Below are positions 1-64,000 of a stretch of DNA of 64,000 nucleotides, in pieces. Every line of letters starts with the position of its first letter. Position 1 is the first letter of the stretch. This stretch comes from Isoetes taiwanensis (Eukaryota > Streptophyta > Lycopodiopsida > Isoetales > Isoetaceae), in assembly GCA_021234155.1 (NCBI GenBank), contig JAJEKV010000028.1, forward strand, positions 13,716,134-13,780,133, read 5' to 3'. The notes beneath the pieces were generated by a model that searched no databases, was not told the origin of the DNA, and saw nothing but the letters and a program-made list of their open reading frames with translations. The translations under genes and the position numbers were made by a program.

Positions 1-670
1 TATGCTAATAAGCATTTTCTGGTTAATTTCCTACCTAAAGCCTCAACATCTATGCAGCTATATCATGTTCTAATACATTCAACATTATGTAGATGCTTTC
101 TTATTACGATGGGAGAGCTAATCCAGATTCCTTACATCATAATAGACATTCACGAGGTTTCATTTCATATTGTTAACTGGCTTAGAACGTCAGATTTACC
201 AAGTTCATCTCATGTTTCTGTTAAAAAACATCTTAGGATCCTCCTGGCCATTATATTATAGAGATCTAACCTATCTTATAACTCAACAATGTTTCAGCAA
301 AGTGGAATCAATAAGCATATGGATCCATAGGTCATATCCGCTGTATATCTATAATACCAGTAAAATCTAGTTAAAAATACATGCTGAACATATAGCTAGA
401 AGCAATATGCAGGATGTGTTTAGGCCTTTACAATCTACTAATTATGGCAGATGGCCTCTACTAGATTTATCCCAAAATCTATTGGACATATATTTTCTTA
501 GCACAAAGCACAAATAACCCTTCCTCAAATTTACCCAGCAAGCATAATAACAAATCCAATTCATGAAGATATTCAGGCTTTAGATCTATCATATTTCAAG
601 GTAAAGCAAGATGAATTTAAAGCCAAATCTACTAAAGACATCATCAGCTAAGTTATCCAAGTAAGAAAAT
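1..670. other. Intergenic, no gene seen
   Basis: AT-rich sequence. The only open frames on either strand are under 80 codons and show no protein-like composition or splice context. No repeat structure was noticed. Confidence 0.6.
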
Positions 671-673
671 GAT

Positions 674-1048
674 TTAATCAAATAGGGCACGAGAATTTCG
701 CTCCGACCCTTTGGATTTGCAAGGAATTTGATGGCTACATGCTTCATGCCTCTGAGATCCGCTTGCCTTGGACATTGCCAGACCCATGTTAATCTCCTTT
801 TCTGTGTTTTTGTTTGTGGCATTCATCTCTGTAGTAGGAAATTCAGCAGTCTCCTGATTGGAAATCCCATCTTGAACATTCACATTACTTCCAATTGCTC
901 CTGAACTACTCTTTGGTTCAGAGACCTTAGCAATCTTATGATATTGGAACAGATTCTTCTTGCTGCTACTCTCCAATTTTTCCTTTGCCAATCTCTTCCT
1001 GGTAGCAAAATTCAGATCTCCTTTCTTTCTACCCATCTCAATGCTCAT
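674..1048 (-). CDS. Coding-like exon of unknown function, lysine/serine-rich
   Basis: The open frame on the minus strand continues to about 1351, but only the part from the ATG at 1048 down to the stop at 674 looks like protein. It begins 'MSIEMGRKKGDLNF', followed by a basic helix ('TRKRLAKEKLE') and a Ser/Asn/Glu-rich, probably disordered tail. A CAG acceptor lies directly before this ATG on the minus strand, so it may be an internal or 3' exon rather than a complete gene. I do not recognise the family. The basic N-terminus would fit a nuclear protein or the N-terminus of a transposase, which is only a guess. Tandem repeats of about 190 bp lie immediately 5' of it. Confidence 0.4.
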   Translation of the reverse strand: MSIEMGRKKGDLNFATRKRLAKEKLESSSKKNLFQYHKIAKVSEPKSSSGAIGSNVNVQDGISNQETAEFPTTEMNATNKNTEKEINMGLAMSKASGSQRHEACSHQIPCKSKGSERNSRALFD

Positions 1049-1332
1049 CTGTGGAAGTGTAGATACACAAAATAGAGGGGGATCCGCACAGGAGCGTGGA
1101 TTTTGCAACTTTGTAACAGCCCATACTCTTCTTATATAGGCATACCGGCTGTTCCTAACCCAGACTCGTTTTATATGGCATACGTTCCAAGCACTTATAC
1201 AACCAGGACAGTCCTTACCATTTTGAGTTATCGTATGCAAAATTGCATGTAGACATGATGTGGCGAGCTTTTTCGGCGGGATTATATGCATCTTGATTTG
1301 TAACTCATGTGCAAAAGTATTTCTAGCTAGCC

Positions 1333-1790
1333 CCAGGCTTATTTGCTGCAAGTTTTCCTGTTAAAGCACCATAATGTGCATCTTAGCCTAGGTGTTTCAT
1401 TGTGCAGTATACACACCTAAGTTTAACCATTGGTCTTCCTTTGGGCTCACCTCTGGTATGTTTTATCCTGCCAACATAGCCATATGTGCAACATTATTCA
1501 AATATTTTCAACAAGCCCAGGCATATTTACTGCATGTTTTCATGTTTGGCCACCATCACGTGTGTCTTGGTTTTCAAAGCCTATGTATTCAAAAAGATTA
1601 CCAAGTAGCGTTGTGTAGTATACATACCTAGATTTAACCATTGGTCTTTTCCTTTTCTTCATCTCGGACTCTATTCAGGCATGCTTTATCATGCCACCCA
1701 TATGCCCACTTAGTCCCAGGCTTATTTACTGCACGTTTTCATGCTTTCGGACTTAACTTAGGCATACTTTATGCTGCCTACCAGAGCCAT
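1333..1790. repeat. Degenerate tandem repeat, about 184-199 bp period
   Basis: The phrase 'CCAGGCTTATTTGCTGCA' and relatives recur at 1333, 1517 and 1716. A second phrase, 'GTATACACACCTAAGTTTAA' and its variant, occurs at about 1408 and 1618. The units are clearly diverged. The array sits upstream of the minus-strand exon at 674-1048. Confidence 0.7.
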
Positions 1791-2425
1791 TTATCCTATA
1801 TTATAAAACCGTGGCGTCGGTCTGTCCGCCCGATCGGCGACCGAGATGGCGCCAATGTCCCCTGCACCGCCCGGACGGCAGATTTGTCCGTTTATCCCTC
1901 GCCTTGGTGGACCGCCCAGATTCTGCCACGTCAAACAAAACAATCTGGCCAATACCCCAACCTGCCAAAGGCTACGAGGGAAGCCAGATTCCCGCGTCTC
2001 CTTTGAGGAAAAATATCCAGTGGAGCAAGATCCTTCCAGCATCATAGCCACGAGCAGCAGAGCCGCGGCTGCTACTTGCTAGGGGCTACTTTTTGCTTAC
2101 GAGGAAAAGCCAGACAAAATTTCTTTTCAATTGTTACGCAGCAATGGCTGAATGCTGCACCAGTTCCAGCGGCATATATGATGCGGCGAGTCATGACGTC
2201 CTCTCTCTCTCTTCACTGGAGGTTCCTTTACTATCTTTTTTTTTTTTTAGAGTAAGGTTCTATGCTTTGCTCTTGAGAAAGTGTAAGTCCAGCAAAGAAG
2301 AAAACGTCTTTTCTTTGGAGTAAAGAAACCTCTATTTTACACCGAAAGCTTCTCTATACAACCGAATTTGTCACTGTATAGACTCTCTTTCCATTTAAAT
2401 GCTTCTCATTATTAAACTTTCCTTT

Positions 2426-2503
2426 AATTCCTGATAGTTTGCATTGGACTAGATTAAGTAAGCATCGTTGCTTTGTTTGCATCTTGTGGAAATTTGGATG
2501 AAG
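2426..2503 (+). repeat. 78-bp dispersed direct repeat, copy 1
   Basis: Begins 'AATTCCTGATAGTTTGCATT' and matches 4042-4120 with only a few differences. No larger repeat surrounds it. Confidence 0.85.
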
Positions 2504-4041
2504 TAATCAGGCATTTAAAAATTAAAAAAATTCAAGTGAATATACATGGAGTACAATTATCCCAGCTAATGCCAAGCTTGGGCGAAATGAGAGGGTCTTT
2601 TAGTTGTACAACAAAATGCGCACGTTAAGTATTGCTATCCGCTGAGCTCTTCTTTGCTTTTTCTTGCACAAAGGTCTCTTCTGGTAACATGCTTTCTTTC
2701 GCAGATATCTTTTCAATAACTGAGAAAAAAGGTAGATTTTGCCCTTATCTTTGTTGCTATTTCTTAGAACACTTGCCTTAAGGTTATCATCTCTACGAAC
2801 TGCATGTATCCAGGTTGTACAAGTGGTGGAAATGTCGCCACTTAGATGGCATCCTATTATTCTGACCAAATGCCATTCCTGTTCTCTCTGGCCAGATTCT
2901 AAGTCCAGACTGTTATATGAGGAAAATGTACCATATATGGCTCATGCGCATTTGGAAACTGGAAGAGAATAACTCCACTAACTCCACAACTGAGAAATGA
3001 AATTATGCATAGACGTAAATGCACAATGCTGGCAACTTATGAAGGTATATCATGAAGACTTCTGAAGATTTCATATTGGACTAAAGAGGGTACTGTCCAG
3101 CAAGTACTGTCAAGAACTGAACAGGTTATCATTTAATTTTGCCCAGAAATGCTTCTTCCTTGCAAATTCGTCTTATTAGCAAATCAATTTGATCCAGTCT
3201 TACACGTTTTTTGAAGCTCCATTTCGAGATTAATCTACACGCTACTTTGCACCAAGGTTATGCCAGAATAACAGAAAACTAACACTCTGCCTTATTTAAT
3301 CTCTGGTTCTGCTTTAACCAAGAAACAGAAGATACCAATTTCCTGCTACTTAAACGGTGAAACTCTGATTCTTCTTTTTGAGTAATTATCGCAGATATTA
3401 TGCAACAAACTTCTAGGTTTTGAATGATAATCTGCATTTGCAGAATAGCTTGCATTAGCTTTTAGAAATCCAATGTACAAGGCCGAAATTATATGACTTC
3501 CATTTGCTTTTATGGAAACGGATCTGGTTGTTTCATGTCTGTCTATTCATGGCCACTAAATCGTTTTCCAAAGGGTGCATGTGGCATATGCACAAATTTA
3601 TTTGACTGTCCTACTTGCCAATGACCATCAGCAAGTTGATGATGCAAATTTATTTGCCTTCTATGCAGAAATCGGGAGAATGAAGCTTAAAATAGCAAAG
3701 GTGTGTATGGTCTTTGTTCTCTCAGATTGTATGAGTTTAGGTCATATAATGGGCTTTAGAGATTGCTCAAATTTATATCACTGTGATACAGCAAACATCA
3801 CCGCAAATATTGCAGATCAAGATCCTTCCTTGGCGATTCTCAGTCTAGAAGCCTACATGGTGTACCGCATTGTGCATATCGGAAGATGAATTATGCAATT
3901 ACGTATCTTCAATGTTGCTAAAGCAGGTCAGTAATTGGCCATGGCTAGATAATGCACTTAAGACAGCAGAAATCATGCAACAGCAGGGATGTCCTGTGCT
4001 ATGAGACTGCACAAAGGGACGAGACCTCGAACTTGGTAGAC

Positions 4042-4120
4042 AATTCCTGATAGTTTGCATTGGACTAGATTAAGTAAGCATCTTTGCTTTGTTTGCATCT
4101 TTGTAGAAATTTGGATGAAG
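4042..4120 (+). repeat. 79-bp dispersed direct repeat, copy 2
   Basis: Same orientation as 2426-2503, 1.6 kb downstream. Differences are single substitutions and a one-base indel in a T-run. Directly after it the phrase 'CTAGAGAGCTT' recurs several times up to 4315. Confidence 0.85.
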
Positions 4121-4794
4121 GTCCAAGATAGAGAGCTTCCTATCAGCTTAAGTTCCAAGCTAGAGAGCTTTTTGTTGCATTATGTGAGAAACCATGGGGC
4201 TTCTGCTAACAGGGAAAGGGACTCTTGGAAATTGAAGGTTTGTTGTTTAGTAGAAATGCCAAGGTCGTTTTCCATGGATGATCTGCTAAAATTCCAAGCT
4301 AGAGAGCTTCCTATTGCATCATCCTGATTTTATCCCCGGTAAACATCTTGCTTTTTTAAATCTGTCAATTGCTATTGTTGAATTATGGTCTGATCGAAGC
4401 ATTCCCCTAACTAATGCCTTTTTATTTCCATCTGAAAAGCTGTGTCCAACAAGTACCAAAGACAAAGTTATTGCAAACGCAAAGGCAAAGGTAATATGGC
4501 CAGTTCATCTGGTTGTTCCATGCACTAAGATTTATGTGTCTTTGTTAAAGAGCACTGTAAAGATACTTTGAGTTATCTTCTTCAGCACTTTAGAGATCTT
4601 TTAACCTTTTGTGTTGGACTAATATTTCTATTTATGCAATTATCAAAGTTTTTGCAGAATACATTTGGTCAAAAAGATTTGTTGGAATTTGTTTACAGTC
4701 TACTTAGCCATGTGAAACTATATTTTGACCACAAAACTTCAAGACCAGGAACTTTGCATGCGAGTTCAATATTTGTTGGTGTATAGCTGTCTAG

Positions 4795-4868
4795 ATTCTA
4801 TTCCTCTTTCAGCCAACCATCTCATTCATCTATTCTATTCCTCTTTCAGCCAACCATCTCATTCATCT
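4795..4868 (+). repeat. 37-bp tandem duplication
   Basis: Two adjacent copies of a unit beginning 'ATTCTATTCCTCTTTCAGCC', essentially identical, so the duplication is recent or recently homogenised. Confidence 0.9.
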
Positions 4869-6497
4869 ATTTACTAGCTATGCAAATTTGGTTGAAGCCA
4901 ACCAAGCATTTAGTAAAATTACAACGCCGGATCATACGTGGAACGCAATTTTTTGATGCGTCTTTGTCTTGCATTTTCCTTCATATGCTGATCCGACAAA
5001 TAAGTGGACCCTTTTTTGGATCGACAAAGCTGCACCCTTTGTAACTGCTCCATTTTGTCTCTATTCTATCTGGATTTTTTGATTCCATCATTCAAACACC
5101 TCCCACTATAGAATGGACTACCAGGATAAGACATTTAAACGCATAAAACATATTTAAATACATGTAAAGCATGTTGTAGAATGCTTTTTTTTTTTTTTGT
5201 CCCTTTGTTCTGTGTAAGTTCTTCGTTAGTTTTTTTAAGGAACATGACCGATTGTTCTGTTTCATAACCAGGTTACAAAATTCCTAGAGTAGCGTGAAGC
5301 AAAAAATGATTAGCTGCACAAGGAAATATCACTTTTGTGGCAAAAGGCATGAATGCCATAATAGCAACAGCCTACCGCAATGGCTACGAAGAAAGATGTC
5401 CATAAGCTATCTGATATTGAACAATAACTATGTGTGTTTTGTTGTAAAATTTTGTATTCTCTTTGTTTTATTGCCCTTAGTCGCGAACATCAGTTTGATG
5501 CTTCCTTTGGCCTTTGGCAAAGGTTTACTAAGAGTAGAATGAAAATGGGTCCATGTGCTCTAAGAACAAGATGGGAACCTTATGCTTTTTCTTGCTATGC
5601 CTTTGCCATTTCAATGTCTCTTGAATAGCTATTTGTGAGCCTGGAAAGACCATTTTATAGGTACTACAGCTTAGATTTGGAAACCAGCATTGCAGTTGAT
5701 GCAGGGTTATTTAACATTATTTTTGTCATGAACAAAGCAAGGTGCGTTAGAGGTAACATTTCACAGACAGTTGCCTTCAACAACTCAATATTGTACTCTT
5801 AAAATTTAAATATATTAACTCTCCTTCGATAAGAAACATCGTTTTTCAATCTTCTTAAAACATGCTATTGCTAAACATCCCTCACTATATTGTACGCTTG
5901 CAGAAACTATGGTACCTTTTGACGAATGTGTAGAATCACCGTTAGTCAAGTTCGAATGCCTAGAACTATTTTTAGTGAGTATTCTATGGCTAATGACACA
6001 GACAATTATATACATGTTAACATTGCACGTTTTGTGTTATTGCACATTCTAACACATAAAAACACTACTTTAAAGAGGAGTTTTGCAATAACAAAACAAA
6101 TGAAAGCACTATCGTAACTAGGTTCTCCAAGTCAGGGGACAAAACCATCTTACCACACATTAAAACCCAATTTAATGTCACTTACTCATAGACAACACAT
6201 TACTCTCCGAATCTTCATCTACAATCACATAGAAAGCCCACCAACGGTGGGCAATTTTCTAGTACATTTAATAAAAAAATCCTTCCTCCAACCGTTGGTC
6301 GGATGGGCTGTTTATCTTTGGATAGTAAATAGCTATCACTTTATCGCAACATATATAGCAACAAGGTGAGTAGGACCTTGTTGCTTAGGCCCTACCACCA
6401 ATATTATTGTTACATCTTCACGATCTCATAATGCACAAATTCTTGAGGATGTGAATCATGTCCTTTATATTGTAAAGTGTACACGGAAAATCTTCAT

Positions 6498-8458
6498 TCA
6501 TTCAAAGAAAAGCACACCCATCACATTTTGTATTATATCCTTTTTGAGAGAATCCATTATTAGAAAATGCATGATTAAATCATATATGTCTTTAGGCGCA
6601 TTAAAGGCACTTTGGAATGGGCATAGACATATGGTAGAACCTGTGAAATGATGACTTTTGATGCATGCCCATATGGCTGCTTGGATGCTTTATAAATTTC
6701 TCCACATCAAATGGTAGTTCGCACCTTTTGTCATATCTACTAATTTCAAAGATACCTCTTTCACGGTCAATAATTTTGAAAGTAATGTTCAGAAATTGCA
6801 TTCAACACCAATAGGTTGGTCCATACACGTTTGGGGCAGTAAATGGTCTCATCCTTTATACCCAAGTGGTTCAAGTTGTAAATTGACATCTGTGATTGAC
6901 TAGAGAAGAATTCACTTAAGTGTCCACCATTGATAATATTTAAATCATCTATAAACCTTGAAGCATCTTGGGAATCGTGTATGTCATTTACTCTTCCCGA
7001 TTGTGCCAGCATAGTTATGAACCTAAGTTCAAACCAGGCTAAATATAAATTGCACCAAGCAGGGCTGCATGCAAAACCCATTGGTATGCCTCTGTTTTGC
7101 CTCCAAATTTTTGTACCCATCTGCAAGAAACAGTGGGTCAATAGCCATGAGTTCATGTTTTTGAGTTCACCTTTGGTGAGCATTTTCTAGCTTACATATT
7201 CCTTAGCACTATGCGATCTGACCCATTTAACTTGTACCCTGTCATTCTTAACTTTGAGAATCAGGTCAAATAGGTGGCAATCTTCCATCATATATTGCCA
7301 AACCATGTCTGTAATTGCATTCATTATCTCAATAATGCCTTCATCACCATATATCGGAATATTTTCATAACATTTAGTGATGTCAGCAGAAAAAACATCA
7401 TGTATTTTTAGAGGTAGGTTTAAAACCACATCATAAAGCGAGTTCACCATCCAACATGCATTTATAGGTTTTTTACTCCACATTCTATATCTGGCAGTGG
7501 CTCTAACACAAATGTCTGGCCAGTTTTCAATGAAGTTATTCAGAATAGCTGTAATAAGGGATGCCAGCTCAGAAAACAACGTATCATGTGCATTAGTCAG
7601 CCATCTATATTCACCTTTATGTGCTTTGTATGTAGCCATTAAATATGGCAGATTTTTCTGTATTCCAGTGTCACAGCCTAAAAATGCTTGAATATCCTTA
7701 ATGCACATCACTTTTATATCCTCAGCAGATTCTATGCATTTTTCAAAATCATTACTGTCCAGCCTGTTCATGGCCATATCTAGGATATGCTTCTGGCATA
7801 TGAAGGCAGCATTGTTAGCAGCTTTGTCTAATCCAGCAATATATAGGTTATTGTTTAACCATTCAATGTTTTTTCTGACCTCAAGATCATTCCATAGATA
7901 CCTTTTTGGTGTCATCTTGTTTTTGAACTCCACAATATCCATATGGGCATATTGCATAAGGACATCAGTAATGTTTTTGATATCATTATCTGTGAGATCT
8001 AAAAGATTAAATTTATGAACCATAAAAAACTGTTTGCATGCAAGAGCAAATTCAGTCATAAATTGTTCAACATTGAAGGAGTGGTCAGTGATATGACTAA
8101 ATCCATTAGCAAATGCTTTTCTAAGTTTTGGGCAATGAATGATCTCCAAATCAATGGTTCTAACATGCCCAATCTTGGGATCAATGAATCTCTTGAGATT
8201 TGGGTTCTTACAGGCACATTTTACCTTACTACCATCCGCAAAAATAGCAAAGGGTTTATAGACTTTATCTTTTAATTGATCGATATATCTCCATGAAAAG
8301 ATAGTCTGATCCATTAACTCAATGCCCCTTTCTTCCAAACATTCTTCTAACCCAATGTAGAATATTCTTTTTATGTTAAACTTTTCGAGCGCTTTATTAA
8401 AAAAGGTGAAATGTACTATGTATTTCTTGTCCTCTACTTTTTGACTTACCAGGTGCAA
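6498..8458 (-). pseudogene. Penelope-like reverse transcriptase, degenerate
   Basis: The minus strand encodes a non-LTR-type reverse transcriptase of roughly 620 residues. Visible blocks in order: an N-terminal region with 'FIDPKIGHVRTIDLEI'; 'YKAHKGEYRWLTNAH' (finger region); 'FSADITKCYENIPI' (motif A, catalytic Asp); 'RGIPMGFACSPAWCNLYLAW' (motif B); 'RFIDDLNII' at about 6933-6960 (motif C, the DD pair). A C-terminal extension ('KYDKR'-like, then 'APKDIYDLIMHFL') runs to a stop at 6498. An in-frame TAG at about 7187 and a frameshift near 6800 break it. No GIY-YIG endonuclease motif was seen. The gene at 31.0-35.0 kb is a homologue block for block. The closest class I can name is Penelope-like elements; it could instead be a related uncharacterised RT group. 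Confidence 0.7.
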
Positions 8459-8488
8459 TTTTACGCTAACATCTCGATAATGGTTACG

Positions 8489-9060
8489 TCAAGCCATTAG
8501 TGACCCTCTGGACATAGTATGAGTTAGTGAGCATTGACATACTTTATATATAACTTCAACAGAAGATAGAAGATAAAATATATTTAGTATGGATTCAACA
8601 TCCAAGCCTAATGGCCAGTTCATGAAGTGTCTATCCATACTAAGGAATACAAATCCTAGCTGGAAAATTTAAACAATAGTTCTGGTTCATTTATTAATGA
8701 CTTACAGAAATACTATGTGTTAGCCAGCATAAACAAAGTTTTCATATAACTTCAACAGAAGATAGAAGATAAAGTATTTTTAGTATGGATTTAAGTTCCA
8801 AGCCAAATGGCCAGTTCATAATATCAGCCCATAAAAAATAAATTTCTATCTGGACGATTTAACAATATTTCTGGTCCATATTAGTGACCTATAGAACTAT
8901 TATGAGTTCATGTGCCAGAATGAACTTTACATATTATTTCAACAGAAGATAATCTTTATTTAGTATGGATTGAAAATCCAAGCCAAATGGCCAGTTTATA
9001 TACTATCCGCCCAAGCTTAGGAACATATTTCCTAGCTGGAAAATTGTAAAGAGAATACTC
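8489..9060. repeat. Tandem repeat, about 190-196 bp, 5' of the reverse transcriptase
   Basis: Three diverged units anchored by 'ACTTCAACAGAAGAT' at 8553 and 8749 and a variant at 8936, each followed by 'TTTAGTATGGATT', then 'CCAAGCC' and 'AATGGCCAGTT'. A partial unit precedes them from about 8489. The array directly abuts the 5' end of the minus-strand reverse transcriptase, so it may be the element's promoter or untranslated region. Confidence 0.75.
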
Positions 9061-9398
9061 TATCATCCTGTGTATCTGCCACTATTTCCACGTTTGGAGG
9101 CAGATCATCACTTAGAGATGTAACTATCTCATCCGTGCTGGAACTACCAACTTCAGTATTCTTAATGATGTTGTCAGCATTCTTTGGGTCCACCATGATC
9201 CTTGGTGGCAACACCATGATCCTTGATGCAGATTTGAAGCCAGTGCCGGATTTGAACAAGATGAGAGGACATCGCTGGGAGATGGCGTCTAGGTTAGCTT
9301 TCATGTATAAGGCAGGGATTCTTGAACCGAAAAAATTCTAAATCACGAACTCTAATCGAATTCAGCAAAAATGGAATTTGATGAAGCATATAATATAG

Positions 9399-9508
9399 GG
9401 AATGGAGGTTGGGGCCTCCATTCCGGTTTCAGTGGGGTCCCGCGACCGGGCGCAGCGGGAGCGGTCACCTGAAACCGGGAATGGAGGCCCCAACCTCCAT
9501 TCCCCTAC
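9399..9508. mobile_element. 110-bp fold-back MITE with nested palindromes
   Basis: Flanked by a perfect 7-bp direct repeat AATATAG (9392-9398 and 9509-9515), a likely target-site duplication. The two ends are inverted repeats of about 35 bp differing by one base. Each arm is itself a palindrome, GGAATGGAGG-ttgggg-CCTCCATTCC. The GC-rich centre reads 'GTCCCGCGACCGGGCGCAG'. It is non-coding and could fold into a long hairpin or a cruciform with side arms. Confidence 0.85.
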
Positions 9509-10027
9509 AATATAGAAGTTGGGGACCTTTTTTTTCCTGCAACAAAGAGCAGATTCGATGAAGCTCTGAAACATTTTTCATCAGCAGATTCCTCAGCAGA
9601 TGCCGAAGCTTTAGATGCAACAAAGAGCAGATTAGGGCGGCCTCCCCGAACAAATGCGGTGAAGCTCAAGCTCAAACATCTTTCATCCGTGAAGCTTCAA
9701 TAATAGCCGCTCGCTTCCACCATCCGCGGTCGAGTGCGCTTTTTCTTCATCTGAAGAACAGATCAAACAGGGGAAGAACAGATCAAACAGGGGACGCGGC
9801 TTTTTCTTCATTTGAAGAGCAGATCAAACAGCGGAAGAAGACCTGCGAATCCCTGCGAGCTCTGGCGGCGGCGAGCTCTGGCACGAAGAACCCTAACCTA
9901 AAAAAAAACTTACCTGGGCAGCCGGTCGAGCGGAATGGGTAAACCAAGTTCCATTCGCTGTGGGTTTTTACCAGCGTCAATAAAAGAATGGTCGCCAGAG
10001 AAAAAAAGGGACCCAACTTCTATATTG
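9508..10027. repeat. Inverted repeat of about 28 bp, 520 bp apart
   Basis: 9508-9535 ('CAATATAGAAGTTGGGGACC' then T-run) is nearly the reverse complement of 9999-10027 (A-run then 'GGGACCCAACTTCTATATTG'). The arms bracket the interruption in the pseudogene at 9135-10200, so this may be a non-autonomous DNA element into which the 110-bp MITE's target sequence also falls. Confidence 0.65.
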
Positions 10028-10907
10028 ATCTTTCTTTTGAAGCATTGGATGTAAAGAATTGTAACGATGCAATATGGCACAGCATGATGATCGCCATGTT
10101 TTCTAGTACAAAAGAGGAGCCTTACACAATATTTAAAGGAATCTGTAATCCAACACAGCTAAAGATTAAAAAAAAAAAAAAAACCCGATCTTTTAAATGA
10201 CCTTTTCTCGTCCGAACAACAACTAGGGTAAAGATTTTTTTCCTAAAGTTCGTTGTCTATGTACGGAGGAGTTTAATTTATTCTTGGACCATAGGAAATA
10301 TTGTAGAAAATATATAAGTGCTTCGTATCAATCGATTGGTCTTTGTGGACAATAAAAATTATTCCATCAATTCAATTAATTAACCTTGCCACCTTTGAGC
10401 GGTTTTGGCAAGCACACCGCACATAATCAACAAGCCCACCAAGCAACCATGGTCTATCTAGATTTAATGGTTGTCTCTCAATGACTTACCATTTTTTAAT
10501 TGTGCTAGAACTTTGTTTATAGCTAGAACGGGGCATGAAACTTGGCAAGTTATTTCGAACTCAATATGCTTATTTGAATTGCTAAGTTGCAGAGGTTGAT
10601 GACCATAACCATTTGTTCATGATTCTTGTGCAAAATCATTTTTTAATCTTTCTTATCTCTTTTCAAGAACTACAAGAAACAAGTTTTCCTTGATAGAACA
10701 AGCTTTAGGCAATCTCTAGGGGACACATCCCTATAAATATCAAGATACCATATTATGTGATCGACGCCTTCTTGATCTATTCCTTAGACTATACCCTCAA
10801 TGGGCCTCGATTTCATTTTTATTCTTGTTGAGAAACTTCTGTTGAGGGCCAGTAGATGTCTGAGAGGTTCGATTCCTATCAGCTTGTTTTTCATCTTTCC
10901 CCTCAAC

Positions 10908-11125
10908 TCTTCTTCTCAAGCTCTAAGAGGTCGGCAAGTAGGCTCAACCTGCGTTTAATCCTCTTAGTTCTTCTTGTCAAGGCATAAGAAGTCGGCAAGC
11001 GGTACATGCTTGCATTCATTCCTCTTAGTTCTTCTTCTCAAGCTCTAAGAGGTCGGCGGATCGGGCTCTATCTCAGGTTTATTCCTCTCATTTCTTCTTA
11101 TGGAACTCTAATAGGTCAGTACCGC
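10908..11125 (+). repeat. Tandem repeat, about 61 bp x 3.5
   Basis: The phrase 'CTCTAAGAGGTCGGC' and variants recurs at about 10925, 10987, 11047 and 11110, each preceded by 'TTCTTCTTCTCAAG' or a variant. Spacing is 60-63 bp. Units are diverged. Confidence 0.75.
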
Positions 11126-13379
11126 AGGCAGGATTCAGGATTAGGGTGTGGACGATTATTTCACAGAGTTTTAGGGTTTCAGAGATTTGCAGGTTGTTTC
11201 ATTTTGATGTTCTTTTGTACATTCTTTCTTCTTTTATTCCGGGATGTAGTAGAAGAGGATCATAGCAAAGAACCCATCTTTGGAGTGGATGCTATGTCTA
11301 GAAAAAAAAAGCATTGGCATTTCGTTGGATTCAATTCCCCATGCGGGGACTATTTTTTCTGAATGAAACATTGACTTCTCTTAGAACCATTACATTGGGT
11401 TTTTTGGATGGACTCCTTAAAAAGCGGATGAGGCTGTTTGGCCTCATCTTGATTTGCAGCCAACAAGTCAAAGGCTACCTCGTGGAATATCCTACAGGAT
11501 ATAACACGATCTAATGGTTCAAAATTTTCTAAAAGAACCCCAAACGATAAAGCACCCCAATTTCAAAGAGACATAAAAGTAGTTACACTAGTTATGTTTC
11601 TTTTTTTACTTATCTGTCACAAAAATAAACTCTTGGTCTTCTGTTAATGATATATTCGAGAAGTGTGGTTGTTATTCTCTTTTACGCACCCATAAGTTAC
11701 AAGCTTTTCTGCTCTAAACTATTTTCTTAAGAACTAACGTAGCAAAATACGTAATTAATTTGAGGGTAGTAATTTTCGAACTTAAAATGAGCTAAGAAAT
11801 ATGCATATGATTCAAATTTTTAAGTACAATCAAGAAGAACACAAAGATGGGTAGTAGCATGCAACAATCATAACACAACAATTGCCAACATTGGTGTGCC
11901 ATTAGATTATATCAAATTAAATTCAATTAGTTTATCAAAAGGATTGAAAAGTTATTGCTTTCGAAGGAGTGTCTCATAATTTTTTCATGGCCATTAGATC
12001 ATGCAATATTTCATAGAATACTCCCACGAGCAGCCCTCAATTATCTGCTTTGTTTGCAAGTCAAGATGTGGTCAAGCTACCCCATCTTGACCCGATTTAT
12101 AAGGAGGCATTTAAAATCAAACCAATGGTTTTATACATATCAATCCTTCATGCACGAGCGAGCGACGGCTTGAATCAAACCCCATTGGAAAAACAATGAA
12201 TCATGGAAAATAAAAAACCGTGGATTCTGCTGCAATTAACCCTCTTTTTATTTCACTGAATAGCATAAACAAACCATGGATTAAATCAATAGTCTCTGTA
12301 TAGATAATAGGGGAAAAAAATTCATAAAAGGAAATCAGAGCATAAGTTCTCACCCAGGCCATCGGCTCTCTGATTCCTCCCATCCGGAAGACCTACAAGA
12401 GCTTTTTTGGCAGTTGGGATTTCAATCTACATGCAGATTCATGACACTACAAGCTTTATCTTGTATTTTTAAGCTAATAATCAAACCTTGCTAACCTTTG
12501 GCAGTCCTGCTTAAACTCTGCTGGGAAGAGAGGCTGAATTGAAGCTCCTTGCAAAGGCTATTTTGAAGGAAGGAACACAAAAGATCTTTTTACTGCCTTC
12601 ATCACAAAGAATCTCTTTCGTTTGTGTATTCTTCTGCAACTGCATTTCTGCACAGGGGGCTCAAAATTTTGCCTACAAACTGAGGAATTCGAATCAAAAC
12701 TCCAATCCAGGACACAATTTCATGTTATAGAACAGAAACGACTATAGTTATAAATTTTTTCAATCGGGAGCTCAAAATAAATATCTGTAAACATTGCATC
12801 TGAATCCATCTAGCATATCATAATTGATGCAGAGACCTCTAAATTCTTTGACATATTCGATCGCCAAATCTTTCGATTCTTCGCAAAGAGAAACAGAGTT
12901 AAGGAGGGCACTTGGTCTCACGGGTCGTACATGAAAGATTGTTGTTATGAAAGAGAATCTAGGGAGAAGAAACAAGGAATCTGGCAGCCTCTGGCCAAGG
13001 GGGCAAGGCAAGCCAACACCTGCCAAGGGGGGTTCATTGTGGGTGCCATACAATATGCCTGAGTGACACGTAGGGGGGTCTTTCTCGACCCATTTGCACA
13101 TGTATACATACAATTAGGGGGCTTTTTTGCCACTACTTTGGGGTAAACTTTTATATGGAAGGGGTCGATTTGCCTTTCAAAATCATATCTGGTGTTTTGG
13201 TCACCATTTGCATGCACATGGCATATCCCCGTTTGTATAAGTGCATCCCCCGAGAGCAGGCCCCGAAAATGTAAAAAGCACTTAAGAATCATTCTGCATC
13301 CGCCAGTAGAAGCGTGGCACGTGGCGGTGTTTAAAAACAAGAATACAAGTAAGAATTTTTGCCAACGACCAGCTAATAT

Positions 13380-13630
13380 CGCGAAAGCCTTTGTGGACGT
13401 TTTACTTGCATTCTCGATTTTACCCCACATTCCGGCTCTTTTACCCCGCTTCAAGAGTTTACCTTGCATTCGATGGTTTTACCGGGCGCAGAATGATTCT
13501 TAAGTGTTTTCCACGTAACAAGAAAGGCAATCTACTTGCCTTCCCTGGACAGGGCTCCGCGCTTCGCGCGTCGCCCTGTTTCCATGCCAGTTCCACGTAA
13601 CAAGAAAGGCAAGTAGATTGCCTTTCCTGT
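13380..13630. mobile_element. Fold-back element with nested hairpins
   Basis: 13522-13542 is the perfect 21-base reverse complement of 13606-13626, and each arm is itself a palindrome (AAGGCAA-tctac-TTGCCTT). Both arms are preceded by 'TTCCACGTAACAAG'. Between them lies a GC-rich hairpin at 13547-13583 with CAGGGC/GCCCTG and CGCGC/GCGCG stems. Upstream (13400-13490) are copies of 'TTTACCTTGCATTC'. The same combination recurs at 42.45-42.9 kb, so this is a repeated non-coding family. Confidence 0.7.
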
Positions 13631-15442
13631 ATATGGAAGAGCCCACACCATACCTAAACCTTCAAAAAAATAAAAGTACAAAGGGTTATATTTCAAACTA
13701 GGTCATTCCATCGTCGACAAAATATGGTTTTGTATAACCTATACCAAAAAGAACCTTCAACGGTTTATTCTCGACACATTGTGTAGCCAAAGCATGAGTT
13801 CAACAAAAATGAGTTCGACAAAAAGAAAGTTGAAGTATAAGAATAGAATAGAATAAGGTTGCCAAATTATCTTTTACTATGATTTTGGCAAATTGGTTTG
13901 TGGGAAAAGGGGATGGGGCTGAATATTGTATATTTTTTTTCTAATGGTTAGAATCGTAAGATTTTGCTCGCTCAAGGACTGCCGAGGATGGCAGGCGGCC
14001 GGATCTCGCATGTAGACTTGCCTTCTGGTATGCTATGGCCGTGGCCCCCGGAGATGATGCTTGCTAACCGGGTGAAGATCCATGGAGGGGATTTTTTGAA
14101 CGATTTTGGCACGTAGGCTATGGCCCGATGCCTTTGCACTTTGTTTATGTAGACATCTCCCCTGCACGAGGCTTCTTGTTCGGGCTTCTTTGTCAAGCTA
14201 GGCTATGAATCCCGGAAGTTTGAAGCCCTTTGTTTGAATTCGGAAGTTTGAAGCCTTCTCTCATGCACTTCTATTTTCAAAGCTTTAGAAGTCATGTTTC
14301 AAGCCGGTGTCTTGAGAGCTTTAGAAGTTGAAATGAAAGATGAGGTGATGCGAGATGAGGCGATGCAGAGACCGTTGTTTCGGCTTTTGTGAGGGAAGAT
14401 CCCAGCCTTCTTCAACTGTGATTTCATCTGCAGGGCGGTCACCGAGGAGGCATCTTCTGCCTCGCCGCTGGCCTACTGTGAAACAAGAGGCTCGAGGTCG
14501 ATTTCGCAAAAAGCTTGGCTTCCCGGGGTTTGGATACATACTCTGGTTTATAGCTATGGCTACTCCAACATGATGGCTACTTTGGCTTTCAAATGATGGC
14601 TACTCGGTTCCTCAAATTTATGGCTATGGTTTCCAGGGATTGTTTGTTGCTGGCGATGGGGTTTAGGGTAGACATGACTCTACAACATAAGGCAGGATGT
14701 TGTTTGGGTGGACATAAGCCAAGACTGCCGCCTGTGTTGCAGTTATTCTTGGACCAAATTTGGGAACCTAGTTTGCTGAGTTTTGTTGTTCAATCATGTA
14801 CTTTCTACTGAAATTTCTGCTGAAATTGCAGTGTTGTTTGTGCTATGGCACGTTCTCAGTGAATGCCACCTCTTGACTAAGTTCTTGTCTGTTCTGCACT
14901 CTTCTTTGTTCTTATGTGTCTGTCTTTTGTGAATGCAATGGTGTTCCTGCATTTTTTATGTGTATAGATTGAAGTATATCATGTATGTATATACGTATTT
15001 TAGGCGTATGGGGTGCACAAGCTTATACGTGGGTCTGATGTGGAAATTGCACAGCCCTTGATTTGGCATATTCATGGAACTATGCTTGGATCCAATGATC
15101 CAAAAAAGCAAGCACCTATGAAAAACAAAATCTAATCTATTTTTCGTACAGCGACAATATTAAAGTTATGTGGATAATTCTATTTGCAAAAAGGCACTTT
15201 ATACCATGGCGTGGACAGGTCTTTTAACGGCCAATCAGGCAACGGCCTGGATAAGAGGGTGGCTTAAATCAACGGCGGAGAGCGTGTGTGGTTGAGGATA
15301 AAGGGCGGTGTTTCGTGCTCGCCATTTTTGATGGTAGCCACAGGTTTGGTTTGTAAAGCAGTTCCGGCGATCGCTCATACCAAACAGAAGACCTGTTATT
15401 GATTTATATTCTCAGATTCACCTCCATCAGATTGCCAAATTG

Positions 15443-17303
15443 ATGCGCAAAACTCTGAATTCTATGGACTCTTCTAACCGTCGCCGAAGATCCAGCCATA
15501 GACATCACCATCAATCCCGAAGATCCAGCCATGGCGCCTCTGCTGCCGATCTCGAACCTCCGGTTCATCGCAATCCGTGTAGGGTGAAATCTGAAATTAG
15601 GGCTGGAAATGCAGATTTGAATGCAGCTTTGAGAGAAAATGCAGATTTGAATGCAGACTTGAGAGAAAATGCAGCGGAGGAGCCTGAGGTGAAATCTGAA
15701 ATTAGGGCTGGAAATGCAGATTTGAATGCAGATTTGAGAGAAAATGCAGATTTGAATGCAGACTTGAGAGAAAATGCAGCGGAGGAGCCTGAGGTGAAAT
15801 CTGAAATTAGGGCTGGAAATGCAGATTTGAATGCAGATTTGAGAGAAAATGCAGCGAAGGAGCCGGAATTGGATTTGGACAGGGCTCTGCGGTGGAAAGA
15901 GGCTTCCAGATTAGCATCTCTGTATGTACGAAGACTTTGGAAATGCCCAAACGATGGCTCGGAAAAACGGCAAGATGCTCAAGCTTCGGCTTCTCACAGG
16001 GTTGAAAAATCAGGTGATCCTGAGCTTAAAAGATTTGGAAAAGTACGACGGGAATCCTCATTTTCTCAAGAACAAGTACAAGATCCTCGAGATTTTATTC
16101 GCCACAGGGTTCAGGAATCACAAAATTATGAGCTTCAACAGCATATAAAAGAGGAATCCGAAACTTCTTTTTCTCACCGTGTTAAAAAAGAAGATCACTA
16201 TGACCGATCAGATCAGGACAGAAGAAGAAGATTAAGAAGGCAAAAAGATGGCTCGGAAAAACGGCAAGATGCTCAAGCTTCGGCTTCTCACAGGGTTGAA
16301 GAATCAGGTGATCCTGAGCGTAAAAGATTGGGCAAAATACGACGGGAATCCTCATTTTCCCAAGAACAAGTACAAGATCCTCGAGGTTTTCATCCGCACA
16401 GGGTTCTGGAATCCGCACCTTCTTTTTCTCACTGGCTTAAAAAAGAAGATCGTTATGGCAGAACAGATCAGGTCGAAAGAAGAAGATTAAGGCAAAAGAT
16501 GTTTCGAAAAAACGCAAGATGCTCAAGCTTCCGCTTCTCGCCGGGGTGAAAAATCAGGGGATTCTGAGATTAAAAGATTTAGCAAATTACGACGAGAATT
16601 CTCATTTTCTCGCGGGCTTCGTAGCAGCCCAGTTGATCAAGAACAAGTACAAGATGCTCGAGCTTTTATTATTCCACACAGGGTTCCGGAATCAGAGAAT
16701 CATGAGCTTAAACAGCATATAAAAGAGGAATCCGAAACTTCTGTTTCTTCCTGGGTTAAAGAAAAATATCATTACGGCAGATCAAAGAATTATGAGCTTA
16801 AACATCATAGAAGAGAGAAATCCGAAACTTCTTTTTCTCACTCTGTCAAAGAAAAAGATCATTGGGATTCTGAGCGTAAAAGATTTCGCGAAGTACGACG
16901 AGAACTCTCATTTCCTCGCAGCCCAATTGATCAAGAACGAGCTCTTATTCCACACAGGGTTCAGGAATCACAAAATTATGAGATTAAACGTCATACAGAA
17001 GAAGACTCCGTAACTTTTTTTTCTCACCGGGTTAAACAAGAAGATCATTCTGGCAGATCAGATAATTCTGTGGTTATATCGCCTACCAAGATCACCACAT
17101 ATAATGAAGAAGAGGAGGATCTTTTCCAAACCAGAGATGAATCCCATTCTGTATATCATGATCCTAATTCTGAAGAAGCAAAGTGGCAGAGCACGATGGT
17201 GGCTATGTTGTCTAGCCAAGATGAGGCTCCTGAGTTGAGAAATCGAAGAGTTTATAATCCAACACAAATGAAAAGCAGATTGGATGCTGGCTATGGCAAA
17301 TGA
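15443..17303 (+). CDS. Repeat-rich, highly charged protein of unknown function (one frameshift)
   Basis: Intronless gene of about 620 codons starting at the ATG at 15443. The N-terminus is basic and His/Ser-rich ('RRRRSSHRHHHQSRRSSHG'). It is followed by 35-residue repeats built from 'NADLNADLREN' (15584-15870), a conserved stretch 'LRWKEASRLASLYVRRLW', then two near-identical 98-residue repeats ('QDAQASASHRVE', 'RRESSFSQEQVQDPR', 'HRVKKEDHY') with further diverged copies. The C-terminus contains 'AKWQSTMVAMLSS' and 'VYNPTQMKSRL'. The frame changes between about 16490 and 16515, where the third repeat differs from the second by two one-base deletions; the downstream frame is then open to the stop at 17303. 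Composition suggests an intrinsically disordered nuclear or RNA-associated protein, which is inference. A broken paralogue lies at 9.1-10.2 kb. Confidence 0.75.
15584..15870 (+). repeat. 105-bp coding tandem repeat, 2.7 copies
   Basis: Unit starts at 15584, 15689 and 15794 ('GTGAAATCTGAAATTAGGGC'). The third copy lacks one 33-bp subunit. Each unit encodes 35 residues, themselves made of 'NADLNADLREN' subrepeats. Period is a multiple of three, so copy-number change would preserve the frame. Confidence 0.95.
15953..16560 (+). repeat. 294-bp coding tandem repeat
   Basis: Units start at 15953, 16247 and about 16498 (the second period is shortened to 251 bp). The first two are almost identical at the nucleotide level (98 codons), the third and later copies diverge. 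The frame of the gene changes at the second/third junction. Confidence 0.9.
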
Positions 17304-18453
17304 GGATTTACTTCTTCGAATGAGTGTACATAAAACTGGTGCAGACGCTATTATTTAGATCTGGATCTACATTATTATCAACAGATCTTCCTTTGATCAT
17401 CACAATTTTATTTTGACGTGATGATGATACGATTCCTAAGGTCCAGTTATGAAAATTCTCGGGCAAGACCATACAAGAAACACATCTTCTGCTGCCATTC
17501 CATGGATTTTTATCATGTACAGAAAGAGATTTTGAATCGCACATAACGACTTGGTTATGAATAGCCCATAAGCGGCAATACATTTGGTGCACTCATACAA
17601 GGACCTAGTTAGCATATGTTTGAGATTAAATGGTTGGCCTAACTTGGATTACAACACAAGAATGAGATTAAATGGTTGGCATAAATAAATACAAGGATAA
17701 CATCTTGAGTTGTTACGTTAATAGATGTACTAGTTGGTCACCAATGCCGAATCCTTTAAGGACCAATCCCTAATATGAAAGAAAAAGTACCAAAATTCCT
17801 AAACTAATATGAAAGAAAAAGTACCAAAATAGAAGCTAACTACTTGGCAAGCATTATTGAACATGTGCATCATGGAAGTTGTTAGCATTCACCATTCCCC
17901 CATTTATGTGTGACAACTCAACCAATCATGATCACACTTTTGATCAAAAGCAAATTAATGATTATCGTTAAACATGTATGTTATCTCAACATATATATTT
18001 TATTTTGTTGAAAGATGTTTCCATTCATTACATTTTCATGGGTATAGCCAAATTCTATGTGATATCAATGCACCCACATGCCCATAATTTTATGGAGTAA
18101 TCACATAATAAAATTTGTATTACCTACAATTGAACAAAGAAAGTATCCCCTAACTGTTGGCACCTATACTTTTATCATCCATATACCACAAACCTGTTTG
18201 CCGAGTTTGGATCTAAGATCCTTGAAAAGGAAACCACAAACGAAGTACGCCACTTCCATATAATCCAAAGAAGCCACCCCTTACACAATGTATAGCATTC
18301 TTTTTTAATGCAGATCAACCTATACAATACAGTACAACACACTCACTTTTCTTCACTTTTGCAAAAGCCCTGGAAATAAATGCTACGCCGACCGAAGTTT
18401 GTCAATCTTGGGACAATCAAAGATGTTTCGAGGTTGCCGCAAGGAGGTCAAGT
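17304..18453. other. Intergenic, no gene seen
   Basis: AT-rich. A 27-bp phrase 'CTAATATGAAAGAAAAAGTA' recurs at 17770 and 17804 (34-bp period), and 'GAGATTAAATGGTTGGC' occurs at about 17620 and 17653. Nothing else supported. Confidence 0.6.
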
Positions 18454-20071
18454 GGGAGTGTGACGCCCCCAACATATAATGACCCTGACGATACATATTT
18501 GGACTTTCCTCCCATGGCGCACCAACTCACCATGAGCGTGGCCCTCGCCTCATATTCGGCCATCGATAATACGATGCCCGAAAAGAAGGACACCGGCGGG
18601 GTCATTCGCCCACGCCTTCAATGGGGCTCCTATGTCGCGAAGCGGAATACAAGGGTTAGCACACAAAGATAAATCACATATAAATAACCACCACGGCGGG
18701 GTGGCATATCCATCCAAATACCAACGCAAAAGAATATGCATCTAAGCCTAAGAAAACACCCCAAACCCATGGTTCTACCCCTGCTCGCATCTCAATGAGG
18801 ATCGATCGACGGCTAGGGCTCAAGAGATCAAAGATGTAATCTTGACATGGGCGCTATCGGGCATAAAACATTGGCTAGGGTTGTCCACTCCATCCGCCCT
18901 CCCGCGGCACACTTTGCAGATGGGTCAATTCACGCTATGGCGTCGCTTATAGCCTTCCAGGAGACGCAGGCTCGAGGCATCACCTCGGCCGAGCCTACTC
19001 CGTGGTTCATGAAGCCCCGTCCCGATGAGGCAGTCGGAAGCGCCCCTTCCGTAATCACAAGGCTCCATGGGCGAAGCTAGAGAATACGTGCCGCGATCAG
19101 CGACCCCCATCCGCACACTAATTTACTCACCCTAAATCTACTCAGTGCAAGGTGCCCCATAATGGGTCACACCTTCCCACCTGTGGAGTGTCGCACCCAT
19201 ACCCGCCCCTCTACGCGGACCCGCCATCGCCTAGCTCGCTATAGGAGTCCTGTGAGCCTTTATGTTCGTGCAAGACCCCACCTCCACTTCACCACCGTGT
19301 TCCTTTGTCCGGTGCTAAGCCAGCACCATAGCATCTATGACTCGGGTGGGCTCTTGTGCACAGCCGCATTTAACGGATATTACAGGGCTCTATCTAGGAG
19401 CATACTACAATAAATAGCCTCGCAGGTCTCTACCCCTTAATCCCCCATTTCCGAGTAACCCTAGGCTAACAACCACCAATCCATCCATTACAAGCGTAAC
19501 CAGAATCGAAATATATAGAGAGAACCTACCTTACAATCAAGGGTTAGTTCCCTCTGAGTAAAACACAAAGAGAGTAGACCAACAACCCAAACAAAGCCCA
19601 ACAGGGCTTTATCCTAGAATTCACATCTACACTAGCCACCCCACTGTTTTTGGCCGACCCATTGTCATTGGGAATCTCCATCTTCTTGATCTTGGTGTTC
19701 AACTTGTGTGAGAAGGGTGGCGAAGGTGGCTTCTCCGGGTCACAAGGGTGGCGCCACCGTCACAAGGGTGGCGCCCACCGCCAAGGTGAGTTGTGGTCGA
19801 TATGGGGTGGTGATCCACCCTATTGACCCCTATTAGCATTATCATGCTAGCCAATCGAGGGTGGCCACGTGGCGCCTTCCCAAACCATAATTAGCTTAAT
19901 TATGGTTTTTAAATATTAGTTCCTTAATTATAGGTTATTATTGTCAATAATTAAATTAGCCTTTTAAGTGAACCACCTAGGTTCCCATACCCCATGTGGC
20001 GTATGTATCCTTGGTGACGTGTCAACATATTTATACTTATACCGTATAAATACTTGGAACGTCACAGGGAG
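18454..20071. mobile_element. Solo LTR, 1608 bp, with GGGAG target duplication
   Basis: The LTR spans 18459-20066. It begins TGTGACGCCCCC and ends GGAACGTCACA, giving 7-bp perfect terminal inverted repeats TGTGACG/CGTCACA with the canonical TG..CA ends. It is flanked on both sides by GGGAG (18454-18458 and 20067-20071). There is no internal retrotransposon coding between copies and no second LTR, so it is a solo LTR left by recombination. The family (Ty1/copia or Ty3/gypsy) cannot be decided without an internal region. Confidence 0.85.
20046..20053 (+). promoter_or_regulatory. TATA-like sequence at the 3' end of the solo LTR
   Basis: TATAAATA lies 14 bp inside the LTR end, in a position where it could direct transcription into the ParB-like gene starting about 200 bp downstream. 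It is unusual for an LTR's own TATA box to be so close to the end, so chance is possible. Confidence 0.3.
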
Positions 20072-20249
20072 GCTTTCTTTCAAGACCTCCCAGGGCTTCA
20101 TTGTGGTCGACATTGCAAGCTTTAGAATCGTCAGTGTGCAATCACAAGCATTGTACAAGTATATCTCCCATTACCGGAACAAACAAAGCCTAGCTTCCAT
20201 TATTAGGCAGGTTTGTTCTAGTCAAAGCGAGGACTTTCCCCGTTAGTGA

Positions 20250-21692
20250 GTCCCCGCATGAGGAAGAAAACCGGGGGTCTCCTATCGCTAGTACTTCTGG
20301 GCAGGACAAGGACGAGCAACCCAAAAAAAACTTAGCAAGGTGCCAAGAGACACCATAGCCGCTAAGGAACCAAAAAGAGGAAAGTACAAAGCCTTTGAAA
20401 TAGTGGAGAGCTCCCCGAGGAAAGCACAAAAGAAAAGAAAGGGAAAAGGAAAAGCACCTTGGGTTGCAATAAAGGAAAAGAAACTTGATAAAACCTCCGA
20501 AAGATATATCTTTATGTAACTTGCATGAGGCTGCCCCCTAAAAATGAGGCTGGTGAACGGCCACTTCAGGTTCGAAAAATCTACGCAGATCACTTAAGGA
20601 ACCTGAAGGACAGAATAAGGAGCAATCCAAATGCTCATGTGGCCCCAATAGTTGTCCTTGTTGACAGGGAGCAGTGCACAACCCCCCAAGACTATGACAG
20701 GAAGAATGCAGATACCTATACACATTATGTCTTGGGAGGTAATCACAGCTTCAAAGCAAGAAGGCAACTCTACAAAGAGAAGAAGAACCCAAGGTACCTC
20801 TCCGCCCCTAGGTGTCCGCTTCGTGGTCTTACCGATGAAGAAGCAAAAATCGTTGCCAACACCCACAATGCTAACAACGAGTATAAATTGAAGATGAGCT
20901 TTGTCGATAAGATCAGGTTTATGCACATTTATCAGTTGTGATGTGTATTAAAGATCTACATAGAAAGACAAAGATTAATATGCAATATAATAAGGTAGTT
21001 CGATATGAGAAATTGGGGAGAAAAAAGAAGCAATGGAAATGGATTGGCCAGAAGATGCTAATGCTGTCAGTGAGGCACTTGCCAAAAATACGTTATTTTT
21101 AAGGAAAAATATGGTGAGGACCTTGAAGAAGCCAGCGCACTTTGAGTTTAAGAAGGCGTATGCCATTGAATGCCGCCTGAAATATGACGGCTAACAAAGG
21201 CGGCCACCATTGGCCACCTACAAACCGGTTCCAATTGGCTTTCAGAGATGGCAAGGTACGCACATTCCGTATTCTGGAATAATAAGTCGTGCTAATGTTT
21301 TGTTTAGATTTTTTGCGTCTGCCTCTGTACCATTCTCTTCCTACAAGTTCTTTTCTTTTTTCGATGGGAAATTTTTCTTTTCTTCTTGGAGAGAAAAGAA
21401 CAGAAAAGTTATTTCTATTTAATAGTTTGTGAAATGGTTTGGTAGGATATGTAACAGTAGGAAGTGTTGCAGTTAAGGCTGATCTTGTAATCCATATTTC
21501 CATTGGTAAGTAGTATTCAGGTTACTTATCTTATGAAGATTCAATTTTAATCTTATATTCATGTGGTTATGCAGTATCTAGCTTGCATGCTAGATTGTTT
21601 GCAAAGGATTTGAACATCACAAATGGAACGTATGGTGACTGGATGAAGTTGAGACTTGGATTTGTCACTACAAAGGTTCTTCTCGGTAATTA
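20250..21692 (+). CDS. ParB/Srx-fold-like protein gene, frame-broken or multi-exon
   Basis: Open segments in three frames read as one protein. First comes a Ser/Glu-rich segment ('GSPIASTSGQDKDEQPKK'), then a Lys-rich, nuclear-localisation-like segment ending near 20519 ('RKAQKKRKGKGKAPW'). The main ORF 20525-20941 follows: 'APIVVLVDREQ' (strand), 'HYVLGGNHSFKARRQLYKE' (the GNH motif typical of ParB/sulfiredoxin-fold domains, followed by a helix), and 'LTDEEAKIVANTHN'. Later pieces are 21033-21194 (53 codons, 'MDWPEDANAVSEAL') and an exon-like piece at about 21574-21692 after a TATGCAG acceptor ('SLHARLFAKDLNITNGTY'). ParB/Srx domains bind or cleave DNA or nucleotides. The activity here is unknown. 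The first two frame changes could be indel errors; the gaps further down could be introns. A methyltransferase gene lies 4 kb away on the other strand. Confidence 0.55.
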
Positions 21693-22104
21693 GTAAAGAT
21701 TGCTTGCCAATTAGAACCATTGATATTGGCAAGCGTTATATTTTCGAAATAAAATCATTGTTGTTGGTGGTGATCTTCCACGTCAAACCTCCGCCTTCCA
21801 CAAAAGTGTATATGGATAATGGATCCCTTTTTTAATTCCCACCATATTCTAAATAGGCAGAGCATATTATCTGCATCGCATAACCACCAATAATTAAAAA
21901 CTATAGTCGGTTATATGCTAAGCAATACATTCAAATATCTAATGCGTTGGACAACAAAGCCTATGACTATGGCATAAAGATGTTGAAAAACAAAATAATG
22001 TCAACTTAATGCACTAAACATTAAAGGCTTTGGGGCATTGGTTTATGATGTTTATCACGTCAAGAACCATTTAAATTTACAACAATGTCGCCATGGCAAT
22101 CTAG

Positions 22105-22500
22105 CCCTTTAAGGACGATTGAAATAACACCATAGAAACCAAGCCTTATTACCGCATTGTTATACCACATTCTGAAGCATTATCATAAACTATACTTATT
22201 AAACATGCTAGAAAACCACCTTGTTGAAGACCATTGAAATATCGCATGCACAAACCTACCACTAAGCAATTTAACCCTTTAAGGACTGCATCAAAGTAAC
22301 ACCATAAAACTAAGTCTTATTACCGCAGTGTTATACCACACCTTGAAACACTATAACCAACCATACTTACTAAACATGCAAGAAAACCACCTTGTTGAAT
22401 ACCATTGAAATACTCCATGCACAAACCATACCCATACCATACCCATGAAGCACTGCATTAAACTACACCTACTAAACATGTTATAAAACCACCGGAGTGG
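22105..22500 (+). repeat. Tandem repeat, about 170 bp, 2.2 copies
   Basis: 'CCCTTTAAGGAC' starts units at 22105 and 22275, each continuing through 'TTATTACCGCA', 'GTTATACCACA' and 'AAACCACCTTGTTGAA'. A third partial copy runs to about 22500. Units are diverged. Confidence 0.75.
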
Positions 22501-22614
22501 ACCTCATATGCTAGTCAACTTCATAAACACTTGAAGAAAAATACAAACTTTAACCATATATGGTTTTTAATGAAATTAACCCCCAAAGACGTATTGGTTT
22601 TATTGACTAGTTTT

Positions 22615-23363
22615 TCATATATAACCAAGGAAGAAACCCATATCGGTTTTATTTTTGGGTGCCTTGTGTGAGGGAAGCCTTGGCTGGCGGGATGATGAAA
22701 CTAGCAGCACCCTAGTTTTGGCCAAGTTAACTCGCATGCCAGTGAATCGGCAAAAAGTGTCAAGAGCATCCAGTGACGCTGCATATCCTCCGAGTATAGG
22801 CCGAGGTTGACATCGCAAGATCTATGAGTTGTCGATTGTGTGATGCATGAGATGGGCTTCGCACCTCCATGCTCGAGAGCCAATCTTCCAGCTTGGTCAA
22901 TGTACAGCCAAAGAGTGTGGGGAGATGGGGCAACCCCGACGCACTCCAATACTACTAACATTATCGTCATGGACGATGTGTGATACTACCGAAAGCATGC
23001 CTCTCAGATAGCCTATATATTGCATTCTCGCAAGTCAAGTACCCACCGCCGCGAACCTATCCCATAGCCCGTCAGCGGCATCGGGTCAAAAACTTTTGTA
23101 AAATCCACGAAACAACAGTACAGGTTTTGTCGGCGATTCCTGCTATGCTCAATCAATGTGCGCAGAGTGAAGATATGATCAATGGTGGAATGCCTGGGCT
23201 GGAAACCCCGCCTGCGGTAAGAGCTCGCGACATCCGCCTCCTCTCGCCCATATTGTCGCCATCGCCAAGGATGCCACCAACGCTTTTGCAAAGAGAGAGT
23301 CGACCATAATAGTACACTAGTTGGCTGGGCATTGAGGGTCCCCTGCCTTGTATATGAGCACAA
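22615..23363 (-). pseudogene. LINE reverse transcriptase fragments
   Basis: 23013-23363 carries 'RRRGFQPRHSTIDHIFTLR' and 'LYCCFVDFTKVFDPMP' (finger region and motif A with its catalytic Asp). 22701-22970 carries 'SPHTLWLYIDQ', the degenerate motif B. 22615-22818 carries 'DALDTFCRFTGMRVNLAKT', the segment that follows the DD motif in LINEs. Frameshifts separate all three pieces and the DD motif itself is not intact in one frame. Confidence 0.85.
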
Positions 23364-24409
23364 CTCTACTAGTGGTCCACTGCGGAGGGAAGCCTTCTTG
23401 CAATGCTTTATTGAACAATGCCATGAGGACAGGCACCAGTGGAGGCCCAGCCCATTTCAGAAGTTCCGCCGATGCGATCTAAATCACCGCCTTCCCATTA
23501 GCTAGACGCTGTAGGCTCATGATGACATCCCCCTCTCTGATGACCGTGAGCCATGCCTATCTCAGGAGGGACTGGTGTCCGCCCCCAAGCTGGTCGTAGA
23601 AGCCAAGCAGGCACTGCACTCCATTGCCCCAGGTGATGTTCCCCTCGGGGGTCGCGGCGCCTTGCTCAAGACCCTCTCCGTAATGTCTTGGAGTGCCAAT
23701 CCGTGAGACCAAACATCTCATGTCGATGCTCATGAGGTATCCGCTTTTTTGTTCTTAAGAAAGGAGTAGAATTGACCGATGGCCCGGCGGGCTGGAGGTG
23801 GGATCGCGACTTGCCGTAGTGTGCATTTGAGCTACCAACACTCATCATCGAACCATCCGCTATGGGGGAAGGTGGTAGTGCCCGAGGTTCGCCGTGAGCC
23901 GCCTCTCCCAAAGCATCTCTCGCCAAACCGCCGAAGGTGTGAGTCACCGAAAGCGCATCGCTTCTGAAGTGTGGGGAGTTGCGCAGCCCCGCCAGTCATG
24001 CTCAAGAAGCCGGGCATAGGTCCCCCGCGACGGTTGTAGTCCAGCGCACTGGGCACCCGGGTGTGTTGAGGCAGTAGATGCACGGGGAGCCTGCCAATGG
24101 AGATGCATGAACAGGGGCTGGTGGTCCGAGTCCACTTCCTCGTCCCGAGTGTCCGTTCCAATGGAAAAATAGGTGCTCCTCAACCAACAGATAATCCACC
24201 ACACTGGAGCCGCTCCCTTGGTTCTCCCCGCCTACAAGTGCAAAGAGCTTGGAAGATGGCCATTGTGCCAACACATTACAAATAACCAGGTCAAAGATAC
24301 TACCCAGCAACAACAACTGCCTGCCATAGCGTGAAATATGGCCGCTGCCCGATATCCTTGACCAAGCCACCTCTGCGGGTTCAACCGCAAGACGCCCTCT
24401 GCCGGGGGC

Positions 24410-24733
24410 TCAAATTTTGAACCTCGCCGCTCCCATCGGCGCATTAAAGTCGCTGGCAACATAAACTTGCCCAACCGCTTGTGCGTGGATGTTATCATAT
24501 AGATCGACATAGGGCTCCAATCTATCCACATCCCAATGAGTGTTATAAAAAGCTGTTTCGGCATGTGGAAAGTAGCACGCCGCTATGAAGAGAATGTCGC
24601 CATCGCCATGCCGCACGCCATCCATAAGTAGCGACAGTGCCTCGCCGCTTTTGTGCAACGAGACCGAGTGCCTCTCAAGGTCGCGACGATAGTAGCGTGC
24701 AACCCCGCTTATGCCCTCGCTTGCTGCACTCAT
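24410..24733 (-). pseudogene. LINE endonuclease domain fragment
   Basis: Contains 'ILFIAACYFPHAETAFYN' and 'GQVYVASDFNAPMGA'. The latter is the DFN motif of the exonuclease/endonuclease/phosphatase fold, whose Asp and Asn are catalytic. The surrounding order of hydrophobic strands fits plant LINE endonucleases. The next segment (24002-24370, 'SVVDYLLVEEHLF') continues it in another frame. Confidence 0.8.
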
Positions 24734-25497
24734 TGAACACCGAAATGCGATAGCCTAGGAGGTTCTAAGGTATGCGGGTTCTCGCGATGTTCCCATGTTT
24801 CCATGAGGAAAATGAGATCCATATCCGGTGCAATAGAGTTGAGACTCTCCCCTTTACGCTAAGGGAAGCCCGGCAGCCTCAAGACACATCCGAGGCACAG
24901 TTCCTAATTTGATGTGGACGCCGATGATCTGCTTTGCCGGTAAGGCAGCAGGCGGCACCGGCAAGTTGCGAAGGCAGGAGCGCTTGGAGCAGCGAGCAGG
25001 AGGTCACGGTAGGGTACCGGTGGCGGTAGAGTGGCAAAGCAGCTTGACGCGATTGTATCGGGTGACCTCAGCAGCGCCGCCTAAAATGCACAGCTTGCCT
25101 CTACCCGTGCCAGAAGGCACCCCGGCTGACGCATCGCCCCGGACTTGAGCCAGGCCGCCGCGGCGGGACTCCTGTTGCGGAAAGTTAGATCCCGATCGAC
25201 ATACGTAGTAGTCCCTTCAATTGCCTACTCGACGAGATGGCCTCACGCACTCGCATGTGCGCCATCGTGAAGGTGACAACGTGCGAAGCGATGGTGGCGT
25301 TGGAGCCCCAAGGCGTTTGCTCGAGCAATGACGGTGCAATCAGAAGTCTGAAATGCCATTCGAGATAGGATCTTCTCCCCGATGTGCTTGGTGAGATCTT
25401 CTCCCGCCTCCTCGAGAGTCCACGCACCACCACATTATGACGCCGGGCGGCTCGCCTCTTTCGCCAACCGAAGTCAGCGGGCAAAGAAGGCTATATC

Positions 25498-27834
25498 TCA
25501 GGTCGCCGCCTTTAGCATAATCGATGAAGACTTGGCCCCTAACTCTTGATTTTCATCCCAGTAGGTAAGGCAGCCAATCTCATCCTCACAAAATTCATAG
25601 CCTCCTTTGTCAATGTCCAAGGCTACACGCTTGGGCCCTTCTTAACTCGCACAAGCAATAGTAGTACTGTAACTGCAAAAGCATCAGCACCCAATCTCCT
25701 CGGACGGAGAACATGTCCGTGAGATGGTTGATGAGCTTTTGTGGTTTTTGATAGTGATTTACAATCCCGCTTGTGCACTTGGGTCCCTCATTTCAGAGGA
25801 CCGCCGAAACTCTAGGACGCTTTGAAAAATTTTGGCAAAAGCGACATGCTGTTGAAGTGCTCCATGGTTCTCTTCGTCCAAAACTCCAAGAAGCAACATG
25901 AAGGTACTCCACTTTGTTGAAAGCAACCTTGTTCTTCCATCATGATAATTGATGTTTGTTTTGTAACGTAGTAAACTATTTGAAGTGAAGTTAGCAAAAC
26001 AAGAAAACAGCTCAAAAACTAGAACCAAAGTAATCCTATTCCGTATCACGAAACGAATTGAAGAGGTTAGCAACTGTATTCTGGAATAAGACTTACCAGA
26101 CCAAGTTTTCATACCCTGCTTGAACTGGAGAACCGAATTGGTTTTTAAAAGTGGATTCTACCAAGCCAGCCTGCATGCTAGAATGGAACACAACTAGAAG
26201 CCAATGCTTGGCCATTGTGATTCGCTTTGATGCCATCAATGAATGCATTGAACTCGAAAATTTGAAGGGCTGGTCGTCATAGCGCTATCTTTTAGTTTAA
26301 AGCCATAGGGAAGGTCTGCAAGAACCAAAGTAAAGTCATGTGGCTTAACCGTTCTGACTAGTTTCGTGCAATTGCCATGAATGATCGAAAACAGGTTGTT
26401 TTGATCAAACATGCAAAATCTTTCATGGTCAGAAGGTTCTGCATCAATTGTCCTTCTTTTCAGCTAACCACTGCCTTCCCGTAGTAGTTCTCACCAAGTG
26501 CATCAAGCCCCTGAAGGTCTTTGTTCATTTTCTTGCTCGTAAGAGAAAACAAAACTATAATTGTTAACATATCGCAGTTAAGAGGAAACAAAACGAAAGC
26601 GGACTTATAACTCAGCCCTCAAAATTTGGGGCATATTGTACAATGCGCCGTCCGGAGGTGGCAATAGGGTAGAGCTCTTTGCACCCTCGCCCCATGTTTC
26701 AACGCTTAGTCGCTCCATCAAATATGTTTGACATGTTATAATGTTCTTTTTTCGGGTCCGCAAGACATTAAAGAAACACTGTGTTAGGAAGTAAGTGAAA
26801 CAAAACAAGACCCAAGAAAAAACAATTACGCAAGTAAAAGTAAGTTATATTCGAATACAAAACCGATTTATGGTGTTGCTATCTTGAAAAGAAATATGTC
26901 GCCTGTGAAATGATTTTGTATTCCAGAATACTGTTTTTATTTGTCGAATGAGTGAGTGTCTGTTCTAAGACACAAATTTTAAGTTTTTAAAGCTTTTTCT
27001 ACTCGAAGACACTATTGTGTATTCTGGAATACACATTGCTTGTCTACAAGAAAGCATGTGTATTCCGGAATACACAGTCTACATCGATGCTACTAGACTA
27101 ACAACAGCCAAATAGCTAATCTTATCAGAGGACTTACTTATGCAATTCCTTGGACATTTCTTCAAGGCTGAACTCCTCGTCGACAACCTTTTGGAGCAGC
27201 CGCTCTAGTAGCTCTGTGTCGGAGAAGCATTTCCCCCGTGCACGTAATAGTCATTTCTTTTTTTTACGCCCGAGGTTTTCTTCTTGGCTGTCTCCTTGTC
27301 TTTGCTCTCCAACTCCGCATGTTCGAACATAGTAAATATTTCATCTTGGAGTTCCCATATCTGTTCAAGAAAAGTTTACATCACTTCGTGGACTAGTAAA
27401 ATGGTATGGCATGATCCGGTGCAAATACTGAACCGATGAAGGGGATTTGGACCCCACTTGTTCCAAGACCTCATGAAGAGTTGAACCACATCTATTCCGT
27501 AATATCCTTGAAGAACAAGAAACAGTTTCAAACGCATTCCAAAACAAGGTCCAAAAGAAACCAAGTTAATGAGCTCCGCAAGTGTAAACTGTCATGAATA
27601 AAATGAAGAAACAACAAATAACATCTGTTGGTTGAGAAAATGCAGCAGAAAAGACATATCTTTTGCTGAGATGAAAGCGGGCTGACACGCATGAAGCCGT
27701 AACCTTCACCATGGCCATCGCCTCCGCCTTCGCCATCGCCAACCGCACTATTCTCCGCACGCCGAAGCTCTAAACCTAAAACCGCAAGGGTTAAGTTAGG
27801 GCTTACCGAAGTTCTCGTACACAACCCTAGCCAT
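25498..27834 (-). CDS. Beta-class DNA amino-methyltransferase-like gene (multi-exon)
   Basis: Minus-strand exons run from an ATG at 27834. 27807-27834 is followed by a 31-bp GT-AG intron, then a Gly/Asp/Glu-rich exon from 27775. Helical exons follow at 27380-27530 ('STLHEVLEQVGSKSPSS') and 27132-27360 ('ELQDEIFTMFEHAE', 'LLERLLQKVVDEEFSLEEMS'), then short exons near 26.6-26.75 and 26.5 kb. The exon 26097-26439 contains 'SIIHGNCTKLVR' and 'FTLVLADLPYGF' (motif IV, DPPY type), then 'AKHWLLVVFHSSMQ'. A last region to the stop at 25498 contains 'NKVEYLHVASWSF', 'NHYQKPQKLINHLTDMFS' (motif X), a broken motif I around 25660-25685 and 'VALDIDKGGYEF'-like residues. The order IV-X-I is that of beta-class N6-adenine/N4-cytosine methyltransferases. 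A frameshift at about 26285, a TGA at 25793-25795 and shifts in motif I interrupt it; two of these fall at CAG/CTG sites where consensus errors seem common here. Confidence 0.65.
27016..27076. repeat. Two 20-bp palindromes of the GTATTCYRGAATAC type
   Basis: 27057-27076 is a perfect palindrome, TGTGTATTCCGGAATACACA. 27016-27035 is the same sequence with CTGG at the centre. Shorter copies occur at 26918-26931, about 26076 and 21269. They fall in introns or flanks of the methyltransferase and ParB-like genes. Confidence 0.7.
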
Positions 27835-28590
27835 GCCGCAGCAGTTAGGTGGAAAAGAGAGAGATGAATATTGTTTACATATTACAAGAAATTTATCAAG
27901 GCGCGGCCTTTTTCGAATTTCTCTATCTTTAGATGAATAGTTGTTAAAGAGGAATACTGGTCGAAACTCACTTACTGGTTTTGTGCCAGCTGAAAGAACA
28001 TACGTATAGACATTTATTTTAATGGTATGACCAATAGATGTCCTCAACCTGTAGTGCTAAATGTCTAAGCTTGGAGGATTTGAATCACAAAATCAATGAA
28101 TTATGAACCATTAAGTTGAGAGACATTACCAACTGATTTAATGAAAAATAAACAAAGAGTGAGCATCGCTTACTCGGAATCTGCCACGTCATCATGCTGC
28201 ATAACAGACAGCTTTGCATCTTTTCTGCAGCTTTGAAGATTTTTAAAGAAATGGTAGCTTTGAAAACTGGCTACGGCAGAAGGATGTCTCAGAGCAATTT
28301 CGGCCAAAGATTTCTCCCCTGCATGATTTTGTCAGAATAGCCATTCCGGCAAGATGGCGATGGCTTCATGCTAGAATAGAGCAAGAGCTCCCAACGCTTC
28401 CAAGGGTTTTACAGTAACACAGATACTTATCAGGTAAATCAGATATCAGATAAATCAGTGTATTATGGTGTATGTATGGCTACTCATATCCACTAAATAA
28501 GCACGTCCATACATGAAGTATTCAGATAACTAGGAAGTATTCCTAGATACTGTCCTAAAATTTCTATTATAGATTAAACAAACAACTGTA

Positions 28591-30989
28591 TTTTTTTTTT
28601 TTTTTTTTTATATATATGATAGATCTAATTAGGGGTTGGGCATTACAAACCAATATATCCAGATATTAAGCTTGATGCAAGCAAGAACATTGGGAACTTA
28701 GAGACCTAGGTATATTACCTTTAACTCTTATACTAATAGTATATGATGCAATGGGGAACCCGAATGTTTGGGTTTTTTTTAAAATAAAATGGTCGCGTGA
28801 AACAAAGACTAAGGTAAGGAAATAAGCCGTAACCATTAAATGGTGGTTTAGGGCACTGGCAACAGACTGCGGCCTGACCTCTTGGTAACTGGAGCTACAC
28901 AACCGGCAGCTTTTAAGCACTTAGGATTTTCCCGGGCTCAAGCATAGACATGCTACATGGGCTATTTTTCAGAAGAGGAGTATGATACGCCAAGTTCAGG
29001 AGAAGAAGAAGCCTCCGCAATCGCAGGAAGATAGGAACTTCTCCGGGTGCTTCAATTCGGTGAGATTGAAAAATCTGGAGATGAACAGGAGAGGTAGAGG
29101 CAGAGGTTTTGATTCCAAACGAAACTATGATGATAACAACAGCAGCTTCATGGCAAAAAGAGGAGGCTTTAACAGAAATCCAGGCGGATTTTATAGGAAA
29201 AATAATGATGCTGATCATTATGTGCCTGAGACACAAATAGAAGATCTGGATTATGAGGAAGACGAATTACAGGTATGAAAATGTTAGGTTGATGGTACAC
29301 ACATAAACTGAGAAGGAAACTACTCTCCTTAAGGAAAGTCATATGGGAAATGACGTCCTGATCTTTAGATATGCAGACATGGAGTGCAAACTTCATTATG
29401 GCAAAAATTTAGTTAGGGATAATCACCTGCTGTTTAGTTACACAAATTGTGGTTAATAGGCATACATTATTTCGTGAAGTAGACGAAAGATTCATATAAA
29501 ATAAATGGACTGGAGTGTTCAGTTCTTGCTCTTTAATAAATTACACTGAAAGGCTGCTATGTAGATCATAAAGCATAAAAGGCTATGGTGCAAAACCTGA
29601 ACATTCAAGAAAGTTCTATTTTGGATTAGCTACAGTTTCAAGATTAAAAGTTGATAGCATGACTTTTGATGTAAGGTTGCTGTACTAACTCATATTCAGG
29701 TATATAAGGAAAGGTAACAAATATCTGATACCTTGAGAAATAAGCATGTATCTTATGATTGTACATTCCTAAGTAGACTAATTTGCATCTCAAGAGCAAA
29801 GGGTACATTGGGTGAAAGGGCTTAAAAGCCAAGAATCACCCCGATGTACCTTTTTTACCCTTTGGTCGCTACCGAAGTTTATCGCTAACGCTCTCATGAT
29901 TGGTCAGTAGTGCGGGTGATTCTTCTCCCAATGTGTTTTCTTTGTCAAGTATGAAATGTAGTAGTTCAAACGGAGGTATAAGATTAAGATACTTGCTGAA
30001 GAAGAAATCGTGTGTATGACATACAAGGGCACCAATTTTGAATTGTGGAAAGGCTTAAAATGAGTTAGCCAAAAAGAAGTTCTTCATATTTAGATCCGAA
30101 GTTGGGATATGTAAGTCTATAAACTATAGTTTACCTCTTTAACTGCAATATATTGCAAACATGTCCAAATGATATTGTTAGGCAGTAGTTTTGTGGACCA
30201 CAAACATACTGTGTAATTTGTGCTTACCATATTTTATCTATTTGAAGCATAACAAAGTTTTGCTATGAAGTGATAGTTTTTTTTCTCATAGACATATGTT
30301 TGTATATTCATCTTGGTTGAATTAGACTTATATTTACTGAAGTCAGTTGTGAGATGTCACATTAAATATTATCACTCTCAAATTTTAATACAGACATCAT
30401 GTAAAAAGAACACAAGTTGATTGAACTTATGACAAATAAAAGGGGATTAACAACACCGAGAGCATGAATTTATGATATAATAACAAAAAGGCCTTGGTAT
30501 GACTTGCTTGATAAAAACTTCAAATGAAAAGAGGTAACATGGAGCAAAGAAGGCTAACATGCCGATTAAGTATATGCTATTGAAAGACCACTAGGAAGGA
30601 TAAGATGGGCTAAAGGCCACGGCTATTTAAGGATAATGAACCTTTTAAAAGAAAAACGTTACATTAATAAAGCATCGCCAAAGATAATATAAGGTTACAT
30701 GAGCGACATGCAAACATGCGCTAAGTAGGAATGACATGCAAACATGCGCTTAAATGGGAAGGTCTTGCATGCATGTTCAGTTCAGTTAACTTGATTAAGT
30801 AGTTTTTCCTTCTGTCTACATGTAAAATATATCCGTATAGAATATTGGATATAATGGCGAGGTTGGATGTACCCCGCCTTTGATTGGCTCCGGTCATTGG
30901 AGGGAATGATAATGCTATGGAAGGATTGACCAAGTAGTATGATGGGCTAGTAGGGCTTAGTGTCCGCGTAGTCAAGTCAAGGTTTTTTT
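28591..30989 (+). repeat. 2.4-kb direct repeat, left copy
   Basis: Matches 35180-37549 over its full length with many one- or two-base differences concentrated at CAG/CTG/CCG and homopolymers. Starts with 19 T. Contains an RGG-rich exon (28973-29272); the remainder is AT-rich and non-coding. Confidence 0.95.
28973..29272 (+). CDS. RGG-rich exon inside the left 2.4-kb repeat
   Basis: Exactly 100 codons, open throughout, preceded by a pyrimidine-rich acceptor (GCTATTTTTCAG) and followed by a donor (CAG then GTATGA), so it behaves like a phase-0 internal exon. It encodes a Lys/Gln-rich start, then 'MNRRGRGRGFDSKRN', 'KRGGFNRNPGGFYRKN' and an acidic end 'IEDLDYEEDELQ'. RGG and acidic segments are typical of RNA-binding proteins. 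It could be a captured host exon or the first coding exon of the element itself, spliced to the frame that starts near 31.1 kb. Function not established. Confidence 0.55.
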
Positions 30990-31089
30990 AGACACTTCAT
31001 TTCTCCTCGGTTTTTACCTGAGTTGCATCTAACCCGTTTCGGCAAGAACATGAGCATCTTTGGATGACACATACCATACTAATGAAGTT

Positions 31090-34000
31090 ATATATTGTCT
31101 CGTGATGAGGAGGAGGTGCAAGCAGACAACTTTGAGTTTGCACCACCAATATGGAACAAGGATCTGGGACCAGTTGGATATAGCTCCAGCAATATTGTTT
31201 GCCCAAGCTATGCAGTACAAACAGTGCTATGCTGCATAAAAAACCACCATGTACACATAACGATATTGAGAAGGAAGCAACCCTAAGCATGATGAGCTAT
31301 CTGTAGATCCCACTTGGGTTTCAATGATTGGTCGGAGTTAGTGCCGAGGTGAATAAATTAGGAGATGACTTTGACGAAATCAATAAACTTCTTGAGGAAG
31401 TTTATCAAGATTCTACCAACCAAAGTGTATAACCGACAATGGAGGAGGATGCCGCAAAACCGGTTTCTTACCGGTGTGTTAGCACCGAAAAGGCCAACAA
31501 AATAAAAGGTCAAGTCTAAGTGAGACTCGATACAAAAGGCGCTACCAATAACAAACCGCATGAAGAGGATGACCCATTCGATTCATTGCTATCGTAACAA
31601 GACAAGGTCTGCGTTAAACAAAAAAAGTAACAATGGGAAAGATGAGGATGAGAAAGACTTCAGCTTTAACGCATAATTGCCACCTATTTCCTATAATTTC
31701 TCGAAGATCGGTTGAGGGCCATGCCCTTTTTGTAACCGTGGTATTTGGCCAAAAAACTTTGGGGCATTGGCACCTATCAAAGAGGGCTTCATGGATGATG
31801 CTCTGAGGGATAACACCTTTAACAGGAGAAAATGGCCATTGCATCTGGCCGAGAAAATGGAAAAGTCATCTTTAAGGAAAAATTTAAGATGAGAATAGAT
31901 CATAGGTTCTTTGATAAGACTTGTGGCAAGGATGATTTCTTATACGTGTAAGACGTAAAGGCCACATGGCCTATTCTACCATAGTAAGGGATGCATTTTA
32001 TGTCAAAAGGGTATGGAGAAGTATGTGCCCTTACTTTAAGTGTGGTTGTGAACCAAGGAATAAGGGAAACGATTGTAAAGATAATATGACCTGGCTGGAC
32101 CATGCTATATGGTATATGTTCAACAATCTAGAAGATATTTTTCCAAACATATCAGTGGTAGCACAAATGGTCTCAATGAGAAAGTTTATGAAAACTACTC
32201 TTCGAGACAAAGATTATAGCATACATCTCATACACGGAAGTGAGAAAAACCCTTGTAAGCATGACTCTGCTGCTAGCTGCTGATCCATGGACAGATATGA
32301 AATTAGAATTTCCAAAAGGCAAAATGGCAATTGTATGTGAAAAAAGCATCAAACCTGTCAGCTTTATGAAGAACATGGAAGCTGGCTCCAGTAATGTGCA
32401 AAACAGGAAAATCAAGCAAGCTAGACCCCATACTCCATCTAGTAATACCAGTAAAGGATATGCTCCACCTCACATTACAATACCACAGGCATAGTGGCTC
32501 CAAAGATAGCGGATAATTCCAATGTGGAGCAAATAGGTACACCTAGTAATCTTGGAGGTTCTGCTTTCAAAAGACAAACACAGCCTTAATCAAGGAAGAT
32601 GATGGATAGCCCAACGGCTGCAATATGATAAATAGGTACGAGATTCTTATTTAACCCGAAAAGATGTCTCTTTTCCTTGTATAAAACTCTTTTGCATGAT
32701 TGTTTATTGCAATATGATGAGATATATATACCATATTTGGTAATCAATATGAAAATTCTGGGCTTTCTCGGATGAAAGTTCCAACTAACAAATGAAGCTA
32801 ACATGCCATACGTCCATGTATAGCTATTTTCATTGAGAAAGAATCTGATTACTTGACCTTGGAGACTACTACACTGTTTAAGTTTTGTACTATAGTAAAA
32901 TAATAAAAATAATAATGCTTTTTAATTTCTACAGATTAATAGATCCATGTGAAAAGACTGCCAGGGCAGATGGCACATGCTGGAAACTAGTAACAAATGC
33001 AAAAGAAAGATAGTGCATTGTTTCTTCTTATCCAAAATATTGGACCGAATTTGTATTCCAAAAATAATACATAGACACATGACTAAGTGCCTGGGGGATG
33101 TTGGGGATGAGATTATGAATATGACTATGTTCTCGTGGAAATACACTGAGAGCCTAAAGGAATTATGCTATAAACCTTACATAGTCTTTTGCACAAGACA
33201 AGGAAGCAAGATGTCCTTGTAAGAACCCAAGCATGAGAGAGACTTCATTGACCCCGAAATAGGACACGTTAGAACAACATCTTGAGATCATTAAAAGCAA
33301 AAACACTTAGAGGCCTTTTTCGTGAAAGGACTTAGTCATATTCTGGATGCAGCCTTAGCTTGGAGGGATATGAAGGCTGAAATAAGAAAGGTCTCAGAAT
33401 CTATTTTTTGACCTACATGTATATCAGTTTCCTGACATTAAGGAGGTTGAAAAAGAGGAGATCATATATGGGGTACTGGAGCAGGCTGGTTCTGAAATCA
33501 GAGAGGCATGCAGTAAAGACAAAATAATCAAGTTCCCGTTGAATGATCCTTTAGTGATAAAAAACCTCGAATGGTTAACAAATAACTTGTATGTATCAGG
33601 GGTGGATAAAGCATCCAACAACCCTGCCTTTATATGTCCAAGACACATCAAGGACATGGCTCTAAAACGACTAAACAGTACTGACTTTGTGCCTTTAGGC
33701 AAGGAAAAGGATAATCTAATAAAAGATATCCGAGATGGAATATGGAAATGTATTGGGCAGACACCAGGGGAATCTGAAAAGTTACCATACCTTTTGGATT
33801 TATACAAGGCCCATAAAAGGGAGTACAGATGGATTACTAATGCTCACGGGACCATATACACAGAGATAGCACAAACCATAACCGTAGTGCTCAACTCCAT
33901 TATTGAACTGTGGCCAGAAATATCCAAAGACTTGTGTGCCAACATTAACACCTTTGTTGGGCTAACAAATTAAATGTTAATTGGATGATTAATTCCATAT

Positions 34001-35004
34001 ATGACGAAAGCATTAAATCTGCCCAAGAAGATTGAAGAAGTATTTGTTATGGATATAACCAAATGCTACGAGAGCATACCATTGCATGGAAACAACGCAT
34101 TTTTGTGACATCGCTGAGAAGATTATCGTATGCATGGAGTTATATGAAAAAGAAAAACAAAAATACGAGATGTGGATTAAAACAATCCAATAATGGTCGC
34201 CTAAGCGTTAAATGGTTCAAAGCTGCACCAAAAGGCAAGTGTTGGTCCTTGATAAGCCAACAAAAAGCTATTACTATAAATAATTGGCTTCTTACTAATT
34301 GCTTTGTCAAGTTAGGGAATGGCATATGGCAAAGAAAGGTTAGCCAGTATACCAATGGGTTTTTCATGCAAATTCCCGGTGGTGCAATTTGTACTTAGCA
34401 TGGTTTGAACTGAATTTGTCCAAACTTAGCAAAAACAGGAAGATTTGAGGAAATAAAATTATTTAAACATGTATTTAGATACATGGATGACTTGTTAGCA
34501 ATCAATTGCCCAATCATTAGAAAGTTGTAAACAAGGCAATACAAGGAGGATGGGATTTACAAATATATGACCTTGATGTTTTAGGGATTAAGGAAGAGAC
34601 CAAGTATACTGAATTAGCTCCCGGGTGCTCATTGGTAGTAAAGCTAATTTCCTAAATATGACCATCCGTGTTTTAATAATGTCCCGGGAATATTTCAAAC
34701 CACAAAATATGACAAAAGAGAGACTCTCCCTTTCACTGCTATGAAATTTGTGCACGCATGTGGCTGCAGACCATACTTTCAAGCGAGGAATGTTATCATC
34801 TCACAAATTATGCCATGTTTATATATAAACTCTAGTCCTATGAATGCCACTAGGGATATATTGGAGCTGATGCAACATTTCATGGATAATGGGTCTGATC
34901 AACCTGGAATGAAGAGGCGGATTATCAAGTATATCAGTACCAGCGTGTTCCCTGGCCTCAAATATGATATAAATGTCCTACTACAGATGCTTATGGAAAG
35001 CTAA
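31090..35004 (+). pseudogene. Penelope-like reverse transcriptase with N-terminal ORF, degenerate
   Basis: Coding-like pieces in changing frames. 31095-31290 has 'FEFAPPIWNKDLGPVGYSS'. 31340-31440 has a helical piece 'DDFDEINKLLEEVYQD'. 31966-32490 is a Cys-containing domain ('YFKCGCEPRNKGNDC'). 32977-33222 has 'MFSWKYTESLKELCYKPY', homologous to 'IFSWRYIDQLKDKVYKPF' in the 6.5-8.5-kb copy. 33539-33973 has 'LTNNLYVSGVDKASNNPAFI' and 'YKAHKREYRWITNAH'. Motif B-like 'SIPMGFSC' lies near 34354. 'RYMDDLLAIN' at about 34474-34500 holds the catalytic DD. A C-terminal piece at 34741-35004 ends the protein. It is intact in motif content but broken by stops and frameshifts. It is the same family as the minus-strand copy, clearly diverged from it. 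Confidence 0.7.
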
Positions 35005-35179
35005 AGGTATGAATTTTATTGCTGTAGTAATAAAATTGGATTTTGACATTCTGAGTGGTATCTAATAGTATAGGGTTATTAAATGACCCCTGCTGTAACC
35101 AGTAGGGGTCAACTCTCTCTATTAGTTACAGATTTAAAGCAAACAGGGGTCCTATATAATCCTACGGAAGGAGGTAGGG

Positions 35180-37549
35180 TTTTTTTTATATATATATGAT
35201 AGATCTAATTAGGGGTTGGACATTACAAACCAATATATCCAGATATTAAGCTTGATGCAAGCAAGAACATTGGGAACTTAGAGACCTAGGTATATTACCT
35301 TTAACTCTTATACTAATAGTATATGATGCAATGGGGAACCCGAATGTTTGGTTTTTTTAAATAAAATGGTCACGGGAAACAAAGACTAAGGTAAGGAAAT
35401 AAGCCGTAACCATTAAATGGTGGTTTAGGGCACTGGCAACAGACTGCGGCCTGACCTCTTGGTAACTGGAGCTACACAACCGCCGCCTTTTAAGCACTTA
35501 GGATTTTCCCCGCTCAAGCATAGACATGCTACATGGGCTATTTTTCTAAGAGGAGTATGATACGCCAAGTTCGGGAGAGAAGAAGAAGCACCGTAACGAG
35601 AAAGATAGGGAACTTCTCTCGTGCTTCAATTCGGTGAGATTGAAAAAACTGAGATGAACAGAGAGGTAGAGGCAGAGGTTTTGATTCCAAACGAAACTAT
35701 GATGATAACAAAAAAGCAGCTTCATGGCAAAAAGAGGAGGCTTTAACAGAAATCCAGGCGGATTTTATAGGAAAAATAATGATGCTGATCATTATGTGCC
35801 TGAGACACAAATAGAAGAATTACAGGTATGAAAATGTTAGGTTGATGGTACAAACATAAACTGAGAAGGAAACTACTCTCCTTAAGGAAAGTCATATGGG
35901 AAATGACGTCCTGATCTTTAGATATGCAGACATGGAGTGCAAACTTCATTATGGCAAAAATTTAGTTAGGGATAATCACCTGCTGTTTAGTTACACAGAT
36001 TGTGGTTAATAGGCATACATTATTTCGTGAAGTAGACGAAAGATTCATATAAAATAAATGGACTGGAGTGTTCAGTTCTTGCTCTTTAATAAATTACACT
36101 GAAAGGCTACTATGTAGATCATAAAGCATAAAAGGCTATGGTGCAAAACCTGAACATTCAAGAAAGTTCTATTTTGGATTAGCTACAGTTTCAAGATTAA
36201 AAGTTGATAGCATGACTTTTGATGTAAGGTTGCTGTACTAACATATATTCAGGTATATAAGGAAAGGTAACAAATATCTGATACCTTGAGAAATAAGCAT
36301 GTATCTTATGATTGTACATTCCTAAGTAGACTAATTTGCATCTCAAGAGCAAAGGGTACATTGGGTGAAGGGCGAAAAGCCAAGAATCACCTGATGTACC
36401 TTTTGGCCCTTGGGTCGTTACCGAGTTTATCGCTAACGTTCTCATGATTGGCTGCAGGTACGTGGTGATTCTTCTCCCAATGTGTTTTCTTTGCTGTTAT
36501 GAAATGTAGTAGTTCGAAACGGAGGTATAAGATTAAGATACTTGCTGAAGAAGAAATCAGGTGTATGACATACAGTGGCACCAATTTTGAATTGTGGAAA
36601 GGCTTAAAATGAGTTAGCCAAAAAAGAAGTTCTTCATATTTAGATCTGAGTTGGGATATGTAAGTCTATAAACTATAGTTTACCTCTTAACTGCAATATA
36701 TTGCAAACATGTCCAAATGATATTGTTAGGCAGAGTTTTGTGGACCACAAACATACCAGGTACTTGTGCTTACCATATTTTATCTATTTGGAAGCATAAC
36801 AAAGTTTTGCTATGAAGTGATAGTTTTTTCTCATAGACATATGTTTGTATATTCATCTTGGTTGAATTAGACTTATATTTACTGAAGTCAGGTTGTGAGA
36901 TGTCACATTAAATATTACTGTCTCGAAATTTTAATACAGGACATCATGTAAAAGAACACAAGTTGATTGAACTTATGACAAATAAAAGGGGATTAACAGC
37001 ACCCGAGAGCATGAATTTATGATATAATAACAAAAAGGCCTTGGTATGACTTGCTGATAAAAACTTCAAATGAAAAGAGGTAACATGGAGCAGTAAAGGC
37101 TAACATGCTGATTAAGTATATGCTATTGAAAGACCACTAGGAAGGGATAAGATGGGCTAAAGGCCACGGCTATTTAAGGATAATGAACCATTCAAAAGAA
37201 AAACGTACATTAATAAAGCATGCGTCAGCATAATATAAGGTTACATGAGCGACATGCAAACATGCAGTTAAGTAGGAATGACATGCAAACATGCAGTTAA
37301 ATGGGAAGGTCTTGCATGCATGTTCAGTTCAGTTAACTTGATTAAGTAGTTTTTCCTTCTGTCTACATGTAAAATATATCTGGTATAGAATATTGGATAT
37401 AATGGCCGAGGTTGGATGTACCCTGTCTTTGATTGGCTCAGTCATTGGAGGGAATGATAATGCTATGGAAGGATTGACCGAAGTAGTATGATGGGCTAGT
37501 AGGGCTTAGTGTCTGTGCTAGTCAAGTCAAGGTTTTTTTTTTTTTTTTT
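35180..37549 (+). repeat. 2.4-kb direct repeat, right copy
   Basis: Counterpart of 28591-30989. Its RGG exon (about 35560-35826) is disrupted: several small indels near 35567-35640 and 35710, and loss of 21 bp near the 3' end. The splice-donor region CAG-GTATGA is kept. Ends in 17 T (37533-37549). Confidence 0.95.
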
Positions 37550-39219
37550 GGTCTTCAAGGGACCTTCTTTAGTTGCAAAATACATCAATTTGAAGAACAC
37601 AGAAAGTGTCAAAATATAAACTTGAATAAGTATTTACTCGCCAACTTTTGTTTCGGTTCGACTTCTGAATTTCAATGAGATGGGCAGCACAACTTATTCC
37701 CTCATGCAATGCCCATAAAACATCAATGATTTGTATTAACAATGCATCATTGCATCATCTTGCTTAAATTGGTTGAATCCTTTGGCTTGCAGCATTCATT
37801 GATGATCCAACACCTACATTTACAATTAATAGTCAATTCTCAAGGGCACAGCTAGTTGCACAACAAACAAACTCCCATCATCATGTCTAAAATGGAGTTA
37901 TTTCTCTAGAGAAAATAAACTGATTATAGAAAATGCCAGAGACATTAATTATATCTTAGAAGATTGTTAAGATCTAGCATTTAGACAAAATTGAATACTT
38001 ACTTTCAAAAAGCAAAACAGTGATGTGGAAGCTCGTCTTAGATATGTTACCAATCTCATTTAAAACAAAGAAACCGGATAAGTCTCGGGGTTGGAGCACA
38101 CTGCAATCAAACAATACCCAAAAGAAAAATATTTAATGAAGACCTAAATCTGGTAGATATGGAGCAATATATGCATGTTAGCACCACAAAAATGAAAAAT
38201 AGAGGGACTATGCATCATGTAAGGCCGACCTAAAAGCAAAACGCCTTGTTATCTGGTTGAATCAAAAGCGAGCAAGTTTCAATAGTTTACAAAAATTGCA
38301 AGCGAATAAACTCAACAGAATAGATGGCTTATCTGAAGTAGATATGCAAATAGAAATGCTGAAACCCAGCTAGGGTCCGCATAAAAACCTTTGAATGTTG
38401 TCCCATGCTAAAGAGCTTGCAGTCGCCATAGCCACAGCTTGATTCTCTGTCAAAATACAGGACAAATCAGAGTTAATAATATGCAGATAGAAGTACAGAA
38501 AAAAGCAGGAAAAATAAGATAGAATCGATTGTTTAAAGAATGTCTCCCTTGGTCGAAACCACTGGCTGCCTCCAGTGTACAGGGCACAAATGAGGTAAGA
38601 AAAGAAGGAGATCGAGCAACATGCTAACAATGGACAGCTCCGTGGCATGGGCCCTGCTTTGCAAATTTTTCAAGAATCTGAAGCACATGAACAGGCCGAT
38701 GTCTTCTGAGTGCAACCGAAAGAGGGAATATGATTTTTAGTTAGGGTGCCACATCGGCAATTCACTCTCGAAGAAAATTATTGGGGTTCTTGCTTCCCAC
38801 AGAGACAATTAAATTCGAGTTTTTTTGCACCCAAAGAAGTTGAAGGCAGAAAGAATCGCCATAATCAATGATAAAAGCTAAAAATCGATTAGCAATATCT
38901 TAAATATGAAGCAAAATCTTTACCAGGTTAGATTGAGGCATCAAACTGCATCAAACTGCCGGGATTGAAGTTTCTGCAACTGGGGGAAATCTTTTCCATG
39001 GTCTTTTTCATGCTGGTCTTTATGGTCTTTTTGTGGCCTCTTTGCCAATCTTTTTATGTCGATGCTCTTATCGTGAATTCCATATCTAACTTTTGTATAC
39101 CTATGTAGTCCAAAGCACTATAAAGATATTATTTGGAATTATTCTTTTATAACAATTTGAACATCATATACTAGGATGAATTATCAATCAAATTGAATTA
39201 CACAAGATTAGATGGATCA
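37550..39219. other. Intergenic, no gene seen
   Basis: AT-rich with only short open frames of no recognisable composition. No repeat structure noticed. Confidence 0.55.
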
Positions 39220-39849
39220 TTAGTCAAGCTTAAGGGAATTGACTCTATCTAACATTGCCTCATCGAAATCCTCATTAGTGGGTTCAATGTTCACAAACAA
39301 TGCTTTGACTGAAAAGTGCATGCTCCTTACAAAAGAGTATATCTCTTTGATGTCGTGCAACCAAGCATCTGTTCTATAGTTCCCATCCAAGCAAATAAAC
39401 ATCTTATTAGAAAGATCACTCCATTCATCATTGGACTGCAAACTAGACTCAAATGCTTCATTCTCTTGCTTCCAAAAATCATCCCAGCTTTGCAATAACT
39501 GCTTACGGACTAGAATTGTATTGCCAAATGAGTCAAGAATAGAAAGGATGAAATTACCTTTTATATACCCATCGCTCCTTAGTGTCTCACGCATGCCTTG
39601 GCGCCTTGGTAACAATACACACGGCTTGGTTAACTTGTACATGAAAAAGAGGAATCAAGGAAGGATCTCTTCCCCACAATTCGAAGTTAGCTCAAAGTCT
39701 GCGATATTATTTGTAATATGGTTCCTCTCCTCGTTACAACCATAGCACTGCACATAACATTCAATTAAATGATTACTTGCAGGCAACAGATATGAACACA
39801 AATTTGCAAGCCTATTGGCTAAGCCTATGCTGCCATTTACATAAGACAC
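39220..39849 (-). CDS. Second ParB/Srx-like ORF (one in-frame TGA)
   Basis: One frame on the minus strand runs from an ATG at 39849 to the stop at 39220, about 210 codons, interrupted only by a TGA at about 39655. The C-terminal half contains 'FGNTILVRKQLLQSW', then 'NKMFICLDGNYRTDAWLHDI' and 'FVNIEPTNEDFDEAM'. The pattern hydrophobic strand, (L)xGN[HY]-x-x-x-A-W/R helix, then a Thr/Glu-rich turn parallels the ParB/Srx-like protein at 20.5 kb ('HYVLGGNHSFKARRQLYKE' ... 'LTDEEAKIV'). Overall identity is low. It lies head-to-head with the transposase-like gene that starts about 210 bp away on the plus strand. Confidence 0.45.
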
Positions 39850-40059
39850 AAGATCAATTTTCGCTCTAGTTCATAGCATTTAAAAAAAAAGAATTCTACT
39901 AAGGCAGTAAAATAGGATTCTAGACTCCTGCACTGTTGATAGTCGTATGCTATCTACAGTGTTCAACTACGATATCAACACTTTATGTGTGGTTCAAGTC
40001 AAGGATTCCAATGATCCCTCTTCTTTAAGGAATGTTATTGAGGAAGACTACAAATCGAA

Positions 40060-41528
40060 GAGTGATAGGATCGAAGAGTGAAGAATCGTAATCTATGAGG
40101 AATTTGGTGAGACAGTCATGGTCTATGGTGGCAAGGAGCAATCAAAACCAATTGTAGTCATAGCTATTGATTCTCCATCTTCCTCTTTGCTTGATTCTGT
40201 AAGACCTGGATATTCAACTTTCCAGAAAATCCTCTGTTGTGCAGGCAAAAGCAAATTGAAGAAAATTTGTTCAGAAGTTAAAGAGTCTGTGAAGATCGAC
40301 TTGCCCCCCTAGCTGCATTACTGATACGCGACTTGTAGTCCATACTGGAACTCATACTCATCCCATTAGGCATGTGGAAAGCAAGAAAGGCGTAAGGAGA
40401 CTGCACTCACTTTTGCAGAACATGCCAGTTAGTTCCATTGGTAAGTTTGGACCCAAATGGATGCAAAATAAATTGGCAATGCAGTTGGTGATTGCAGACG
40501 TACTTCCAACATCAGAGGTTGATCAAATTGAAATGTTGACAAGCTACAAGGTAGAAGAATTGTTGGACCGCTTGGAGCCACTTTGCAATCAAAGAAGGTA
40601 ATATTTTCATTTTGAGTAGCTAAGAGTTTCATTATTTTCTAATGATTTTTGTTTAATGTATAGATTAAGGAAATGGATAGATGATGCAAGAAAAAAAATA
40701 AGCAATATTCTGATGACTTTTGTACCTGAAAAGTAAGTGTCAGTATGAATACTTCCATGGCTCGAAGTTTCCATAAACTCATGACAAGGTGATATAAAAA
40801 TAGAAGATGCTCAATCACAAAGAAAATTCTGGAAAAAGTTGAATAAAGTGATGATATCGAAGGGTTACGAGCCTGCTCAATTTCATGGATTTATGGCTGA
40901 TGAAGCTCAGGCAAATTCGATAGCAGTTAGAGATGTTTTTTTTTAGGGTAAAGAAGTGTATGAAAAAGAGCGCTTTTGCGTCTCACTTTGAACAGTGTAC
41001 GCAGAGGCAGGCCAAGAAGCATCTCAGTCCTGAATATAGAGAGGAGTTTATGAAAGTCTGCAAAGAATGGAGAAACTCAGATAATCCAAATGAATTGTAC
41101 CTTTATATGGCAGGTTAGCGTCTAGAGAAGGCTTCTGCATCAAATGTCAATGCATTGTGCTCGTGGATGGCTGGTGGCATCAGAGAGTGAGTCGATGGGG
41201 AAATTGTATGAAAGCGTGTGCCTCAATAGAAGATGCTATGCATATACCTGATACTAATTTGTCTGAAAGTAGACATGCAAGTTGGTTAGCAGCTACAGGT
41301 TATAAAAAAACTTTAACTCTGCATGATGCTAATTTGTTTGATTTGACAGAAGCTATCTTACAAAGTAGTAAATACAAGTCACATCTCGACCATAGCTTTG
41401 TTGGATCAGGACTAGGAATATCTACACTTTTCTCAAGACAAGGTAGATTAAGTAGTGGGATCATGAGTAAGGAGATCACTGATGCAGTTGTTCAGGAAAT
41501 TAGAAGACAGGATTTACCAATATTGTAA
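40060..41528 (+). pseudogene. DDE-transposase-like gene with HxH zinc-binding motif
   Basis: Coding-like pieces in order. 40118-40312 has 'ETVMVYGGKEQSKPIVV'. 40315-40601 begins with 'VVHTGTHTHPIRHVE', an HxxxHxH pattern as in FLYWCH/WRKY-like zinc domains of Mutator-type proteins. An exon from about 40663 has 'LRKWIDDARKKISN', entered from a TGTATAG acceptor. 40800-41118 has 'FHGFMADEAQANSIAVRDVF' (a likely catalytic Asp followed by a helix) then 'FCVSHFEQCTQRQAKKHLS' (the C..H pattern that follows it in Mutator-like transposases). 41157-41528 has 'TNLSESRHASWLAATGYKK'. I read this as a Mutator-like or unclassified DDE transposase. A stop in the 40933 region and frame changes break it. No terminal inverted repeats were found. 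Confidence 0.55.
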
Positions 41529-43241
41529 AGACCTGGATGTCTCAGTTCTAAGTAATATGATTATTCATAAGAGACATGTGGACTTCAGTTTGAAGAGAAA
41601 TGGCAGCCAGTGTTTAGTGATGATCTTCTGGATAGCTTTGCATGTCTTTTAACAGAGGTACAACTCATTTCGCATTATGGAATTAATGTTTGTTGGATTT
41701 TAATAAACATGTGATTGGTAGTTTTACATTGATTGATTTCTTACATTGTAGTTAAATCTATATATATAGTTATGCCAACCACTTTGCAACTATGAACATT
41801 CTAGGCTTTAAATGCTATATGGTCTTACTTATACTCATAGCATAATATATTAATCACATTGTAGTACTTTTTGATAACTTTCTAAATTGAGGAATAAAGA
41901 CCATAAGACCATTATAAAAAAGACCACAAAAAAATTGCACTCCTGCAACTGACTTTGCAGCAAAAATCAATGAAGAGATTTACAGTGACAATTTTTGAGG
42001 CAATTATACTTTCCTTAAGTGTGCAAGGACAGCTGCGAGGCCGCCAATTCGCACATTTTGCTGTAGCGAGGCTGTGAACTGAGAAAACTGGTGATGGGGT
42101 TGGTGCCGCCTTGAGCAGAGAAACATAGTAGTAGAGCATGAGGAAGAAACTCAGCACCTATTATTCAACATGGGTGGCAATTGGGTGCACGATCTGCTTA
42201 GTGGGCTGCAGATCCACACAAAATGGAAATTTTCCTCATGATTTTTTCCCCCGGACGGGAATCTAAAGAATCTAAGAATCGAATCTTGGCGAGAATCGAT
42301 TATATAAGTGTAGATATTAAAACGAAATTTAAAATGTAGGTTTTACATACATGCTCAAGATTATTAAAGCGAAAATCAGATGTTTGAGCCAATAAGATCG
42401 TGCGACATGGCTTTTTTCTTTTGTTTTCCTAGCCAAAATTTTCTCACATGTCATTATGCTCTACTTACCTCACGCTCTGAACTTACCTCACATTCTGGCA
42501 AATTTTACCTTAGATTCCAACGATTTACCTTGCATTCTTCTCATCTAGATAGCATTCAGCTCATCTAGTGCATTGTACATTAGCCGAATTTTCTCTAAGT
42601 GGCTTCCATGTAATAGGAATGTCTCTTTGCTTGACATTCCTTTGTATCAACAATGCCCCCCTTGACGACATCGGGATTGTTGCCAAAACCTTCTCACATG
42701 TCGTTATTCAACATTACCTTTTATATCATGTTCTAGCAAAATTACCTTATGTTCTAACGATTCACCTTGCATTCTTCTCATCTATCTTGCATTCTCTCAT
42801 CTAGCTTGCGTTTCTACCTTCGCTGAATTTTCTCTAAGTGGCTTCCACGTAATGGGAATTTCTCTTTGCTTGACATTCCTTTGTGTCAACAATGCCTCTG
42901 CCTGAAGGCATTGGCGGGCAGAGGCATGTCCACCAACCACGCTTCGCCATATTTCACGTTAAAGAATGTTGAGCAAATTTGAAGTCGCCGGTGGGTAAAC
43001 TTTTTACTGCACATTATTCTTTAACCTAAGATTCTTGCATTTTCATCGCACATTCAAGCATTTTCACTCTATATTTTGGCTGATTTCACCTTGTTGAATT
43101 GTTGTTACCCCTGATTTCACATTGCAAGGAACACCTCGGTGCTTACTACTTCCACCCTGGATCTTAAGCCCCAAGGTGTCTCTTGCAGACAAATTTTTAT
43201 AAGTGTCGATAATATTTCTTCTTAGGAACCTTAACACTAGG
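41529..43241. other. Non-coding stretch with degenerate repeats
   Basis: No gene recognised. About 42450-43090 is dominated by degenerate copies of TTTACCTTGCATTC-like phrases and two copies of a hairpin-bearing segment, described separately. Confidence 0.6.
42450..43090. mobile_element. Non-coding repeat family: TTTACCTTGCATTC array plus hairpins
   Basis: Phrases such as 'TTTACCTTGCATTCTTCTCA' recur irregularly (42480-42560, 42700-42810, 43010-43090). Two copies of 'CTAAGTGGCTTCC' followed by a hairpin occur about 233 bp apart; in the first, AGGAATGTC...GACATTCCT (about 42616-42642) is a perfect 9-bp stem. Array plus terminal hairpin after 'TTCCAYGTAAY' matches the fold-back element at 13.4-13.6 kb. 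Confidence 0.65.
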
Positions 43242-43314
43242 TGATGGAAATTCATCTAATAATTCTGCAAGCTCTAGCCTATGAGAAGCAGTGGCAGTAG
43301 GTTATGAGTCATAT
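43242..43314 (+). repeat. Truncated 5' LTR of the copia element
   Basis: 73 bp identical to the start of the 3' LTR (47454-47526), beginning TGATGGAAATTCATC. Identity of the surviving part suggests a young insertion, although 73 bp is too short to date it. Confidence 0.9.
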
Positions 43315-43684
43315 AATCACTTGTAAGGTGAGTCCCACTATACGCTTGAAATTGAGATCCTTAAGTCCTAGAGAAATGTGGAAGTTTTTGCTTAAACATT
43401 ACGCGGAGAAGACTTCATCTCAAATTGATCTCCTTGAAAATGAATTAAGGGGGTTAAAGCTCAAGGAAGAAGAGGATATAACTGAATTTTTCAATAAAGT
43501 TGATAATCTGATAGCTGCCTTAAATGGGGCTGGAGTTGTCATTTCTGATAGAAGTCAGGTCCTACAAATATCCAGGGCCATTGGGGGAAATGAGACCTTG
43601 GCACTATTTATTAGGAACTCATGTAAGTCAAGAGAAGAGGCAGAAAACATATTAAGAACTGATATTAAGGCAAACCCAAACTGA
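43304..43684 (+). pseudogene. Copia gag (UBN2-type) fragment
   Basis: Encodes 'LSPREMWKFLLKHYAEK' and 'LKLKEEEDITEFFNKVDNL', the conserved core of the plant copia gag domain. The usual N-terminal 60-80 residues are missing because the frame begins inside the truncated LTR. Gag would form the virus-like particle. Confidence 0.85.
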
Positions 43685-43723
43685 AGAAACTCCAGAAATT
43701 CTGTTGCTAAGAGAAAAGATAAA

Positions 43724-44257
43724 GTGCTATGTTACAATTGTCATGAGACATGTCATTATAAGAATGAATGTCCAAAACTCAAAAAAGAGTTCAATTGCTA
43801 TACATGTGGTGGCAGAGGGCATGTTGCTTCCAAATGCCCTACACCTAAAAATTATGGCAGATCTGCAAGAGGCAGAGGTGATGCCAGTGAACAAGAAGAC
43901 AAGGACAAAACCATTGAAGAAGATGATGATGAGGTATCTCATGAATTTGCAGTTATTAATGAAAATATGTGCTCTGACAATTCTGATCATTTGATAGTTG
44001 ATAGTGGAGCTGAAAGATCAATAGTGCAAACTGTTGAATTCCTGAAAAACATAACAAATACAAATTCAAGAAGGATTCAGGTTGGGAATGGAGCATTACA
44101 ACATGTTCAAGGAAGAGGCTTATTACAGCTAACTGATTTAGCTGGAAACATTGTAAATATTCAGAATGTTCTGTGTGTGCCTGGCATTATCAAGAACTTG
44201 ACATCAGTTAGTCAGTTGTGTGATTTGGGATACAGAGTTACATTTGATGCTGATTAG
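43724..44257 (+). pseudogene. Copia zinc knuckles and protease
   Basis: Two CCHC-like knuckles ('CYNCHETCHYKNEC' and 'CYTCGGRGHVASKC'), an acidic linker, then 'HLIVDSGAERSIV' with the aspartic protease triad DSG. The first knuckle has CxxCxxxCHxxxxC spacing, one residue away from the standard form. The frame is offset from gag, as a result of indels around 43685-43720. Confidence 0.85.
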
Positions 44258-45338
44258 TGATGAATAATGAAATCAAATTTTATGGAAAACGTGTGGGAAA
44301 CTTGTATGGACTGGATAATTCTGTTGTACATGATTCTATTTATACAGTTCAAGAAGTTGGCATGGAAGTTTGGCATAATAGACTTGCACACACCAATTAC
44401 AATCTTCATAAGCAAGGGCACATAAGATGTGAAAATACAAATAAACTTGACTTGATTTGTGAAGGATATGCTTTGGGAAAGCTAAATCGATTACCATTCC
44501 ATAAAAGGAAAAGTAGAGCACAACAGAAACTTTGAGCTGATACATTCAGATTTATGTGATCCCTTAAATGTCAGAAGTAGGACCAATAAGAGATATTTCA
44601 TAACCTTCGCAGATGTTACAGCAGAATGTGCACCACATACTGTCTAAACAGAAAATCTCAAGCTCTAAGTGCCTTCAAAGATGTTGCGTAAAAAGGAAAG
44701 AGAAACAGATTCAAAGTAAAATGTATCGGATCGATAGAGGAGGAGAATACCTCTCAAATCAATTTAAAACATTCTGCATATCACATGGAATAAAGAGGCA
44801 ATTGACCTGTAGACATTCACCACAACAGAATGGTGTCTCAGAAAGGAAAAATAGGACCTTGCTCGATGCAGTTAGATCAATGTTAAAGGAAAGTGGACTG
44901 CCTAACAATCTTTGGGAAGAAGCTTTACACACAGCTGTTGAAATACAAAACATGCTACCATCGGAAGCTTGCGGAAATATTCCAAAACTGTTGTGGGAAC
45001 CAGAAACTAAATTGAACTATGAAAAGTTTAAAGTATATGGGTGTATGGCCTAAGTGCATGTGCCAACAGAGTTAAGGAAGAAGTTAGATAACAAAGCAGA
45101 AAGAGGATTTCTAGTGGGATATGATAAAGAATCTAAGGGGTACAGAATTTACTTACCTGAATCCAAGCAGATAAGAATTAGTAGAGATGTGTTATTTAAT
45201 GAGCAGGTATTGTATAAACGCAAATTCAGAAAGGGGAATGAAATTCAAACTGATAAGCCTGAAGAAATCCCTAAGTTTGAATTTGAAGAAGAAGATTATG
45301 ATGATTCGGAGAAACCGGATGAGAAAGAATGTCTTTGA
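44257..45338 (+). pseudogene. Copia integrase region
   Basis: 'MEVWHNRLAHTNYN' is the pre-integrase zinc-binding segment. The catalytic core follows across frame changes: 'HSDLC' (first Asp), 'RIDRGGEY' (second Asp; the common TDNGGEF here reads IDRGGEY), and 'SPQQNGVSERKNRT' (catalytic Glu). An in-frame TAA at about 45051 ('YGCMA-stop-VHVPTEL') sits where functional copies normally have a Tyr codon. The C-terminus continues with 'RGFLVGYDKESKGYRIY'. Confidence 0.85.
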
Positions 45339-46628
45339 GAAATCTGCTTGTGAGGATACCCACGAATCAAGACAAACTAGTGCTGAACCAGTAAATGATT
45401 ATCCTGAAAAAAGGGAAAGGAAAACACAGGCAGAAAAACTTATAGAAGAGGATGGACTTGGTAATCAAGCTTATGGAAGAAATGAAATGGGAAGAAGTAG
45501 AAGAGTTGAGGCTAAGACCATTGAGCATGAATATATTATGGCTATCTTGGAAGATGAAATAATACCTCAAAGCTATGCAGGCGTCCAAGAAAGCATTGAC
45601 AAGGATAAATGGACAGCAGCCATGAATGAAGAACTCAACTCGTTTGAAGAAACTAAGACATATGAACTTGTGAAGTCAGATGGCAAGCAGAATATTATTG
45701 GCAGCAAATGGCTATTCAAAATTAAACTAAACCCAGATGGTACAAAAAAATACAAAGCTAGATTAGTAGCTCAAGGGTACGGGTAAAAGCATGTTAGGGT
45801 GTACCATTTTTGGAACCTGCAAAAGTACATACACTAGGTACTTCAGAACTGGGTACTTTCTCATTTTTATTTTCATTAAAACTAGTACAAATATCCAAAA
45901 TAAAAGTGAGGCAACATTAATATTCAAAGTTAAGATAAAAGATAATGCCTCTGGGGAACCAAAATATATATAAAAGTTCTAGAATGTACCTTTTATTGAG
46001 ATGACCACCGGTGCAGAGTACCAGGTCACAGGTACCTTTAGGTACTTTTGGTCTTAAATATACTTTTAAGGGACACCCCTAACATGCTTTGCAGTACACA
46101 CGAGAGAAAAAGGGGAAGATTATGATGGAGACATATTTACCCATAGTCCAAATTGTGAGCATCCCGAGGATATTGTAGCCATAGCTATCTTGCTCTTGTT
46201 AAGTACATCATATGGATGTTAAAACAGCATTTTTAAATGCAACTCTAGAAGAGGAAGCATTCTTAAAGCAACCTCCAGGGTAGGAACAAGGCAAGAATAT
46301 GATTTGGAAGCTAAACAAAGCTGTGTATGGATTGAAACAGTCTCCAAGAGAATGGTATCTTTGTATGAATCAATTTCTGCAAGAACAAGGATTTAACAAG
46401 CTGCACAATGATGGTAATCTTTATAGATTTGAGCAGAATAAGGAATATTGCATTATAGCCCTCTATGTAGATGACTGCATTATGGTGGCAACCTCATTAA
46501 ATGTTCTAAAAAAATGCAAGAACATCCTAAAGTTTTCAAATGGCAGATTTGGGAGAGCTAAGAAAATTCTTAGGAATCGAGGTGGTCAGAAACAAAGAAC
46601 AAAAATGGCTCAAATTACATCAAAGTAA
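45187..46628 (+). pseudogene. Copia reverse transcriptase, split by a MITE
   Basis: The N-terminal part to 45786 includes 'WTAAMNEELNSFEETKTYEL' and 'GSKWLFKIKLNPDGT'. The frame stops at 45784, where a MITE is inserted. After it, 'MDVKTAFLNATLEEEAFL' (motif A), 'KAVYGLKQSPREWY' and 'IIALYVDDCIMVAT' (YVDD catalytic site, about 46460) are present. Another frameshift near 46535 precedes the connection to RNase H. Confidence 0.85.
45786..46090. mobile_element. 305-bp MITE inside the copia RT
   Basis: Terminal inverted repeats start AAAGCATGTTAGGG at 45786 and end CCCCTAACATGCTTT at 46090. The interior is AT-rich with several 'AGGTAC' phrases and non-coding. It interrupts the reverse transcriptase after 'ARLVAQGYG', so it transposed after the copia insertion. 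I could not define the target duplication or superfamily; the GGGTGT..ACACCC continuation of the repeats is hAT-like. Confidence 0.8.
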
Positions 46629-46688
46629 GCATATAGAGAATATGCTTAAGAGGTTTAACTTGGTTGAGGCCAAAACTGCAAAAATTCC

Positions 46689-47456
46689 ATGGCTCCAGGA
46701 CATAGATTGACTGACATTCAGCAATCTACGGATGAAGATATTATAAACATGGAAAATATACCTTACAGAGCTTTAGTTGGATGTCTCCTCTATTTAGCTA
46801 ATTGCACTCGACCAGATATTGCTTATGCTGTAAACATTCTGAGCAGAAGGAATCATGATGCCACTAGGAAACATTGGGAGGCAGCCAAACGTGTACTGAA
46901 ATATCTAAAGGGTACTCAAAACCAAGGAATATGTTACGATTCAACAGATCTTACAATGTCTTGCTATAGTGATGCAGATTGGGGAGGTGACCTATCTTCT
47001 AGAAGATCCACCTCAGGTTATGCTATTTTTCTTGGTGGTGGTGTGATTACATGGAGGTGCAAGAAACAAGCAACAATAGCAATGAGCTCTGCAGAAGCAG
47101 AATATGCTGCATCATCACTTGTTGCTAAAGAAATAGTTTGGCTTAGAAGGTTGTTGCTTGAGCTAAATTGTGAACAAGTAAGCCCTACAATAATATGGAC
47201 AGATAGCCAAAGTTGTATAGCCATAGTGAAGAACCCTGTGCAGCATGACAGGACCAAGCACATAGAGCTAAGTATCCATTTTATAAGGGAATTAGCTGAA
47301 ACAAAATTAATTCAAATGATGTATATGGATACTAACAAACAAATTGCAGATATTTTTACAAAGGCTCTTCCTGCAAACAAATTCTGGGAATTAAAGGCCA
47401 AGTTAAATATAGCAGAAGTACCAGACTTGCAGACTTATGAGCTGAAGGAGGAGTGA
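46689..47456 (+). pseudogene. Copia RNase H domain
   Basis: Contains 'YRALVGCLLYLANCTRPDIA' (end of RT), 'CYSDADWGGDLSSRRSTSGY' (first catalytic Asp), 'AMSSAEAEYAASSLVAKE' (catalytic Glu), 'WTDSQSCIAIV' (Asp) and 'RTKHIELSIHFIRE'. This 255-codon frame is intact. It removes RNA from the RNA-DNA hybrid during reverse transcription. Confidence 0.9.
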
Positions 47457-48050
47457 TGGAAATTCATCTAATAATTCTGCAAGCTCTAGCCTATGAGAAG
47501 CAGTGGCAGTAGGTTATGAGTCATATGAGCATTCATGAGAAGCAGTGGCAGTGAATGCAAGTTAAAAAGCACATAAATTGAAAAGGGCGCTTACGCATTT
47601 GGAGGCCTTCGAGAATCCAATTTTAAAAATTGTTATTACACTTTTCAGCGCCCATATACTTTTTCTTTCGCCCGATAAAATACAGCGATGGAAAAATATA
47701 CATATGGAAACCTAGTTAGGTTTCAATGGTTCGAGGTTTTAATACTGTGGGATATTTGGGAATAATAGATGAGGCCTGGATTGGAAAGCTTATCTATTCC
47801 ACTCGAACCATGGATCTACCAAGAGCAGATATATATGATTGCTTATGACTGAGGAAAACACATCCACAAGCAGGAGTGATGATTTGGGCCGGTTTACTTT
47901 ATGCTAGTATTTGTTGGTAATATGATTGATATGGCATAAAGGGATTAGTGACCATATTTTGGCTCCCTTATTGCTTCTAAGACAAAAGTTGTAAATGATT
48001 AATCTTGCTAGACATTTAAATTGAGAATATATTTTGCTCAAATACTAACA
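47454..48050 (+). repeat. 3' LTR of the copia element
   Basis: Start is fixed by the purine tract and by identity with 43242-43314. The proposed end at 48050 rests on the CA ending and the CTAGG direct repeat shared with the left flank. The fragment 'GAGAAGCAGTGGCAGT' occurs twice within the first 110 bp. Confidence 0.6.
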
Positions 48051-48055
48051 CTAGG

Positions 48056-51000
48056 AAAGTCAACTGGCAATCTGCTACCATTTGTACGAATTGAAAAAGC
48101 AAATAAGACACTTTCTCAAGGCATCCTTTGAACTCTGGCATGATTTGCTTTAGATCCTACAAATTTCAATAACCACCAAAGCACAACAATGTAATTGCAA
48201 ATCTCAACGTAACACAAGAAGTAAGTACATTCTAATGCAGAACCTTACATTCAAGTTGTTTGTATCTCCATCATCATGGCTTTTTACTAATTGGCAATGC
48301 AATAAACTTCTTGTAGAATTATGAGAAGTACGAAAAGAACAAGAATAGTATGAACAAATTAGCATAAGACTGAAATAAATTCCATTTATCAATTCTAAAC
48401 AACCAACTAATTCAAATCATTTTAGTTAAGCACCTAGGTGTGAAACCTCACAATAGCTCTTTAGGGTCAGTATGGATGATGCTCATCACCCTAGCCTGGC
48501 TTATACCATGGCCATAGGGCCATAGCGTCTCAAGGCCTGTTGGAAGGAAAAGCAAGCTCAGTGGCTTGCCAGATAAAATGTGCAGGAGCACAAGTGCAAA
48601 CAAAGGCAGGCTGGAGCTTGAGACAATACCTAGATGCTTGCTTCCTCAACGAGCTTTGGGATGCCGGCGCTCTTGAACACGTCAAGACAACACATTGCCA
48701 GCGCCACATAAACCCCACCTTGGAGCAGGGCACGCAATGTTACCTGCGTACCCATCTGCCTATGAAAGACTCATTGCTTCCATTTGCACAGGTGCCCACC
48801 ATCTCCGAATTGAGGACAAAGCGGATGGATTGGAGAGCCATGCCGAAACATGATTTGTTGGTATTTGGACTTTGACTTTACATGATCAAGCATATTTTGT
48901 GATTTTTTCATCCATATTTGCTATCCGGACCCGATTAAGGTAATATTGTGTAGTAAGAAATCACAAGTCTCATATTAATAATAAGCTTTGTTTGAATAAA
49001 CTATTTGTTGACCCTCAACCTGGCTTCAAAGGTCAACCTCAATAAGCCAACTTGAGTATAAACCCAAATTGGGGTTAGGACCTCCATCACTTAAGGTGAT
49101 CAGTCTATGGAAGATAAATCTATCAAAAAAGCCAAAAACTCAAAGTTTCCATACCTTTCCCATTTCAAGAAAATGGAACCTTGACTCAAATTGATGTAGC
49201 AGTCGATAATGAATTGAATCTTTGGGTCAGATGATTTAGTCTGGCACAAAAAAGTTGCAGGAGACTAATGTTGAAATCCACGACCAAGTCGATCATTATC
49301 CCGAGATATTCAAGCTTAAAATGGGGTCAAAAAAATTGGTCAATGGCGGTCAAATCGTAAAAAGCGATGTCGGGAAAATGGAACTAGAGTTTACGATCAC
49401 TTTTGAGAAGTTTCAAAGCCAATATATCACAAGGGTATTCTCGAGTGTGGACATGATATCAGATCTTCATTTGGATGCTCATAGGTATTTTTGCATTCGA
49501 TTTTGCAAAATCTGATCGAGAAAAGTCAAAAATGGAGAATGCAATTTTTTTTCTAACTTTCGAGTTGTAAATGGAATTTTTGGTTTTTTTCAAAGCACAA
49601 GGGTCTCCGGATGTATCGAGGGGATTGAAGGCAACTGGACCAAAAGCAATTAAGAATATAGGGGAATTTTTCGTAAGATTTTTGGAAGACAAAATTGTCA
49701 AGAATCATATCGAGAGAATTTCTTCAACTTGGCATCAATTTTTTCATTGATATAGAGGTAAATCAATCATAATAATAATGAATAATGGTACTTCAGTACT
49801 TCAAATGCAAGAAAATATCAACTTCAGGTCATCAAATAGTTTTAGAGGATAAATTCAACCAAATCTCTTTGGATCTGATCGGGGAGTACTCAGTCTTCAA
49901 AAATCCTTCAAGTCATGCTTAGCAATGATCACTGTAAGGTTTGAGCGCTTCTGGGCCTTCGAAAACTGCCTGTTTATGTTTATTACAGTATATAGGTTTG
50001 ATTTTGAGATTTCCGGGATTACAGACCATGATTTTAGGCTTAATGTGTTGCTTAGATGGAGGAATCCAAAAATAGTTAAGTTACTGAGCTTAAGGATCCA
50101 ATTCCTACGGATATAAGTCGATTTCCAAATTTTAGGGTTGAAGACCGATTTTTTAAGAAAACTTCAGCGATCTGATTCGGCGTATTTTGAGGAGTATATG
50201 CCCGAATATGCTCGTATTTTGGCCTTTTAGGAATTTCGGCCAAGGTCTTTTAGGGATAATATAGTTCTATTATGGAAATCTAGCAATTTTGGACCATAGG
50301 GGAGTATAGCCATGTGATCCTTCAAATTTGAGGCTAGTTTGGGGCTATAATGAGTGGCACAAATACCTAGGCAATGGTCACCATGGGGTAAGAGGAAGAA
50401 AACAAATGGGGGTCAAGAGGGTAAAAGAATATGGAGTAAGAGAATAGGATAATGGGAACTCAAAAAGGATGTGCATGGGTAATGATAGAAAAATATGGTA
50501 ATGAAATGAAAGGAGGCGGAGAATGCGGATAGAGAAATATTTGAGATGAACATTTTGGCAAATATGGTAAAAAGGGCGGGCACAATGGTCAAATAAAGGC
50601 GGGGGAAATAAGGCATGAATAAAGAGGTAGAAAAGAAAAGAAAAGAGGGGAATCTAGGATTTGGTGCCATGTGTACAGAATCTTCCAAACTTCAAAAAGA
50701 TGTCTTCCAAACTTCATAACCCGGATTCTTCTAGAGTATATTCTTGACTAAGCATTTGACCCCAAATAAAATACCTCTTGTGAACTTTCAACTTGAGCTC
50801 TTGTTGACCTGAAGAATGAACATCCTTTGACCTCCATATCAATGTTGAATACCAAAATCTTCCAAACTTTGACCTAGTCTTTCAAGATGAATTGACCTAG
50901 TTTGAATGCATAGATCACAATTAGCATGTTGCCCTTTGGGGGCAACATCTACATAAAACAAGAAAAAGGCGGTCCCCTCGACCATGTGATGTCAAAAATA

Positions 51001-52190
51001 AATAACTAGAGGGGTCTTCAACTTTGTACCAAGGTGTCTAAGTGGAAACATGATAGAATGAGAGTGTAAAGTGCAAATGTTGATGGAATGAGTGTGAATG
51101 TGGTGATGGAATGATGTGAATGGAGTATGGTGAGTGTGAAAAGGCAGAAGTGAGTGTGAACATGACAGGGTGGTGATGGAATGGAGATGAAGTGAGTGTG
51201 CAAGTATTGAGATTTCGCCAAAACAAGAAAATGCATTGTCTTCTTCTTGACCTTCAAAAGTCGCGCAACTTCTGCTATGGTGGTAAAGATGAATTGCAGA
51301 GTGCTTTTCTTCTTTTGGGAATGAAAACAAGAATAAGAAGTTTAAATGGAAGGTGGGGCTACTTATGACAGATGAAAAAAAATAGAGGAAGAGTGCACCT
51401 GTCATGGAAACACACAAACCAATTAGTCTCAAATCTTTGCAACTCTGCTATGATGGTGAAGATGATTTTCTTGAGTCTTTGTTAAGGTATGGAAAAAGAA
51501 TGTTGCATTTTAATTAGTAATTAGGACCCACCGCTTTGGATCTTGCGAGGCTCTCTATATGAACTCTAAATTTTCCTATCAAAATTTAAGAACCGAGATA
51601 TGGCCGAGATGATGGGATATACGACACTATAAAAGAGAGATAAGGAAACACAGAATCTATAAAAACAAAAATTCTGTAGACACCCCAAGATTCTATAGAC
51701 ATACACAGCCCACGAATCAACAAAAGTCGATGGGAAAAAATACTTGATTGCCTCTGGTATCAATTGGCTCGGTCGATGGTGTGGCGATGGAAGAAAGCTC
51801 ACGATGGAGCGGCTTATGGAGCTTCGGCAGCGCCCCCTAATAGCGTGAAAGCGGCAAGCGAGGGCATCGATTAAAATTTTGTCAACAAATTGTAAGATTG
51901 TTAACGAATTGTTAATGTTTAACATAACTATGTGCAATGTGAAACCCTGTTAAGCCCTTAATTTAGTCCTAACAAATTGTTATAAATTAACCCCCATGTG
52001 TGTTGATTGTAATTAAATTTTTTTAACATAGCATATTTAACCCCATGGTCTGAAGGTACCCTTAACCAAGCACGCCAATTTAACCTAAGAGTCGTGATAA
52101 GAAAAAAAATGTGCCCCACCAAGTGCGACTTGCCAGCGATATGGCCAAGAATTTTGTTTGTTGTCAATCCGGAAGCTTCTAACTTATTTT
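48056..52190. other. Long intergenic region, no gene supported
   Basis: Open frames exist (for example 48540-48875 + and 49255-49515 +) but none shows a recognisable family or splice context. 50400-50650 is purine-rich on the plus strand. 51050-51210 is a TG/GA-rich low-complexity tract. Much of this is probably decayed transposon. Confidence 0.5.
51045..51215 (+). repeat. Low-complexity GGAATG/GTGAGTGTGAA tract
   Basis: Irregular repetition of 'TGATGGAATG', 'GAGTGTGAA' and 'GGTGATGGAATG'. The three minus-strand open frames across it are artefacts of this composition (strings of His, Ser, Thr, Phe). Confidence 0.7.
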
Positions 52191-52248
52191 CCAGGTGCGG
52201 AAAAAAACCCTAAGCTTTAGCCACGGTTCTACAACATGTATCAGACTC

Positions 52249-54023
52249 ATGGCCGGATTACTGGTGTGTGCTTGCACAGTTTTTTTGCCTGGAAGCTATG
52301 GAGTCTCATCAACCATTATCTCCTCATCCCTCGAGCCATCAGAGCTTCTTTCCTCCGACAGGGCATCACAGGACCTCCAGCTCCTCCCATGCTTGGAAAT
52401 ATGTTGCAGATCTTGGATATGAGGGCAAAATCTCTTGAAAAGGATTTCCACGAAATCACTCATGATATTGTCGCCCACCTCCTGCCTGATTTGGATCTCT
52501 ACTCTAACACCTACGGAAAAAATTATCTAATATGTATGGGTGATGAGCCAAGTGTTGTTATACAGGACCCAGATTTGGTTAGGAAAGTGCTCTGTAAGAA
52601 AGCTGGTCATTTTGGCAGGACGCCTCTTCAGAGAAAATTCCTGAAGGTTTTAACTGGAAATGGTATCTTAGTAGCAGAAAGGGAGGATTGGGCACAAAGA
52701 AGACGAATTTTGTCTCCAGCTTTTCATGCAGACAAACTTAAGGTATTCTTACTTATTCATTTGGCTTCTAAGTTATTTTTCTGGAGGATCATCCCTTTTA
52801 CTCCCTTTTTTTTTCCTTTTCTTAGGCTATGGTGGGGTACCATGACAAAGTGCACCTTGGAGATGGTTGAAAATTGGGAGCAGGCTATTGAGAAACAGGG
52901 TTCAGAGGCAGAAATTGAGGTTTTAGAGCAGCTCAAATGCGTGACTGCAGATGTCATATCTCACACAGCCTTTGGAAGTAGCTATGAGAAAGGGAAAAAG
53001 GTTTTTGAACTTTTGTGTTCTCTAGAACATGTTTCCCAGAGATTCAACTGGCTTCCTGGAGCTAGGTAACAGCGACCAACTCAATGTTAAGAGTATAGTT
53101 CTCGTCTTAGATTTGCCTGACATTTTTTCTTGTTTCCAGGTTGATTCCCATTCCAAGCAATCTGCAAATAAGGAGGTTGGAAAAACAGCTTAACTCTGTG
53201 CTTGAAGATGTAGTTAAAGCAAGAAGGAACTCGGCAAATTATGGTGAATCTGGAAGCCATCTGTTAGATATTATGCTTACAGAGGTTGCTGCTGGTGAGA
53301 AGAGTGATGGCAAATTTGGGGATGAAAAATTGATTGAAGAGTGCAAGACATTCTACTTTGCTGGCCATGAGACAACTACATCCTTGTTAACTTGGACTTT
53401 AATGCTTTTAGCAAATCATCCTTTCTGGCAAGATCTTTCCCGTAAAGAAGTTCAAGAAATTTGTAAGGGCAATCTTCCTAATGCCGAAATGATTACCAAG
53501 CTGAAAATTGTAAGTTCCTTCAGGCACCCTTAATTTTACATCATATTTTCTTGAGTTAGTAGTTTTTAACCTCATACGTTGTTTCCCTTGGCAGGTGACA
53601 ATGGTGATTAATGAAACTTTAAGATTGTACCCTCCAGTGATATTTGTGGCTAGAGGAGCTTCCAAAAGCATTGACCTTGGAAAGTTGTTTGTTCCAAAGG
53701 GTGTTGGAGTTTTCATCCCAATTGTTGCTCTTCATCACGATCCATCCCTATGGGGTGCTGATGTCAATGAATTCAATCCAAATCGATTTGCTAATGGCGT
53801 TGCACATGCATGCAAGCATCCCATGGCATTCATACCCTTTGCAGATGGGCCACGGATTTGCATTGGCCAAGCATTTGCAGTCCTGGAAGCTAAGATTCTA
53901 CTGGTCATTATTCTCTCCAGGTTCAAATTTCAAATCTCCCCAAGTTACATACACAATCCAGCTGTAGGTGCAGGCACTTTGAAGCCACACTATGGCATGC
54001 CCATTATATTCGAGAGGCTATAA
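52249..54023 (+). CDS. Cytochrome P450, CYP72 clan, 4 exons (two homopolymer frameshifts)
   Basis: Haem-thiolate monooxygenase of about 510 residues, endoplasmic-reticulum anchored. Exons 52249-52742, 52826-53065, 53140-53509 and 53595-54023; introns of 83, 74 and 85 bp with GT-AG ends and consistent phases. An N-terminal anchor ('MAGLLVCACTVF') and the segment 'AWKLWSLINHYLLIPRAIR' precede the Pro-rich hinge 'GPPAPPMLGN'. Further on come 'WAQRRRILSPAFH' (C-helix WxxxR), 'FAGHETTT' (I-helix oxygen-binding), 'NETLRLYPP' (ExxR), 'FNPNRF' and 'FADGPRICIGQ' (haem-binding Cys at 53859). The layout and 'LRQGITGPP' fit the CYP72 clan, whose members act on hormones, fatty acids or terpenoids; family and substrate are unclear. 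The T-run 52280-52286 is one base short and the G-run 52834-52837 one base long for continuous reading. An alternative start at 52236 loses the hydrophobic anchor. Confidence 0.85.
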
Positions 54024-54119
54024 GAAATACTATGTATATTTCAACACAAGTACCTTATTGTTTATGGACTGTACCGAGGTCGAAATTGTTTGTTAGAGTT
54101 GATGTGAAATTGTTGAGTG

Positions 54120-54148
54120 TGTAGGTAGGTAGGTAGGTTGATAGGTAG
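54120..54148 (+). repeat. GTAG microsatellite
   Basis: Four uninterrupted units of GTAG followed by an imperfect copy, about 100 bp after the P450 stop codon. Confidence 0.85.
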
Positions 54149-54234
54149 AAGGGTCTCAATTGTAAAGTTGGGATTGGTGTGAAGTCTTGAGTTCGCAATT
54201 GAACACCGTGACTTCAACCCAACTCAACAACGTG

Positions 54235-54300
54235 ATGATGGCTAGTAGTAGGGCCTTGAGGGCTTGGGTTGGGGTGACCCCACTAAGGTTCGAACCCTAT
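54235..54300 (+). other. Possible tRNA-derived (SINE-like) pol III promoter boxes
   Basis: 'AAGGTTCGAACCCTATT' at about 54284 matches the B-box consensus GGTTCGANNCC. 'TGGCTAGTAGTAGG' at about 54238 is a loose A-box match with acceptable spacing. No complete tRNA cloverleaf can be folded by eye and no A-rich tail or target duplication was found, so it is only a candidate SINE remnant. Confidence 0.3.
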
Positions 54301-54740
54301 TGGTACCATCAGATGTTAAACATGGGCAGTCCAAATCACCAAATGGGTAAAAAAAATGCTCGTGTGTCCTACATTTGGCCAAATGTAGAGTAAGAGATGT
54401 ATCACATTTTAGGGAAAGGTCCTTATGCACAAATGTCATCATCCGATGCCCATCTAAGGAATGTCGATTCTATTGCTATAGAATCGTGGCATTTCTAGGA
54501 TAGGTCCTATGATACAATCAATTGGCCGATAGAAGAGGAATCTACCTCAACTAGAATGAGCAAACTATGACGATTAGGTAAAATGGGATAAAAGTGAAAC
54601 AAAGGAAAATAGGGAAAAAATAAGACAACTAGAACATATCAGGCAAAGGAGCAACATAAACAAGGTGCTACGCACGGAGGGTTGCCCTCCGGTAGCACGG
54701 AGGGTTGCCCTCCATGGCCGGAGGGTGAAGTGGCTTAAAT

Positions 54741-54941
54741 CATACTTGGAAGTCATGTTTTTATAATCAATCAAAATTGACTTCCACATATTGTGTGAAT
54801 CGTCCTTCATACTTGGAAGTCATGTTTTTATAATCAATCAAAATTGACTTCCACATATTGTGTGAATCGTCCTTCATACTTGGAAGTCATGTTTTTATAA
54901 TCAATCAAAATTGACTTCCACATATTGTGTGAATCGTCCTT
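54741..54941 (+). repeat. 67-bp tandem repeat x 3, each with a hairpin
   Basis: Three copies start at 54741, 54808 and 54875 ('CATACTTGGAAGTCATGTTT'), apparently identical except for the last bases. Every unit contains a perfect 9-bp inverted repeat TGGAAGTCA / TGACTTCCA separated by about 22 bases, so the array can form three successive hairpins. Confidence 0.95.
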
Positions 54942-56093
54942 GAACCTGCTTAACATTGCCTTTTGGTTGCCTGGATATCTAGCCTAGGAACTTAGCACCA
55001 TGGCCATCTGCCTTTGAATTACCTTAAGCACACAACGAATTCTTAGTCCCATATAGCTCCATAGGAGCTCGCCATTTACCCTGGGTGAGGATTTAATGTA
55101 TCCATTTACCATCACGGGAAGAATATATTTAAGGTCTCATAAATGCGGCATGAAACAATTGGTGCATAACACTATGTTGATCTTTGCCCTAAAAATCTTG
55201 AGACTGAGCATCGGATACACAAAGAAATAACCTATTTGCCGCAAAGACTTTGGTTCGAAGCTAAGTTTTTGCTACGTCAAAAAACATTCCATAAAAAGAA
55301 TACCGCCGCGTACGCCATGCAATGACGTTTTAGGTATTTAGATAAAGCATTAAAAACAGAATCCTTCCTAAATAAATTACATAAGAGTAGAACGACTCAA
55401 AAGGTTAAAACACTTTAAGGTCGTGTAAGGTTTTGGGATAAGTAGCAAGCACATATAAGGAGCTCGGAAGGTATTCTAATCGCGCGAGCACTAGCTAAAG
55501 AGAAAAGCACACGGGTAACCAACTAAAGATGCTACTTTCCTTTTCTCGTACATGATTAAGCCAGTAAAACAAGGAAGATGCAAGACAATTAAGACATACT
55601 TAAACGCATGCTTAAATAATTTGCTCTGTTGATGGTTAACCTGTTTGCCATTAGTTGGTATGTTTACCAAGGTTGTACCAAGAACACATAAAAATGCCCA
55701 AACTACAAAACACTCGATGTTAGCATCGGTGGCACAAATGGTAACCTCTGTTTAAATATTAGTGGGTGCAAAAGCGTCCATAGATTTCAATTATAATCGG
55801 GGAGATCATATCACGCATCTGCATCTTCCAAAACCTTGGTGTCTCTTTTTGTGTCATTTGTAGATATTTACTTTGAGTCTCCCTTTTAAGGGTCGCATCT
55901 AAGAACTTGGACTCGAAGTGATTCACAAAACCAATGCGTAACAAGACAAAATGGAGGATTACTAAGAGTACCTTGATAGGATATTCTTGTGCATTGTATA
56001 GCGAGAGGAAAAAAGTGAATAATCACGACCTTTGCACAAAATGATGAAAGTTAGCTACTCCTGCAGTTGTCATTCCATAAATGATTAAAATAG
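54942..56093. other. Intergenic or intronic, no exon recognised
   Basis: AT-rich sequence with short open frames only. It may include the 3' end of the ALG8-like gene, but I could not identify its last exon. Confidence 0.5.
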
Positions 56094-56993
56094 CTAGCGG
56101 GAAGAAAGAAGCGCCGCATGTGGATAAGAATTTAAACTTGGGCAATGTATGAACACTCTGACAAAACAATATAAGCGAGGGGAATAGACGCTTTCATCGG
56201 GGTTTCTTACGGTTGAAAGCAAGATGTAATTAGATGCATTATGAATTGAATCGGTACCAAATAAAATTTGAATCGCATATGTGACCCAATGTACTACTTT
56301 CTCCCTTGATGGGTATTTCCATATTCTCAGATAAGCATGGGCACATTGCAAGCAAAGACGAGAACCATAGTAGCTCTGTGACTTATAAATCCGTTCTTTA
56401 GTCGGCATTTTCTGAGAACTCAAGGAATTACACAAACAAACTAACCAAAGGAAACCACCGAGGTATCACGACAAAAGGTGTCGTCTCCCAACAAGACCAC
56501 CAGTCTTTCCGGTTTTTGTATGTTGATATTCATGCCCAACTTCAAAATATAATTGACATAACTTTGTCGATTAGTGTTGTAAAGTGCCCATATATTTGGC
56601 TTCCAATAGGCATGGCATAAACCCCTTCCAAATGGAAAGAGCCAACCGATAACTTGAGCTATCGCCCATGAGAGAAAGTATGCCTATATGCATCAGATGT
56701 CAATACATAAGCTTTTACCTACCCATGAGAGAAAGTATGCCTATATGCATCAGATGTCAATACATAAGCTTTTACCTAAGTATAAACTATAGCCCATTTC
56801 CAGCACAATACCATTGTAAGCACTTGTTATGATATGTTCATAATTGATTGAATTTCTCTTCTTGCTATCATGTATCAATGGAACGAAATAGGGCTAAAAC
56901 GGAGCTTACCTGCCCATACATGAAGAAAGGACCAAAGGCCAGGGCAATTATAAAGCTTACAGATAAAGCCAAATTCACAAATTTTCTCACTTT
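56094..56993 (-). CDS. ALG8: ALG8-like glucosyltransferase exons
   Basis: ALG8 adds the second glucose to the lipid-linked oligosaccharide (dolichyl-phosphate-glucose donor, endoplasmic-reticulum lumen) for N-glycosylation. Minus-strand exon 56910-56993 is 28 codons, with AG and GT borders, ending '[14 protein letters not shown]'. After an intron holding a 57-bp duplication, the next exon encodes '[20 protein letters not shown]' then 'PNIWALY', the signature that separates ALG8 from ALG6. Downstream, in shifting frames, are 'TGGLVG', '[15 protein letters not shown]' and '[17 protein letters not shown]', which align in order with the family's later membrane segments. The acceptor of the second exon reads CG where CAG is expected. 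A possible earlier exon ('YQYN', 'FIVFLTF') lies at 58030-58310. Frameshifts mean pseudogene or sequence errors. Confidence 0.65.
56665..56778 (-). repeat. 57-bp tandem duplication in an ALG8 intron
   Basis: Two identical copies (56665-56721 and 56722-56778) of a unit beginning 'CCCATGAGAGAAAGTATGCC'. It lies directly 5' of the exon carrying the HAYW motif, so it may place a second copy of the acceptor region. Confidence 0.95.
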
Positions 56994-57202
56994 CTGAGCT
57001 CCAGTACAATAATGCCGCAGGAAGTAAACAAAGTAAACTGGTCCGAAGTGTCACTGGCGTTGCCACCCACACATACTCCAATCATTGTAAGCTGTGGCTC
57101 CCTATTTTTTGTGTGCCTTCAAGTTGTATTGATTGGTCTGCTACCAAATTTAAGCAAGCGAGCATTATTAACCATTTCTACATTAAAATCGGATGGATAA
57201 AC

Positions 57203-57815
57203 CTTGAAACATTTCCAAAATGTTTTGCTCGATCCGCGACCGGACCGAGGGGTAGCTATCTTTGTTCCCTACAAAAAAGACAAAGCGCACAAAGTTAACA
57301 CAGCCTAGCACACGACATACCTTTCTCCTTTTTTTGCTTCATGCAAAAATATGGCAAAAACTTTTACGGTAGAGTCCACAGCCTTATTGTCTTGTCAATG
57401 CCACTTGTTGCCAAAATTCTAGCATGTGGCTAGGGTTCTAAATAATTTACAACTTGACTATCACCCATCATAAAAGATTGTAATTCTGCACCCCTTATGT
57501 TCCATATGAATATGTGTCCATTTCTGTGGCCGTTTTGTATACTTCTGACTCTATTTTGATATCATTTACATCTGATGCTGTTACAGGCTTAGAATCAAGC
57601 CCAACAGCTTTATCAAACAAATAAATAAGGTCGTCATTGTATGAAATGAGAAGTTTCTCCTACTGAGAGTAAGCTACGAGTGTAGTATGGACCTGGAAAG
57701 CTTCAATAAGATGGCGGTATAATCGATCCATATGATAACCTTCTAACCCGTAGGTACCCAATCTACGAATATCATATACTCGACATACTCAATGTTATCC
57801 CCAACGAAGAAAATA
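57203..57815 (-). CDS. WD40-repeat exons of DCAF8 type
   Basis: Minus-strand pieces from about 57815 to 57321 encode, across small frame changes, 'YDIRRLGTYGLEGYHMDRL', 'LISYNDDLIYLFDKAVGLDS', 'GHIFIWNIRGAELQSFMMGD', 'VVNYLEPXPHARILATSGID' and 'KTIRLWT'. The 'GxIFIW' and 'HxxVLATSGIxxxIxLW' pattern is that of plant WD40 proteins related to DCAF8, substrate receptors of CUL4-DDB1 ubiquitin ligases. A donor follows at 57320 (AAAG-GTATGTC) and a short exon 57203-57268 comes next. The earlier WD repeats of the family are not found upstream. The position, between ALG8-like segments on the same strand, is odd: it may be a captured fragment or a separate overlapping gene. Confidence 0.65.
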
Positions 57816-59359
57816 ACAATGGCATTTAATCGTTATTATTGGTACCTTCTACATTTTGTATTACCTTCAAACCCATAGCAACCTAAAAGTTTTTGGTGCT
57901 CCTTCCTTCCCTAAGATCAAACTGTCAACATCCGAAAGAGAGAATAAGCAAATCTTTTATATAAATATAGAAGTTGTTGAATCTCTATCTTTAAACCCAC
58001 ACATTGCCTTACACAAACATTTCAACAAGTAGAATACCTTTTAGGAGTTTAGCCCTTTGTGGCCATCACTATCCGGACACTTTTACGAGGAAGCAAATGT
58101 CAAGAACACTATAAAGCCCACTCGGACTATTAACACTTCTTGCAAAACCTAATAGCGAAAAATGGCTAAAGTAACAAATGATTTCGGATATGAGGAATCT
58201 AGGCGCATTATATTGGTAATTAAGACCAGCGCTAAAACATGTTGTTTCTTGCTTTAACATACGAAGAACTAATGCTTCAATCACATCTAACCACATGAAA
58301 TTCAATTAATAAACCAACAGGGGTTGTTATGGCATCCCTTTCCAAACTAGGCATCCAAATTCTATGTAAAATCGCAATCAATAGTAGAAAGAGCTTACAT
58401 TTGGCCGGGATGCTCCAAACAAGAGAGTCTGCATAATCAAATGGACTCTATATAAGCCCACAATTCATTGCAAACAAATTGCCGATGCCTACCATAGCCA
58501 TAGGGAAGCAACATTCTGAGAATAAAGACAAACTCCGCCATGCTATACCATGTTCTTGACAATTTGGCTTATATCAATAAGCACCTTGTCTGCTTCAATT
58601 TCATTTTCCAATGCGGGAATATTTTCCACGCGGGTATCACTTCTTTAATTCTTGCTTTCCTTCTATAGTAAAAAGCAAATTCCTTCTCTTAAGGGATGCA
58701 CGTGTAGTAAAGCACGGAATCTCACACCTAATCATGCTTTTGTTCAAATCATTCTTTGAATCTTCGATGAGCCGGTAAAGTTAACAGGATATCTGAGCAA
58801 ATTACTACAACCAAAACAAGGTGCATAAAGGAAAGAAGTTTTTGCCGACTTTTAGAAACATGCATGCATTATGCCAATTCCCTCTCGCTCAAATAACAAT
58901 TAATCTATTCGGCCTTGCATAAGTTTATGAAATCAAGCACCCATTCATGCCCAAAACCATTAAACAACATAATAGGTTCTTGCCTACAAACTCAATCCTT
59001 GTGATAATGAACTCTGAAAGACTTACCATTCTCCCCAGCGTTGGGAGGAGAGCAAAGCTTCTTTTCCATCCACCCGCTGACCATTTTCAGCGGATCAGCT
59101 AGCTTCTTTGTAAATTTTTGTTGCCCTTCATCACGATATGAGCATACTTAGTTTCCTCCTCCAAAACTTTCGAACCTCACGGATCCTCGGCATTACTCAA
59201 CCAATAGTAAGGATCATCCCGGTGGCCTTACCTTGTCTTGCAGTCACGATCGGATTGGACCCGATGCGCCTCGCCCGGTTACCGGTTCAAGCATCCGTGA
59301 TCGAGCGACGCCCTTGACCCCAGATTTACCGCGAAACAATGAGTTTTTAGCAGTCATCA

Positions 59360-59399
59360 GCATATCCTAGGTATATTCTAGCATATACCTAGGATATGC
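59360..59399. repeat. 17-bp perfect inverted repeat with 6-base loop
   Basis: GCATATCCTAGGTATAT (59360-59376), loop TCTAGC, then its exact reverse complement to 59399. It is followed at about 59421 by a second hairpin, GGGTTTGCCCC...GGGGCAACCC. Confidence 0.9.
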
Positions 59400-59468
59400 C
59401 ACAAACCCCACATAAACAAGGGTTTGCCCCCTTAGGGGCAACCCAAAAATTGACGAAGAAAACTAGGA

Positions 59469-59550
59469 TAAACAGAGCAAAGGGCAAGAATATGATATAA
59501 ATAGAGCAAAGGGATATAAACAGAGCGAAGGGCAAGAATATGATATATGA
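59469..59550 (+). repeat. Short tandem repeat, about 48 bp
   Basis: 'AACAGAGCAAAGGGCAAGAA' followed by TATGATAT occurs at 59471 and, with one change, at 59519. A shorter copy of 'AGAGCAAAGGG' lies between them. Confidence 0.8.
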
Positions 59551-60649
59551 ACCTCTAGAAGGCCAGGAGAATCAAGGAAAATAAGGAGAAGAGCTGAACA
59601 AGGACAAATAAGGAACATAAGAACTAAAACGATGGAAGAGGCAAAATGACCAATTGAAATGAAAGGACAAATGAGGAACCTAGAGCAAATGAATAAATAG
59701 AGGAACAAAATAAACGAATGCAGCAAGCTAGGACTCCAAAAGTACTGCCACTTGTCGAAGCTGATCTCCACCACAATATTACACGCGCCCACCTTGGCAA
59801 CCATCCAAGCTGCAATTCAAAACATGTCTCGCTAAGGTTGCCACACCAACTCCATGCGCCGACCTTGGCCTTCGTCACGAAAATGGAACTCCACCGCGGC
59901 TAGTGAGATCAAGAGCTAAAAATTGGGCATCTTAGCAAGACACATCACTTCATGAGCACTAGTGAGGTCAAAGCTCCAAAAACTGCAAAAACCAACAACA
60001 CGCCAATAGTCAAATGTGTAAGGGTTAGGAGCCACCCACAGGCCAAGTGTCAGGAGACTATAAAACTGGGCCAACAATATAAGAATTACAGTATCAAAAA
60101 AGAGAAATGAATGATTCATGAGGATTCCCGACGCCCCGGAGCTACACTAGGATCGAGATTACAAGAATCGCAACATCAATATGGGAAAACAAACCACGAG
60201 GATCATCGGAAGCCACGAGGCTGTGCAGAGATCGAGAATTCCAATATATATATATAGGCTCGACCGAGAGGGGCTTCCCCTTGATGCCCTCCAAAAGCGA
60301 CAAGTGCTAACCATCATTCAATTAAATTGGGTTTATGTCTTAATTTTGGGACAAATTTCATATTGCATGTTTTTAGTAGCATATTCAAATTCACACATTT
60401 CACCTCAAAATTATGAAAACGTAATATCATGTTATTTACAAAATAGTCAATATTTCACAATATAGCACCATATCATAAAAACGTGATAACAAAAATTTAC
60501 ATAGTTATTCAACTTTCTTCAAGCACCCCCAATGATATCATAGCCTTCTTCCTACATCCCGAGGTATTGTAATTCTGCATTTCTAGCTGGAATAGTGTTT
60601 TGGAGTCCATGAGTACAAAACACTTTCATAGTCTAGCCAAAGATCGGGA

Positions 60650-63473
60650 TCACTTTCGGTTCTCCTCCATTTCTTTGTCCAACAATCTGAGTACCTTTCT
60701 TTTTATCGATCGTTGGTCAAGTTCCTTTGGACACCACCATTCCACCCGCACATGGTTGAAGTTAATATTACCTTCTTCTTTGCAAATATCGAGGAGATAG
60801 TGAACCCCAACCACCTTGGATATGTATCTAAATCTGGCGGCTTTACTACCACAAATTGGTGGCATTCCAAGTCATGGAAGGTTCATAAGCATCCATGCCT
60901 AGAAACTTTGGCCTATTGTTCTTAGGACCAACATAGTGTTTGTCGAGAGGGAGGAGGAGCATATTGCTTGCGAATGCTACTTACAAGTGTCATCAAAATC
61001 CTCGGCACTGCTAAGGTCTTCCACCTAGTTTTAGGCAACCACCCTTCTTTCAATTCATCCGAGGATGTGTCTATCTCCCCCAACGGGTTAATCACCTTCT
61101 TCGGTAAGCCACCAAGGCACGGTTGGTGTCATCCGGATTGGTTTTGCCAATGCTTTATATAGTCTTGGATTCCTTCCTGAGTCAATCCCAATTGCTTCAC
61201 TTCTTGATGGGTTTTAAAGCTTTTGGTTGACCTAGAGGTATCATAGGCTTGCCATTCTCATCTCTACGCCATATTTCCTCCCCTCCTCTCCACTCATCCT
61301 CACGAAGGTCTCATCTTCCATTGGAAGATTGGAATCCCATCTCTCACCCAAAAAGTGAACTGCTTGAGGCCTGGAATGACCTTCAAGATCCAATGTATAA
61401 CCATCCACAAAGCTCTTCCAATGGGGCACTTCTTCTATGAGAGAAGCTATAGGGTTTGGAGTAGTGCATTCATGCAAGATTTCCATTAGCCTAGGAAAGT
61501 TGGTCCTTGTTTGCTGCTTGGGTATATACAACTATATTTGCCAAATAATGCATCCACATCCTCATGGGTATGCCCGGGCATAGAAACCCTAAATTAACTC
61601 TTTCAAATATCCCCCACCTGTTAAGTAGGATAGGAAAGAAAACATCCACTGTTCTTATTTTGGCCCGACACAATTATCAAGTTGCAAGAGAAACCTTTTG
61701 GGTAGATCTTGAGGTTTATGCGTGAAGTTGAAGCTCCAACATGTTCATTAGACCCATGCTTCCCTAAACCTTGCCTTGTTGAACTTTTCAATATTGTTAG
61801 GGTTTCCATCTAACAATGCTCTATGTAGTGCACAGCTAGGCTGTAAGGTCCGGAGGTGACCATTGTATCCATTTTCATAGTTTCTCAAACACCTCATGAT
61901 ACTCCCAATATGAAAATGGGACCATCACTCCACAACTCAAGCTAAAATGGCCATAGTAGGTTTGATTACTGCCCATGCAAGATTGCCCGATCATTGAGAT
62001 CACGTAAAAGGTATGATCTTCCACATGACTTTGGTATGTACTTGAATTGTGGAAGACAAGTCTTTTGCTGGTCCATCTTGTCATATATAATACATAAATA
62101 GTTATTGGGTTCCAATGCAGATAAAGTCCTCCACATCCAATAACATGATCTACATGATAGTTGGTCAGTCCATATGGTCCTTCATATGCTCCCTTATCCT
62201 AGCCCTTTGACTAGGTTGCCTGTCTTATCAAGAGTCTCCTTCAACTTAGCACATAAATTGCACTTTGCAAAGTTGTTTGAAGTTGCTATGGTGACATGAT
62301 TGAAATGCTTCTTCCATAACCTACTAAAAGCTAGGTTGGGATATTGGAAGAATTCCCAATTCTCAGTAGGGAATTCACTTCTTCAAAATACTCTTTTTGA
62401 GTACAATGTGATGGCAACCTTTTCTCAACAAATTGCTCTTCCCTTTTCATCCCTTACGCTTTTTGTGTGGCATAGACTGCGCATTGAAATCAATATATTT
62501 TTCAAATATCTCCACTGGCGGCCGGGGTCCTAGTGTTGGTCTCAACAAACCATTATTTCCATGTAAAGCAATCCCTTTCCCCTCTTTTTTTTTTTTTGCC
62601 AATTATGCCATGAAGAAGTTGGAATTGCATGGATACTCTGCCATGCTTTTGCACATATCCATTTGCCTAGCAAAGGGTATCTTTTCTTTGGGTTTCTTTC
62701 ATCTTGAAGTGCATGCTTTCGAGAAGATTGTGTACATGTAGGTCCTCCTCTCATCAGCGATTATTACTCTTGAAAAGTGGCTCTTGCTTCCACCAATTGT
62801 TCTATTGTGAAGAATTGCATACAATCACTCAACAACAATCGAGCCCCTAACCTTCACCATTGTCTCCGCGTTTGGTGTCACTAATCAACTTGGCTCTTTT
62901 GCTAGGATAATGTCCGGCAACCGATACTTCTCCCCTTTTGCCTAGGTTTAGAGTTCCAAGCGCCAATGGATCAATATCAAGACAATCATTGTCCCCAACA
63001 ACCTCGGGCTCACGGAAAAATATAATCCTCCACAAATTGAACACTACTTATAGGCCATGCCATGATACAAGAACCTCCAATTGCTTGACACAACCAAAAC
63101 ATTCCTTGTCACCCAAACCTTTACCTTTCCAGTTGTCTTCCAACATCGAAATTGCAATACCAATATTGTCTTCCCCTAGCCTTTCATCATTAACAGCTTG
63201 ACCAGGATCTGCTAGCACAATGACTCCTTGGCCTACTATTTCCTTGTTGCACTTGTGCATGATTCTCACCTTCTTGTTCCTCCATTGCACCCTACTACTA
63301 TAGAGGACTAATTGTTTTTTCTTCAACATTCTTGCTAGGAGTTGGTTTTCATTGATATTGCTCTTTTCACCATCTTGAGTTGGAGGGCACCATTGACCTA
63401 GGCAAATTGCACCCTTTTTAGTCAATGAGTAAGAAAAAATTATTACACCATAAGATAAAAAAAGTACGTACAT
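60650..63473 (-). pseudogene. DUF7869-type transposon protein, degenerate
   Basis: The minus strand carries a long decayed coding region. 63473-62847 is one frame with a single internal TAG and contains 'VIVLADPGQAVNDERLGEDN' and a basic stretch 'YPSKRAKLISDTKRG'. Around 61760-61490, across frame changes, it reads 'LPKRFLLQLDNCVG', 'MFSFLSYLTGGGYLKELI' and 'YPHEDVDALFGK'. The LQLDN(C)xG ... HEDVD(A)LF pair of acidic motifs is the hallmark of DUF7869, a transposase-like domain found in eukaryotic repeats. 61531-61241 follows with 'IASLIEEVPHWKSFVDGY'. 60865-60650 reads 'HVRVEWWCPKELDQRSIKRK'. No termini were found. Assignment rests on motif pattern only. Confidence 0.55.
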
Positions 63474-63799
63474 TTATGGAATATGTAGAGGTAAATCAAA
63501 TTTTTTTAAAAGCAAGAAATTCCTTGGAAATAGGTTTAATATAATAATAACAATGGCGAAAGCGAAATCATTTAAAACAAAATTTTCATGGCAACAACAA
63601 GGAAATGACATTTATATAAATATATCCAAATTTTAATTATCGAAAATTTGGATATATGATCTGAAAAAGACATATAACTAATAGGCGTGAAATTTATTAT
63701 CCATAATAATATACCCTAGATAATATAGCTAGGGAAATTTAAATGCGCTGGCGTGTTATTTGAGGCAATTAATTATTCACGCTAAGAGCTAATTAACCC

Positions 63800-63808
63800 T
63801 ATATAAAA
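63800..63808 (+). promoter_or_regulatory. TATA box of the gene at the right edge
   Basis: TATATAAAA lies 52-60 bp upstream of the ATG at 63860, with a pyrimidine-rich leader (T-run, then CCCCGCC) between. Spacing places the transcription start near 63835. Confidence 0.6.
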
Positions 63809-63859
63809 TCCGGTTCACGCCTCAAGACCATTCTGTCCCAATTTTTTTTTTTCCCCGCC

Positions 63860-64000
63860 ATGAAGCTGCCCGCCTCTGGCGGCTTCATGAAGAACCCGAG
63901 GTCTCGTCAAAGAGACGCTGGTTGAAAAACCCCTCTCTTCCCCGCTCATCGATTTCCTTGCCCAATTCTCCTCTGATTCCGATTCAGAGGATGATGCCGA
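63860..64000 (+). CDS. 5' end of an unidentified gene, cut by the window edge
   Basis: ATG at 63860 follows a TATA box and GCC context. The ATG frame ('MKLPASGGFMKN') closes after 21 codons. An overlapping frame from about 63915 to the edge reads 'ETLVEKPLSSPLIDFLAQFS' followed by an Asp/Ser/Glu cluster, which looks like genuine protein. Either a one-base indel lies between them or the start is a different codon. Too little is visible to name the product. Confidence 0.5.

Follow-up and report, generated by a model that had tools for sequence, protein, structure and literature searches.

Two facing halves of one gene

The window, a 64,000-nucleotide stretch of the genome of the quillwort Isoetes taiwanensis, carries on its plus strand the remnant of a first exon (20424..20941), an open frame that encodes a ParB-like domain with GGNHSFKARRQL at 20735-20770. 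By blastn this remnant matched other copies of a repeated element at 88% (20516-20927) and 80% (20424-20500). About 150 bp of other sequence split it from the rest of exon 1 on the same strand (21089..21288, 80-81% to other copies by blastn), which includes the splice donor GGCAAG/GTACGC (donor GT at 21256); read in the sequence, this donor is comparable with those of the other copies. On the minus strand lies an inverted 3′ half (25511..27383), interrupted by stops and matching element copies in reverse order (blastn 73-80%, with tblastn HSPs). It comprises exon 2 (27363-27140), intron 2, an exon with methyltransferase motif IV (from about 26487), intron 3 and a final QKPQKLINHL exon; the corresponding open reading frames lie at 26236-26463 (ADLPYGF) and 25610-25792 (QKPQKLINHL). 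Degenerate minus-strand LINE-like frames, noted already in the original prediction and judged by eye from the ORFs, fill 22615..25490 between the halves and lie outside the transposon.

The introns contain short palindromes. In intron 2, GTATTCNNGAATAC is present exactly in the region 27019..27073, starting at 27019 (core TG) and again 41 bp away at 27060 (core CG), and also at 26918..26931 (core CA). Sites with one mismatch lie in intron 3 (26076..26089) and in intron 1, just past the exon-1 donor (21269..21282).

The original prediction described the locus as two neighbouring genes, one ParB-like and one amino-methyltransferase-like, in a plant genome. The plant setting was borne out, and the plus-strand GGNHSFKARRQL frame and the minus-strand ADLPYGF and QKPQKLINHL frames are present as described; the two facing ‘genes’, however, are broken halves of a single gene. 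Their convergent layout arises because the 3′ half is inverted (27383 to 25511). The suspicion that the layout hid an originally tighter pair was borne out; rearrangement has obscured what was in fact one fused gene. The same inversion is found in another copy, that on C936, where the ParB exon is 95% identical. The window copy lacks the transposase and the element ends. We conclude that a dead copy of a high-copy DNA transposon, rearranged by an internal inversion, occupies this locus, in agreement with the earlier suggestion that it holds the remains of a selfish element, as its family has inverted ends and target duplications.

Scanned alone, the window exons gave neither a methyltransferase nor a ParB match in Pfam, and their PHROG methyltransferase match was weak (E 0.036). 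The profile check proposed for the methyltransferase exon thus fails on the window copy itself, but the matching exons of better-preserved copies elsewhere in the genome gave clear PF01555 scores (E 1e-17 to 1e-18).

A cut-and-paste-type DNA transposon

Two whole copies of the element measure 8202 and 8274 bp and end in imperfect terminal inverted repeats of ∼25 bp beginning AACA. Identical 4-bp flanks abut the inverted ends exactly in all nine paired copies, and shifting by 1-3 gave 0 matches. Copy C920 is flanked by a 28-bp repeat that was considered as a long target duplication and rejected, because the nine copies, C920 included, all show 4 bp at the ends.

A whole copy contains two divergent genes, one for a DUF7869 transposase-like protein and the other a spliced ParB-like/methyltransferase fusion. 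The transposase part matched PF25273 (DUF7869, E 1.5e-51) and only that family; the PMC full texts searched contained no mention of DUF7869. When the genome was searched with the ParB exon, with the methyltransferase exon and with PF01555, at least 150 scored places came from each search, and rough first-look candidates numbered 2983, 1709 and 1444, respectively. Among the 150 ParB matches listed, 46 had a methyltransferase ∼2 kb downstream on the same strand and none had one in any of the other three strand and side classes, the methyltransferase set being the PF01555 list, without the convergent window and C936 copies. A DUF7869 gene lay upstream on the opposite strand at 21 of the 150 matches listed, again with 0 in the other three classes.

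The element is a DNA transposon of the cut-and-paste type in I. taiwanensis, with at least three families, of which three (F1, F2 and F3) were examined. None of the copies examined was shown to be intact from end to end, so that any present activity of the element would be conjectural.

A predicted spliced fusion of ParB-like and methyltransferase domains

As the original prediction had supposed, the gene has introns. One copy, L030, is predicted to splice at GT-AG introns (phases 0, 2, 2) into a single 662-aa frame with no base changed and no internal stop. The junctions (phase 0 from exon 1 to 2, phase 2 from exon 2 to 3 and from 3 to 4) can also be recognized in other copies, although in some of them a site is mutated. 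The ParB-like domain and the methyltransferase are accordingly predicted to reside in one gene product.

The methyltransferase part matched PF01555 (E 1.3e-18) and phrog_67 (E 1.2e-27), and its best solved structure match was CcrM (6pbd, E 1.1e-11). Motif IV, AD(I/L)PYGF, is present in exon 3 of all six aligned copies from three families, and motif I, DAFSGSGTT, in exon 4 of five out of five. The motif IV exon precedes the motif I exon, which is the beta-class order noted earlier in the window. The canonical motif IV of amino-methyltransferases is (D/N/S)PP(Y/F/W); in the element D, P and Y are kept but the second position is I or L in all six sequences, so that the canonical DPPY form is not matched. 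The part is a putative beta-class DNA methyltransferase that would modify N6-adenine or N4-cytosine.

Weak but consistent evidence points to ParB for the other domain. TIGR03764 ParB was the only NCBIfam match in three of four copies (E 1.1e-4, 1.8e-4 and 8.4e-3), far below the curated cut-off, and the fourth copy had none. All 15 records reached by weak tblastn matches (E 0.3-7) fell on ParB-type genes, 14 annotated as ParB-like or RepB and one as ‘DNA binding protein’. The ParB identity rests on these weak scores. A ParB profile comparison gave E 3.3e-6 and 2.5e-5, where a methyltransferase control gave 0.25, and is not independent because the profile was built from records picked by the same tblastn matches. 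PF02195 (ParB_N) matched no copy scanned, PDB profile searches found no ParB, and the window ParB exon, modelled by itself, gave a structure too poor to use (pLDDT 40). The expected pairing of ParB-like and amino-methyltransferase-like domains is upheld in the better-preserved copies, clearly for the methyltransferase and weakly for ParB.

Fusions of this kind exist in viruses. The phage-type IMG/VR locus L054 (PF02195 plus PF01555) has the same domain order, ParB-type then beta-class, in one uninterrupted 456-aa frame, and shares 43% identity with the plant protein across just 61 residues. It is nevertheless very improbable that giant-virus or other viral DNA carrying such a fusion was amplified in the genome, since the units are ∼8.2 kb long with precise ends, 4-bp duplications and a DUF7869 gene, and viral contigs yielded no close relative. 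Two ParB scans of these contigs gave no match, and a search with methyltransferase exon 4 led to remote methyltransferases at 43 loci (frames were examined at 15 of them), the best match being 53% over 72 residues only. The same exon found no relatives in genome contigs.

The fused gene shows both decay and constraint. All dN/dS values come from a counting method, with subfamily values limited to pairs where dS was estimable, dS being saturated in many pairs. Between the window copy and C936, dN/dS was 0.72 in the ParB part and 0.77 in the methyltransferase part, which contains four stops; judged by these substitutions, the window copy is decaying like a pseudogene. Between subfamilies the values were 0.02-0.04 for ParB and 0.02-0.10 for methyltransferase exon 4. 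Close F1 copies gave 0.05-0.08 for ParB, a very low value that is biased because similarity to ParB was the criterion by which most of the F1 copies had been chosen; L037 and L038, a pair chosen by transposase match, gave 0.32.

These results also bear on the idea of a domesticated modification system. Both window halves have introns and stand ∼5 kb apart, as two independent domesticated host genes (a ParB/Srx and an amino-methyltransferase gene) would if placed tail to tail. This explanation, whose probability we regard as negligible, was rejected on copy number and element structure. In place of a single or few copies conserved in place, each search found at least 150 places; many dispersed copies have both parts in a single gene on one strand, within an element bounded by inverted ends and target duplications, and decay of the window copy is nearly neutral. 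It would be a mistake to annotate exons of this kind as host methyltransferase or ParB genes.

Family-specific palindromes and predicted self-marking

Many 14-bp palindromes of the form GTAT-core-ATAC lie outside exons in the three families examined. The arms are common and the core is family-specific: TCCGGA in F1, GAATTC in F2 and AAATTT in F3. Whole F1 copies held 16 and 17 sites within two mismatches, against 0.25 expected, and exact 18-mers genome-wide numbered 2585 (F1 type) and 4415 (F3 type), with 0 for the reversed controls. Of 119 sites, 117 were outside protein-matching stretches. Some lie in the intergenic region, which is upstream of the transposase gene, and others in the introns of the fused gene (1, 2 and 3 in F1; 1 and 3 in L041). 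Their spacing follows helical turns of 10.5 bp in F1 (R 0.79) and F3 (R 0.57) and does so weakly in F2 (n 12), in statistics that count related copies.

Heat-shock factor has the consensus TTCnnGAA, and the F1 core contains TTCCGGAA, which resembles a pair of heat-shock half-elements. Binding by a host factor such as heat-shock factor, leading to stress-induced expression, is still improbable: F2 and F3 keep the GTAT...ATAC arms around other cores without TTCnnGAA, and the heat-shock element reading was rejected on this ground.

ParB proteins typically bind palindromic sites. As in ParB/ParABS systems, centromere-like palindromic sites are present near the gene, and we regard them as good candidate binding sites for the ParB part. 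Alternatively, they might be bound by the DUF7869 protein, as both proteins diverge together with the core. The palindromes would then be transposase sites serving as an internal enhancer or in repression, and the ParB-methyltransferase would act elsewhere or without them. The DUF7869 part does diverge with the core between families (53-60% identity), the sites upstream of the transposase gene fit this explanation, and truncated L040 retains five sites and the transposase, while neither ParB nor methyltransferase could be detected in the 9.9 kb examined. Many sites, however, lie well inside the element instead of subterminally and turn up repeatedly in the introns of the fused gene, which, with the palindrome binding usual for ParB, makes the transposase explanation rather unlikely. 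None of four elements chosen as DUF7869-only controls proved to be a true one: L037 and L038 carry the fusion, and L039 (no sites) and L040, both without a detected ParB or methyltransferase, are parts of a family in which the two occur (L041, L042).

We consider it probable that the window holds a dead, internally inverted copy of a DNA transposon family that combines a DUF7869 gene, a ParB-methyltransferase fusion and family-specific palindromes. We infer that the element may mark itself through these palindromes, with binding, methylation and expression all predicted. The ParB-like part would bind the palindromes of its own family and so direct the methyltransferase to element DNA, where methylation would either mark the element or protect it against silencing, or else autoregulate its genes. 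That site and protein specificity co-diverge as families split, each family having its own palindromes read and its DNA amino-methylated by its ParB-methyltransferase, is a tentative proposal that we rate somewhat short of even. If true, each family would write N6-methyladenine or N4-methylcytosine on its own DNA, guided by palindromes with the same GTAT...ATAC arms and a family-specific six-base core arrayed on one helix face. Such self-recognition, private to each family, would be the eukaryotic equivalent of parS/ParB joined to a methyltransferase. The candidate cis sites, which change in step with the protein, amount to a natural experiment on possible self-marking by a transposon. Purposeful 6mA and 4mC marks in land plants are debated; the element gives a plant a concrete, high-copy source of a putative amino-methyltransferase together with predicted targets, which makes the question testable on native long reads. 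Nanopore reads went into the I. taiwanensis assembly (PMC8566536).

In a separate look at the arms, F2 and F3 gave no consistent signal, and in F1, which has two site subtypes and for which loci of both orientations were mixed, the outer arms of some sites stay complementary, as an RNA hairpin would require.

Relation to known systems

The architecture is known from algae. In the text consulted of PMC12477816, the Ectocarpus transposon Sola1-1_Ec32 carries a ParB-like plus N4/N6-methyltransferase accessory gene with a 1104-aa product on the strand opposite the transposase, and its authors suggest that such proteins may bind and modify their own element. The quillwort element likewise has an accessory gene inside a DNA transposon, opposite the transposase, with both domains in one product. 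The two are likened by description rather than by alignment, and differ in length (21.5 kb against ∼8.2 kb). Similar proteins of green and red algal transposons (Iyer et al. 2011; Petroll et al. 2025, Bostrychia) are likened here through their description in PMC12477816. The quillwort adds at least three families in a vascular plant. Its family-specific palindromes, which the text consulted of that source does not mention, are new here. No land-plant report of a ParB-methyltransferase transposon gene was found in the PMC full texts searched, and within that literature our results take such transposon accessory genes beyond the algae, to a vascular plant.

Eukaryotic amino-methyltransferases also include the N4-cytosine enzymes of liverworts and bdelloids, which are host enzymes and not a transposon family. 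The ‘DNA cytosine-N4 methyltransferase’ structure 8s9m, presumably the bdelloid enzyme, matched the quillwort protein at E 0.057, far below CcrM.

Fungal DNA transposons that carry TET/JBP genes (KDZ and others) also bring their own DNA-modification enzyme, as described in the parts of PMC12730594 consulted, but for 5-methylcytosine oxidation rather than amino-methylation. The 8-bp duplication given there for Zisupton differs from the 4 bp found here and sets the quillwort element apart from KDZ/Zisupton. Sola1 elements combine a 4-bp target duplication with inverted repeats (32 bp in the Sola1 element of S. rosetta, according to the text consulted of PMC6875170), and the quillwort element shows the same combination in nine of nine copies.

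A single fused gene repeated across the genome

The original prediction described two neighbouring genes, one ParB/Srx-like and one amino-methyltransferase-like, facing each other across a LINE. Genomic copies of both exons instead identify them as halves of one repeated gene. When we searched the genome (1,658,258,908 bases in 1110 contigs; the window is C1032:13716134-13780133), the ParB-like exon (20492-20938; 2983 rough candidates) and the methyltransferase-like exon (26236-26463; 1709 rough candidates) were each scored at 150 places or more, as was the Pfam profile PF01555. Among the matches listed, at least 46 of 150 ParB places were followed on their own strand, 0.5-5 kb downstream, by a PF01555 place (at 1.8-2.4 kb in 42 of the 46), and the other three strand and side classes held none; the PF01555 matches used for this pairing omit the convergent copies in the window and on contig C936. 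Likewise among the matches listed, at least 21 of 150 ParB places had an opposite-strand DUF7869 place upstream, at a distance of 1.5-8 kb (0 in the other three classes), and the PF01555-DUF7869 arrangement was found for at least 20 of 150 (other classes 1, 0 and 1).

Comparing the copies on contigs C920 and C1058 gave unit lengths of 8202 and 8274 bp. AACAAAGTTGCGTATTAAACGGGAG (or AACAAGATTGCG...) forms the left end of the element; read in reverse, the right end is AACACGATTGCAAATTAAACGGGAG. In all nine copies for which both ends were available the 4-bp flanks were identical exactly at the ends, with no matches at shifts of 1-3. The minus-strand gene matched DUF7869 (PF25273, E 1.5e-51 in copy L029), and at least four coding exons make up the plus-strand gene. 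In copy L030 these are predicted to be spliced at GT-AG introns (phases 0, 2 and 2) into a single 662-residue frame, open from the ParB part through the methyltransferase end. The 5′ part of exon 1 is absent from L030; in copy L004 the exon 1 frame is open over 511 aa. The same junctions are recognizable in other copies, some with a mutated site (for example before exon 2 in L004 and before exon 3 in L029). By eye, pentatricopeptide-repeat-like open frames flank copy L029 (contig C976) on both sides (L029:813-1439 and L029:9499-9900), so a PPR gene may have been its insertion site. The copy on contig C1060 carries a 631-bp tandem duplication (99% identity) spanning the ParB end and the start of exon 2 (L003 reverse complement 3545-4806).

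The window copy

Comparison with other copies placed the exon 1 pieces of the window on the plus strand (20424-20927 and 21089-21288) and the inverted 3′ half of the fused gene on the minus strand (27383 to 25511). The predicted LINE was borne out by eye, with LINE-like open frames, including a reverse-transcriptase-like stretch, at 22615-25490 on the minus strand between the halves. Relative to the C936 copy, dN/dS was 0.72 for ParB and 0.77 for the methyltransferase part, which has four stops in the window; the window copy is therefore a pseudogene. The window gave no transposase match at E 1e-8 and no element end by tolerant search. As the C936 copy shares the convergent layout, the inversion probably predates the duplication that gave rise to both. 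About 1.6 kb of the window (18456-20067) is absent from the C936 duplicate (L006), with sides 97% and 95% identical, either because it was inserted later or because the C936 copy lost it.

Domain identity and selection

The methyltransferase part matched PF01555 (E 1.3e-18) and phrog_67 (E 1.2e-27). Motif IV reads AD(I/L)PYGF in six of six aligned copies from three families, and motif I reads DAFSGSGTT in five of five. The best solved structure was the adenine enzyme CcrM (6pbd, E 1.1e-11), above N4-cytosine enzymes, a ranking that leans towards N6-adenine without deciding it.

A ParB identity for the other part is weakly suggested, the support pointing one way. TIGR03764 matched three of four copies (E 1.1e-4, 1.8e-4 and 8.4e-3; none in the fourth), and PF02195 was never reached in profile scans of the copies. 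Low-scoring tblastn matches (E 0.3-7, query residues 82-204) fell in 15 records (3 phage, 12 plasmid), 14 annotated as ParB-like or RepB and one as ‘DNA binding protein’, several being mutually close relatives. Profile comparisons gave E 3.3e-6 and 2.5e-5 versus 0.25 for a methyltransferase control, the ParB profile having been made from four of those 15 records and thus not being independent. PDB profile searches with this part returned no ParB, and its single-sequence structure model was unusable.

Between subfamilies, pairs with estimable dS gave dN/dS values of 0.02-0.04 for ParB (window excluded) and 0.02-0.10 for methyltransferase exon 4, dS being saturated in many pairs. Transposase values were 0.05-0.17 when one partner was L029 or L030 and 0.29-0.50 in other pairs with dS of at least 0.4, mostly involving copy L002, in which the two transposase parts contain 6 and 9 stops. 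Close copies gave ratios of 0.17-0.65 (methyltransferase) and 0.18-0.80 (transposase). The ParB ratio was 0.05-0.08 among close copies selected for their ParB similarity and 0.32 for L037/L038, a pair selected through its transposase.

Family-specific palindromes

The two whole copies of family F1 contained 16 and 17 GTATTC-NN-GAATAC sites within two mismatches versus 0.25 expected from first-order shuffles, many of them separated by 41-42 bp, close to four helical turns. The flanks of these two copies were free of palindromes at up to one mismatch, apart from seven on the right side of the C920 copy that come after another partial element end. In the window, three exact and two one-mismatch F1 sites all lie within the element remnant; a two-mismatch site at 28537 lies outside it, 2.65 being expected by chance at that tolerance. 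Family F2 (L037, L038), with a ParB 48-49% identical to that of L030, carries GTATGAATTCATAC and close variants at 9-10 sites. The palindrome of family F3 (L041, L042 and truncated L040; ParB of L041 54% identical) is GTATAAATTTATAC, with 21 exact sites in L041 and 36 in L042. Genome-wide, the F1 18-mer GTGTATTCCGGAATACAC occurs 2585 times and the F3 18-mer CGGTATAAATTTATACCG 4415 times; the F2 18-mer AGTGTATGAATTCATACT, in which the palindrome is joined to a single type of flank, occurs at 26 places, which undercounts F2. Reversed (not complemented) controls of all three gave 0.

Neighbour distances of 15-130 bp gather near whole helical turns in F1 (R 0.79, n=65) and F3 (R 0.57, n=59), statistics that include related copies and are hence non-independent; the F2 signal (n=12) is weak and varies with the chosen period. 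Across the gene spans of six copies, and treating the 5′ part of exon 1 as non-coding, 117 of 119 sites lay outside stretches with a protein match; such stretches account for 38-63% of the span. The remaining two (copy A) are in intron 3, under a protein match reading through the intron. Site L004:3197 falls in the open, putatively coding frame of the exon 1 5′ part.

Across the three families the outer arms are constant and the core shifts as the proteins diverge, which is how a bound site would be expected to look under co-evolution. Judged from sequence, the fused protein most likely binds the palindromes via its ParB-like part and would then methylate the element DNA. The main rival reading is that the transposase binds them: its divergence is also in step with the core, and truncated L040 has kept palindromes with the transposase only.

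Some F1 sites (L029:5517-5800, L002:7092-7370) form part of longer palindromes, perfect or nearly so, that reach 22-34 bp and whose outer arms differ yet are complementary. The F1 core variants CCGG, CTGG and CCAG (for example L001:4968-5232) resemble products of CpG decay starting from CCGG, the pattern that host 5-methylcytosine at the core cytosine would be expected to leave. In L042 (contig C960) a dense F3 run, mostly at 28-33 bp spacing, lies between the two genes (5653-6155) and is longer than that of L041.

Relation to known systems

The present element adds a vascular-plant case, comprising three families and candidate target sites, to a kind of transposon already reported from algae (PMC12477816). 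Its 4-bp duplication agrees with the 4-bp target duplication given for the Sola1 element of S. rosetta (PMC6875170), a likeness in duplication length. The accessory gene may plausibly have come from a prokaryote or a virus. Scans for ParB in viral contigs and for the methyltransferase in genome contigs returned nothing, and viral methyltransferase matches were mostly confined to the motif I region. ParB_N-methyltransferase fusions do exist on viral contigs (IMG/VR locus L054).
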